Below are positions 1 through 32,862 of a stretch of 32,862 nucleotides of DNA, one piece after another. The stretch is from NCBI GenBank assembly GCA_016185435.1, contig JACPNN010000021.1:64269-97130 (forward strand), in the 5' to 3' direction. Numbering within the stretch: the first letter of the stretch is position 1; the number at the start of each line of letters is the position of its first letter. This DNA is from Candidatus Aenigmatarchaeota archaeon. Its GTDB lineage: Archaea > Aenigmatarchaeota > Aenigmatarchaeia > QMZP01. A program made the translations under genes and the position numbers. A model generated the notes under the pieces. It had not been told where the DNA came from and did not search any database. It worked only from the letters and a program-made list of their open reading frames with translations.

Positions 1-60
1 CACAATCTCCTGCTTCTCCTTTCCGGCCGTGGAATAGATGAACAGAACCGCTGTGGCCAT
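1..60 (-). CDS. Partial CDS, N-terminus only, unknown product
   Basis: The minus strand opens with an ATG at 58-60 and stays open to the window edge for 20 codons (MATAVLFIYSTAGKEKQEIV). Nothing here identifies the product. The support is the promoter: a TATA-like CTTTTTATAT at 81-90 lies about 21-30 bases upstream of the ATG, the spacing seen for leaderless genes elsewhere in this window. The rest of the gene lies outside. It could be a chance frame, because only 20 residues are visible. Confidence 0.4.
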   Translation of the reverse strand, partial: MATAVLFIYSTAGKEKQEIV

Positions 61-172
61 TCCAGAAATTTGTTTCAGTAATATAAAAAGGTTCGAAATC
101 GAAAGTCTTTCAATCCTTTCTCCATACGTATGCTGCCAATTCACCATTCAACACGCAATAAGGCAAAGAAAA

Positions 173-182
173 GATATATATC
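173..182 (+). promoter_or_regulatory. TATA box of the DUF4258/DUF2283 pair
   Basis: GATATATATC ends 20 bases before the ATG at 203. This is archaeal TATA spacing for a leaderless or near-leaderless transcript, and it supports choosing 203 over the upstream in-frame ATG at 38. Confidence 0.55.
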
Positions 183-202
183 TCTCGTGTAACAATTCTA
201 TA

Positions 203-436
203 ATGGAAGTTGAATATTCAGAGCATTGGAGATTAAAGAAAAGGTATCGAAGCGACATCACAGATGAATTCATCAAATACGCAATAAGCAACTCAAACAT
301 CCTCAAAGACAAATACTGGGAAAATGCTTTGAATGCTATATGCAGGATTCCTCCATCTGGAAGGATACTCAAGGTGGTATACAGAAAAACAGCCAAAGAC
401 AAAATCAAAGTCATAACAGCGTTTTGGCTGGATTAG
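203..436 (+). CDS. DUF4258 family protein, probable toxin-like partner
   Basis: A 77-residue basic protein resembling the DUF4258 family: an early H-W-R segment, then the terminal block GRILKVVYRK followed by KVITAFWLD, where family members carry the pattern GR.LKVVY...I.ITAY. DUF4258 proteins are small and are often encoded next to DUF2283 proteins, which is the case here: the next gene starts 12 bases downstream in the same direction. That arrangement resembles a toxin-antitoxin module, but the biochemical activity of DUF4258 is not established and the role is inference. The frame extends upstream to 38, but the upstream part is poorly protein-like and the TATA box at 173-182 fits a start at 203. 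Confidence 0.7.
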   Translation: MEVEYSEHWRLKKRYRSDITDEFIKYAISNSNILKDKYWENALNAICRIPPSGRILKVVYRKTAKDKIKVITAFWLD

Positions 437-447
437 GCGGTGATGCT

Positions 448-654
448 ATGGAAACTTGGTATGACAAGGATGAAGATGTGCTCAATATCCAGCTGAAGGA
501 AGGATATTGGAAGAGCATAGAACTGCCAAACGGCATAATCATAGATGTGGCAAAGGACGGGACAATCTCGGCAATTGAGATATTAAGGGCCAGCAAGGTT
601 TTTTCCGGAGATGTAAAAAAAGTGATAGAAACTGCAAAGCCGGTTACAGCATAG
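448..654 (+). CDS. DUF2283 family protein, probable antitoxin-like partner
   Basis: A 68-residue protein with the DUF2283 signature: WYDKDEDVLNIQL near residues 3-15, a GIIIDVAKDG segment in the middle, then AIEILRAS. This family forms a small beta-rich fold and commonly sits beside DUF4258 or BrnT-like toxins. The start at 448 was chosen because a GGTGAT Shine-Dalgarno sequence lies just before it (440-445) and it leaves a 12-base gap after the upstream stop. The open frame extends back to 340 but that part overlaps the DUF4258 gene in another frame. The two genes probably share one transcript. The gene ends 61 bases before the 3' end of the convergent ATPase gene. Confidence 0.75.
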   Translation: METWYDKDEDVLNIQLKEGYWKSIELPNGIIIDVAKDGTISAIEILRASKVFSGDVKKVIETAKPVTA

Positions 655-715
655 CTGCTTCATTTTCTGGTTCCGCTTGAAGGCGGGCCTTGAAAGGAGC
701 AGTTGTATTCAGATA

Positions 716-2008
716 TTACAATCCTAAAAGCCATCTCCAGAGCGGCATATATACTATTTTTTTGCCGCCGGCATCCTCTTGGCCTTCTTGGTCCCATGTT
801 ATGACAGTCATATTATCGCATTTGAGATCTTCTGACGCCTTCAGGAGGCCATTTATCTCTCTTTCTTTGGTGATGTAGTTTTCAATATTGTAGCATGCCT
901 GCACAAGCTGCTTAACCCTGCGGTTCTCCCTTATTACAAAGTCGACCTCTTTTCCGTCAGGAGACCGATAATAGAACAGATTCTCCCCCCATTTTTTCTG
1001 AAGCTCCAGAAAAACAAGGTTTTCCATAAGCCTCCCGTGGTCTCTTATCCCCTGCGAATGCAGGAGGCCGTTGTCCGCAAAATAAATCTTGGGGATGCTC
1101 GCTTCTGTATCCTTGTATGAGTAGGAAAACTTTTTAAGAGGGTATACAACCAATGAATCGTAGAAATAGCCTAAATAAGTGTACAGAGTGTTCTTGCTCA
1201 CCTTCATTCCCTGTGATCTCAGAAAATTGAAAAACTTATGGAGTGAGAATTCCTTTGAATTGAATAATGCGGAAAAGAGTAATCTCAGGAGCTTGGAATT
1301 CTTCACCTTATATCTGTCAATGACGTCCCTGTAGATTGTCACATCAATTATTTCACCAAGAAGCCTGTCCCTTTCCTGCCTATAAATCACGGTTTCCGGA
1401 TAGCCGCCATATTCCATATATTCCTTCAGACCGTTAATTACTCTTGCTCTTTCCGTCGAGGAAAGATATTTGCCGTACCCTATGCTGCAGGCCGCCAGAA
1501 ATTCCTTAAAGGAGAAGGGGAAAATATGGTATTTCAGGCTCCTTCCCCTCAGGCTTGTTGCGATTTCCCTGCTCATCATCCTTGATGAAGAGCCTGTGAC
1601 AAACACCTGCGCATCCTCATGATCAAGCAGGCGCCTTACAAAGGCCTCCCATTTCTCCACCATCTGGATTTCGTCAAGAAAAAACCATGCCTTGTTCTGC
1701 CTGCTTTCGGGATAGATCTCAAAGAAGACATCAAGCATGCTGTCCAAATCCTGCGCAGAAGCGCCCAATAGCCTGCTGTCCTCGAAATTCATGTACAGGA
1801 TGCATCGCTTCTCTGTGCCGCCATCAATAAGCTTTTTCATTGTCTGAAACATGGAATAGGTCTTGCCCGCTCTTCTGGGGCCTATAACGACAATGGCTCT
1901 TTTGAGGGGCATTGCAAGATGGTATTCTATTTCACGCTCTATAAGCCCAGGCAATTCCTTCTCTTGGAAATCCTTTATAATCGTGCCCCATACAGACTTG
2001 GCGATCAT
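716..2008 (-). CDS. AAA-type ATPase with C-terminal DUF4143
   Basis: A 430-residue protein of the widespread archaeal/bacterial AAA_14-DUF4143 type. The Walker A motif GPRRAGKT lies at residues 43-50 and the Walker B motif WFFLDEIQ at about 108-115. A sensor-like VTGSSS follows in the ATPase core. The C-terminal half carries the DUF4143 pattern: KIYFADNGLL, then ENLVFLEL, then FYYRSPDGKEVDFVI, the last resembling the D-x-(E/V)-x-K region of restriction-endonuclease folds. Cellular roles of these ATPases are poorly known. They often accompany mobile or toxin-like genes, and a DUF4258/DUF2283 pair converges on this gene. The length is normal for the family. The start at 2008 is supported by a TATA box at 2031-2040. 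Confidence 0.88.
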   Translation of the reverse strand: MIAKSVWGTIIKDFQEKELPGLIEREIEYHLAMPLKRAIVVIGPRRAGKTYSMFQTMKKLIDGGTEKRCILYMNFEDSRLLGASAQDLDSMLDVFFEIYPESRQNKAWFFLDEIQMVEKWEAFVRRLLDHEDAQVFVTGSSSRMMSREIATSLRGRSLKYHIFPFSFKEFLAACSIGYGKYLSSTERARVINGLKEYMEYGGYPETVIYRQERDRLLGEIIDVTIYRDVIDRYKVKNSKLLRLLFSALFNSKEFSLHKFFNFLRSQGMKVSKNTLYTYLGYFYDSLVVYPLKKFSYSYKDTEASIPKIYFADNGLLHSQGIRDHGRLMENLVFLELQKKWGENLFYYRSPDGKEVDFVIRENRRVKQLVQACYNIENYITKEREINGLLKASEDLKCDNMTVITWDQEGQEDAGGKKIVYMPLWRWLLGL

Positions 2009-2030
2009 ATAGTATTATATGCAGGGAAAG

Positions 2031-2040
2031 AATATATAAA
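2031..2040 (-). promoter_or_regulatory. TATA box for the DUF4143 ATPase
   Basis: The minus strand reads TTTATATATT, ending 22 bases before the ATG at 2008. No Shine-Dalgarno sequence is visible, so the transcript is probably leaderless. Confidence 0.6.
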
Positions 2041-2091
2041 TGTTTCCCTCTTTAAAATACTCTAAGTTTTGGCCACAAAGTCAAAAATTTG

Positions 2092-2111
2092 TACTGAAAC
2101 TATTTTCAGTA
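2092..2111 (-). terminator. Possible terminator hairpin at the left end of the foreign island
   Basis: TACTGAAA and TTTCAGTA form a perfect 8-bp stem around a 4-base loop. Read on the minus strand, a T-rich run precedes it and an ACAAATTTTT tract follows it. This fits a bacterial-type terminator for the minus-strand island genes that end upstream of it, the nearest stop being at 2231. The stem is AT-rich, so the call is tentative. Confidence 0.35.
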
Positions 2112-2222
2112 TTAAAAAAAAAGAGGACTTGAAACCCACCGGCCAAGACCAGGGCAGCCCACTCCAAAGGGCCACCCATATCTCCAAATCCCCCCACCAC
2201 CCGTCCAAATTCCTCCCATCTA

Positions 2223-2790
2223 GCTCCGGTCTAGATGAGATACCTCTTGGTCAGGACGAGCCAGTTGACCAAGAAGATAATCAACGCCGCTTGCCCGAAG
2301 GCAAGCTTGTTGACGAAATCCATGGCCCTGAAAGACCATACAGCCAGGGCCGTCAGCACTATCGCGCCTGCAGAGATAAGGAGGGGCAACAGACCTCCGT
2401 ATCCCAGTATGGTTACGATGTCCAAGAGGAGAACGATCCCGATTGCCAGGAACGTTCCCATCAGCCAGTTCCTCTTCACAGGATCGCCGATAACTCTTCC
2501 TGTAAAGAGGCCCAAGAACACGGTCACAGTCAATACAAAGCCAACGACCAATCCTACGATTGTCACGACCTCCGAGAGTGTGTAAAGCCTAGGTTCCATT
2601 TCTATTTCCTTTCCCCAACCTCCTTTTTCCTTACTTTTTTGATTGGGGACATGGAACCTTTACAAAGATCACCTCCAATTGGAGAAAAACTGGCCGGAGC
2701 GGTCTTTGGTAGGATTTGGCAGAGGTCCTGGTTATCCAATCCAAAGGGGGCTCCACCCCGGCCAGCCTTCCATAATATCTAGACCGGAGC
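2223..2790. repeat. 14-bp inverted repeats flanking the four-helix membrane protein gene
   Basis: GCTCCGGTCTAGAT at 2223-2236 is repeated exactly in inverted orientation (ATCTAGACCGGAGC) at 2777-2790. The pair encloses the gene at 2231-2599, whose stop codon lies inside the left copy. No target-site duplication is evident outside the repeats and no transposase is present. They may be ends of a small non-autonomous element, sites for a regulatory protein, or arms of a long-range structure. Confidence 0.5.
2231..2599 (-). CDS. Small integral membrane protein, four predicted helices
   Basis: A 122-residue, highly hydrophobic protein with about four membrane-spanning segments at residues 10-32, 44-66, 70-90 and 98-117, joined by short loops (GDPVKRN, RAMDFVNK). 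No family was recognised. A purine-rich leader with AAGGAGG and a closer AAAGGA precedes the ATG at 2599, unlike the leaderless genes outside the island. The antisense frame at 2069-2782 is low in normal composition and was not called. This gene is the leftmost in the foreign-looking island and is enclosed by 14-bp inverted repeats. Confidence 0.6.
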   Translation of the reverse strand: MEPRLYTLSEVVTIVGLVVGFVLTVTVFLGLFTGRVIGDPVKRNWLMGTFLAIGIVLLLDIVTILGYGGLLPLLISAGAIVLTALAVWSFRAMDFVNKLAFGQAALIIFLVNWLVLTKRYLI

Positions 2791-2840
2791 CAGTCCAAAG
2801 TCCTCACTTGCCCCGGCCGCCACTGGTGAGAGGGTTGGCG

Positions 2841-3620
2841 TTATTTTCTAAAAACCGTCACCGACACCCCCCCGCTCTGCCCTGAAAGAGAGAGCACGAT
2901 AGCACCTCTCAGCTCGACTTGGACTTCGAGCTTGGAGAAGATCTGCCACTTTTGTTCTAGTTTCCTGTGGGGCCAGTCCTGTCCCAGGCCCCAGATCACT
3001 GTCCCATTGACTGCAATCTTTTTGCTCACATCGAACAGGTTAACCACCGCTGGTGGGGCCAAGAAAGGAGTTACAATGTGTCGCTTTGTTTCATCCTCCA
3101 ACGTGACATCGTAGATCGGATCTGCACGCCGTCGAGGAATCGGCGTGCAAATGATTGACCGTTGAAAACTAAGACGGCCAATCTCAATCGGGTCACCTTT
3201 GAAAAAGGTGACCATGTACCGAACCACCAACGGCGTGCGGCCATCGCACGGCATCCCGGCGATGACGGTCTGCAGCTTCTGGCCGACAGTTGAGGTAACG
3301 GTCAGTAGTACATCCTCATTGAGTCTTATCTTCTTTTTTGAGGATTTCAAGCTGACGGCCAGTTCATTTCCGTTCGTGGCTAACGGCTTCATGTGATGAG
3401 GAAGCTGATTTGATCTCGACATCAGCATCCTCCCATCGATTACCACTACCTTTTGGAGGGTTCCATCCACTTTCGTAAGATAAACTCCGTTTGGCAGGCT
3501 TACATGTGATGATATTTCCCTTCCGTCAAGGCTCATCATCTGTTGTCCGAGACCAATTGTCGGTATTATCACAAGAAACGCCGCCGTCGATACCAATGTC
3601 AGAAGAGTAGTCTTCAACAT
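2841..3620 (-). CDS. Secreted protein with an N-terminal sorting-domain-like module
   Basis: A 259-residue protein. Residues 1-25 form a signal peptide (MLK, then a hydrophobic stretch ending GLGQ). Residues 28-62 read SLDGREISS, then LPNGVYLTK, then LQKVVVIDG, closely resembling the beta-rich terminal module usually found at the C-terminus of type IX-secreted and similar bacterial proteins. Here it is directly after the signal peptide. The remainder is beta-rich with no recognised domain. The ATG at 3620 was preferred over a GTG at 3629 because AAAGGTG sits at proper spacing before it. Arginine codons such as CGA, CGG and CGT in the PRRR stretch contrast with the AGG preference of the archaeal genes around the island. 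It was probably acquired from a bacterium, or is foreign sequence. Confidence 0.68.
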   Translation of the reverse strand: MLKTTLLTLVSTAAFLVIIPTIGLGQQMMSLDGREISSHVSLPNGVYLTKVDGTLQKVVVIDGRMLMSRSNQLPHHMKPLATNGNELAVSLKSSKKKIRLNEDVLLTVTSTVGQKLQTVIAGMPCDGRTPLVVRYMVTFFKGDPIEIGRLSFQRSIICTPIPRRRADPIYDVTLEDETKRHIVTPFLAPPAVVNLFDVSKKIAVNGTVIWGLGQDWPHRKLEQKWQIFSKLEVQVELRGAIVLSLSGQSGGVSVTVFRK

Positions 3621-3833
3621 CGTATTCACCTTTCCCTTGATTTGTGTGTTATTTGTCCCTCCCTCCTCTCACTTCTTACTCTTTTTTCGAATTCCAAAGT
3701 TTACAACAATACACCTCCTCCTGTCCCCTCCCCTCACTCCAGAAGAGGGAAAACCAATTGGTCTGGGCGGCCCGGAGGTCTGCTCGCTATGGATCCCCAA
3801 CGAGTGTCAAACCCACGGGCCGCTCCAGATTCT

Positions 3834-4826
3834 CTAATTCATCACGACAAGTTTGCTCAGGACGCCTTCATCTTCCTTGAAGATGAAGTAGATGCCGTTG
3901 GGCAGGTTTAGCTTCTGTCCAAGACTATCTGCATCATTACTCTCGATAGTAGTAGCTGTCTCAGCTATCAGCTGACCGCTCAGATCGTAAACGCGAACTT
4001 TTGCATATTCCATATCCGCGTTGACGATGTTACTCAGCTCCTGAGGAGCAGATTCTGACCGTCTTGTAGTAGCAATGACAGGGAAGTTTTTCACTGTTTC
4101 AGCGAGGCAGGAAAGGGCAATTTGTTCTTTGATAATTGCTTTTGGAATTTCCTGCGCTATCTTCAATACGGTCTCAACCGCTCTGTTAAGTGACTTGAAA
4201 ATCTTTGTTAAGTCATCTGCGGTGGTTTTCGACGACACGTTAACGATGTTGTTCCAGGCTTTAAGCCTCAAAACGTTTCCTCTCTCTACCTCTTGTATGA
4301 GCGTCTCTATCTTATCTTCAAAAGAGGACGAGGAATTGCTGAGAGACCTTAAAGCTGATTTCAATCCTATCACATATCTACAAATCGGCTTCAACAATTC
4401 CTGTTTTGTATAACAGCGAAAAGGACGGAGAAGGGTGTTAGTGCCCTTCTTTATTTCTCCAATCGAGAGCCGAGATTCATGCTTTTGAATCTCTTCAATC
4501 CTCTTCTCAATCTCACCCCACTGGCTGTTCAGTGAATTCAGCCAGAACGATAAGATCCTTCTTGGGGTCCAATATTCATCAGTGTCAAGCATTGGATGCT
4601 CGACAGTGAACTTCACTAAATCTGTAACAAACCTTGTCAGATCATTAAGCATTTGATCAAATCCCACAAGGTCTCTTGTGACCTCCATTAGGGCAGGTGC
4701 ATTTTCAGCAATATGCTGCAGGATCGGCTCTCTGGGATCCTGCGGAACTACTTGACCTTGGAGCTCAAATCCAAAACCGAGAGCCAACAAGACAACAACT
4801 GTCATACTAAGACTAAGTCTTGACAT
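3834..4826 (-). CDS. Secreted helical protein with C-terminal sorting-like module
   Basis: A 330-residue protein. A signal peptide covers about residues 1-25 (MSRLSLS, then a hydrophobic core ending ELQGQ). Residues 35-250 are mainly helical and charged, with no recognised family. Residues 277-330 form a terminal module: VRVYDLSGQLIAE, then LNLPNGIYFIF, then LSKLVVMN at the very end. This matches the pattern of secretion/sorting domains (YDLSGRLV...LPNGIYL...KLVV). A strong AAGGAG lies about nine bases before the ATG at 4826, which is bacterial in style. The neighbour at 2841-3620 carries a related module at its other end. No secretion machinery for such modules is seen in the window. Confidence 0.72.
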   Translation of the reverse strand: MSRLSLSMTVVVLLALGFGFELQGQVVPQDPREPILQHIAENAPALMEVTRDLVGFDQMLNDLTRFVTDLVKFTVEHPMLDTDEYWTPRRILSFWLNSLNSQWGEIEKRIEEIQKHESRLSIGEIKKGTNTLLRPFRCYTKQELLKPICRYVIGLKSALRSLSNSSSSFEDKIETLIQEVERGNVLRLKAWNNIVNVSSKTTADDLTKIFKSLNRAVETVLKIAQEIPKAIIKEQIALSCLAETVKNFPVIATTRRSESAPQELSNIVNADMEYAKVRVYDLSGQLIAETATTIESNDADSLGQKLNLPNGIYFIFKEDEGVLSKLVVMN

Positions 4827-4882
4827 GATGCAAACTCCTTTCAGATATAAGAAGAGTCTACGCCCAAGAACGACAAAGCAGG

Positions 4883-5230
4883 TCAGGAATCACCCTGCAC
4901 CCGTCCGAAGGATGGGTGATTCCTCTTGGTCTGCACTTCCCGCAACTGTTGGAATGTCACCTTCGGGATGCTTTTCACTCCATCCCTTATTGTCTCCTCG
5001 ATCTTCTTCCTAACAGATGATGGCACACAGTGATGCTGCGCCGCCGTTAGACTGCCTCCATGGAGGTAAGTCCATCGGATCTTCTTGCTTCCTCCCCCCT
5101 TACTTTCCAGATAATGGGCCCACAGATGCGTCCTATTATTGGGACCCACCTGAAAAAGGGCCACTGCGTTGCGCTCAGCGACGAAGAATGGGCCATTTCC
5201 TCGAATTTCCGTACTTCTCACCCTCACCAT
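4883..5230 (-). CDS. Hypothetical protein in the foreign island
   Basis: A 115-residue basic frame with no recognised family, signal peptide or membrane span. It contains a Gly/Ser/Lys patch (GGGSKK, residues 46-51) and a charged helical C-terminal half. The case for it being real is a good Shine-Dalgarno sequence, GGAGGT, about nine bases before the ATG at 5230, and its co-direction with the other island genes. Against it, its last codons fall inside a strong nested hairpin at 4885-4924, so part of the frame may be a non-coding structural element. Confidence 0.42.
   Translation of the reverse strand: MVRVRSTEIRGNGPFFVAERNAVALFQVGPNNRTHLWAHYLESKGGGSKKIRWTYLHGGSLTAAQHHCVPSSVRKKIEETIRDGVKSIPKVTFQQLREVQTKRNHPSFGRVQGDS
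4885..4924. other. Strong nested hairpin
   Basis: AGGAATC (4885-4891) pairs with GATTCCT (4918-4924). Inside it, ACCCGTCC (4899-4906) pairs with GGATGGGT (4910-4917), with one G-T wobble, around a GAA loop. A 7-base bulge, ACCCTGC, separates the stems; its ACCC can alternatively pair with GGGT to extend the outer stem to 11 bp. No T-run follows in either direction, so this is not a classic terminator. It overlaps the end of the frame at 4883-5230 and lies 58 bases upstream of the start at 4826, so a leader regulatory role is possible. Confidence 0.5.
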
Positions 5231-5710
5231 TACTACACAACCTCCCTCTCAAAGATTATGTTGTGACACCCGTGAGCGTTGGATCCGCTCACACTCCGTC
5301 TACAGCCGAGTCTGATGGGGACCCTTCCACCTCCCTTCTTCAGGATATTGGGATGAAATCCTTCCTTTGACCGAGTAGTTCTCCTTTCTGGTTTTACTCA
5401 AAAGACATCCAAAGTCAGAACAAGTCTACAGGCAAAGCCAAACTTATCAAAGCCAAAGACAATCCTTCAGGGAAATTTATTGCATTCCTTTCCCCTTTGT
5501 CTTCGGCCTCATGTTTCTTGGCCTTCAGCCTATAGGTCTACATGACAATAAGACATCATGCAGACTTCCAATCATTTCAATTTCGAAATGATAAGTGATG
5601 ACGTAATTTGTGAGAGCATGATACTACTTATGTATAGTCCATATATCACAAGAATAGGCGGCAAAGTTATTTAAAGGGATATGGTGCCTATATGGCCCTA
5701 TATGCTGTTT
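5231..5710. other. 480-bp gene-free stretch at the right end of the island
   Basis: No convincing gene was found. It holds a 7-bp hairpin (GTGAGCG 5272-5278 with CGCTCAC 5286-5292), a larger imperfect hairpin (AAGACAA 5456-5462 with TTGTCTT 5497-5503, with GGGAAA and TTTCCC inside it), and a perfect inverted repeat, ATCATTTC/GAAATGAT (5571-5592). A TATA-like TTATTTAAAG near 5668-5677 on the plus strand has no gene behind it. The island-to-archaeal transition appears to fall here, near 5600-5700, but no attachment site or target duplication could be defined. Confidence 0.5.
5571..5592. repeat. Perfect inverted repeat near the island boundary
   Basis: ATCATTTC and GAAATGAT are exact reverse complements separated by AATTTC; the centre also contains the palindrome ATTTCGAAAT. 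It lies in non-coding sequence near the change from bacterial-like to archaeal-like composition. It may be a protein-binding site or a terminator arm. Confidence 0.4.
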
Positions 5711-5867
5711 TTACCTTGAGGATTGTGGAGCCTTCACCATCTCCTCAAGATCGGCCAGGTCGAACAGCAGCAGGTTCGGCTCCTTCACCCTCTCCCTGAA
5801 CGATTTCGCAAATATGGCATAGTACTCCTTCCGTGTTCCATTGTTCCACTGGACGAGCTTGGCCTTC
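5698..5867. repeat. 170-bp direct repeat, copy A (3' end of first DUF234 ATPase)
   Basis: This segment matches 7215-7384 in the same orientation with only about six substitutions and no gaps over 170 bp. It covers the last 52 codons of the ATPase gene and about 13 bases beyond the stop. Upstream of the repeat the two genes are strongly diverged, so the identity is local and recent. Confidence 0.9.
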
Positions 5868-7135
5868 TCCCTCAGGCCTGCAAGAAGTTTTCCTGAATCG
5901 ACATTGTCCCGCCACTTGCACTCTACGAGCAGAATATCCTTTGTCTGCTCATTGAGCGAGACGATATCGATTTCAGCTGTTTTCCTTTCGCCTGTTTCCG
6001 TATCCCTGTAAGCGCCCCACCACTTTCCAACATTTGCAGAACCTATGGGGTTGGCTAATCTAACAGCCTCTCTGCAAACAGCCTCAAACTGCCTTCCTAC
6101 GTAAGAATTAAAAGTCTGCCTGAAATTTCTTTCAAATCCCTCAAATAGAAAAGAATCAAGGTCTTTTATGAAAGCGTAAACAAAGCCGAACCAGAATTTG
6201 AAATAATTGTCCTTCAAGGAATAGATGGTATTTCTGCTCTTTTTCTTCGCAGTTATCGGCTTAACCAGTTCTATAAGTTCCAGTCTCTCCAGCGTATTCA
6301 GATATCTCGTCAGGGCTGTCCTTTCAACGCCAAGCGCATTGGAAAGTTCATTCAAAGTGCCCTTTCCTGCAGCTATTTCCTTCAATATGGAGAAATAAAT
6401 TCTCGGCTCCCTTAATTCCTCTTTAAGTATTATTTCTGTCTCCTGATAGAGGAGCGATCCCCTTGTCGCTATTGCTGATCTGGCGTTTTCACATGCTGTT
6501 TTGGTGCCTTCAAACTCAAGGATATACAAAGGTATTCCGCCTGTTATTGAATAGAATTCCACAAGCTTCGCAAACCCTGTGTCTGGGAAAAATTTGACAA
6601 ACTCCCTGAACGGCAGCGGATCAACCTTCCACTGTCCTGTCCTCCTCCCGTATAAGGGAGTTTTTCGTCCAAGAACCTCTGTTTCCATTGAGCCGACGCT
6701 TGAGCCGCACAGGATTATGTGCAAGCCCATCGACTTAAAGTACATATCCCAGTATTTCTGAAGGATTGAGGGTACAGCCTTGTTCGCGTCAACAAGGTAA
6801 GGAAATTCGTCAATAACTAGAGTCAAACCGGCAATTTCCTTCCCCCTGAGGTATTCGGCAATCTGCTTGAACTGGGAAAAGGGGTTTGCCTTGAGTGCAC
6901 TGTCATTGAAGTGCTCTGCAATGTCAGTCGAAAAGGATCCAATAAGCTCTTTTTCCACTTCCTGAGTCGCAAGGAGATATATCGCCTTTTTGTTTTTTAT
7001 AAAATGCTTGATGATTTCTGATTTGCCGACCCTCCTTCTGCCATAAATCACCGTAAGAGGAGCGGGTTTTTTACTCTGGCTCTCGAGAAACTCCAATTCC
7101 TTTTCCCTGTTTATAAATTGTATGAACTTGTTCAT
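5711..7135 (-). CDS. Archaeal ATPase with C-terminal DUF234 nuclease-like domain
   Basis: A 474-residue protein of the archaeal ATPase (PF01637-like) plus DUF234 class. Walker A is YGRRRVGKS at residues 31-39, Walker B LTLVIDEF at 104-111, and a sensor-like LCGSSVG at about 142-148. A winged-helix-like segment follows (LNELSNALGVERTALTRYL). The C-terminal domain carries EIDIVSL and then ILLVECKW, the D...(E)xK pattern of PD-(D/E)xK nuclease folds. Such proteins are abundant in archaea but their role is not settled; defence, mobile-element and DNA-processing roles have been suggested. The last 52 codons are nearly identical in DNA to those of the neighbouring paralogue. The start at 7135 is supported by a TATA box at 7157-7166. 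Confidence 0.9.
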   Translation of the reverse strand: MNKFIQFINREKELEFLESQSKKPAPLTVIYGRRRVGKSEIIKHFIKNKKAIYLLATQEVEKELIGSFSTDIAEHFNDSALKANPFSQFKQIAEYLRGKEIAGLTLVIDEFPYLVDANKAVPSILQKYWDMYFKSMGLHIILCGSSVGSMETEVLGRKTPLYGRRTGQWKVDPLPFREFVKFFPDTGFAKLVEFYSITGGIPLYILEFEGTKTACENARSAIATRGSLLYQETEIILKEELREPRIYFSILKEIAAGKGTLNELSNALGVERTALTRYLNTLERLELIELVKPITAKKKSRNTIYSLKDNYFKFWFGFVYAFIKDLDSFLFEGFERNFRQTFNSYVGRQFEAVCREAVRLANPIGSANVGKWWGAYRDTETGERKTAEIDIVSLNEQTKDILLVECKWRDNVDSGKLLAGLREKAKLVQWNNGTRKEYYAIFAKSFRERVKEPNLLLFDLADLEEMVKAPQSSR

Positions 7136-7156
7136 AATGATTTAATACATACAAAA

Positions 7157-7166
7157 GTATATAAGC
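7157..7166 (-). promoter_or_regulatory. TATA box for the first DUF234 ATPase
   Basis: The minus strand reads GCTTATATAC about 21 bases before the ATG at 7135. No ribosome binding site is obvious, so the transcript is probably leaderless. Confidence 0.55.
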
Positions 7167-7214
7167 TTTAACTCTCCCCACTTCAGATAAGGCAGTATCC
7201 GCACACCCAGTCCT

Positions 7215-7384
7215 CTATATGCTATTTTTCCCTTGAGGATTGTGGAGCCTTCACCATCTCCTCAAGATCGGCCAGGTCGAACAGCAGCAGATTCGGCTCC
7301 TTCATCCTCTCCCTGAACGACTTAGCAAATATGGCATAGTACTCCTTCCGTGTTCCATTGTTCCACTGGACGAGCTTGGCCTTT
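7215..7384. repeat. 170-bp direct repeat, copy B (3' end of second DUF234 ATPase)
   Basis: This is the partner of 5698-5867. One substitution turns the TAA stop of copy A into GAA, so this paralogue runs two residues further and stops at TAG. Most other differences are silent or conservative, for example Val/Met in the SFRERxKEP stretch. Confidence 0.9.
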
Positions 7385-8676
7385 TCTTTCAGCTCTTCCA
7401 ATACCCTCTGCGCATCGACATTGCCTTGCCACTTGCATTCGCAGAAGAGGATTTCCTTTGACCGCTCACTCAGGGCGACAATGTCTATTTCGTAAACATT
7501 CCTGCCTCCTTCATCCCTGAACTTGCCCCACTGCCTGCCTATTTTTTCGAAGAAAAATGGCGTCCCCTCCCTGTTCAGCTTTAACATAAACTCCCTGCAC
7601 ACCTGCTCGAAACTGCGCCCGATAAAAGAGGAAAGATCAGAAGTTATCTTCTCCCTTATCGCAGCGTAGTTCTTTATCTCATATGCGCTCATGTTTCTGT
7701 ATATATATTTGAACCAGAACCTGAAGAAATTGTCTTTCAGAAAATACCTTCCCTTCTTGCTTCTTTCAGGGTTTTTTTCCGTTGCAGGCACATCTTTTGC
7801 CACAATGCCCAGCACCTTGGAAAGGTTTTCGATATACGGCGCAAAAGATGTTTCCTTTATCCCGGCATAATCGCATATCTCTTTCGCGGTGTTCTTCCCG
7901 ATTGCAATGGCAGTTATGATCGAATAATAAGAAGGCACTTCCCTCCCGAATTCCTCTATCAGGATATCCGAAACCTCGTCTTTCAGGGGGGCCAGCTCCC
8001 TCAGCAAAAGGCGGTCTATCGATGACAACGTGTCAGCAATGTTGTAATCGCCTATCAGCGCATAATACATAGGTATGCCGCCGTATATTGAGTACAGTTT
8101 TATTTTCTCTTCAATGCCAGTTATGCCGAAGTCTCCAAGAATGCGTCCTACTGCCTCAAAACCAAAAGGGTCTATGGTCAAAATATTGTGCGCCCTCTTG
8201 AACAAAGGCGCCTTCTGCTCTATGAATATCTTTCTGACCATTCCGACAGATGAGCCGGAAATCAAAAGGAACAGCTTGCCTTTGTGTGCGTCCCATTCCT
8301 TCTGAAGCTCGAAAATAATGTGCGGCTCAATGGACAGGAACCGCTGGAATTCGTCTATGGCTATGACAAGCCTTTTTTCTTTTGATGCATCGAAAAGAAC
8401 TTTCAAGAAGGATGGCCATGTTCCGATTTTGATGTATTCCGGCAGGGAGAGCTCGGAAGATATTATTGATGAGAATTCGGATAGAAGCTCTGAACTCGTT
8501 TTCCTCGGATTCACAAAAAAATAGATCCCCTTAGTCTTGGAAAAGAACTGGTGGATCAGCTCTGTTTTTCCAACGCGGCGCCTTCCCGTTAAGACCATGA
8601 GTATTTTGTGACGCTCAGAGATTTTTCCGGCTGTTTCAAGCTCGTTCAACTCGTTTTCCCTGTTATAGAACTTCAT
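7222..8676 (-). CDS. Archaeal ATPase with C-terminal DUF234 nuclease-like domain, paralogue
   Basis: A 484-residue paralogue of the neighbouring ATPase. Walker A is TGRRRVGKT at residues 30-38, Walker B RLVIAIDEF at 102-110, and SGSSVG follows as a sensor-like motif. The DUF234 part has YEIDIVAL and ILFCECKW, again a nuclease-like D...xCK pattern. The protein outside the last 53 residues resembles the paralogue only moderately, while the last 50 are almost the same, which points to gene conversion or 3'-module exchange. An AAGGTG Shine-Dalgarno sequence lies before the ATG at 8676, with a TATA box about 52 bases upstream, so this transcript probably has a leader of about 25 bases. Confidence 0.9.
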   Translation of the reverse strand: MKFYNRENELNELETAGKISERHKILMVLTGRRRVGKTELIHQFFSKTKGIYFFVNPRKTSSELLSEFSSIISSELSLPEYIKIGTWPSFLKVLFDASKEKRLVIAIDEFQRFLSIEPHIIFELQKEWDAHKGKLFLLISGSSVGMVRKIFIEQKAPLFKRAHNILTIDPFGFEAVGRILGDFGITGIEEKIKLYSIYGGIPMYYALIGDYNIADTLSSIDRLLLRELAPLKDEVSDILIEEFGREVPSYYSIITAIAIGKNTAKEICDYAGIKETSFAPYIENLSKVLGIVAKDVPATEKNPERSKKGRYFLKDNFFRFWFKYIYRNMSAYEIKNYAAIREKITSDLSSFIGRSFEQVCREFMLKLNREGTPFFFEKIGRQWGKFRDEGGRNVYEIDIVALSERSKEILFCECKWQGNVDAQRVLEELKEKAKLVQWNNGTRKEYYAIFAKSFRERMKEPNLLLFDLADLEEMVKAPQSSREK

Positions 8677-8727
8677 GGAAACACCTTTTTGTAGTTATTA
8701 TTTCTATAATTATTATATCCATAATAA

Positions 8728-8737
8728 TATATAAAGC
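8728..8737 (-). promoter_or_regulatory. TATA box for the second DUF234 ATPase
   Basis: CTTTATATAT on the minus strand is followed by a very AT-rich stretch and an AAGGTG ribosome binding site. The spacing predicts a short leader rather than a leaderless message. Confidence 0.45.
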
Positions 8738-8799
8738 TTTGCATCGAAGCTGTCTCCGGATTGGCGGAATCCACAAAGCTGTCTTTTATTGCCATGACA

Positions 8800-8819
8800 A
8801 TTATTGTGGTGACAATAAT
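8800..8819. other. Hairpin downstream of the HerA-like gene
   Basis: ATTATTGT and ACAATAAT form a perfect 8-bp stem with a GGTG loop, about 100 bases past the stop of the HerA-like ATPase on the minus strand. It might help 3'-end formation. There is no strong T-run, so a terminator call is uncertain. Confidence 0.35.
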
Positions 8820-8919
8820 ATAGGAGTTTATAGGGAACGATGTCGTATCTATGTCGTGTAAAAGCTCCACAAAATGCCGATTCTCGAGAACCTGAACGGC
8901 AGCATTCTCTCAAGGCAGC

Positions 8920-10929
8920 CTATACCCCAATCTCCACCATCTCAAAGCTCCCCGAGCTGTTCCTCTCGGCCATGGCAATGAAGACGGACTTGGCCTTCTT
9001 ATTGAGGCTGCAGTGCCTGGCCACCTGCTGGATAAGCATGTTTTTTGATTCCTGGCCCGAGCAGAGGAAATGGGTGTTGTCCTGTATAAGCTTGTTTATG
9101 CTTTCCCTGTCAACCGAATCAATCAGGGCCACCTTCAATTTCTTGTCTCCCTTCTTCATATACAATACATTCCCGATCCACTTGGCCTTCCATCCAAATA
9201 AGGAATATGTCTCGAGCACCTCGTCCATGTCCATGGGCCTTACGCCCTCCATTACCGAGAAGTTCTGCCTGAACAGCCTGTATCCATTGTCTGTAAGGAA
9301 ATAGAATGTAAGCCTGTTCTTGCCTATTTTAGCGCCTATAGAGCCTATGAGGCCAGCTCTTTCCAGTCCAGAAGCTCTTCCGGCAAATGTCTTCCCCGAC
9401 ATCCTGATGTCCCTGTAAATCTGGCTTGTGAAGCATCCTGCCCCCGAGCCTATGGACTCTATGACATCCATCGACTTCTGGTCAATGTCCATGTCTTCCA
9501 GGGGAGCATCCTGTGTTTCTGCTTCTTTATCTGTTTCGCCCGTTTCAATTGCCTTCATCCTGCCTCTCATAAAGGACTCAAGAACAGCATCGTTCACGCT
9601 CCCTTTAACAACAGCGACCTCATTGAACCTGACAAGGAAAGAGTCGGTATAAGGCAGTCCCCTGCACAGCATGAAGCCCTGCCCCACAGGCAGCTTCCTC
9701 AGATACTGGCCCTCCTCCTCATAATCAAGGCCAAGCATATTGCTCGCATCCCTTATGTCTGACGCCCTCTGGGAATCCAGCCCCAGGTTCATGTAAATCT
9801 GCGTCGACGTGTTTCCAAGGGCAGGATAGGATACCAGAGAAGGATGCTGGTCTATATAGACTATCCCCATCCCCAACTCCCTTATCTCCCTGAAAATGAG
9901 GTCCATGACAGTCTCAGAGCCAATCTTGACCGACTTCTCCCTGTTAAGGACGTGATGCGCCTCTTCAAGGATAATAACCCCTTTCAGCTTCTCTCTCGAA
10001 TCAGCTGACAGCAGCCAGTCCCGAAGCCACTGGAGCGTGATCTCTATGAAGAATGTCTTGTCATTCGTGTCAAGCGCGTCAAGCTCCAGCACCGTCACTC
10101 TCCCCTCCTTGAAGAATCCGGAAACGTCCACTCCCTTCTCGCAGTCGAACACCTTTCCCATCTCCTTGAAGCAGAGGGATTCCAGCGGCCTTGTAGCCGT
10201 AGAAAGCCAGTTCCTCTCCCTTGGCGGCAATCTCTCTTCCCCATATCCTGAAAGCCAGTCCTTTATGTCCTTAAGCCTCGGGGGCTGCTTCACTTCATAA
10301 ACGGCTTCAAGGGCCTTCATTATTATATGCCTCCCTCCCCCAAGCAGCCAGTAGGCATGGTCGAATATGCTCGCAAACTCCTTTATCCACTGGGACAGGT
10401 GTATCCCCGGCGGCGGTATCAGCGGATTGAAGCTGAAAGGGACTGTATCCCTCCCTATCGTAAAGACATCCACCCTTTCCTTGATTTCTGTCGCAAGCAA
10501 TTCCCTGTAATTCCTTTTGGAAAAGTCAAATATCAGGACAGGGATATTCCTTTTCGCAAGCTGCATTATCAGCCAGTATGACAGATTGGTCTTCCCATAG
10601 CCGGAAGACCCGAAAATGCCTATATGTGTCAGGAAGGAATTCTTACTCAGGCCTATAGGATACATCTCCCTTCTGCCGTACATGACCTTGCCGACCTCTA
10701 TGTCGCCTATAGACGCTGTCTCGGCAGGCATGGGCTCCAGAAGCACGCTTCCCTCCTCGACAGATGATGAGGCAGCCCTTATCACGTCCACAAGCTCAAG
10801 CAGCCTTTGCCTCGTGTCCTCATCCCCCACCAGATAAGCCCTCGAAAGCCTCGCAGCCCCGTCTCTGCCAATAATCGGGATCAGCTTCTTTATCTCCCCT
10901 GAGATCAGCTTTTCTTTATAGTCAGGCAT
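8920..10929 (-). CDS. HerA/FtsK-superfamily ATPase (DUF87) with winged-helix tail
   Basis: A 669-residue ATPase of the HerA/VirB4-like group. Walker A is GSSGYGKTN at residues 107-115, with the family sequence FDFSKRNY just after (134-141). Walker B is VIILEEAHH at 318-326, followed by the sensor region YIDQHPSLVS at 358-367. Residues about 485-555 look like a winged helix (SQIYRDIRMSGKTFAGRASG), ending in a DNG..LF strand. A further C-terminal domain covers 575-669. Such ATPases pump or thread DNA or protein as hexameric rings. No nurA or mre11/rad50 gene is adjacent, so this is not the classical HerA-NurA end-resection operon. The upstream gene encodes a coiled-coil protein 16 bases away, with a GGAGG between them, so the two are probably co-translated partners. 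Confidence 0.88.
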   Translation of the reverse strand: MPDYKEKLISGEIKKLIPIIGRDGAARLSRAYLVGDEDTRQRLLELVDVIRAASSSVEEGSVLLEPMPAETASIGDIEVGKVMYGRREMYPIGLSKNSFLTHIGIFGSSGYGKTNLSYWLIMQLAKRNIPVLIFDFSKRNYRELLATEIKERVDVFTIGRDTVPFSFNPLIPPPGIHLSQWIKEFASIFDHAYWLLGGGRHIIMKALEAVYEVKQPPRLKDIKDWLSGYGEERLPPRERNWLSTATRPLESLCFKEMGKVFDCEKGVDVSGFFKEGRVTVLELDALDTNDKTFFIEITLQWLRDWLLSADSREKLKGVIILEEAHHVLNREKSVKIGSETVMDLIFREIRELGMGIVYIDQHPSLVSYPALGNTSTQIYMNLGLDSQRASDIRDASNMLGLDYEEEGQYLRKLPVGQGFMLCRGLPYTDSFLVRFNEVAVVKGSVNDAVLESFMRGRMKAIETGETDKEAETQDAPLEDMDIDQKSMDVIESIGSGAGCFTSQIYRDIRMSGKTFAGRASGLERAGLIGSIGAKIGKNRLTFYFLTDNGYRLFRQNFSVMEGVRPMDMDEVLETYSLFGWKAKWIGNVLYMKKGDKKLKVALIDSVDRESINKLIQDNTHFLCSGQESKNMLIQQVARHCSLNKKAKSVFIAMAERNSSGSFEMVEIGV

Positions 10930-10945
10930 ACCCCTTTGTCCTCCA

Positions 10946-11515
10946 TCAGTTCTGGATTTGTCTCTCCCCTTTTATGTCCGCAAATATGCCTGTTAGCTTC
11001 CTCTCCATCTCGTACTGCTCAAGCAATTCCCTCATTTCAGTCCTCAGCTCCAGCACATCCCTCCAGAACTGGAGCTTCTCAGTCCTCTTCTCCCTTCTCA
11101 GTATGGATATGTCGAGCTTGAAGTTCCTCTTCTCCATTATGTCCGCCAGCCTCATCTCTATCTCCTGCTTCTCCTTTATGTCGGCCTCTATCTCCTTTAT
11201 TATCTCCTCGTGCATGCCTTTCCTTAAGCTTATCATGTCTTCCGTCTCCTTCAGCCTTTCCCTCAGAAACTCGACCTTCTCAAACAGGCCGCCTATAACC
11301 TCAGGCTTGAGCCTGTTAAGCGATTTTATCTTTTCAGGCTCCCCATGGGGTATGGCCTGCATCACAGGAAAGCCCTTCTCAACAACGTCCTTCTCAGGCC
11401 TCTCTTCAGGCTCCTTCGGAATCCTCACGCTCTTTGAAAGCTCCTTCTGCTGCCTCTTGTGCATGTCATATATGTCTTCGTCTTCGAATTCCCTCGAATA
11501 ATTCTCGTCGTGCAT
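10946..11515 (-). CDS. Long coiled-coil protein, probable partner of the HerA-like ATPase
   Basis: A 189-residue charged protein. Residues 1-75 are acidic/basic and probably disordered. From about 85 to 180 the sequence is almost continuous coiled coil rich in E, K, L and R (FLRERLKETED, EIEADIKEKQEIEMRLA, LRTEMRELLEQYEMERKL). No family was recognised and no membrane span is present. The ATG at 11515 was chosen over one at 11584 because a TATA box at 11537-11546 lies 22 bases before it. The gene ends 16 bases before the HerA-like gene, implying one operon. A scaffold, adaptor or regulator of the ATPase ring is the simplest reading. Confidence 0.8.
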   Translation of the reverse strand: MHDENYSREFEDEDIYDMHKRQQKELSKSVRIPKEPEERPEKDVVEKGFPVMQAIPHGEPEKIKSLNRLKPEVIGGLFEKVEFLRERLKETEDMISLRKGMHEEIIKEIEADIKEKQEIEMRLADIMEKRNFKLDISILRREKRTEKLQFWRDVLELRTEMRELLEQYEMERKLTGIFADIKGERQIQN

Positions 11516-11536
11516 GCGTACACTTAAGACAGCAAG

Positions 11537-11546
11537 CTTTAAATAC
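11537..11546 (-). promoter_or_regulatory. TATA box of the coiled-coil/HerA operon
   Basis: The minus strand reads GTATTTAAAG, 22 bases before the ATG at 11515. It gives this two-gene unit its own promoter, separate from the genes at 11609-12527. Confidence 0.6.
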
Positions 11547-11608
11547 TTTGTCTTTCGTGTCTTGCGTAGGAAATCGCACTTCAATAAGGCCTGTATGTGT
11601 TCCTTGAG

Positions 11609-11983
11609 CTATTCCCTAATATCCGGATATATATCGCTCCGGAACTTCTGATCACATATCGAACTGCAGTTATCCGCTGCAACTGCATTCATGCAGCTTT
11701 CAAAACAGTCTGTGCATTGCCTGTAGTGCTCTGAAACTACAGCATCGCAAGACAAGCCGGAAGCCTTGCAGCTCACGAATTTCCTGCATACATCGCCCGG
11801 CATATATACTGCCAGACATGTGACAGGCTCTCCGACTTCGCATTTGAGATTGAACCCGCTGCAGCTGCTGGTCCTGCAGTTCCCTTTCACATGGCTCTGA
11901 TAATAAAACAAGCCTCCTGCTAAAATCATAACAATAACAAAAACCAGAAGATAGCTGCTCTGCATTTCCAACCTAGCCGACAT
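11609..11983 (-). CDS. Cysteine-rich single-span membrane or secreted protein
   Basis: A 124-residue protein with one N-terminal membrane segment (residues about 11-28, LLVFVIVMILAGGLFYY) and an extracytoplasmic domain of about 95 residues holding 12 cysteines. Several occur in C-x2-C or C-x3-C spacing (CTDCFESC). An even number of cysteines outside the membrane suggests up to six disulfides. No family was recognised. The start overlaps the end of the upstream gene by 11 bases and has GGAAGGGAG before it; an alternative ATG lies six codons downstream. A DsbA-like thiol oxidoreductase is encoded about 0.7 kb upstream (12649-13422), a plausible folding helper. Confidence 0.72.
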   Translation of the reverse strand: MSARLEMQSSYLLVFVIVMILAGGLFYYQSHVKGNCRTSSCSGFNLKCEVGEPVTCLAVYMPGDVCRKFVSCKASGLSCDAVVSEHYRQCTDCFESCMNAVAADNCSSICDQKFRSDIYPDIRE

Positions 11984-12527
11984 AGCTCCCTTCCATCCTC
12001 ATCTCTTCCTGATGCTTCTCCACCATGTCTTCAGAAAGGAAGACAGAAAGCATGAGGCCTGTCTCATAGGCTATCCTGCCGAGGTTGAGGCAGTGGAATA
12101 TCAGGCTGCCTATGGTCTGCCTGTTCTCCGGCAGCTCAATCGCCGCAGCCTCAAGGTTTATCTGCTTCTGGAGGATTTTCTGCAGCGTCTTTTCCCCTCC
12201 TCCCCCTTCTTCGTCATCCTCGCCTTCGCCTTCATAAGGATAGTACCTCAGCCCTATCTCAAAGCCGTGGTTCAGGTGCAGGCCGACAAAATCCCTGACA
12301 TTCTTCTCTATAACCGGATGGTAGATTTCATGCTCCTTGAGCCACCCGAATAGCTCAGCCAGCGATTTCATAAGCTTGTTGATGCTTTCCGTGGCTGATT
12401 TCTGGTACTTCTCCTCGAGGCAGTACTGGAGGATTGTGATCAGAATCTTTTTCGTGCTGCCATCCATATAGGCAGGTATGTCAACATCCACCGTGCAGCT
12501 CCTTCCCCTTATCCTGTGAAGAACCAT
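11973..12527 (-). CDS. Hypothetical protein, mainly helical, with acidic/glycine linker
   Basis: A 184-residue soluble protein with no recognised family. Residues 1-20 are basic and beta-like (RIRGRSCTVDVDIPAY), 25-95 helical, and about 103-115 form an acidic/glycine linker (EGEDDEEGGGG). The C-terminal part (130-175) is helical with a hydrophobic face (IGSLIFHCLNLGR). It overlaps the start of the cysteine-rich protein by 11 bases, so the two are translationally coupled. Two copies of an 11-bp repeat flank a TATA-like AATAAAAGC upstream of the start at 12527. Function unknown; its position suggests a role with the HerA-like block downstream. Confidence 0.65.
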   Translation of the reverse strand: MVLHRIRGRSCTVDVDIPAYMDGSTKKILITILQYCLEEKYQKSATESINKLMKSLAELFGWLKEHEIYHPVIEKNVRDFVGLHLNHGFEIGLRYYPYEGEGEDDEEGGGGEKTLQKILQKQINLEAAAIELPENRQTIGSLIFHCLNLGRIAYETGLMLSVFLSEDMVEKHQEEMRMEGSYVG

Positions 12528-12533
12528 AATAGT

Positions 12534-12569
12534 GTTTTGCCCTAAGTTGCTTTTATTGGTTTTGCCCTA
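12534..12569. promoter_or_regulatory. Paired 11-bp direct repeats at a promoter
   Basis: GTTTTGCCCTA occurs at 12534-12544 and again at 12559-12569, a 25-bp period. On the minus strand the copies flank a TATA-like CAATAAAAGC and end six bases before the ATG at 12527. The spacing of about 2.4 helical turns suggests operator half-sites read by a dimeric regulator, inferred from position only. Confidence 0.4.
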
Positions 12570-12648
12570 TATTCGCAGATCTGCGGCCTATAGGCACGGC
12601 CAGATGGAAAGAAAACCGAAAAAGTTCAAAACAAAAAGAATCTATAGC

Positions 12649-13422
12649 CTACAGCTTCGAGTCTATAGCTGACTTGAAGGCGCTGAATGGCTGGGCCCCG
12701 ACAATGGTCGTGCAGTCTGATGTCCCTTTGCAGATCTTGAAGCTCGGAGTGCCTGAAACGCCTGACTTACTTCCGGTGTCAAAGTCGCTCTGCACCTCTG
12801 AAAGGTATTTCTTGCTGGTGTAGCATGTGTCGAACTGCTGCGAGTTCAGTCCAATCTCCTTGGCCCATTTCTTGTACGACTCGTCGCTCAGTGACTGCTG
12901 GTTCGCAAAGATCTTGTCATGGAACTCCCAGAACTTGTTCTGTTCCTTCGCGCAAGCCGCTGCAAGCGCTGCGGGTTCTGCCTGCGGATGGAAGCTCAGC
13001 GGGAAATCCATGTAGTACAGCTTTGCCTTGCCTGTCTGGATGTAATTCTTGTCTATGTCGGGCAATGTCGTCGAAAAGAAGCGGCCGCAGAACGGGCATT
13101 CGAAGTCGCTGAACTCCACTATTGTCACGGGCGCGTTTGGCTGGCCATTCAAGGGCTGTCCCTCAAGGCTGAAGCCCAAATCTGTGCTCCCCGGCTGGGA
13201 AGGCACATCAGGCTGTTGCGGCGCTGCCTGCGGCTGGGTTGTTGCCTGAGCCTGTGCAGTTCCGCCTTTTCCTGTCGCTATGCCGCCGATCGTTGAAGAC
13301 AGCATCAGGACAGAGACAAGCAGTCCAAGGCTCACAAAAGCCAGCACAACTGTTGTATAGACCCATGGAGACCTTTCGGATTTGGATTGTGTGTCAGTCT
13401 TAGGTTCAATGGTTTCTGTCAT
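12649..13422 (-). CDS. Membrane-anchored DsbA-like thiol oxidoreductase
   Basis: A 257-residue protein of the DsbA/thioredoxin_4 family. A cytoplasmic tail of about 20 residues is followed by a membrane anchor (21-45), then a Gln/Ala/Pro-rich linker (52-80) and the catalytic domain. The active site is CPFC at residues 109-112 within FSDFECPFCGRF, and the cis-proline loop is SGTPSF with Pro at 226. Extra cysteines occur at 157, 200, 231 and 237. It should oxidise or shuffle disulfides outside the membrane. A GGAGGGG Shine-Dalgarno sequence precedes the ATG at 13422, with a TATTTAAAT TATA box further up near 13477-13486. Likely clients are the nearby cysteine-rich protein or the cupredoxin. Confidence 0.92.
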   Translation of the reverse strand: MTETIEPKTDTQSKSERSPWVYTTVVLAFVSLGLLVSVLMLSSTIGGIATGKGGTAQAQATTQPQAAPQQPDVPSQPGSTDLGFSLEGQPLNGQPNAPVTIVEFSDFECPFCGRFFSTTLPDIDKNYIQTGKAKLYYMDFPLSFHPQAEPAALAAACAKEQNKFWEFHDKIFANQQSLSDESYKKWAKEIGLNSQQFDTCYTSKKYLSEVQSDFDTGSKSGVSGTPSFKICKGTSDCTTIVGAQPFSAFKSAIDSKL

Positions 13423-13506
13423 ATTCCCCTCCTTGAATTAATCCTCATTATATGAATAAAGCTATTGGGGCAGCAGATTTAAATAGGTTTACAATTTCTG
13501 AAAAAC

Positions 13507-13977
13507 TTAACTTTCCTTCACAACCAGCTTGCCCGCCATTGTTCCGTGGCCTGAGCCGCAGAAGACGGAACAGAAGAACCTGAACTCGCCTGCCTTGTCT
13601 GCAACAAATTCCACCTGGACTGTCTCTCCTTTCTTGAAGGCCTTGTTGACGTTGAAGTCAGGCAGGGCAAAGCCGTGGCCTGAGCCTATGCCGTCATCAA
13701 GCGAGGTTATGGTTATCCTCACCCTGTCGCCCTTGACGGCCTCTAGCGTGTCAGGCTCAAAGGCCCAGTTCTTCGCTGTAACCTTGAATTCCCTCAACGG
13801 GGCGAGATCAGCTGTCGGCGCGGATGTAGGAGAAGGCGTAACAGTAGGCGAAGGTGTGGATTCAGGAGATGCTGGCAACTGTGTCGGCTCTTGGGTTGGA
13901 GACGGCTGGCTGCTCTGTGTTTGTATGCAGCCTGCTACCAAAAGCACTAAAGATATAAGGAGTATGGAGGCTTTCAT
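13507..13977 (-). CDS. CuA-type cupredoxin lipoprotein (COX2-like domain)
   Basis: A 156-residue lipoprotein. Residues 1-17 form a lipoprotein signal with lipobox LVAGC, Cys17 being the likely lipidated residue. A Pro/Ser/Thr linker covers 22-55. The cupredoxin domain (60-156) keeps all the CuA ligands in order: His101 (SGHGF), Cys136, Cys140, His144 and Met147, with exact C-x3-C-x3-H-x2-M spacing as in cytochrome oxidase subunit II and nitrous oxide reductase. No oxidase subunits or membrane helices of COX2 are present, so it may be a free electron carrier or copper carrier. The ATG at 13977 was preferred over one at 14025 because the signal peptide begins there and a TATA box lies at 14004-14013. 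Confidence 0.88.
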   Translation of the reverse strand: MKASILLISLVLLVAGCIQTQSSQPSPTQEPTQLPASPESTPSPTVTPSPTSAPTADLAPLREFKVTAKNWAFEPDTLEAVKGDRVRITITSLDDGIGSGHGFALPDFNVNKAFKKGETVQVEFVADKAGEFRFFCSVFCGSGHGTMAGKLVVKES

Positions 13978-14003
13978 GATTGAAAGTTGTTTGATTGTAT
14001 GAG

Positions 14004-14038
14004 AATATAAAGCTTCTTGCACCAAAATGCTTTTTAAT
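14004..14038. promoter_or_regulatory. Divergent promoters for the cupredoxin and GGDEF genes
   Basis: CTTTATATTC on the minus strand (14004-14013) lies about 27 bases before the cupredoxin ATG. CTTTTTAATT on the plus strand (14030-14038) lies 25 bases before the GGDEF gene ATG at 14063. The two core promoters are only about 16 bases apart. Confidence 0.5.
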
Positions 14039-14062
14039 TGTTCTTTATTAGTAGTTATTTAT

Positions 14063-14701
14063 ATGAAAAAATATTACCCTCTCAGGGATCCAGCGGTAGT
14101 AAGGCTTATGAATGAAAATCCCGATTTTGCCAGATACCACATGAGAGTGAGGAAACAGGCCAGAAATGCGAGAATGTATAAAAGAGAGGCAAGAACTGAC
14201 TCTGTGACCGGTCTGGGGAACAAAAGAGGGTATGATGAGCAGCTTGAGAGGGAGTTCTCGAGATCAAAAAGGCATAAATATCCTTTGACCCTTGGCTTTG
14301 GAGACATAAGGGGCTTTGAGGAAATCAATAACATGTCCAGCCATGGAGAAGGTGACAGGGTCCTCAACTGCATTGCAAGGAGACTAGAGGAAGCGGTAAG
14401 GGAGGAGGACTATGTGGCAAGGGTTTATGGCGACGAATTTGGCCTCATTTGCGTCGATGCGTCATCTTCGTCAGCAAAAAGCCTTATCAGAAGAATTATA
14501 CAGCATACCTGCAAAGTCAAGGTAAAGGATGGCGCTGAAATTGAAATGCCAATAAGCATGCGTTTTGCATTGGTCACGTATCCGGACGTCCCTGCAAAGA
14601 CCTGGGAAAACCTCCATGAAACAGCTGACAAAGCCCTGACCAATGTGAGAGACAAAGGGTGCAGCATATATGTTGTCTCTAAAGAGCTTTTTATCCCCTG
14701 A
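14063..14701 (+). CDS. GGDEF-domain protein, diguanylate-cyclase-like, signature YGDEF
   Basis: A 212-residue soluble protein: a short basic helical leader (1-44) and one GGDEF domain (45-205). The entry motif TDSVTGLGNKRGYDE is at 45-59. Aligned by eye to PleD, the metal ligand is Asp81 (DIRGFEEIN, 81-89), the guanine-contacting residues are Asn89 and Asp98, and the signature is YGDEF at 122-126, with Asp124/Glu125 kept but the first Gly replaced by Tyr. The product-inhibition I-site RxxD is intact as R113-x-x-D116, exactly five residues before the signature. The C-terminal ADKALTNVRDKG (188-199) matches the phosphate-binding helix. GGDEF domains are rare in archaea. The start at 14063 fits a TATA box at 14030-14038. 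It ends overlapping the convergent NAD kinase by 11 bases. Confidence 0.88.
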   Translation: MKKYYPLRDPAVVRLMNENPDFARYHMRVRKQARNARMYKREARTDSVTGLGNKRGYDEQLEREFSRSKRHKYPLTLGFGDIRGFEEINNMSSHGEGDRVLNCIARRLEEAVREEDYVARVYGDEFGLICVDASSSSAKSLIRRIIQHTCKVKVKDGAEIEMPISMRFALVTYPDVPAKTWENLHETADKALTNVRDKGCSIYVVSKELFIP

Positions 14702-15392
14702 ACAAGACAAACCTCGCCACATCCTTAGCCTGCCTGATCTCCACCCTGTCCCCTGATGCCAGATTGACAAAATCCTTCTGATTGTCCGCAAGAACCAATG
14801 CCTTCTCCCTTTTGATTTCTATCGCAAGTATATCATCTTTGTCCAGCTCTACAGGATTTGGCCTGGGTTTGGTGTTGTTGAAGGCTGCACGAAGGCCTGT
14901 TTCAAAAGGCTTACATCCGACAGCCATATAATAAGCATGGCTCCCGAATGGCGTGGCCGCAACGATGCCGTCCCCTATCACATTTTTGTACAGGGGCTTG
15001 CCGTCAAGGGAAACATCGAACCTGATGGCCTTTCTCGGATCAGCATTATGGATCTGGACCTCATTCAGGCCTGAAAGCTTCTTCCCCTTCACTTCAGCCA
15101 GAGCTTTGGCATATTCCCTTATTGAGCATTGCCCTTTCGACAGGCTCTCAAGCACCTTATCCAGTTCTGCCAGCCTGCAGGAAGGGTAGTGGGTGCCAGG
15201 AATGCTCTTGCGGAAAACCAGTTTCGGCACCCCCGGGAAGGCGGCCTCTGATGAAAGCACAGTCCCATCGCCCCCATAGATTATCACAAAATCAGGCTTC
15301 CCGCCATCCAGGACAAATCCTGCTTTCCGGGCCTCCTTCGCTATCTTCTCCCTTTCCTGCCCGAAATATGTCTGTATTGCAACCTTCATCAT
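14691..15392 (-). CDS. nadK: NAD kinase
   Basis: A 233-residue ATP-NAD kinase, somewhat short for the family. It phosphorylates NAD to NADP. The nucleotide motif GGDGT is at residues 40-44 and the substrate-binding NE at 110-111 (LSGLNEVQIH). Downstream are the family segments GDGIVAATPFGSHAYYMAVG (with the conserved TP.GS) and a C-terminal beta region ending RFVLFRG. An in-frame second ATG follows the first, so the true start may be 15389; GGTGA lies a few bases upstream. The 3' end overlaps the convergent GGDEF gene. Confidence 0.9.
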   Translation of the reverse strand: MMKVAIQTYFGQEREKIAKEARKAGFVLDGGKPDFVIIYGGDGTVLSSEAAFPGVPKLVFRKSIPGTHYPSCRLAELDKVLESLSKGQCSIREYAKALAEVKGKKLSGLNEVQIHNADPRKAIRFDVSLDGKPLYKNVIGDGIVAATPFGSHAYYMAVGCKPFETGLRAAFNNTKPRPNPVELDKDDILAIEIKREKALVLADNQKDFVNLASGDRVEIRQAKDVARFVLFRG

Positions 15393-15423
15393 TTATTTCA
15401 CCTGCAGCTATTATTTAATCTAT

Positions 15424-15720
15424 ATGGCGGCCAAAGCTGCGGGCAAGATGACCCCTTATGACAGCCTGAAGAGGCTTATGTATGGCCTCCTTTTCCTGCT
15501 GCTTGCCTTCTTCCTCAGGGAAACAGTGAAGGTGAACTCTCTGCCGCCTTTCTGGCTGGTACTGCCATTCGCCAGCCTCTTCGCAGGCTTTGTGGCCATA
15601 GGGGAGTCTTGCATGAGGAAATGCGTCATTGAAAAGCCTGCCGGCAAAAAGAGCATTTATCTGTATATCCTTTCCCTGCTTGCGTCTGCTTTCGTCTTCT
15701 ATTTCCTGCTCCTTCCATAA
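15424..15720 (+). CDS. Small membrane protein, three predicted helices
   Basis: A 98-residue protein with hydrophobic segments at about 17-32, 43-60 and 78-97, and basic patches at 3-18 and 66-76 (KCVIEKPAGKK). No family was recognised. It starts at 15424, 31 bases from the divergent NAD kinase start, so the two promoters overlap. A TATA-like TATTTAATC lies just before the ATG, closer than usual. Confidence 0.6.
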   Translation: MAAKAAGKMTPYDSLKRLMYGLLFLLLAFFLRETVKVNSLPPFWLVLPFASLFAGFVAIGESCMRKCVIEKPAGKKSIYLYILSLLASAFVFYFLLLP

Positions 15721-15746
15721 ACCCCCAAGAGCGCCGTCTTAACAAC

Positions 15747-15756
15747 GTTTAAATAT
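15747..15756 (+). promoter_or_regulatory. TATA box for uL6
   Basis: GTTTAAATAT lies 24 bases before the ATG at 15781. It gives rpl6 a promoter of its own, instead of transcription from a longer ribosomal operon. Confidence 0.6.
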
Positions 15757-15780
15757 TCAGCATCCTTGATTATTGTAAAT

Positions 15781-16308
15781 ATGAAAGCGGAAGTGGCTGT
15801 GCCTGAGGGCATAGACGTGAAGCTCGAGAAAAACGTTTTCACAGTCAAAGGAAAAAAGGGCGAGCTGAAGCAGGAAGTCAGGCTCGAGAAGATTAAGATA
15901 AGCGTGGAAAATGGAAAAATAACAGTGGAAAGCCTTTCTGAAAGGAGGAAAGAGAAGGCACTGGTCGGCACATACGCTTCCCTCCTGAAAAGCATGTGCA
16001 TCGGGGTCACAACAGGCTACCAGGCCAGGCTGAAAGTTGTGTATTCCCATTTTCCCATCAAGGTTTCTGTCGAAGGCAGGAAGGTATTGGTGCAAAACTT
16101 CCTCGGCAAGAAGTCCAGCAGGCAGGCAGAGCTTTTCGGGAACACGGAAGTGAAGGTCTCCAAGGACGAAATAATAGTCACCGGAATTGACAAGAAGGAA
16201 GTGGGCCAGACAGCGGCAAATATCGAGAGATCGACAAAGATCTCAGGGTTCGACAGAAGGGTTTTCCAGGACGGGATCTACCTGACAGAGGCTGCGAGGG
16301 GTTGCTGA
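15781..16308 (+). CDS. rpl6: Large-subunit ribosomal protein uL6, archaeal type
   Basis: A 175-residue uL6. The N-terminus (KAEVAVPEGIDVKLE) and the phrase FTVKGKKGELKQEV are characteristic, as are the C-terminal copy of the fold (VSKDEIIVTGIDKKEVGQTAANIE) and its last strand (GFDRRVFQDGIYLT). The protein binds 23S rRNA near the sarcin-ricin loop. The ATG at 15781 was chosen over an upstream non-ATG start because of the TATA box at 15747-15756. In most archaea this gene sits inside the spc operon next to eL32; here eL32 follows only after four unrelated genes. Confidence 0.95.
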   Translation: MKAEVAVPEGIDVKLEKNVFTVKGKKGELKQEVRLEKIKISVENGKITVESLSERRKEKALVGTYASLLKSMCIGVTTGYQARLKVVYSHFPIKVSVEGRKVLVQNFLGKKSSRQAELFGNTEVKVSKDEIIVTGIDKKEVGQTAANIERSTKISGFDRRVFQDGIYLTEAARGC

Positions 16309-16317
16309 ATGAGGACA

Positions 16318-16572
16318 TCAGTAAAGGCGCAAAATATCACTTCTTAATTTTGCGTAGTCTCTTTCGAACTGTTCCTGAAGCCTCTGTGGCAGGTGTCTGC
16401 CGCAGCGCTGATAAAGTTCATGTAACACATCAAGCCTTGCTTCGAAAAAGTATAAATACGTATCTAATTCATTTCTGCTCATAGGTGTAAACAAGAGTTC
16501 TTCAAACTCCTCTTTGAAGCAGCTCAAATCTTTTTTTGCCGCAACAGCCGCAAATGTTCCTACTATGCTCAT
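16318..16572 (-). CDS. Hypothetical small helical protein
   Basis: An 84-residue soluble, mostly helical, charged protein (CFKEEFEELLF, LDTYLYFFEARLDVLHELY, LQEQFERDYAKLRSDIL) with no recognised family. It converges on the rpl6 gene with a 9-base gap. A TATA-like ATTTAAAACT at 16591-16600 lies 19 bases before the ATG at 16572, which supports it as real. Function unknown. Confidence 0.6.
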   Translation of the reverse strand: MSIVGTFAAVAAKKDLSCFKEEFEELLFTPMSRNELDTYLYFFEARLDVLHELYQRCGRHLPQRLQEQFERDYAKLRSDILRLY

Positions 16573-16651
16573 AAGTCGATTATGCCAGTAAGTTTTAAAT
16601 TGGCTTCTCGCTCATAGCTGCCTTATTTAGCCATTAATTACAATTTTTATC

Positions 16652-17329
16652 ATGAAGCTCCAGCAGTTCATCCATTGGGACTCTTATATTCTTCTTGGCA
16701 TTTCCATTCTCATGCTTTCTGCATTTGTCAGCTTTCCCAAATTTCTGTCTGATCCTCTTAACCTTGCATATTATCTTGCCCTGATGGTTCCTTCATATGG
16801 TCTCAGGGAATACCTCCATCTTCGGGCCGCAAAGAAACTGGGGCATGAGGCCAGTTATGCCCTGTGGTGGCCAGGGCTGATAGCAGGGGCCTTTACCGCG
16901 CTCTTCTCGAATGGCCTTTTGAGATTTCTTGTCCCGGGCTTTGTCGTGATAAAAAACGGGATAAAAAAGGACGGGATGCTGCAATTCGGCTATGCGGGGA
17001 TAAAAGCGAACCTTGCATTCCTGATAGCTGCCAGCTTTATCGATAGCCCCATTGCAAGGGACTTTGCCATCCTTAATGCGCTATTCTCCTTTATTTCCCT
17101 TATACCAATCAAGCCATTCTACGGGGAATACATCTTCAAAGGCAGCGTGCCTATATGGCTGCTGACTTTCATTATTACCCTTTTCTTCTTCTGGGCCAAC
17201 ATGGCCGGCATAACAGCTGATCAGCTGGTGCAGCTTTTTACCAATCTGTCAGGCCTTTTCATGCTTGCCCTTGTCCTGCTGCTTATGATAGCCATGCTTG
17301 CAGGGTTTCTGGGGATAAGGAAGGAGTAG
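16652..17329 (+). CDS. Site-2-protease (M50)-like membrane protein with degenerate metal site
   Basis: A 225-residue protein with about six membrane segments, resembling archaeal M50/site-2 proteases. At the usual HExxH position it reads REYLH (residues 52-56) followed by LRAAKKLG, the family's HxxxAKxxG pattern, so the first metal histidine is Arg. The second metal motif, normally N..P..P.DG, appears as N142...P152...P155-F-Y-G158, with Asp replaced by Tyr. Two of three zinc ligands are therefore missing, so the protein is predicted to lack protease activity and might act as a pseudoprotease. A TATA-like CTTATTTAG lies 22 bases before the ATG. The next gene begins five bases after the stop, implying an operon. 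Confidence 0.75.
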   Translation: MKLQQFIHWDSYILLGISILMLSAFVSFPKFLSDPLNLAYYLALMVPSYGLREYLHLRAAKKLGHEASYALWWPGLIAGAFTALFSNGLLRFLVPGFVVIKNGIKKDGMLQFGYAGIKANLAFLIAASFIDSPIARDFAILNALFSFISLIPIKPFYGEYIFKGSVPIWLLTFIITLFFFWANMAGITADQLVQLFTNLSGLFMLALVLLLMIAMLAGFLGIRKE

Positions 17330-17334
17330 GCGCT

Positions 17335-17595
17335 GTGGTGATCTTTTTTGCATATCAAGAGATTGACAGATATTTCAGAGAAAAAGCTGGCAAGATAGAT
17401 TCCCTTGTTGAAAGGTTAAATAGAATAGAACAAAGAATTGACTACATGCAAGAAATTCACAGACTGGACAAAAGAGTGTCCCTTCTTGAGGAAGGCAAAG
17501 CAAAAAAAGGGCAAGTAGACCCCAAAATAATAATGCTGATAGTTCTGCTTTTCCTTCTGTATTTATATCTGAGATCCATAGGCTTTCTCAAGTGA
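17335..17595 (+). CDS. Tail-anchored coiled-coil protein
   Basis: An 86-residue protein: a short N-terminal part, a coiled coil at about 10-55 (IDSLVERLNRIEQRI, HRLDKRVSLLEEG), then one C-terminal membrane span (64-82). The start is one of two adjacent GTG codons (17335 or 17338) preceded by AAGGAG that overlaps the upstream stop codon. It is probably co-expressed with the pseudoprotease-like gene and may be its partner, by position only. No family was recognised. Confidence 0.65.
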   Translation: MVIFFAYQEIDRYFREKAGKIDSLVERLNRIEQRIDYMQEIHRLDKRVSLLEEGKAKKGQVDPKIIMLIVLLFLLYLYLRSIGFLK

Positions 17596-17614
17596 TGGCC
17601 ATAGGAAATTCAAA

Positions 17615-17624
17615 GCTTAAATAC
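17615..17624 (+). promoter_or_regulatory. TATA box for eL32
   Basis: GCTTAAATAC lies 22 bases before the ATG at 17647 and supports a leaderless start there instead of the upstream TTG at 17638. Confidence 0.6.
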
Positions 17625-17646
17625 TATAGCAGCAACATTGTTTGAT

Positions 17647-17997
17647 ATGGCGCGAAGAAGGAAGATCCCCAAATTCAAAAGGCAGCAGTGGTACCTGAAA
17701 AAGCTGAAAGGCAAGGGCTGGAGAAAGCCGAAAGGCATCCATAGCAAGCAGAGGCATAAGATAAAAGGCGTCAGGAGCAGCATGCCCGCAATAGGCTACA
17801 GGCAGCCTAAGGCTTTGAGGCACAAAGGAAAAGCCGGGATGATTGGCGTTTTAGTTCATAATCCAGAAGAAGCCGGGAAAATAGATCCAAAAAACCAGAG
17901 GGCTATAATCGCATCTTCTGTGGGAAGAAGGAAAAGACTGGAGATCCTCAAAAAGGCCGAGGAGATGAAGCTGAAGGTTGCCAATCCGAAGTTGTAA
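17647..17997 (+). CDS. rpl32e: Large-subunit ribosomal protein eL32
   Basis: A 116-residue basic protein with the eL32 hallmarks: FKRQQWYLKKLK, WRKPKGIHSKQRHKIKG, IGYRQPKALR, LVHNPEEAGKIDPKNQ, then IASSVGRRKRLEILKKAEE. It is an archaeal/eukaryal-specific ribosomal protein. The ATG at 17647 fits the TATA box at 17615-17624. It follows uL6 in the usual archaeal order, but four unrelated genes lie between and each ribosomal gene has its own promoter. Confidence 0.95.
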   Translation: MARRRKIPKFKRQQWYLKKLKGKGWRKPKGIHSKQRHKIKGVRSSMPAIGYRQPKALRHKGKAGMIGVLVHNPEEAGKIDPKNQRAIIASSVGRRKRLEILKKAEEMKLKVANPKL

Positions 17998-18075
17998 ACT
18001 GGCTGTTATACAATAGCACCCCGCAGGCTATAAGGCTTATTAGCCAGGGATACAATAATTTTTTAGTGTCTTTTG

Positions 18076-18231
18076 ATGGCCAAGAATTCAAGCTGCCCCA
18101 TGTGCGGCACCTTCGGGAAGATGTGGAACAAGGCGCCTGAAGTTTTTCTCTGCCCCAACTGCTCTTCGCTGTATTCTGAATTCGGCCTTGTCCTTGAGCC
18201 TGAAAACCTTTCGATAGATTTCTGCTCATGA
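18076..18231 (+). CDS. 51-residue zinc-ribbon protein
   Basis: A 51-residue frame beginning MAKNSSCPMCGTFGKMW. Two CPxC knuckles, Cys7/Cys10 and Cys26/Cys29, are spaced 15 residues apart, the geometry of a zinc ribbon. The C-terminus reads LVLEPENLSIDFCS. The paired knuckles and archaeal codon use make it a likely real gene despite its size. It sits 78 bases after eL32 and 38 bases before the acetyltransferase. Small zinc ribbons of this kind occur in archaeal ribosome-associated or transcription factors, but no specific family was recognised. Confidence 0.7.
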   Translation: MAKNSSCPMCGTFGKMWNKAPEVFLCPNCSSLYSEFGLVLEPENLSIDFCS

Positions 18232-18239
18232 CCGCATGA

Positions 18240-18247
18240 TTTTTAAG
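18240..18247 (+). promoter_or_regulatory. TATA box for the GNAT gene
   Basis: TTTTTAAG lies 22 bases before the ATG at 18270 and just after the stop of the zinc-ribbon gene. Confidence 0.5.
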
Positions 18248-18269
18248 CTTTTCTGGCATCCTATTCTGT

Positions 18270-18683
18270 ATGATAAAAATCAGGGCATATGCCGACTCAG
18301 ATTACGAGGATGTGAAGCTGAACCTTGAGGAGGGGCATCTTTTCCATCCTGAAGATTCAAGCAGCAACTTCAGGGCAAAAATAGAGAGGAATCATGGCTC
18401 CATCATTGTGGCAGAAACAGAAGGCCATGCAGTCGGAAATATTTTCATTTATAGACACCCCGAGAACATCCCGACAGCTTCTCTCTGGTCCCTGGCAGTA
18501 AGGCGGGCCTGCAGGAAGCAAGGAATAGGAAGCCTGTTACTGTCTGACTCAGAAAGCAGGCTAAGGAAAGAGGGAATAAAGGAAGCCGTAATCATGCCCG
18601 AAAGAGAAGACCTCAGAGAATATTACATCAAAAGAGGCTATGTTCCTTCCGGACACCCCCAGTTTATGTATAAGATATTGTAG
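18270..18683 (+). CDS. GNAT-family N-acetyltransferase
   Basis: A 137-residue GNAT acetyltransferase. The acetyl-CoA binding motif appears as RRACRKQGIGSLLL (residues about 78-91, pattern R-x-x-G-x-G/A), preceded by the beta-4 strand LWSLAV. The C-terminal YYIKRGYVPSG is the typical Y...GF-like ending. The substrate is unknown; small archaeal GNATs act on protein N-termini, amino acids or antibiotics. It converges on the membrane-anchored protein gene with an 11-base gap. Confidence 0.85.
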   Translation: MIKIRAYADSDYEDVKLNLEEGHLFHPEDSSSNFRAKIERNHGSIIVAETEGHAVGNIFIYRHPENIPTASLWSLAVRRACRKQGIGSLLLSDSESRLRKEGIKEAVIMPEREDLREYYIKRGYVPSGHPQFMYKIL

Positions 18684-18694
18684 CTGCCCAGCCC

Positions 18695-19222
18695 TCATGA
18701 GCAGCTGCTGCTGATGAACGTGCTGTTCTGGGTGAAGAGCATGGTTATCGTCCTCGCCTTGCCCTGTTTTGTTATGGCCCCAACGCATGTATATGCGAGT
18801 TCAAGGTTTTCAAAGCACGGAACCTCTTCCCCAAGCTGCCAGCCTTCCACTGTCTGGGTCCCATTGCTGATGGCGTAGAAGCCGTTGGAAAGAAGAACAA
18901 GCTGCAAGCCCCTGTATTCAGGGCAGATTTCAGGCTGCTCTTGCTGGCCTGCCTCACCGGATGCTGCGCCTGCAACACTTCCCTCTGCCGGGCCTTCAGA
19001 CGCATCCGAAGCTTCTTTCCTGTCCGCATCCTTTTTCTGGGATATGTTCCGGATCTCATTTGCACTGGAAGAGACATCAGCAGTCCTTTCTGGGAGGATA
19101 TCTTCCAATGCCTTTTCAACTGAGGCCTTCGCAGGATTGCCTTTCGGGAGCAGAAGGAATGCTGCAATGAGCAGCAGGAGAGCCCCAATGGCGATGATGA
19201 CCATGCTTTTCTTCCTTTTCAC
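18695..19222 (-). CDS. Membrane-anchored extracytoplasmic protein
   Basis: A 175-residue protein: a basic N-terminus (KRKK), one hydrophobic anchor or signal at about 8-25, a long Ala/Glu/Ser/Gly-rich low-complexity linker (residues 33-95), then a small domain with cysteines in CPEYRG, PCFEN and YTCVGA, ending in SSSCS. The start is GTG at 19222 or the ATG six codons later; GTG is kept because it preserves the positive charges before the anchor. No family was recognised. Confidence 0.65.
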   Translation of the reverse strand: MKRKKSMVIIAIGALLLLIAAFLLLPKGNPAKASVEKALEDILPERTADVSSSANEIRNISQKKDADRKEASDASEGPAEGSVAGAASGEAGQQEQPEICPEYRGLQLVLLSNGFYAISNGTQTVEGWQLGEEVPCFENLELAYTCVGAITKQGKARTITMLFTQNSTFISSSCS

Positions 19223-19290
19223 AATTAATATTGTGCTATCGCTGGATTTATTGGTTAGATATGGATGCCGGCTGGCAAGGGCCGTTTCAT

Positions 19291-19302
19291 GCTTTAAATA
19301 CT
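19291..19302 (+). promoter_or_regulatory. TATA box for EF-2
   Basis: GCTTTAAATACT lies about 58 bases before the ATG at 19361, so this message probably carries a leader of about 30 bases, unlike most genes here. Confidence 0.5.
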
Positions 19303-19360
19303 ATATGCCCCAATTTAATCACTATAATTCAGTATGCATTGATGGAGAGAAGCGATACAT

Positions 19361-21559
19361 ATGGCAGAAGACCTGGCGGCAGTGGTCCAGCGGCTGATGG
19401 CCAAGACAGACCATATCAGGAACATGGGCATTGTGGCCCATATCGATCACGGCAAGACGACCCTGTCTGACTCCTTGCTTGCAGGGGCTGGAATGATTTC
19501 AGAGGAGCATGCCGGAAAACAGCTTGCCATGGATTTCGACCCTCAGGAGCAGGAGAGGGGAATCACGATTTATGCGGCCAATGCAAGCATGGTCCACAAT
19601 ATCGGCGGCGAGGATTACCTCATAAACCTGATCGACACCCCGGGCCACGTTGACTTTGGGGGCGATGTCACAAGGGCTATGAGGGCAGTCGACGGAGTGA
19701 TTGTCGTCGTGGACGCCGTCGAAAGGATCATGCCCCAGACAGAGACTGTCCTGCGGCAGGCGCTGAGGGAAAGGGTCAGGCCTGTGCTCTACATCAACAA
19801 GGTGGACAGGCTCATAAAGGAGCTTAAGCTGACCCCTGACCAGATCCTTGATAGGTTCAAGGACATAATAAGGGAAGTGAACGCCCTTATCCAGAAATAT
19901 GTCGAGAGCGAATACAAGACCAAATGGCTTGTGAGTGTGGACGATGGTTCTGTCGCCTTTGGCTCGGCCCTCAAGAAATGGGCTGTAAGCATCCCCCACA
20001 TCCAGAAGACAGGGATGACAATGAAAGAGATAATACAGATGACGGAGGCTGGTAAAGAAGGAGAGCTCTCAAAAAAGATGCCCCTCGCTCATGTCCTGCT
20101 TGACATGGTAGTCGCCCATCTTCCCAACCCGAGGCAGGCAGCCGTATACAGGATACCCAAGATATGGCCGGGAGAGAAGGAATCAGAGGCAGGCATGTCA
20201 ATGGTAAACTGCGACAGCAGCGCCAGGCTGGCAGCCATAGTGACAAAGGTCTATCCGGATCCGCATGCAGGCTATGTCGCGACCCTGAGGATATTTGCCG
20301 GAAGGATATCGAGGGGAATGGACGTCTATGTTCTGGGAATCAACAAGATCGAGAAGGTGCAGCAGGTTTCGATTTACAGGGGAGCAAAAAGGGTCCAGAT
20401 GGAGGAGATAATAGCGGGAAATATAGCAGGCGTGGTGGGCCTGAAGGACGCCTATTCAGGAGCTACAGTATGCATGCCGGACTCCATCATAACTGCATTC
20501 GAGGAGATAAAGCACGTGTTCGAGCCTGTGGTCACAAAGGCCATAGAGCCAAAGGACCCGACGCAGCTGGCAAGGCTTATAGAATTCCTGAAGAAGACAG
20601 CAAGAGAAGATCCCACATTAAGGGTGAGCATAAATGAGGACACAGGGGAATATCTGGTATCAGGTCTGGGGGAGCTTCACATAGAGGCCAAGGTCGAGAG
20701 AAAGCTGAAGGATGCAGGGATAAGCGTCTCTGTCAGCCAGCCCATAGTCATCTACAATGAGAGCATCAAGACATTGAGCGAGCCTGTTGAAGGCAAAAGC
20801 CCCAACAAGCACAACAGGTTCTACATCGTTGCTGAGCCCCTCGAGCAGGCCGTCTACCAGGCCATGGTCAATGGAGAGATCAATGACATGGAAATCAAGA
20901 AGAAGGATGTTGCCCTGCAGGAAAAGCTTGCCAACCTGGGCTTCGACAGGGACGAGTCAAAGAACATCAGGATGATATACAACAAATGCATGTTCATAGA
21001 AGCGACACGTGGCGTGACAGCCATACTCGAAATCATGGAGATGTGCAAGCAGGCATTCAGGGAAGCCATAGATGCAGGGCCCCTGGCCCGGGAGCCTGTA
21101 AGCGGGATAAAGGTGAAGCTGGTTGATGCAAAGCTCCACGAGGATGCGATACACAGAGGGCCCGCGCAGGTCATACCTGCCATGAGAAGGGCCATAAGGA
21201 ATGCAATGGTCCAGGCCAAGCCGTACATCGTCGAGCCCAAGCAGATCATCAGGATCGATGTCCCTACCGAGCAGGTAGGAGGCGCGATAAAGGAAGTGAA
21301 CAACAGAAGGGGCCAGATCCTTGACATGAAGGAGGAAAGAGGATTGACCATAATACAGGCAAAACTCCCTGTTGCAGAAATGTTCGGCTTCAATTCTTCC
21401 CTGAAATCAGCGACAGGCGGTCTGGGCTTCTACAGCCTGATAGATATCCTTTACGAGCCCCTTCCAAAGGAGCTTGAGCCCAAGGTTGTAGGACAGATCA
21501 GGGAGAGGAAGGGGATAAAGGAAGTGATAGAAGGCGAGGGGGAGGAAGGGGAAGGATAA
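19361..21559 (+). CDS. fusA: Translation elongation factor 2 (archaeal EF-2)
   Basis: A 732-residue GTPase that drives ribosomal translocation. The P-loop AHIDHGKT is at residues 26-33, DTPGH at 92-96 and NKVD at 146-149. Domain IV carries the diphthamide loop DAIHRGPAQVIP, with the target histidine at codon 598. The length is normal for archaeal EF-2. An acidic Glu/Gly tail (EGEGEEGEG) ends the protein. No partner ribosomal genes of the str operon are adjacent. Confidence 0.97.
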   Translation: MAEDLAAVVQRLMAKTDHIRNMGIVAHIDHGKTTLSDSLLAGAGMISEEHAGKQLAMDFDPQEQERGITIYAANASMVHNIGGEDYLINLIDTPGHVDFGGDVTRAMRAVDGVIVVVDAVERIMPQTETVLRQALRERVRPVLYINKVDRLIKELKLTPDQILDRFKDIIREVNALIQKYVESEYKTKWLVSVDDGSVAFGSALKKWAVSIPHIQKTGMTMKEIIQMTEAGKEGELSKKMPLAHVLLDMVVAHLPNPRQAAVYRIPKIWPGEKESEAGMSMVNCDSSARLAAIVTKVYPDPHAGYVATLRIFAGRISRGMDVYVLGINKIEKVQQVSIYRGAKRVQMEEIIAGNIAGVVGLKDAYSGATVCMPDSIITAFEEIKHVFEPVVTKAIEPKDPTQLARLIEFLKKTAREDPTLRVSINEDTGEYLVSGLGELHIEAKVERKLKDAGISVSVSQPIVIYNESIKTLSEPVEGKSPNKHNRFYIVAEPLEQAVYQAMVNGEINDMEIKKKDVALQEKLANLGFDRDESKNIRMIYNKCMFIEATRGVTAILEIMEMCKQAFREAIDAGPLAREPVSGIKVKLVDAKLHEDAIHRGPAQVIPAMRRAIRNAMVQAKPYIVEPKQIIRIDVPTEQVGGAIKEVNNRRGQILDMKEERGLTIIQAKLPVAEMFGFNSSLKSATGGLGFYSLIDILYEPLPKELEPKVVGQIRERKGIKEVIEGEGEEGEG

Positions 21560-21633
21560 TTAGAAATGATCTGAGATAAAAAGGGGCAAATAATGATCTC
21601 GAAAAATGAGAGTATTATTTGATATTGTCTAAA

Positions 21634-22365
21634 ATGACTGACAAAAAGACTAAGAAAGCGAGCATTGTCTATCTTATATATTCCAATATATTTGTGAGAT
21701 ACAGCAAACGATTTTCCAGACAAAACCTTTACCTGTATTTGGGCAGCATGATAGAAAAGTACAATATACGAAAAATGAAAACAATTCTCAATATTGGAGC
21801 TGGAGGGGAAGTAGCACTATTTCTGAGACACTGCAAACTGAAATTCACTGAGATAGATATTGATCCCGAAAGAAATCCAGATTATGTTATGGACATGGAA
21901 AATATGCAGGGAATCCGAAATGATTCGGTAGATGCTATCATCTGCATGTCCGTCTTAGAGCATGTAAGGAACCCTTTTAGAGCCGTTGAGGAGGCTAGAA
22001 GGATATTGAAACAGGGCGGCATTTTTATCGGTTGTGTTCCACACGCTTTTCCCATACATGATGAGCCTCATGACTATTTCAGATTTACAAAGTACGGTAT
22101 TTTGAGCATGTTCAAAAGATTTGAATGCCTTGAACTTAAAGAGCAGAACAGCTATTTGGAGGCACAATATGTAATGCTGTTACGACTTTTTGTTACTGGC
22201 TCAAAAAAGGAAAAAATCATATCTGTCATACTATTCCCACTGTTTATTGCCATATTGCCTCTCATAGCCATCGGAAATTCCTTGGTAAAAAACAGAGGTG
22301 TTACGTCAGGATATATTTTTGCGTTTATAAAAGCAGAAAGCCATCTTAATGATTCCCAAAGATAA
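21634..22365 (+). CDS. Class I SAM-dependent methyltransferase
   Basis: A 243-residue protein. The SAM-binding motif I is ILNIGAGG at 51-58, with the acidic residue of strand 2 in EIDIDPE, motif IV as AIICMSVLEHV at about 105-115 and then RRILKQGGIF. A hydrophobic segment near 200-220 may bind the membrane. The ATG at 21634 was preferred over a TTG at 21619. The gene is AT-richer than its neighbours and lies in the surface-sugar region, so it may modify a glycan or lipid intermediate. Directly after its stop, in the same frame, comes the remnant of a second methyltransferase. Confidence 0.78.
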   Translation: MTDKKTKKASIVYLIYSNIFVRYSKRFSRQNLYLYLGSMIEKYNIRKMKTILNIGAGGEVALFLRHCKLKFTEIDIDPERNPDYVMDMENMQGIRNDSVDAIICMSVLEHVRNPFRAVEEARRILKQGGIFIGCVPHAFPIHDEPHDYFRFTKYGILSMFKRFECLELKEQNSYLEAQYVMLLRLFVTGSKKEKIISVILFPLFIAILPLIAIGNSLVKNRGVTSGYIFAFIKAESHLNDSQR

Positions 22366-22540
22366 GTGCTGGAGCATGTTTTTTATCCAAAGGAAATAAT
22401 AGGAGAGTGCCATAGACTGCTCAAAGAAGGCGGCAAACTCTCAATCTCAGTCCCCTTCCTGTTTCCTTACCATCCCGACAGGCACGGCTTTGATTACCAC
22501 AGATACACAGAAGATTCATTGAAGAGAATGCTGGAAAATC
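22366..22540 (+). pseudogene. Truncated methyltransferase remnant
   Basis: Immediately after the TAA at 22363-22365, in the same frame, the sequence reads VLEHVFYPKEIIGECHRLLK, then EGGKLSISVPFLFPYHPD, HGFDYHRYTEDSLKRMLEN. That is the middle of a class I methyltransferase, starting inside the SVLEHV motif and stopping where the family continues with AGF. The SAM-binding half is missing and the 3' part is replaced, from about 22540, by the end of the convergent methyltransferase gene. The open frame runs on to 22569 but those last codons are probably not native. Confidence 0.72.
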
Positions 22541-23207
22541 CGATTTTGTTGCACAGTGCACGGGCGTAAAAGAAGGGCATCCACATCCGCGCCAGCAGGG
22601 GCGTGATGATGCGGCCGCTGAATATCTTTCCCTCAACCTGAAATTCCGGCTGAAGATGGGAGGCAAGTTTATTGAAATCATAGAGTTCCTTGTGCTCCGG
22701 CGTGTAGTTTGTGCAGCCCTTCTTATGCCTGGGCCGGATGCCCAATCTTATCCTCAGCCAGTTCGCAGGGTCCCACAGAAAAGGGAAAGACGAGGACGGG
22801 GTAGAAATTATCAGCGAGCCGCCGGGCCTTACTATGCGTTTGACCTCTTCCAGAACCTGCTTCTGATCATCCACATGCTCGATAACTTCGGACAGCAGAA
22901 CAGCTTCGCATGAGCCAGATTTGAACGGGAGATTGAAAACGCTGCCCAGTATCAGGTATCCTTTGCTTCCTTCCTCCTTTGCTTTCAGCAGCTTTTTCCT
23001 GCTGATGTCAAGGCCGATAACATGCCTTGCCGGAATGAGGCTGTGGTATCTGCCTGCCCCGCAGCCCAGGTCAACCAGTATATCAGGCTTCCCTGACATT
23101 CGGGAGACCTGCATCTCCCGCTTGATCTTTGTGAGCCAGCGGTCTGCCCCAAACTTTTGGCGATACATATCGACAATATAAGGCCTCAGAGAAATATAAA
23201 CAATCAC
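22494..23207 (-). CDS. Class I SAM-dependent methyltransferase
   Basis: A 237-residue protein. Motif I is LVDLGCGAGRY at about 44-54, strand 2 is VIGLDIS, then VFNLPFKSGSCEAVLLSEVIEHV and RIVRPGGSLIIS. The start is GTG at 23207, overlapping the upstream epimerase stop by four bases (GTGA), so the two are translationally coupled. The last 15-18 residues (after ARALCNK) read through the antisense of the adjacent remnant and are probably not the ancestral C-terminus. Likely a sugar or lipid-linked methyltransferase of the glycan locus. Confidence 0.78.
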   Translation of the reverse strand: MIVYISLRPYIVDMYRQKFGADRWLTKIKREMQVSRMSGKPDILVDLGCGAGRYHSLIPARHVIGLDISRKKLLKAKEEGSKGYLILGSVFNLPFKSGSCEAVLLSEVIEHVDDQKQVLEEVKRIVRPGGSLIISTPSSSFPFLWDPANWLRIRLGIRPRHKKGCTNYTPEHKELYDFNKLASHLQPEFQVEGKIFSGRIITPLLARMWMPFFYARALCNKIGFSSILFNESSVYLW

Positions 23208-24007
23208 GCATAAAACTTTGCAAGCCTTCTTATCCCTTCCTCCAGCGTGATCTTTGGTGTGATATATGGATTTTCAGATTTTGAGTGCCTCACCTCCCCC
23301 GCTCTTGCCGGAAACCTTTGTATTTCTGCTTCTTTTCCCAGAACCCTGAACATAAGCCTGGCAAGATCATTTACATTTATAACATTTCCTGTCCCAATCT
23401 CATAGGCGTCTTTTACAGGATGCGATTTCCAGTTAACCGCAAAGTCCGCAAACGCGCCTGCCACGTCAGAAACATTTATGAAATCCCTCGTCTGATTCCC
23501 GTCTCCATAGATTATGATAGGATTTCTGCTCTTGATTTTTCTCATCCACTTGTCTATGACCCCTTTGTCATCGCCTTCCCCATAAACATTGTACAGCCTC
23601 AGCGCAAAGGTGTTCATCCCATACAGCTTCCTGAAAAGCTGGACCCAGAGCTGGCCGTCAAGCTTGCTCTGGCCGTAAGGCGTCAGGGCTTCTACCGATG
23701 CCGCTGAGGCAGCATAGGCAAAGCTCTCCACCCCCACCCCCCTTGCCGCATTAAGGGCATTGAAAGTTCCATATGAGTTTGTTGCAAAATAAGGTTCCGG
23801 GTTGTCAAGGGATTCCTGGCCGATGCAGAGGGCTGCCAGATGAACCACAGATCTGCAGCCTTTCATAGCCTTTCTCAGGCTTTCAGCATCCCTCACATCA
23901 TATCCTTCCTTGATGTCATACCCCACAACCTCATGGCCCTCTTTCTCCAGCCTTTTCTTCACATGGCTTCCAATGAACCCTGACGAGCCGGTTACCAGCA
24001 CTTTCAT
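23204..24007 (-). CDS. NAD-dependent epimerase/dehydratase (extended SDR)
   Basis: A 267-residue extended SDR, shorter than the usual 300-320. The Rossmann motif is TGSSGFIGSH at residues 6-15, and the catalytic pair is YGQSK at 111-115 with a serine-rich strand just before (YAASAAS). RLYNVYGEG and the DFINVSDVAGAF block are typical of UDP-glucose 4-epimerase-like enzymes. The substrate cannot be told. A TATA-like GCTTATATAT at 24039-24048 and AAGGGGT before the ATG at 24007 support the start. It shares a divergent promoter region with the CapE-like gene. Confidence 0.85.
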   Translation of the reverse strand: MKVLVTGSSGFIGSHVKKRLEKEGHEVVGYDIKEGYDVRDAESLRKAMKGCRSVVHLAALCIGQESLDNPEPYFATNSYGTFNALNAARGVGVESFAYAASAASVEALTPYGQSKLDGQLWVQLFRKLYGMNTFALRLYNVYGEGDDKGVIDKWMRKIKSRNPIIIYGDGNQTRDFINVSDVAGAFADFAVNWKSHPVKDAYEIGTGNVINVNDLARLMFRVLGKEAEIQRFPARAGEVRHSKSENPYITPKITLEEGIRRLAKFYA

Positions 24008-24038
24008 ACCCCTTTCTGCCTTATTCTAGTCTAAATCC

Positions 24039-24080
24039 GATATATAAGCAAATAATTGCACAGGAGATAGCTATATAAGA
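24039..24080. promoter_or_regulatory. Divergent TATA boxes between SDR and CapE-like genes
   Basis: GCTTATATAT on the minus strand at 24039-24048 serves the SDR epimerase. CTATATAAGA on the plus strand at 24071-24080 lies 19 bases before the CapE-like ATG at 24100. Confidence 0.55.
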
Positions 24081-24099
24081 ATTGCGCACAACTTGTGAT

Positions 24100-25095
24100 A
24101 TGGCAGGCTTTGAAAAATCAATCGATGGCAAGAAGGTGCTTGTAACAGGCGGCACAGGAAGCTTTGGCCATCAGGTTACCAGCATGCTTCTTGAGCACGG
24201 GCCTGAGGAAATAATAATCTTTTCCCGAGACGAAAACAAGCAGCACCATATGCGTTCCGAGTACAACAGCCCTAAGCTCAAGTTTGTAATCGGCGATGTG
24301 AGGGATTATGAGAGGGTGAAGGAGGTCACAAAGAACGTTGATATTATTTTCCATGCCGCTGCCCTGAAGCACGTCCCTTATTGCGAATTCCACCCTTATG
24401 AGGCCTTCAAGACCAATGTGGTCGGGGCCCATAATGTGAAGCGCGCTGCGATTGAGAACGACGTTCAGAGACTGATAGCGATTTCGACTGACAAGGCAGT
24501 AAAGCCGGTAAATGCCATGGGCATGAGCAAGGCCATGCAGGAAAAGCTTTTGCTGAACAACAACGGAAAAGAAAGCAATACAGTCATATCCTGCGTAAGA
24601 TACGGCAATGTCATAGGCTCGCGGGGCTCGGTCATGCCGCTCTTCGAGAGCAAGGTGAAGGCAGGCCAGCCGCTGCCCATCACCAGCGCAAAAATGACCA
24701 GGTTTATGCTCACCCTCCCCCAGGCCATAAATCTTGTATTCTATGCCCTGCAGAACGCGAATGGCGGGGAGATTTTCGTGAAAAAGGCTCCGGCATGCAG
24801 GATGGTTGATTTTGCGCAGGCGTATGCCGAGGCCATTACAGGAAAAGCGGGTTACCCTCTGGAGGTTGTCGGCGTCAGGCCCGGGGAGAAGATACATGAA
24901 GTGCTGGTGGCAAGGGAAGAGATGCACCGCGCAAAAGAGGCTGATGATTATTTTATAATAGAGCCTTACAAATCATTCTATACGCCTGTCAGCGAGAACA
25001 CCGATAATGCCGAAGAATACGGCTCAAATACCACAGTGCAAATGCCGAAGCAGGATATTCTGAAGCTGCTGAAGGAAACTAAATGGATTGACTGA
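24100..25095 (+). CDS. capE: UDP-N-acetylglucosamine 4,6-dehydratase, CapE/FlaA1-like
   Basis: A 331-residue enzyme. The NAD(P)-binding motif is GGTGSFG at residues 17-23. The catalytic strip is ISTDKAVKPVNAMGMSK (128-144), with Met140 where ordinary SDRs have Tyr, the hallmark of the CapE/PseB/FlaA1 type. GVRPGEKIHEVLV near residue 265 matches the C-terminal half of the family. In the UDP-L-FucNAc pathway this enzyme makes the 4-keto-6-deoxy intermediate by inverting C5. The next gene follows after a 36-base gap. The symbol is by family resemblance; PseB-type activity is an alternative. Confidence 0.82.
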   Translation: MAGFEKSIDGKKVLVTGGTGSFGHQVTSMLLEHGPEEIIIFSRDENKQHHMRSEYNSPKLKFVIGDVRDYERVKEVTKNVDIIFHAAALKHVPYCEFHPYEAFKTNVVGAHNVKRAAIENDVQRLIAISTDKAVKPVNAMGMSKAMQEKLLLNNNGKESNTVISCVRYGNVIGSRGSVMPLFESKVKAGQPLPITSAKMTRFMLTLPQAINLVFYALQNANGGEIFVKKAPACRMVDFAQAYAEAITGKAGYPLEVVGVRPGEKIHEVLVAREEMHRAKEADDYFIIEPYKSFYTPVSENTDNAEEYGSNTTVQMPKQDILKLLKETKWID

Positions 25096-25131
25096 TGTGC
25101 TTTTCAATCCTTCTTGCCAATATTATCCAAT

Positions 25132-25992
25132 ATGTTGATAATTACTGGCGCAGCAGGCCTGCTAGCTAAAGCCATTCTGCATGCATTTCCTCAGGCTACT
25201 GGATCATATCATTCAGGGAAGCCTATTGTTTCCAATAAGCTGATTAGAGCCGACATCACGACTATAGAAGGCCTCATAAAGATAATGGAACTTAAACCTT
25301 CAGCAATCATAAACTGTGCGGCAATGACAAGCGTGGACGACTGCGAAAAGCAAAAAGAAATGGCAAGGAAGGTCAATTCTGACGCTGTTTCGGCCCTTTC
25401 AAGAGAATGCCTGAAAAGCGGGATAAAATTTGTTCATATCTCCACAGACTTCGTCTTTGACGGCTCAAGGGGCATGTACAGGGAGGATGATAAAGCTTTG
25501 CCTGTCAACCATTACGGCCTGACAAAGCTGATGGGCGAAAAGTTTCTAGGAGAAAATGACCTTTTGGTGAGGACATCCTTTTTCGGGTGGAAAAACAGCA
25601 GGAAGGAGAATTTTGGAGGGTGGATTGTAAATTCTTTGAGAAACGGAAAAGAGATAAAAGCCTTCACAAACAGCTATTTCACTCCCATATATGTCGGCTA
25701 TCTCGCAAGGATTCTTGTAATTATGATCGAAAAAAATCTTTCAGGCACTTACCATGTCGCTGGAAAGGAGAGGATAAGCAAATATGACTTTGCAATCAGA
25801 GCAGCAGATTTCTTTGGCCTTGACAGATCCCTGATCAAAGAAGGCGACATAAAGAAATGGGAGACAGAAGCCAGAAGGCCAGTTGACACATCCCTCGACT
25901 GCTCCAGGATACAAAAAACAGGAATAAGTCTGCCATCTCTTGAGGAAAGCCTCAGGCTGATGAAGGAAGAAGAGCACCTTTACAAAAGCTGA
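25132..25992 (+). CDS. RmlD/CapF-like SDR reductase
   Basis: A 286-residue extended SDR. The cofactor motif is TGAAGLLA at residues 5-12, the NCAAMTSVDDCE stretch at 61-72 and the catalytic YGLTK at 128-132 are typical of dTDP-4-dehydrorhamnose reductase (RmlD) and of the SDR half of CapF. After the CapE-like enzyme it would reduce the C4 ketone of the UDP-sugar. It lacks the C-terminal cupin that bifunctional CapF carries; a separate cupin gene lies at 27143-27541. The start at 25132 is preferred over an upstream TTG at 25114. Confidence 0.82.
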   Translation: MLIITGAAGLLAKAILHAFPQATGSYHSGKPIVSNKLIRADITTIEGLIKIMELKPSAIINCAAMTSVDDCEKQKEMARKVNSDAVSALSRECLKSGIKFVHISTDFVFDGSRGMYREDDKALPVNHYGLTKLMGEKFLGENDLLVRTSFFGWKNSRKENFGGWIVNSLRNGKEIKAFTNSYFTPIYVGYLARILVIMIEKNLSGTYHVAGKERISKYDFAIRAADFFGLDRSLIKEGDIKKWETEARRPVDTSLDCSRIQKTGISLPSLEESLRLMKEEEHLYKS

Positions 25993-25998
25993 AAGCTT

Positions 25999-27081
25999 TC
26001 AGAAGATAGGAATATCAAGGTTGCCTCTCAGCGCATTGGCCACTTTTACTGAAGCCCTGCCATCCCCGAATTCATAATCCCATTGCGGTTTTGTCTTCAG
26101 CGCAGCATTGACACATGCGGTTATGTTTTCCGCGTCTATGCCCGAGACTATGTTTGAGCCCAGCTCGACTGTCTCAGGCCTTTCAGTGGCCTGTCTCACG
26201 CTTACACACGGTATTTTGAACCAGGCCCCTTCCTCCTGGACTGTCCCCGAATCAGTAAGCAGGCAGGCAGCATGTTTTTCAAGCTTTGTGAAATCAAAGA
26301 AGCCCAAAGGCTCGATGACTCTGACCCCTTCAGGAATTTTGGCTGAAAGCCTGCTTTTGGCCCTTGGATGCATCGGGTAGATTACGGGCATTTTGAATTT
26401 CCTGCAAGCCATGCCTAAGCCCTTCAATATTTCCCTGAATCTCCCCGGAAAATCCACATTCTCTGTCCTGTGGACTGTGCACAGCATGTATTGTTTTTCT
26501 TTAAGATCGAGCCTCCCCAAAATACTGCTTTTATCTATGCTCTTTTTCCACTTTTCAAGAACGTCTACAATTGGATTTCCTGTGACAAATATCCTGGCAG
26601 GATGGATGCCTTCCCTGATTAAAAGGCGCCTTGAGTGCTCTGTATACGGAAAAAAGATGGAGCTGAGGTGGTCTATAACCCTTCTGTTCTTTTCCTCAGG
26701 CATGTCCCAGTTGAAGCTTCGCATCCCGGATTCCCAATGCGCAACCTTGACGCCATGGTATGCCGCGGGAATAGCAGCCAGGCCGCTGTTGGTATCTCCT
26801 AGGATGAGCAGCACATCAGGCCTTTCTTTGAGAATGACATCCTCTGACTTCTGGATTATTTGCGCAACCTGTTTTCCAAAGGCCGCTTCCCTGATTCCGA
26901 AATCATAATCAGGCTTCCTGATTCCAAGCTCCCTGAAAAAGAGGCTGTTAAGGTTGTCAGAGAAATTTTGGGCTGTATTGACCATTATGTGCCTGAAGCC
27001 CTTCGAATCCAGCTCCCTGAAGAGCTCGCTCAGCCTGATGATTTCCGGCCTGGTGCCGAAGACTGTCATTACGGTGCGCAT
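25999..27081 (-). CDS. UDP-N-acetylglucosamine 2-epimerase (WecB/CapG-like)
   Basis: A 360-residue UDP-GlcNAc 2-epimerase. FGTRPEIIR near the N-terminus, the HWESGMRSFNWDMPEEKNR block (residues about 116-134), VTGNPIVDV, LCTVHRTENVD, then TDSGTVQEEGAWFKIPCVSVRQATERPE are all family signatures. In the FucNAc pathway the CapG type epimerises C2 to give UDP-L-FucNAc; WecB makes UDP-ManNAc. Convergent with the SDR reductase (6-base gap) and divergent from the cupin gene. The start at 27081 was chosen over one at 27183, because it begins at the conserved domain and has a TATA box 20 bases upstream. Confidence 0.88.
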   Translation of the reverse strand: MRTVMTVFGTRPEIIRLSELFRELDSKGFRHIMVNTAQNFSDNLNSLFFRELGIRKPDYDFGIREAAFGKQVAQIIQKSEDVILKERPDVLLILGDTNSGLAAIPAAYHGVKVAHWESGMRSFNWDMPEEKNRRVIDHLSSIFFPYTEHSRRLLIREGIHPARIFVTGNPIVDVLEKWKKSIDKSSILGRLDLKEKQYMLCTVHRTENVDFPGRFREILKGLGMACRKFKMPVIYPMHPRAKSRLSAKIPEGVRVIEPLGFFDFTKLEKHAACLLTDSGTVQEEGAWFKIPCVSVRQATERPETVELGSNIVSGIDAENITACVNAALKTKPQWDYEFGDGRASVKVANALRGNLDIPIF

Positions 27082-27100
27082 ACATATAATTATGCCTCGG

Positions 27101-27120
27101 GTATAAAAGGCCTTTTTAAT
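27101..27120. promoter_or_regulatory. Back-to-back TATA boxes, 2-epimerase and cupin
   Basis: The 20 bases GTATAAAAGGCCTTTTTAAT are nearly palindromic. Read on the minus strand, CCTTTTATAC (27101-27110) lies 20 bases before the 2-epimerase ATG; on the plus strand, CCTTTTTAAT (27111-27120) lies 22 bases before the cupin ATG at 27143. Confidence 0.65.
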
Positions 27121-27142
27121 CCTGCCCTGCACATCTTTCAGT

Positions 27143-27541
27143 ATGATAAAGGGAGTCGAGGTGCGCAGTCTGGAGAAGCACATAAACGAAAAGGGCTTTG
27201 TCTATGAGATACTGCGCCCGGAGCATGTGAATGCAGCATTCGGCCAGATATACATATCGACTGCCAAGGCCGGCTTTGTGAAGGCAAACCATTACCACAC
27301 AAGGAAAAAGGAATGGTTTGCCGCCATAAAAGGCGAAGCGCTTGTCCTGCTGAAGGATATGGAAACCGGTGAAGAGGCGCAAATATCCGTAAACGGCAGC
27401 GAGCCCAAGGTATTGTTCATCCCCCCAAATGTGGCCCACGCCTTCAAGAATACCGGCAAAGGGATGCTATATCTTCTTGTCTACATAAGCGAAGGCTTTA
27501 ACCCTGCAGATGCTGACACGCATCCTGTCGAATTGCTATAG
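27143..27541 (+). CDS. Stand-alone cupin resembling the C-terminal domain of CapF
   Basis: A 132-residue single-domain cupin. The metal/substrate loop is KANHYHTRKKEWF (residues about 50-62), then GEALVLLKD and IPPNVAHAFKN, ending FNPADADTHPVELL. This resembles the cupin half of bifunctional CapF (GNHWHHTKNEKF, D.PDTY.LEV), which epimerises C3 of the UDP-sugar before reduction. It could also be a WxcM/FdtA-type ketoisomerase. With the separate SDR reductase it would reconstitute CapF in two genes. The flippase gene follows 41 bases later on the same strand. Confidence 0.78.
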   Translation: MIKGVEVRSLEKHINEKGFVYEILRPEHVNAAFGQIYISTAKAGFVKANHYHTRKKEWFAAIKGEALVLLKDMETGEEAQISVNGSEPKVLFIPPNVAHAFKNTGKGMLYLLVYISEGFNPADADTHPVELL

Positions 27542-27582
27542 GCTGCGCTGCAGCAAAAAAGGATTGCAAGCGATGATAAATT

Positions 27583-28944
27583 ATGTCACTGAAAAACAGG
27601 GTAATAACAGGCTTTGCATGGTTCTCCTTTAGCGACATATCAATAACAGCAATGAATTTCCTGGCTGCAATACTGACTATCCAGGCATTGGGCACCTTTG
27701 AGTTCGGCATCCTCACCCTTTCCTTATCCGCCTTTGCCATCCTCTCACTTTTCCTGGACATGGGAATAAGCACATTCCTTGTATCTGATATTGCCCAGGA
27801 AATGGGAAAGGGCAAGTATTCCAGGGCAAAGTCGCTTCTCCAGAGCTACAGGAAGCTCGGATTATTTACCGGAATAGCAGCGTCTGCAATAGCTTTTTTA
27901 TCCTCTTTTTACCTGAGGTCGCTTTACAATGAGCTTGTGGGCAACATGATGGCAGCAATCTCTGTTTTCCTGCTGCTCAATTCCATCAAAAACATATTCA
28001 CCGTGACTTTCCATGGCCTGCAGGACTTCAAAAGCGTTGGAATGATAAGCGTATATGAGATGTTCTTCAGGCTGGTCTTTGTCATCATATTCCTTGTCTT
28101 CCTGAATAAGGGGATTGTCTTTGTAATTGCATCATACAGCATAGCTCTTTTGCTCTCCATTCTCCTTATGCGGGGACAATATAAGCGACATATGGCGCAA
28201 TTCTCAAAAATCCAGGCTTCAGAGAAAGGCCTTTTTGCCAAATATGTCAGGAGCCATGGAAAATGGGTCATTCTGTCCTTCCCTTTGAAAAGGACAGGAG
28301 AGCAGATACATTACTGGATCACAGAATTCTTCCTTGGGGTAAATGCGGTCGCAATACTCAATGTCGCCATGCGATTTTACAGCCTGCTCTCAATTTCATT
28401 CCAGTCGCTTGAAGGCATACTGACACCGATAGTATCGGAGAAAATAGGAAAGAGCATAAACAGCGCAAGATTTATACTTGCAAGAAACCTCAAATACGCC
28501 TTCTGGGCATCTATAGTTATAATGCTGGCTTCTGTTTCCCTTTCAGAAACGGCTGTAAGGCTGTTATTCCCTCCAGCCTACCTGAAATCAGTCCCATTAT
28601 TCAATTTGCTGGCAATAACCCTGCTTTTCGCGCCTTTTTCGCTTTTCCTGAGAACATTTTTCACTGTCACGAAAAATCAGAAATATCAGTTTTATGTATT
28701 CATGCTGGACCTGCCTCTGCTGATATTTTTCGAAGTGGTTTTAGTCAAATATTTCGGCCTGATAGGAATCCCCCTTTCCCTTATAGCAAATGGCATGACC
28801 AGTTTGCTGATAAGGTATTACTTCCTGAGATTTTTCAGGCATAGGATAAAAATAAGCCTATCTGAACTCTGCAAAATAGATGATTACGACAGGAAGCTTC
28901 TGAAATCGGCAAAAAGGAATGTGAGGATCAGATTTGGATTTTGA
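27583..28944 (+). CDS. Polysaccharide flippase, Wzx-like (MOP superfamily)
   Basis: A 453-residue protein with about 12-14 membrane segments and the N-terminal pattern of polysaccharide-export flippases (FAWFSFSDISITAMNF, then IQALGTFEFGILTLS). Such proteins flip lipid-linked oligosaccharides across the cytoplasmic membrane. Preceded by the cupin gene and likely co-transcribed with it. The C-terminal 30 residues are basic and cytoplasmic. It completes a sugar-synthesis plus export locus, consistent with S-layer glycosylation or a capsule. Confidence 0.88.
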   Translation: MSLKNRVITGFAWFSFSDISITAMNFLAAILTIQALGTFEFGILTLSLSAFAILSLFLDMGISTFLVSDIAQEMGKGKYSRAKSLLQSYRKLGLFTGIAASAIAFLSSFYLRSLYNELVGNMMAAISVFLLLNSIKNIFTVTFHGLQDFKSVGMISVYEMFFRLVFVIIFLVFLNKGIVFVIASYSIALLLSILLMRGQYKRHMAQFSKIQASEKGLFAKYVRSHGKWVILSFPLKRTGEQIHYWITEFFLGVNAVAILNVAMRFYSLLSISFQSLEGILTPIVSEKIGKSINSARFILARNLKYAFWASIVIMLASVSLSETAVRLLFPPAYLKSVPLFNLLAITLLFAPFSLFLRTFFTVTKNQKYQFYVFMLDLPLLIFFEVVLVKYFGLIGIPLSLIANGMTSLLIRYYFLRFFRHRIKISLSELCKIDDYDRKLLKSAKRNVRIRFGF

Positions 28945-28995
28945 GAAATGAATATCCTGACGCCTGATCAGGACTTCTTTACCCCCGCAGGGAAT

Positions 28996-29892
28996 TCATA
29001 GAAATATGCCTGCCATGAATGCCAGAAGGCCCAGAAGCATCCCGATTTTTATATTCCTGCTTATGGCTGAGTAGTCTTTCTTTTTTCTGGCTCTGTAGAT
29101 CCTGTATGCCGAATAGGCAAAGAAGATGTCCGCTAGCAGAAGAACAGGGAGGTAGCCAAAGCCAAGAAGGCCGTTGAGGAAGGGGAGAGGGGAAATCAGA
29201 ACGCCCGTAAGAAGGCTGACTGCTGCTGCTATTCTTGAAGCCTTTTCACTGTATTGCGCTGCAATTGATTTTCCTTTGGAGCCGAAAGCGGCTATTTTTT
29301 CCAGTCTGTCCCTGACCATCTTCTTGACCGCTGATATGCTCAGCCTGTCGCCTTCCATGTCCTCGATGTCCTTCACTATTTCCCGGGCCGTGTTCGGGAG
29401 GAAGGCGAGCAGGGCCAGCCATGAGACTGTGGATATATTGCCTGCCGCCGCCCCTCCAAAGAGGAATGTGCTGGCAACCAGGTAGCTTATTGAGATATTG
29501 GAAATGAAGACCTTGCTCTGGAGGTAGAGGCTGTAGAGTATGAGTATGACGCTGTTAAATAGTGCTATGATGAGTGCTGATTTAGGGAGGAAAAAAGCCA
29601 GTGCTGTCCCAAGGATAAAAAGGATTGCCGAAAAGAACAAAACACCATTTCTCGAAAGTCTGCCGGAAGGAATGGGCTTCAGGGGCCTGTTTATCCTGTC
29701 TGAACCCACGTCCGTGTAGTCGTTTATGGCATTGCCGGCCGCAGTTATCAGGAAGGCTGAAATGACGGCGATGTACATTTCAGGCATCAGGAAGGCCGAA
29801 AGGCTCCTTGAAACGAGGATGAATCCTGCCATTACCGCCAGAGATGCCATCAGGCAGTTTCCAGGCCTAATCGTCTCAAAATAAGGCTTCAT
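28996..29892 (-). CDS. UbiA-family prenyltransferase, probable digeranylgeranylglyceryl phosphate synthase
   Basis: A 298-residue UbiA enzyme with about eight membrane segments. The first aspartate motif is NDYTDVGSD at residues 57-65 followed by INRPLKPIPSG, and the second is DIEDMEGD. These are typical of DGGGP synthase, which adds the second geranylgeranyl chain to the glycerol phosphate in archaeal membrane lipids. The ATG at 29892 was preferred over one at 29949 because the core domain starts there and a TATA box lies at 29913-29923. The gene shares that TATA region with divergent nth. Confidence 0.85.
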   Translation of the reverse strand: MKPYFETIRPGNCLMASLAVMAGFILVSRSLSAFLMPEMYIAVISAFLITAAGNAINDYTDVGSDRINRPLKPIPSGRLSRNGVLFFSAILFILGTALAFFLPKSALIIALFNSVILILYSLYLQSKVFISNISISYLVASTFLFGGAAAGNISTVSWLALLAFLPNTAREIVKDIEDMEGDRLSISAVKKMVRDRLEKIAAFGSKGKSIAAQYSEKASRIAAAVSLLTGVLISPLPFLNGLLGFGYLPVLLLADIFFAYSAYRIYRARKKKDYSAISRNIKIGMLLGLLAFMAGIFL

Positions 29893-29911
29893 GATAAGTG
29901 TTATCCGGGCA

Positions 29912-29924
29912 GTACTTAAAAACT
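29912..29924. promoter_or_regulatory. Shared TATA region, UbiA-type gene and nth
   Basis: GTACTTAAAAACT reads as a TATA-like ACTTAAAAA on the plus strand, about 20 bases before the GTG at 29942, and as TTTTTAAGT on the minus strand, about 22 bases before the ATG at 29892. Only 49 bases separate the two start codons, so one core element may serve both genes. Confidence 0.5.
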
Positions 29925-29941
29925 GATTCCAAATATCAGAT

Positions 29942-30580
29942 GTGGACAAAAAAGCCGTAAAGGTGCTGGAAAGCCTAAAGGAAATCTATCCTGTGGCAAA
30001 ATATATGCTCAGAGCAAAGAACCCCCTTCAGATACTGATAGCGACCATTCTTTCTGCCCAGACCACGGACAGGCAGGTGAACAAGGTTCTGCCTTCTCTT
30101 TTTTCTGAATTCAAAACAGCTGAAGAGTTTGCAGACAGCCCCTTAGCCAAAATAGAAGGAAAAATAAAATCAATAGGCCTCTACAGGACAAAGGCCAAGA
30201 ATATAAAGGCGGCATGTACAATCATACAGCAAAAATACAGAGGACAAGTTCCTGATTCAATGGATAAGCTTTTGGAGCTTCCCGGTGTGGGGAGGAAAAC
30301 AGCAAACGTTGTTTTGCCTAACGCTTTTGGAAAAATTGAGGGCATATGCGTGGACACGCATGTTGCAAGGCTGGCGTTCAGGCTGGGATGGACGCAAAAC
30401 AGGGACAGAAATAAAATAGAAAAGGATCTGATTGGCCTGCTGCCGAAGGAATGGTGGCATAAGGCCACATATCTCCTGATAGAGCATGGAAGAGCGGTAT
30501 GCAAGGCCCCTGTTCCCTCCTGCAGCAGATGCGGCATAAGCGGGCTTTGTCCAAGGAACGGTGTGGAAAAGTGGAAGTGA
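29942..30580 (+). CDS. nth: Endonuclease III, DNA glycosylase/AP lyase
   Basis: A 212-residue HhH-GPD glycosylase that removes oxidised pyrimidines. The helix-hairpin-helix is LPGVGRKTANVVL (residues 113-125) with catalytic Lys119, and Asp138 in the VDTH motif. The 4Fe-4S loop is Cys187, Cys194, Cys197 and Cys203 (C-x6-C-x2-C-x5-C). It starts with GTG at 29942; no ATG is available upstream in frame. Divergent from the prenyltransferase gene. Confidence 0.95.
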   Translation: MDKKAVKVLESLKEIYPVAKYMLRAKNPLQILIATILSAQTTDRQVNKVLPSLFSEFKTAEEFADSPLAKIEGKIKSIGLYRTKAKNIKAACTIIQQKYRGQVPDSMDKLLELPGVGRKTANVVLPNAFGKIEGICVDTHVARLAFRLGWTQNRDRNKIEKDLIGLLPKEWWHKATYLLIEHGRAVCKAPVPSCSRCGISGLCPRNGVEKWK

Positions 30581-30614
30581 TTGGAAATTTAAGCCTTCTG
30601 AATATAATCTACGA

Positions 30615-31298
30615 ATGAGTGGATACTTGGATTATATCTTTATTGCAGAATGGAGTTGGGATTCAATTGAGGAAGTTGTTAAAGCCTTGGAATCGGAGGG
30701 TGCCAAATTCACAAATAAAGTTGAGATACCAAAATTAAGGCCATTCGGTTACAAGGCGATTACTGGAAATATACTGAAAACACTGTCAAAGTTGAAGAAA
30801 AAACATAAACATCCACGAGAATTTTTTACAGACTTCTGGCTCAAAAATATACACTTTTTGCTAAACTTTAGAAATTCTGAAGAGAAGCTTATCTCGAACT
30901 TGGGCTATGATTCTGCATATGTGGAACGTGAGACAGAGGAAGATGAGAAAAATATCAAAATAGGAAGGCAGCTTGCGTGTTTGGTATTCGAATCCCTTAA
31001 AAATCCATTGTATGGCTTTGGTGGATATGTGAAGGGTGATGAATATGAAGATGTGTTTAAAAAGGAAATTGGTAATCGAAAAATATTAGAAAACAGATGG
31101 TCGCTTTTTCTTACAGAAAAATTCCCTAATGCTATACAAAAAAAGGAACTTCTGAATCTCCCGTATAAGAGGAAGCTGCTAAAGAATGGTATCTTTTTGT
31201 TTATGTGTGACAGCCCGATATTTTATTTGAAAAAAGAGGAGAAAGAAAGTACAGAAGAGATTACAGTATATTTCAATAAGATTAAAGCTCGCGATTAA
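30615..31298 (+). CDS. Hypothetical protein, AT-rich
   Basis: A 227-residue soluble, lysine- and phenylalanine-rich protein with no recognised domain. It begins MSGYLDYIFIAEWSWDS and ends EEITVYFNKIKARD. Visible segments include KLKKKHKHPREFF and YGFGGYVKGDEYED. The base composition and codon use are more AT-rich than in the flanking core genes, suggesting later acquisition. The ATG at 30615 is preferred over a start inside nth at 30561 because of an AAATTTAAG TATA box at 30586-30594. It ends exactly one base before the convergent pyrI stop. Confidence 0.65.
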   Translation: MSGYLDYIFIAEWSWDSIEEVVKALESEGAKFTNKVEIPKLRPFGYKAITGNILKTLSKLKKKHKHPREFFTDFWLKNIHFLLNFRNSEEKLISNLGYDSAYVERETEEDEKNIKIGRQLACLVFESLKNPLYGFGGYVKGDEYEDVFKKEIGNRKILENRWSLFLTEKFPNAIQKKELLNLPYKRKLLKNGIFLFMCDSPIFYLKKEEKESTEEITVYFNKIKARD

Positions 31299-32656
<1,358 letters not shown>

Positions 32657-32674
32657 TTAAGGGTTGTTTCCTGA

Positions 32675-32684
32675 TTTTAAAAGG
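32675..32684 (-). promoter_or_regulatory. TATA box of pyrBI
   Basis: The minus strand reads CCTTTTAAAA with its 3' end 21 bases before the pyrB ATG at 32653, indicating a leaderless or very short-leader transcript. Confidence 0.55.
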
Positions 32685-32731
32685 TTTTGTAGGAAGGCAA
32701 TTTAAGAAAACCATGCATATCATGAGCGTGT

Positions 32732-32862
32732 CTAATTATTCACCCACCAGCCATTCCCAGCCAGCCTGACTCTCAGATATATCTTAACCTGATAAGCGAT
32801 GACCCTCAGTACGCTCCTCACATAAGTTGTTCTCCTCAGCCTCGTGTCCAATCTGTCCCCAA
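32732..32862 (-). CDS. Partial CDS, C-terminus only, unknown product
   Basis: On the minus strand a frame enters from the window edge and runs 42 codons to a TAG at 32732-32734, ending AGNGWWVNN. It is rich in AGG arginine codons, the local archaeal habit. Too little is visible to name a family, and a frame of this length can occur by chance. Confidence 0.33.
   Translation of the reverse strand, partial: GDRLDTRLRRTTYVRSVLRVIAYQVKIYLRVRLAGNGWWVNN

Follow-up and report, generated by a model that had tools for sequence, protein, structure and literature searches.

Two genes of the 32,862-nucleotide stretch of DNA analysed here (the window), encoding a HerA/FtsK-class ATPase and a coiled-coil protein, form a real unit, whereas the four-gene block in which an earlier note had placed them does not. 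The explanation that we favor, and that we consider to have an even chance of being right, is that the pair would be a chromosomal DNA-translocase module: a stand-alone motor with a coiled-coil adaptor, derived from a HerA–nuclease module and served by an operator or loading site of its own. All four minus-strand ORFs described in the earlier note are present where it had placed them, and the features of the region are as follows:

8920–10929, minus strand: ATPase ORF, HerA/FtsK superfamily (669 aa)
10946–11584, minus strand: coiled-coil ORF, longest form (212 aa, from a TTG)
10946–11515, minus strand: coiled-coil partner, conserved ATG form (189 aa; the upstream TTG at 11584 is a possible start)
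11537–11545, minus strand: TATA-like box TATTTAAAG, some 25 nt upstream of the coiled-coil ATG (from the sequence and a comparison of upstream regions)
11549–11558, minus strand: repeat copy 1, ACGAAAGACA (motif ACGMAAGWC)
11558–11567, minus strand: repeat copy 2, ACGCAAGACA (motif ACGMAAGWC; in tandem, 9 nt apart)
11609–11983, minus strand: cysteine-rich single-span protein (124 aa with 12 cysteines and a single hydrophobic stretch)
11973–12527, minus strand: helical protein (184 aa, no Pfam match)

A genome survey found the ATPase and the coiled-coil gene in the same 25 of the 156 genomes of the phylum, apparently Aenigmatarchaeota, adjacent and on the same strand in all 25. The intergenic distance was obtained for 25 of 26 loci: in 19 the genes overlap or lie no more than 70 nt apart, in five the distance is 219–744 nt, and the largest distance (3169 nt) belongs to a locus outside the 25 genomes, L022; at the 26th locus, G033, the two genes are adjacent by coordinates. 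Such co-occurrence does not prove that the proteins bind each other. The ATPases of the pair form one clade in the tree (support 100/99), in which the three host-family groups are unmixed and are themselves weakly supported (28/47 and 52/25); the tree includes L132 and L136 as fragments and lacks G006. L062 is labelled 'contam' in it, a guess prompted by the sigma-70 gene on its contig. Alignment A1 was built without L060, whose ATPase ORF was truncated by the extension rule applied, and without the G006 fragment. L021 and L053 are one and the same contig, as are L133 and L023.

The upper two genes behave differently from the pair. The 12-cysteine protein does have a single hydrophobic stretch and its ORF overlaps that of the helical protein by 11 nt, as described earlier, but the conservation of the four genes as neighbors breaks down in relatives, where neither of these two genes is linked to the pair. 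The helical protein was detected in one of 40 other relatives, on a different contig, and was rejected as a part of the module. The cysteine-rich protein was rejected likewise: it occurs in five of 155 other genomes of the phylum, unlinked in all five; two of them also carry the pair, on a contig other than that of the cysteine-rich gene. The dedicated system suggested in the earlier note is thus upheld for the coiled-coil/ATPase pair and not for the other two genes. A four-gene membrane pump, for which one may cite the common strand, the short spacing and the single overlap of the four genes, can scarcely be the right explanation: the upper genes do not accompany the pair, the gene order in relatives contradicts it, and the TATA-like box and the repeats separate these genes from the pair.

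The domains of the ATPase were delimited with Pfam and NCBIfam, a 17-member alignment, motif residues, an AlphaFold2 (AF2) model compared with the PDB and, for the C-terminus, profile comparison:

residues 1–55: N-terminal helices
residues 76–455: motor, followed by a variable linker
residues ~484–556: winged helix
residues ~568–669: degenerate PD-(D/E)xK-type C-terminus

The HerA-class identity proposed earlier is supported by Pfam DUF87 (48 bits for a cut-off of 23.2), and the extra winged helix by profile matches to MarR-type proteins. The motor displays the hallmarks of the HerA/FtsK superfamily, i.e. a Walker A motif, an acidic Walker B motif, a sensor Q that ends strand 4 and an arginine finger just before it; Walker A, the EE of Walker B, arginines 347 and 350 and the sensor Q are invariant in all 17 members. 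The best folds in the PDB comparison were the DndH C-domain (Z 27.2), VirB4 (Z 24.5) and HerA (Z 22.1), within a superfamily range of Z 19–27. As judged from these motifs and matches, the motor is an intact one of the HerA/FtsK class. It scores far below the cut-offs for canonical HerA (29.2 and 13.8 bits versus 800 and 970). NurA, Mre11 and Rad50 are indeed absent from the vicinity, as previously remarked, and NurA, a HerA of canonical length and two SMC/Rad50-type proteins are encoded elsewhere in the genome: NurA is on contig C5 and the window on C22 (in G007, NurA and the pair are on one contig, about 24 kb apart). Because the genome has a separate HerA and NurA, the ATPase is a HerA-class motor different from canonical HerA. 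Co-variation of NurA with the pair was considered and discarded, as NurA was detected in 11 of the 18 pair-bearing genomes and in 12 of the 23 others.

The best named NCBIfam match of the ATPase is CedD (71.1 bits, E 7.6e-20), and all 17 members match. Together with the presence of VirB4 among the closest folds, this could suggest a Ced-like DNA import machine, in which a CedD/VirB4-like motor draws DNA in through a channel in the membrane. We hold this to be very unlikely: the score is far from the cut-off of 600, the match spans the motor only, no transmembrane stretch was found in either protein (highest 19-residue hydropathy means of 0.97–1.32 across 17 ATPases, and of at most 1.23 across 18 coiled-coil proteins), and no conserved membrane protein lies beside the pair among the relatives' loci. 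As to the pump at the membrane envisaged in the earlier note, the fold makes DNA pumping plausible, and neither protein pumping nor a membrane location is supported.

The AF2 model of the ATPase, built from four sequences, is poor (mean pLDDT 59, with the C-terminal third mostly below 55), and the nuclease domain is assigned from profile comparison instead. The C-terminus was compared with that of five nuclease-bearing relatives, giving an hhalign probability of 96% (E 3.4e-9) over the winged helix and the C-terminal domain jointly. The catalytic D of strand 2 and E of strand 3 are present in five of five relatives and in none of the 17 members. By these alignments, the C-terminal domain of the members is of the PD-(D/E)xK type and lacks both catalytic acids. 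A homologous coiled coil adjoins the ATPase in one relative, L061 (48.8 bits versus 6.6 for the best of 1000 shuffles). The coiled-coil neighbor at L164 (G129) was not counted as a homologue (1.6 bits versus 11.0 for the best shuffle). The L061 neighborhood contains a Tiamat-like TmtA (E 1.6e-81), a DUF6094 methyltransferase, a SNF2-type helicase and an LmuB/AriA-like ATPase, and that of L062 a TmtA-like protein and a C5 methylase. The pair looks, on sequence grounds, like a domesticated defence module that kept its motor and partner and whose nuclease is probably dead.

Could the pair still act against invaders, its HerA/coiled-coil core sensing or trapping foreign DNA that another protein cuts? 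The distant relatives with an intact nuclease, L061 and L062, lie near defence genes, and two ATPase_2/DUF234 proteins just downstream in the window match the PADLOC candidate PDC-S27. Both ORFs, however, cluster with no ORF of the other loci compared, and conserved active nuclease or modification genes were not found in the pair loci, such genes occurring only near L061 and L062. Moreover, the neighbors of the pair vary in the relatives examined; those that can be recognised mostly have housekeeping functions (ArgRS, FttA, inositol-phosphate synthase). The pair is missing from eight of 24 family genomes, which incompleteness alone can explain (5.6 expected, P 0.17). Mobile elements gave no relative either: IMG/VR contigs yielded pattern-matching candidates, none of them confirmed, and matches in phage and plasmid records cover the motor only and never 80% or more of the query, with the same outcome in two further plasmid searches that used nuclease-bearing relatives as queries. 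We thus regard an anti-invader role as unlikely. Nothing in these records supports the idea that the pair came from a virus or a plasmid. Rfam and tRNA searches returned no match.

The partner's start at ATG 11515 is conserved (alignment A2). A coiled-coil protein upstream of the ATPase had been predicted, and the model bears this out: after an N-terminal third of low confidence, an antiparallel hairpin (residues 77–122 and 126–188) is predicted with pLDDT values mostly of 94–98. A fold search of the PDB returned nothing at E ≤0.001, the best match being YscO (E 0.1), then Vipp1, HP0958 and CT398; these weak matches are uninformative, because any helical hairpin would fit.

The TATA-like box is probably the pair's own promoter, and the two repeats adjoining it belong to a motif that recurs at other loci. 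ACGMAAGWC sites number 25 in 6.3 kb upstream of the pair, 11 in 14.7 kb downstream and seven in 256 kb elsewhere (counted without L050, a near-copy of L049, and L061). Within 150 nt upstream, a site is found for 10 of 21 coiled-coil genes versus one of 226 other genes, a count that also omits the ORFs of L021 and L061–L065 and those shorter than 120 aa; one further count omits L050, and another L050 and L054. The motif was discovered by enrichment on the loci where it was counted, and the independent check is a whole-genome count of one 10-base form: ACGMAAGACA has three copies in the 1.35-Mb genome, two of them at the pair locus, versus 19 for the reversed control. At five of the 21 loci having upstream sequence, CGMAAGWC is absent within 300 nt, and CGMAAGAC is no more frequent than expected by chance when only the window is considered (three found versus a shuffle mean of 1.72). 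By the counts across loci and genome, the repeats are strongly concentrated in the flanks of the pair and nearly private to the module. Repeat copies are often one or two helical turns apart, and occur on both sides of the genes.

These sites might simply be the ordinary operator of an unrelated regulator, the pair being a repair or replication accessory motor with no sequence-specific role. Indeed, TATA-like boxes are close to repeats at many loci, and the downstream clusters of L023, L051 and L136, 200–360 nt past the ATPase, could be the next genes' promoters. The near-privacy of the motif and the module's own conserved winged helix argue against this explanation, which we find quite unlikely.

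In the translocase module that we favor, the motor would form a hexamer moving along double-stranded DNA, the coiled-coil protein would bind the ring as an adaptor or regulator, and the winged helix and dead nuclease could serve as a DNA clamp. The repeats would be the binding site of the complex or of a regulator (the ATPase itself need not be the binder), acting as a self-control operator and perhaps as a loading site. Such a module may have arisen from a mobile or defence-type HerA–winged helix–nuclease and coiled-coil module whose cutting activity was lost and which is now passed on as part of the chromosome. A bolder version, speculative and in our opinion quite unlikely, is that DPANN archaea inactivated the nuclease of a defence module and so obtained a self-contained system for positioning DNA, in which a HerA-class ring with its coiled-coil adaptor loads at its own ACGMAAGWC array and pulls or holds the chromosome from there.

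The available portions of PMC2958812 report archaea as being without an FtsK homologue and suggest a HerA-class motor as the functional counterpart. Our literature search found no printed description of the pair (Aenigmatarchaeota combined with HerA gave no paper), and the accessible parts of the archaeal dark-matter and type IV pili papers do not describe it. What the pair would add is a HerA-class motor that is not the HerA linked to NurA, and that comes with a constant partner and a DNA site hardly seen outside the module; partner, site and substrate are therefore each testable.

FtsK and Streptomyces TraB have a motor with a winged helix attached at the C-terminal end through a variable linker, use short DNA sites and have a membrane part. 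The layout of the ATPase is comparable, with a winged helix recognised by its MarR-type matches that may or may not correspond to the gamma domain of FtsK, but a membrane-anchoring N-terminus as in FtsK is absent, as judged by the hydropathy of the 17 members. Its motor fold matches that of FtsK with a Z of only 13.8, and while FtsK sites are spread over the genome, the pair's repeats are clustered at the locus (ACGMAAGACA, three times in 1.35 Mb). Much like plasmid partition and TraB-type transfer, the proposed DNA-positioning system would operate from a cis site. Archaeal HerA–NurA belongs to the same ATPase superfamily and differs in that a separate HerA-length protein and NurA are already in the genome. 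CedD, CedB and VirB4, as presented in the available portions of PMC11868833, share the motor domain and include the closest named sequence family; CedD carries a transmembrane domain, whereas the pair has no membrane domain, a score far under the cut-off, extra C-terminal domains and a coiled-coil partner. Finally, in the HerA/FtsK capture systems and DndH, as described in the accessible sections of PMC10853773 and PMC12839542, a HerA/FtsK motor is likewise joined to winged-helix and REase-fold domains, but these systems have active nucleases and more components, whereas the pair consists of two genes, with a presumably dead nuclease and a nearly private repeat.

The window is part of contig 22 in a 1.35-Mb archaeal genome (95% complete). 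Its nearest relative with a name is a Candidatus Aenigmatarchaeota MAG, on the basis of which the window is taken to belong to that phylum. The four minus-strand open reading frames described in the earlier note are present in the window:

8920-10929, minus strand: ATPase
10946-11515, minus strand: coiled-coil protein
11609-11983, minus strand: cysteine-rich protein
11973-12527, minus strand: helical protein

The ATPase matches Pfam DUF87 (48 bits); for the other three proteins the Pfam search returned no significant family. The proposal that the four genes form a block was half right: the coiled-coil and ATPase genes (the pair) are kept together, whereas the cysteine-rich and helical proteins are unlinked in relatives. 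The unit at this locus is a two-gene, lineage-specific module of the HerA class whose nuclease is dead and whose cis-motif is nearly private. The literature searched (open-licence PubMed Central only) yielded no account of it.

A protein search found matches to the coiled-coil protein in 18 of 41 relatives (own genome counted). By profile searches of 156 genomes of the phylum (E up to 1e-5 for the coiled-coil protein and up to 1e-60 for the ATPase), both proteins occur in an identical set of 25 genomes (chance P ~2e-29, the genomes being related and hence not independent). The distance between the two genes was measured at 26 loci, 25 of which gave a value: the genes overlap or lie at most 70 nt apart in 19 (with an overlap of exactly 4 nt in 7), are separated by 219-744 nt in 5, and are 3169 nt apart at L022, a locus outside the 25-genome set. 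At the 26th locus, in G033, the coordinates place them adjacent. Some of the longer gaps contain an extra open reading frame, e.g. one of 247 aa in G021.

The helical protein had matches in only 2 of 41 relatives, own genome included, and its second copy, in G013, is on contig C23 while the pair is on C58. Relatives of the cysteine-rich protein (12 cysteines) were detected in 5 of 155 other phylum genomes, where they never adjoin the pair; their neighbours are purine-synthesis, ribonucleotide-reductase and other metabolic genes (products by eye). This small one-span family with about 12 conserved cysteines (L148-L152 and window 11609-11983) spans 6 of 156 phylum genomes, mostly amid metabolic genes; DsbA-like and cupredoxin genes lie near the window's member. 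Elsewhere in the window, 14027-14701 (plus strand) encodes a GGDEF diguanylate cyclase domain (Pfam E 3.9e-29) with the active-site motif YGDEF, in an archaeal genome. Two adjoining ATPase_2/DUF234 genes (5711-8676, minus strand; PADLOC PDC-S27 matches) share about 39% identity overall and a 178-nt stretch at their 3' ends with 95% identity, a difference that looks like the trace of gene conversion.

In a tree of the motors, the ATPase family forms a single clade (100/99), and the host-family groups f1+f2, f13 and f20 require one change each, the minimum possible, with weak support for f1+f2 and f20. Of the 24 genomes in the window's family, 8 lack the pair, a number compatible with genome incompleteness (5.6 absences expected, P 0.17). 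Housekeeping genes such as those for ArgRS and FttA recur as neighbours, and no relative was confirmed among IMG/VR contigs. Together, these observations speak for a chromosomal, vertically inherited pair rather than a mobile cassette.

The sequence upstream of the coiled-coil gene contains a tandem of two repeats, ACGCAAGACA and ACGAAAGACA, as well as a TATA-like box. In a k-mer comparison of 22 upstream regions, CGAAAGAC occurred in 7 and CGCAAGAC in 6, against 0.2 expected for each. For the motif ACGMAAGWC, 6.3 kb of sequence upstream of the pair yielded 25 sites (at 14 of 21 loci) and 14.7 kb of downstream sequence yielded 11 (at 6 of 22 loci); there were 3 sites in 60 kb inside the pair genes and 7 in the remaining 256 kb. 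A reversed 8-base control gave 0, 4, 16 and 53 sites in these four classes. The motif lies within 150 nt upstream of 10 of 21 coiled-coil genes and of 1 of 226 other genes at the same loci (Fisher P 2e-11, uncorrected for relatedness). The 10-base form ACGMAAGACA has 3 copies genome-wide, compared to 19 for its reversed control, and two of these are the tandem upstream of the coiled-coil gene; the third (contig 9, 108027-108036; L174 3528-3537) is about 110 nt before a 238-aa open reading frame with a signal-like N-terminus. In several genomes, same-direction copies are 9-11 or 20-21 nt apart, a spacing that suggests putative binding to one face of the helix; spacings of 13, 16 and 43 nt are also seen. 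The 8-base form CGMAAGWC was not found within 300 nt at 5 of 21 loci, and inside the window alone the count of the 8-base core CGMAAGAC is not above chance. Downstream clusters of CGMAAGWC lie about 200 nt (L023) and 300 nt (L051 and L136) past the ATPase stop; no upstream copy was found at L023, and the upstream side of L136 is off the contig.

All 17 aligned ATPases keep Walker A, a double-glutamate Walker B, and the residues R347, R350 and Q361 unchanged; PMC10853773 lists as features of this clade a sensor glutamine and an arginine finger immediately preceding strand 4. An AF2 model of the ATPase, built from four sequences (mean pLDDT 59), matched HerA, VirB4, TrwB, TdpAB and SIR2-HerA chains in Foldseek. 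C-terminal to the motor, a linker whose length varies greatly leads into a winged helix, which has MarR-type matches, and then into a final domain of about 100 residues. For the coiled-coil protein, two long helices in an antiparallel hairpin are modelled confidently, preceded by an N-terminal third modelled with low confidence. A membrane apparatus had been suggested earlier; no membrane stretch was found in either protein.

The C-terminus was compared with those of five relatives bearing a nuclease. L061 (G033), a distant relative with 31% identity across the motor, and L062 (G022 contig 15; 37%) both end in a readable PD-(D/E)xK motif; the L062 contig may be bacterial, since it carries a sigma-70 gene. 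A search with L061 yielded further such relatives, and L165, L166 and L167 completed the set. The five were aligned with the C-termini of the 17 family members, and comparing the profiles gave a probability of 96% (E 3.4e-9). All 5 relatives have the strand 2 aspartate and the strand 3 glutamate, and none of the 17 family members does; the next glutamate, kept in 6 of 17, is a relic. L061 also has a coiled-coil neighbour homologous to the window's (48.8 bits versus 6.6 for the best of 1000 shuffles); the coiled-coil and HerA core therefore probably predates nuclease loss. The family has probably lost cutting and retained the motor and its partner. Tiamat-like TmtA proteins and methyltransferases are encoded near both L061 and L062, and an SNF2-type helicase and an LmuB/AriA-like ATPase near L061. 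L167 (4360-6846; G135), a HerA-winged helix-nuclease protein with an intact motif, adjoins ThiF-like, JAB-like and ubiquitin-like genes (by eye). At L164 (2974-6263; G129), a HerA-like motor without the C-terminal domains lies downstream of three paralogues arranged in tandem, which by eye carry twin-arginine-like signals.

We propose that the ATPase acts as a hexameric DNA translocase, whose DNA would be held by the winged helix and the dead nuclease domain. The coiled-coil hairpin may control or tether the motor, and the repeats could serve as an operator, possibly also as a loading site. Such a motor might move chromosomes, strip off invaders or act in uptake.

The window ATPase is a motor other than the repair HerA. 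NurA is encoded on contig 5 of the same genome, about 24 kb from a 495-aa HerA-like protein that adjoins a family B DNA polymerase (product by eye); a third DUF87 protein has 431 aa. A role with NurA is less likely (NurA is neither linked to the pair nor co-varies with it), as are a Ced-like role (the membrane domain is missing) and active restriction (the nuclease is lost). Against canonical HerA models the window ATPase scores at most 29 bits (cut-offs at least 800), and its best named family is CedD (71 bits, cut-off 600); all 17 aligned ATPases match CedD, DNA-repair HerA and anti-phage HerA models, with E down to 5e-22. By VIA-align, the closest structure to its model is the DndH C-domain (Z 27.2, rmsd 4.7, 320 aligned), followed by VirB4 (Z 24.5) and HerA (Z 22.1).

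Follow-up and report, generated by a model that had tools for sequence, protein, structure and literature searches.

C-di-GMP is regarded as a bacterial signal and the GGDEF domain is overwhelmingly bacterial. The presence of a GGDEF gene in the assembled genome of a Candidatus Aenigmatarchaeota archaeon (GCA_016185435.1) raises the question of whether the gene belongs to the archaeon at all and, if it does, whether its product is still likely to act as a diguanylate cyclase. The gene lies within the 32,862-nucleotide stretch analyzed here (the window, numbered from its first letter) of contig JACPNN010000021.1, which is 97 kb long.

Contamination has been suspected in earlier cases of archaeal GGDEF genes (PMC5847659), and their confirmation within archaeal contigs has been called for (PMC10086821). 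A 2021 report notes more than 300 BLAST hits to archaeal GGDEF proteins, many of them in DPANN and Asgard archaea, and c-di-GMP undetected in two model archaea (PMC8646023); another finds that MAGs of ultra-small bacteria and archaea contain genes for diguanylate cyclases (PMC9938205). In the passages concerned both sources give counts only, for a like kind of gene from what is probably the same broad organism group; the chromosomal slot, the residue-level conservation and the partner searches are added here.

A GGDEF gene on an archaeal contig

The features of the locus and the two anchors of its contig are as follows.

13507-14025, minus strand: cupredoxin (CuA-like) lipoprotein-type gene, divergent (PF13473, COX2; NosZ and CoxB C-terminal matches)
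14030-14039, plus strand: TATA-like box CTTTTTAATT, about 25-30 bases 5' of ATG 14063 (read from the sequence)
14063-14701, plus strand: GGDEF-domain protein (PF00990, TIGR00254, PDB diguanylate cyclases)
14063-14191, plus strand: predicted N-terminal helical lead-in, residues 1-43 (outside the Pfam match; low-confidence model)
14691-15392, minus strand: NAD kinase-like gene, convergent (PF20143; NF002255 at 63 bits, under cut-off)
15766-16308, plus strand: archaeal ribosomal protein uL6, contig anchor (TIGR03653, 217.9 bits, over cut-off)
19361-21559, plus strand: archaeal elongation factor aEF-2, contig anchor (TIGR00490, 1006.6 bits, over the equivalog cut-off)

The open frame at 14063-14701 encodes 212 amino acids with one GGDEF domain and no other domain found. 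Residues 44-199 match PF00990 at 102.2 bits (E 3e-29, cut-off 23.8 bits) and the protein scores 100.2 bits against TIGR00254 (cut-off 37.4), so that both curated profile cut-offs for membership of the GGDEF family are passed. Comparison with the PDB matched 47 distinct sequences, chiefly named diguanylate cyclases or GGDEF proteins, with TpbB (7a7e) as the best; profile and PDB matches this large are far beyond chance. The program-made frame starts at 14027, and because that start precedes and spans the AT-rich box CTTTTTAATT, ATG 14063 is the better start. The box may fit a leaderless archaeal transcript. Single-sequence AlphaFold predicts helices 10-18 and 20-44 in the lead-in with low confidence, the model as a whole (mean pLDDT 42.9) being too poor for judging the geometry of Tyr122. 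The lead-in (14063-14191) also carries a short (D/N)P-x-(V/F) motif 5' of the domain, as do four relatives (L005, L012, L013 and L029); seen in different families of the phylum, this motif may be due to chance.

Bacterial contamination, or recent import from bacteria, is what the bacterial predominance of the domain and the doubts over earlier archaeal cases (PMC5847659) would lead one to suspect. The contig, however, bears aEF-2 and the archaeal form of uL6, on which the bacterial L6 model reaches 94 bits, under its own cut-off, and the source genome is 95% complete with a contamination estimate of 0.78%. In GC content and codon use this gene falls inside the range of the neighbouring genes, AGA and AGG making up 22 of its 23 arginine codons. 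A scan of genome contigs returned no close bacterial match, the one bacterial relative being 23% identical; plasmid and phage matches are only about 25-35% identical, and a search of viral contigs with the window protein gave none. Contamination itself is very unlikely given the two archaeal anchors, the low contamination estimate and the host-like GC and codons, and the wider suspicion of contamination or recent import is largely refuted already, to the point of being highly improbable. The initial annotation had described a GGDEF-domain protein in an archaeon and had argued that the gene is no contaminant; the two family profiles and the archaeal contig bear out the former, and aEF-2, archaeal L6 and the matching codon use the latter.

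The immediate neighbours are a convergent NAD kinase-like gene, which shares 11 bases with the GGDEF gene, and a divergent cupredoxin gene with a CuA-like C-terminus (FFCSVFCGSGHGTMAG), itself adjoining a DsbA/thioredoxin-like protein (12649-13422). When the NAD kinase neighbourhood was compared within the family, no neighbours in common were found, and the comparison therefore gives no clue to how the gene arrived at the window locus. In bacteria, exopolysaccharide production is a classic outcome of c-di-GMP signalling. Polysaccharide genes (24082-28944; Polysacc_synt_2, UDP-GlcNAc 2-epimerase and flippase-like) are present at a distance of about 10 kb, a purely positional observation. The window further contains a tandem pair of archaeal ATPase_2/DUF234 proteins (5711-8676), a third ATPase (AAA_14/DUF4143; 716-2008) and a large HerA/CedD-like ATPase (8920-10929; CedD model 71 bits, well under cut-off).

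Active-site residues of the window copy

Residues were compared across 29 proteins, that is, the window protein and 28 relatives from its phylum, leaving out a sub-threshold match, L030 (genome G113), which was rejected as a GGDEF protein (PF00990 at 21 bits, sub-cut-off) and by eye resembles a class III nucleotidyl cyclase. The sites of interest are the following.

14303-14305, plus strand: Asp81, metal ligand (PleD Asp327 equivalent), Asp in 29/29
14327-14329, plus strand: Asn89, guanine contact (PleD Asn335 equivalent), Asn in 29/29
14354-14356, plus strand: Asp98, guanine contact (PleD Asp344 equivalent), Asp in 28/29
14399-14410, plus strand: RxxD inhibitory site R113-E-E-D116 (alignment)
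14426-14440, plus strand: signature YGDEF, residues 122-126, first position Gly in 26/28 relatives
14648-14662, plus strand: C-terminal phosphate-contact segment R196-D-K-G-C200 (alignment)

The metal ligands and guanine contacts (D81, D124, N89 and D98) are all present, and so are R113 and D116 of the RxxD site, which is common in cyclases without being obligatory. The GG(D/E)EF signature of active cyclases is broken by Tyr122, which replaces the first glycine. At the equivalent of PleD Lys442 (position 196) the window protein has a conservative Arg where 27 of the 29 have Lys, and at the equivalent of Arg446 (position 200), usually Arg or Lys, it has Cys. Two glycines are lost as well, position 93 being Ser (Gly in 27 of 28 relatives) and position 169 Ala (Gly in all 28). 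Of the 18 positions that count as near-invariant (conservation in at least 85% of relatives), four differ in the window protein (S93, Y122, A169 and R196), the highest count among the 29, and 12 homologues differ at none. In the Hypr (cGAMP-making) variant of the domain, Ser replaces the second guanine-contact Asp; since Asp98 is kept, a variant of this type is disfavoured. The residue numbering first given for D81, N89, D98, D124-E125 and R113/D116 matches the alignment exactly and the YGDEF reading (Y122-G-D124-E125-F126) is upheld, but the accompanying statement that almost all key residues are kept is too optimistic, positions 196, 200, 93 and 169 being altered too.

Relatives across the phylum

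Of the 156 phylum genomes (roughly 0.4-1.9 Mb in size), 30 gave GGDEF matches, 29 of them over cut-off and one doubtful. The view that c-di-GMP signalling is rare in archaea, from which the initial annotation set out, stands for model archaea but fails in this phylum, since the domain occurs in about a fifth of its genomes. Whole-alignment identity between the window protein and its relatives is about 19-28%, with local BLAST identity reaching up to 43% over 100 residues, and despite this low overall identity the signature Glu125 is present in 29/29, as are D81 and N89. RxxD is intact in most relatives, and most have a canonical GG(D/E)EF. The search profile that yielded the relatives favours the catalytic residues and so inflates their apparent conservation; genes of the slot described below were also located through pyrG, which lessens this bias in part only. 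The protein tree with bacterial references is star-like, with 27 of 38 inner branches open, and the grouping of the window protein with L022 and L025 is weak (89/76) and was kept out of the evidence.

Some variation among the relatives may be recorded here. L006 and L007 (genomes G024 and G027) have a longer N-terminal region, a canonical RYGGEEF and PxxA in place of RxxD, and L009, L020, L021, L023 and L024 have two to three additional residues in the signature hairpin (e.g. REGGGADEF or RYGGDKGDEF). Weak Cas10 matches of one relative are taken to reflect the related palm fold, and the window protein had no match in an anti-phage library.

A chromosomal slot between pyrG and hef

In the family to which the window genome belongs, the GGDEF gene lies directly 3' of pyrG (CTP synthase), on a common strand, in eight genomes, and is divergent from pyrG in a ninth. 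On the side opposite pyrG it is flanked by a Hef/XPF nuclease gene, in constant relative orientation, at seven loci, which include one whose contig ends before pyrG (G122) and one from another family within the same taxonomic order (G107). The Hef helicase half and TFIIB are close by in several of these loci and mark their contigs as archaeal chromosomes. The gap between pyrG and GGDEF is roughly 30-65 bases on one strand in most slot loci, which is why the two genes are probably co-transcribed there. As an example of the arrangement, L042 (24-12085) presents TFIIB, Hef helicase, pyrG, GGDEF and Hef/XPF nuclease, followed by two cysteine-rich proteins, of which one is an exported-looking protein of about 600 amino acids with a C-terminal hydrophobic segment and the other is very large; the same slot is seen in L046, L048, L049, L054, L055, L060, L062 and L066. 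Hef is split in the slot loci into a helicase gene and a nuclease gene.

Five sister genomes (G125, G129, G134, G133 and G119) have the slot without GGDEF, pyrG abutting the nuclease gene, and a maximum-sensitivity search of these five loci found no half-degraded GGDEF. This distribution is consistent with an ancient gene passed down at a fixed position and dropped on several occasions, repeated insertion at a single site being the less likely explanation. GGDEF genes elsewhere in the phylum have neighbours in common within their own families, and the overall pattern suggests that this archaeal phylum has had the GGDEF family for a long time. In the window genome, pyrG is on contig 14, where large exported-type proteins come between it and the nuclease gene and a GGDEF gene is absent; the window copy sits instead between the cupredoxin and NAD kinase genes, an arrangement absent among relatives, and may have moved there from the slot or have been acquired separately.

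Partners of c-di-GMP in the genome and the phylum

The window gene is the sole GGDEF gene of its 95%-complete genome, and profile searches of that genome for EAL, PilZ, HD_5 (HD-GYP) and MshEN gave no match, although control genomes gave matches for all four; the search for EAL, PilZ and HD_5 partners that the initial annotation had proposed thus came back empty. A search for the c-di-GMP-I riboswitch gave no match, nor did its controls, and the blank is not taken as evidence of absence. Across the 156 phylum genomes EAL was found in none, PilZ in two (both without a GGDEF over cut-off), MshEN in two (one over cut-off) and HD_5 in eight, with a GYP-type signature visible by eye in some only. 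Proteins with an HD-GYP-like signature (e.g. HHELYDGSGYP) occur in a few phylum genomes (L033, L034 and L037); G143 has two such proteins in a row, and neither G143 nor G137 has a GGDEF match.

What the window protein may do

TpbB, WspR and PleD (PF00990, TIGR00254) resemble the window protein in the domain, the metal ligands, the guanine contacts, the signature Glu and the RxxD site. They differ in having GG(D/E)EF instead of YGDEF, while in the window protein the equivalents of Lys442 and Arg446 are changed; the window protein is, moreover, archaeal and without any sensor, receiver or membrane domain found, in a genome where no hydrolase or receptor was found. VCA0965 (AGDEF) and ECA3270 (SGDEF), like the window protein, have the first signature residue replaced and GDEF kept, the replacement being small in both and Tyr in the window protein. 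When this position of VCA0965 from V. cholerae was substituted with each of the 19 other residues, activity was confined to A, G, H and M, which leaves Tyr outside the active set, and the authors warn that first-position tolerance varies between enzymes, so that Tyr122 need not inactivate the window copy (PMC3974145). In receptors with a degenerate GGDEF, the degenerate active site and the RxxD site are both possible binding sites for c-di-GMP (PMC3974145). PopA, CdgA and the ATPase-type GGDEF of YybT share with the window protein a degenerate signature; unlike them, it keeps GDEF in a lone domain, and its binding is putative.

The initial annotation had offered an active cyclase, a GTP- or nucleotide-binding sensor and a c-di-GMP receptor as options. 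On sequence alone, which does not separate these, three readings of the window copy are ranked here. The likeliest, to which we give an even chance, is that it is a native chromosomal archaeal GGDEF protein descended from diguanylate cyclases, now a weak or silent cyclase that binds GTP and/or c-di-GMP. The four departures among 18 near-invariant positions, Cys200 and the VCA0965 saturation result all point to this, while the presence of every metal ligand and of the signature Glu counts against it, as does, for any c-di-GMP role, a genome without recognised receptor or hydrolase. An active diguanylate cyclase comes second and is possible, if rather doubtful: c-di-GMP would be made in the archaeon under RxxD product inhibition, and would act through receptors of unrecognised families or on a partner organism. 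Intact metal ligands, Asn89, Asp98, Glu125 and RxxD, together with the canonical GG(D/E)EF of most relatives and the working enzymes with a non-Gly first residue (VCA0965 and ECA3270; PMC3974145), argue for activity; the failure of Tyr in VCA0965, the altered Lys442 and Arg446 equivalents, the loss of two near-invariant glycines and a genome in which no EAL, HD_5, PilZ or MshEN partner was found argue against it. That the gene is a decaying relic, moved or acquired, bereft of its partners and drifting without function, ranks third and seems unlikely. It would agree with the highest count of consensus departures among the 29 and with a pyrG slot empty of GGDEF in the window genome itself and in several sister genomes, but the frame is open and full-length, codon use is host-like, all polar active-site residues and RxxD are retained, and a TATA-like box lies upstream.

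Under the preferred reading of a weak or silent, nucleotide-binding cyclase, the GGDEF family of the phylum would mostly convert two GTP into c-di-GMP (or a close relative), and this dinucleotide would be read out by receptors of yet unrecognised kinds. In the window copy, Tyr122 placed over the nucleotide, the changed Lys/Arg phosphate contacts and the two lost glycines would weaken or silence catalysis. The protein could still bind nucleotide, whether GTP at its active site, c-di-GMP through the intact RxxD site, or both, and would act as a nucleotide-responsive regulator and not as a strong producer.

Implications for the phylum

A literature search of partial coverage found no publication on a YGDEF signature and no description of the pyrG-hef slot. 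Taken alone the window gene is of modest interest, and the phylum-wide pattern is of more. Tentatively, and from sequence comparison, the phylum may hold an inherited and mostly catalytically intact branch of signalling by c-di-GMP (or a related dinucleotide), anchored between pyrG and hef in one family, without EAL and almost without PilZ or MshEN, whose archaeal receptors and hydrolases are yet to be found and of which the window copy would be a derived nucleotide sensor. The occurrence of a catalytically conserved GGDEF gene in one slot beside the archaeal hef and near TFIIB, in many genera, settles the doubt over contamination for this phylum, and the slot and the kept catalytic residues together make it testable whether c-di-GMP is produced in these archaea and by what it is sensed.
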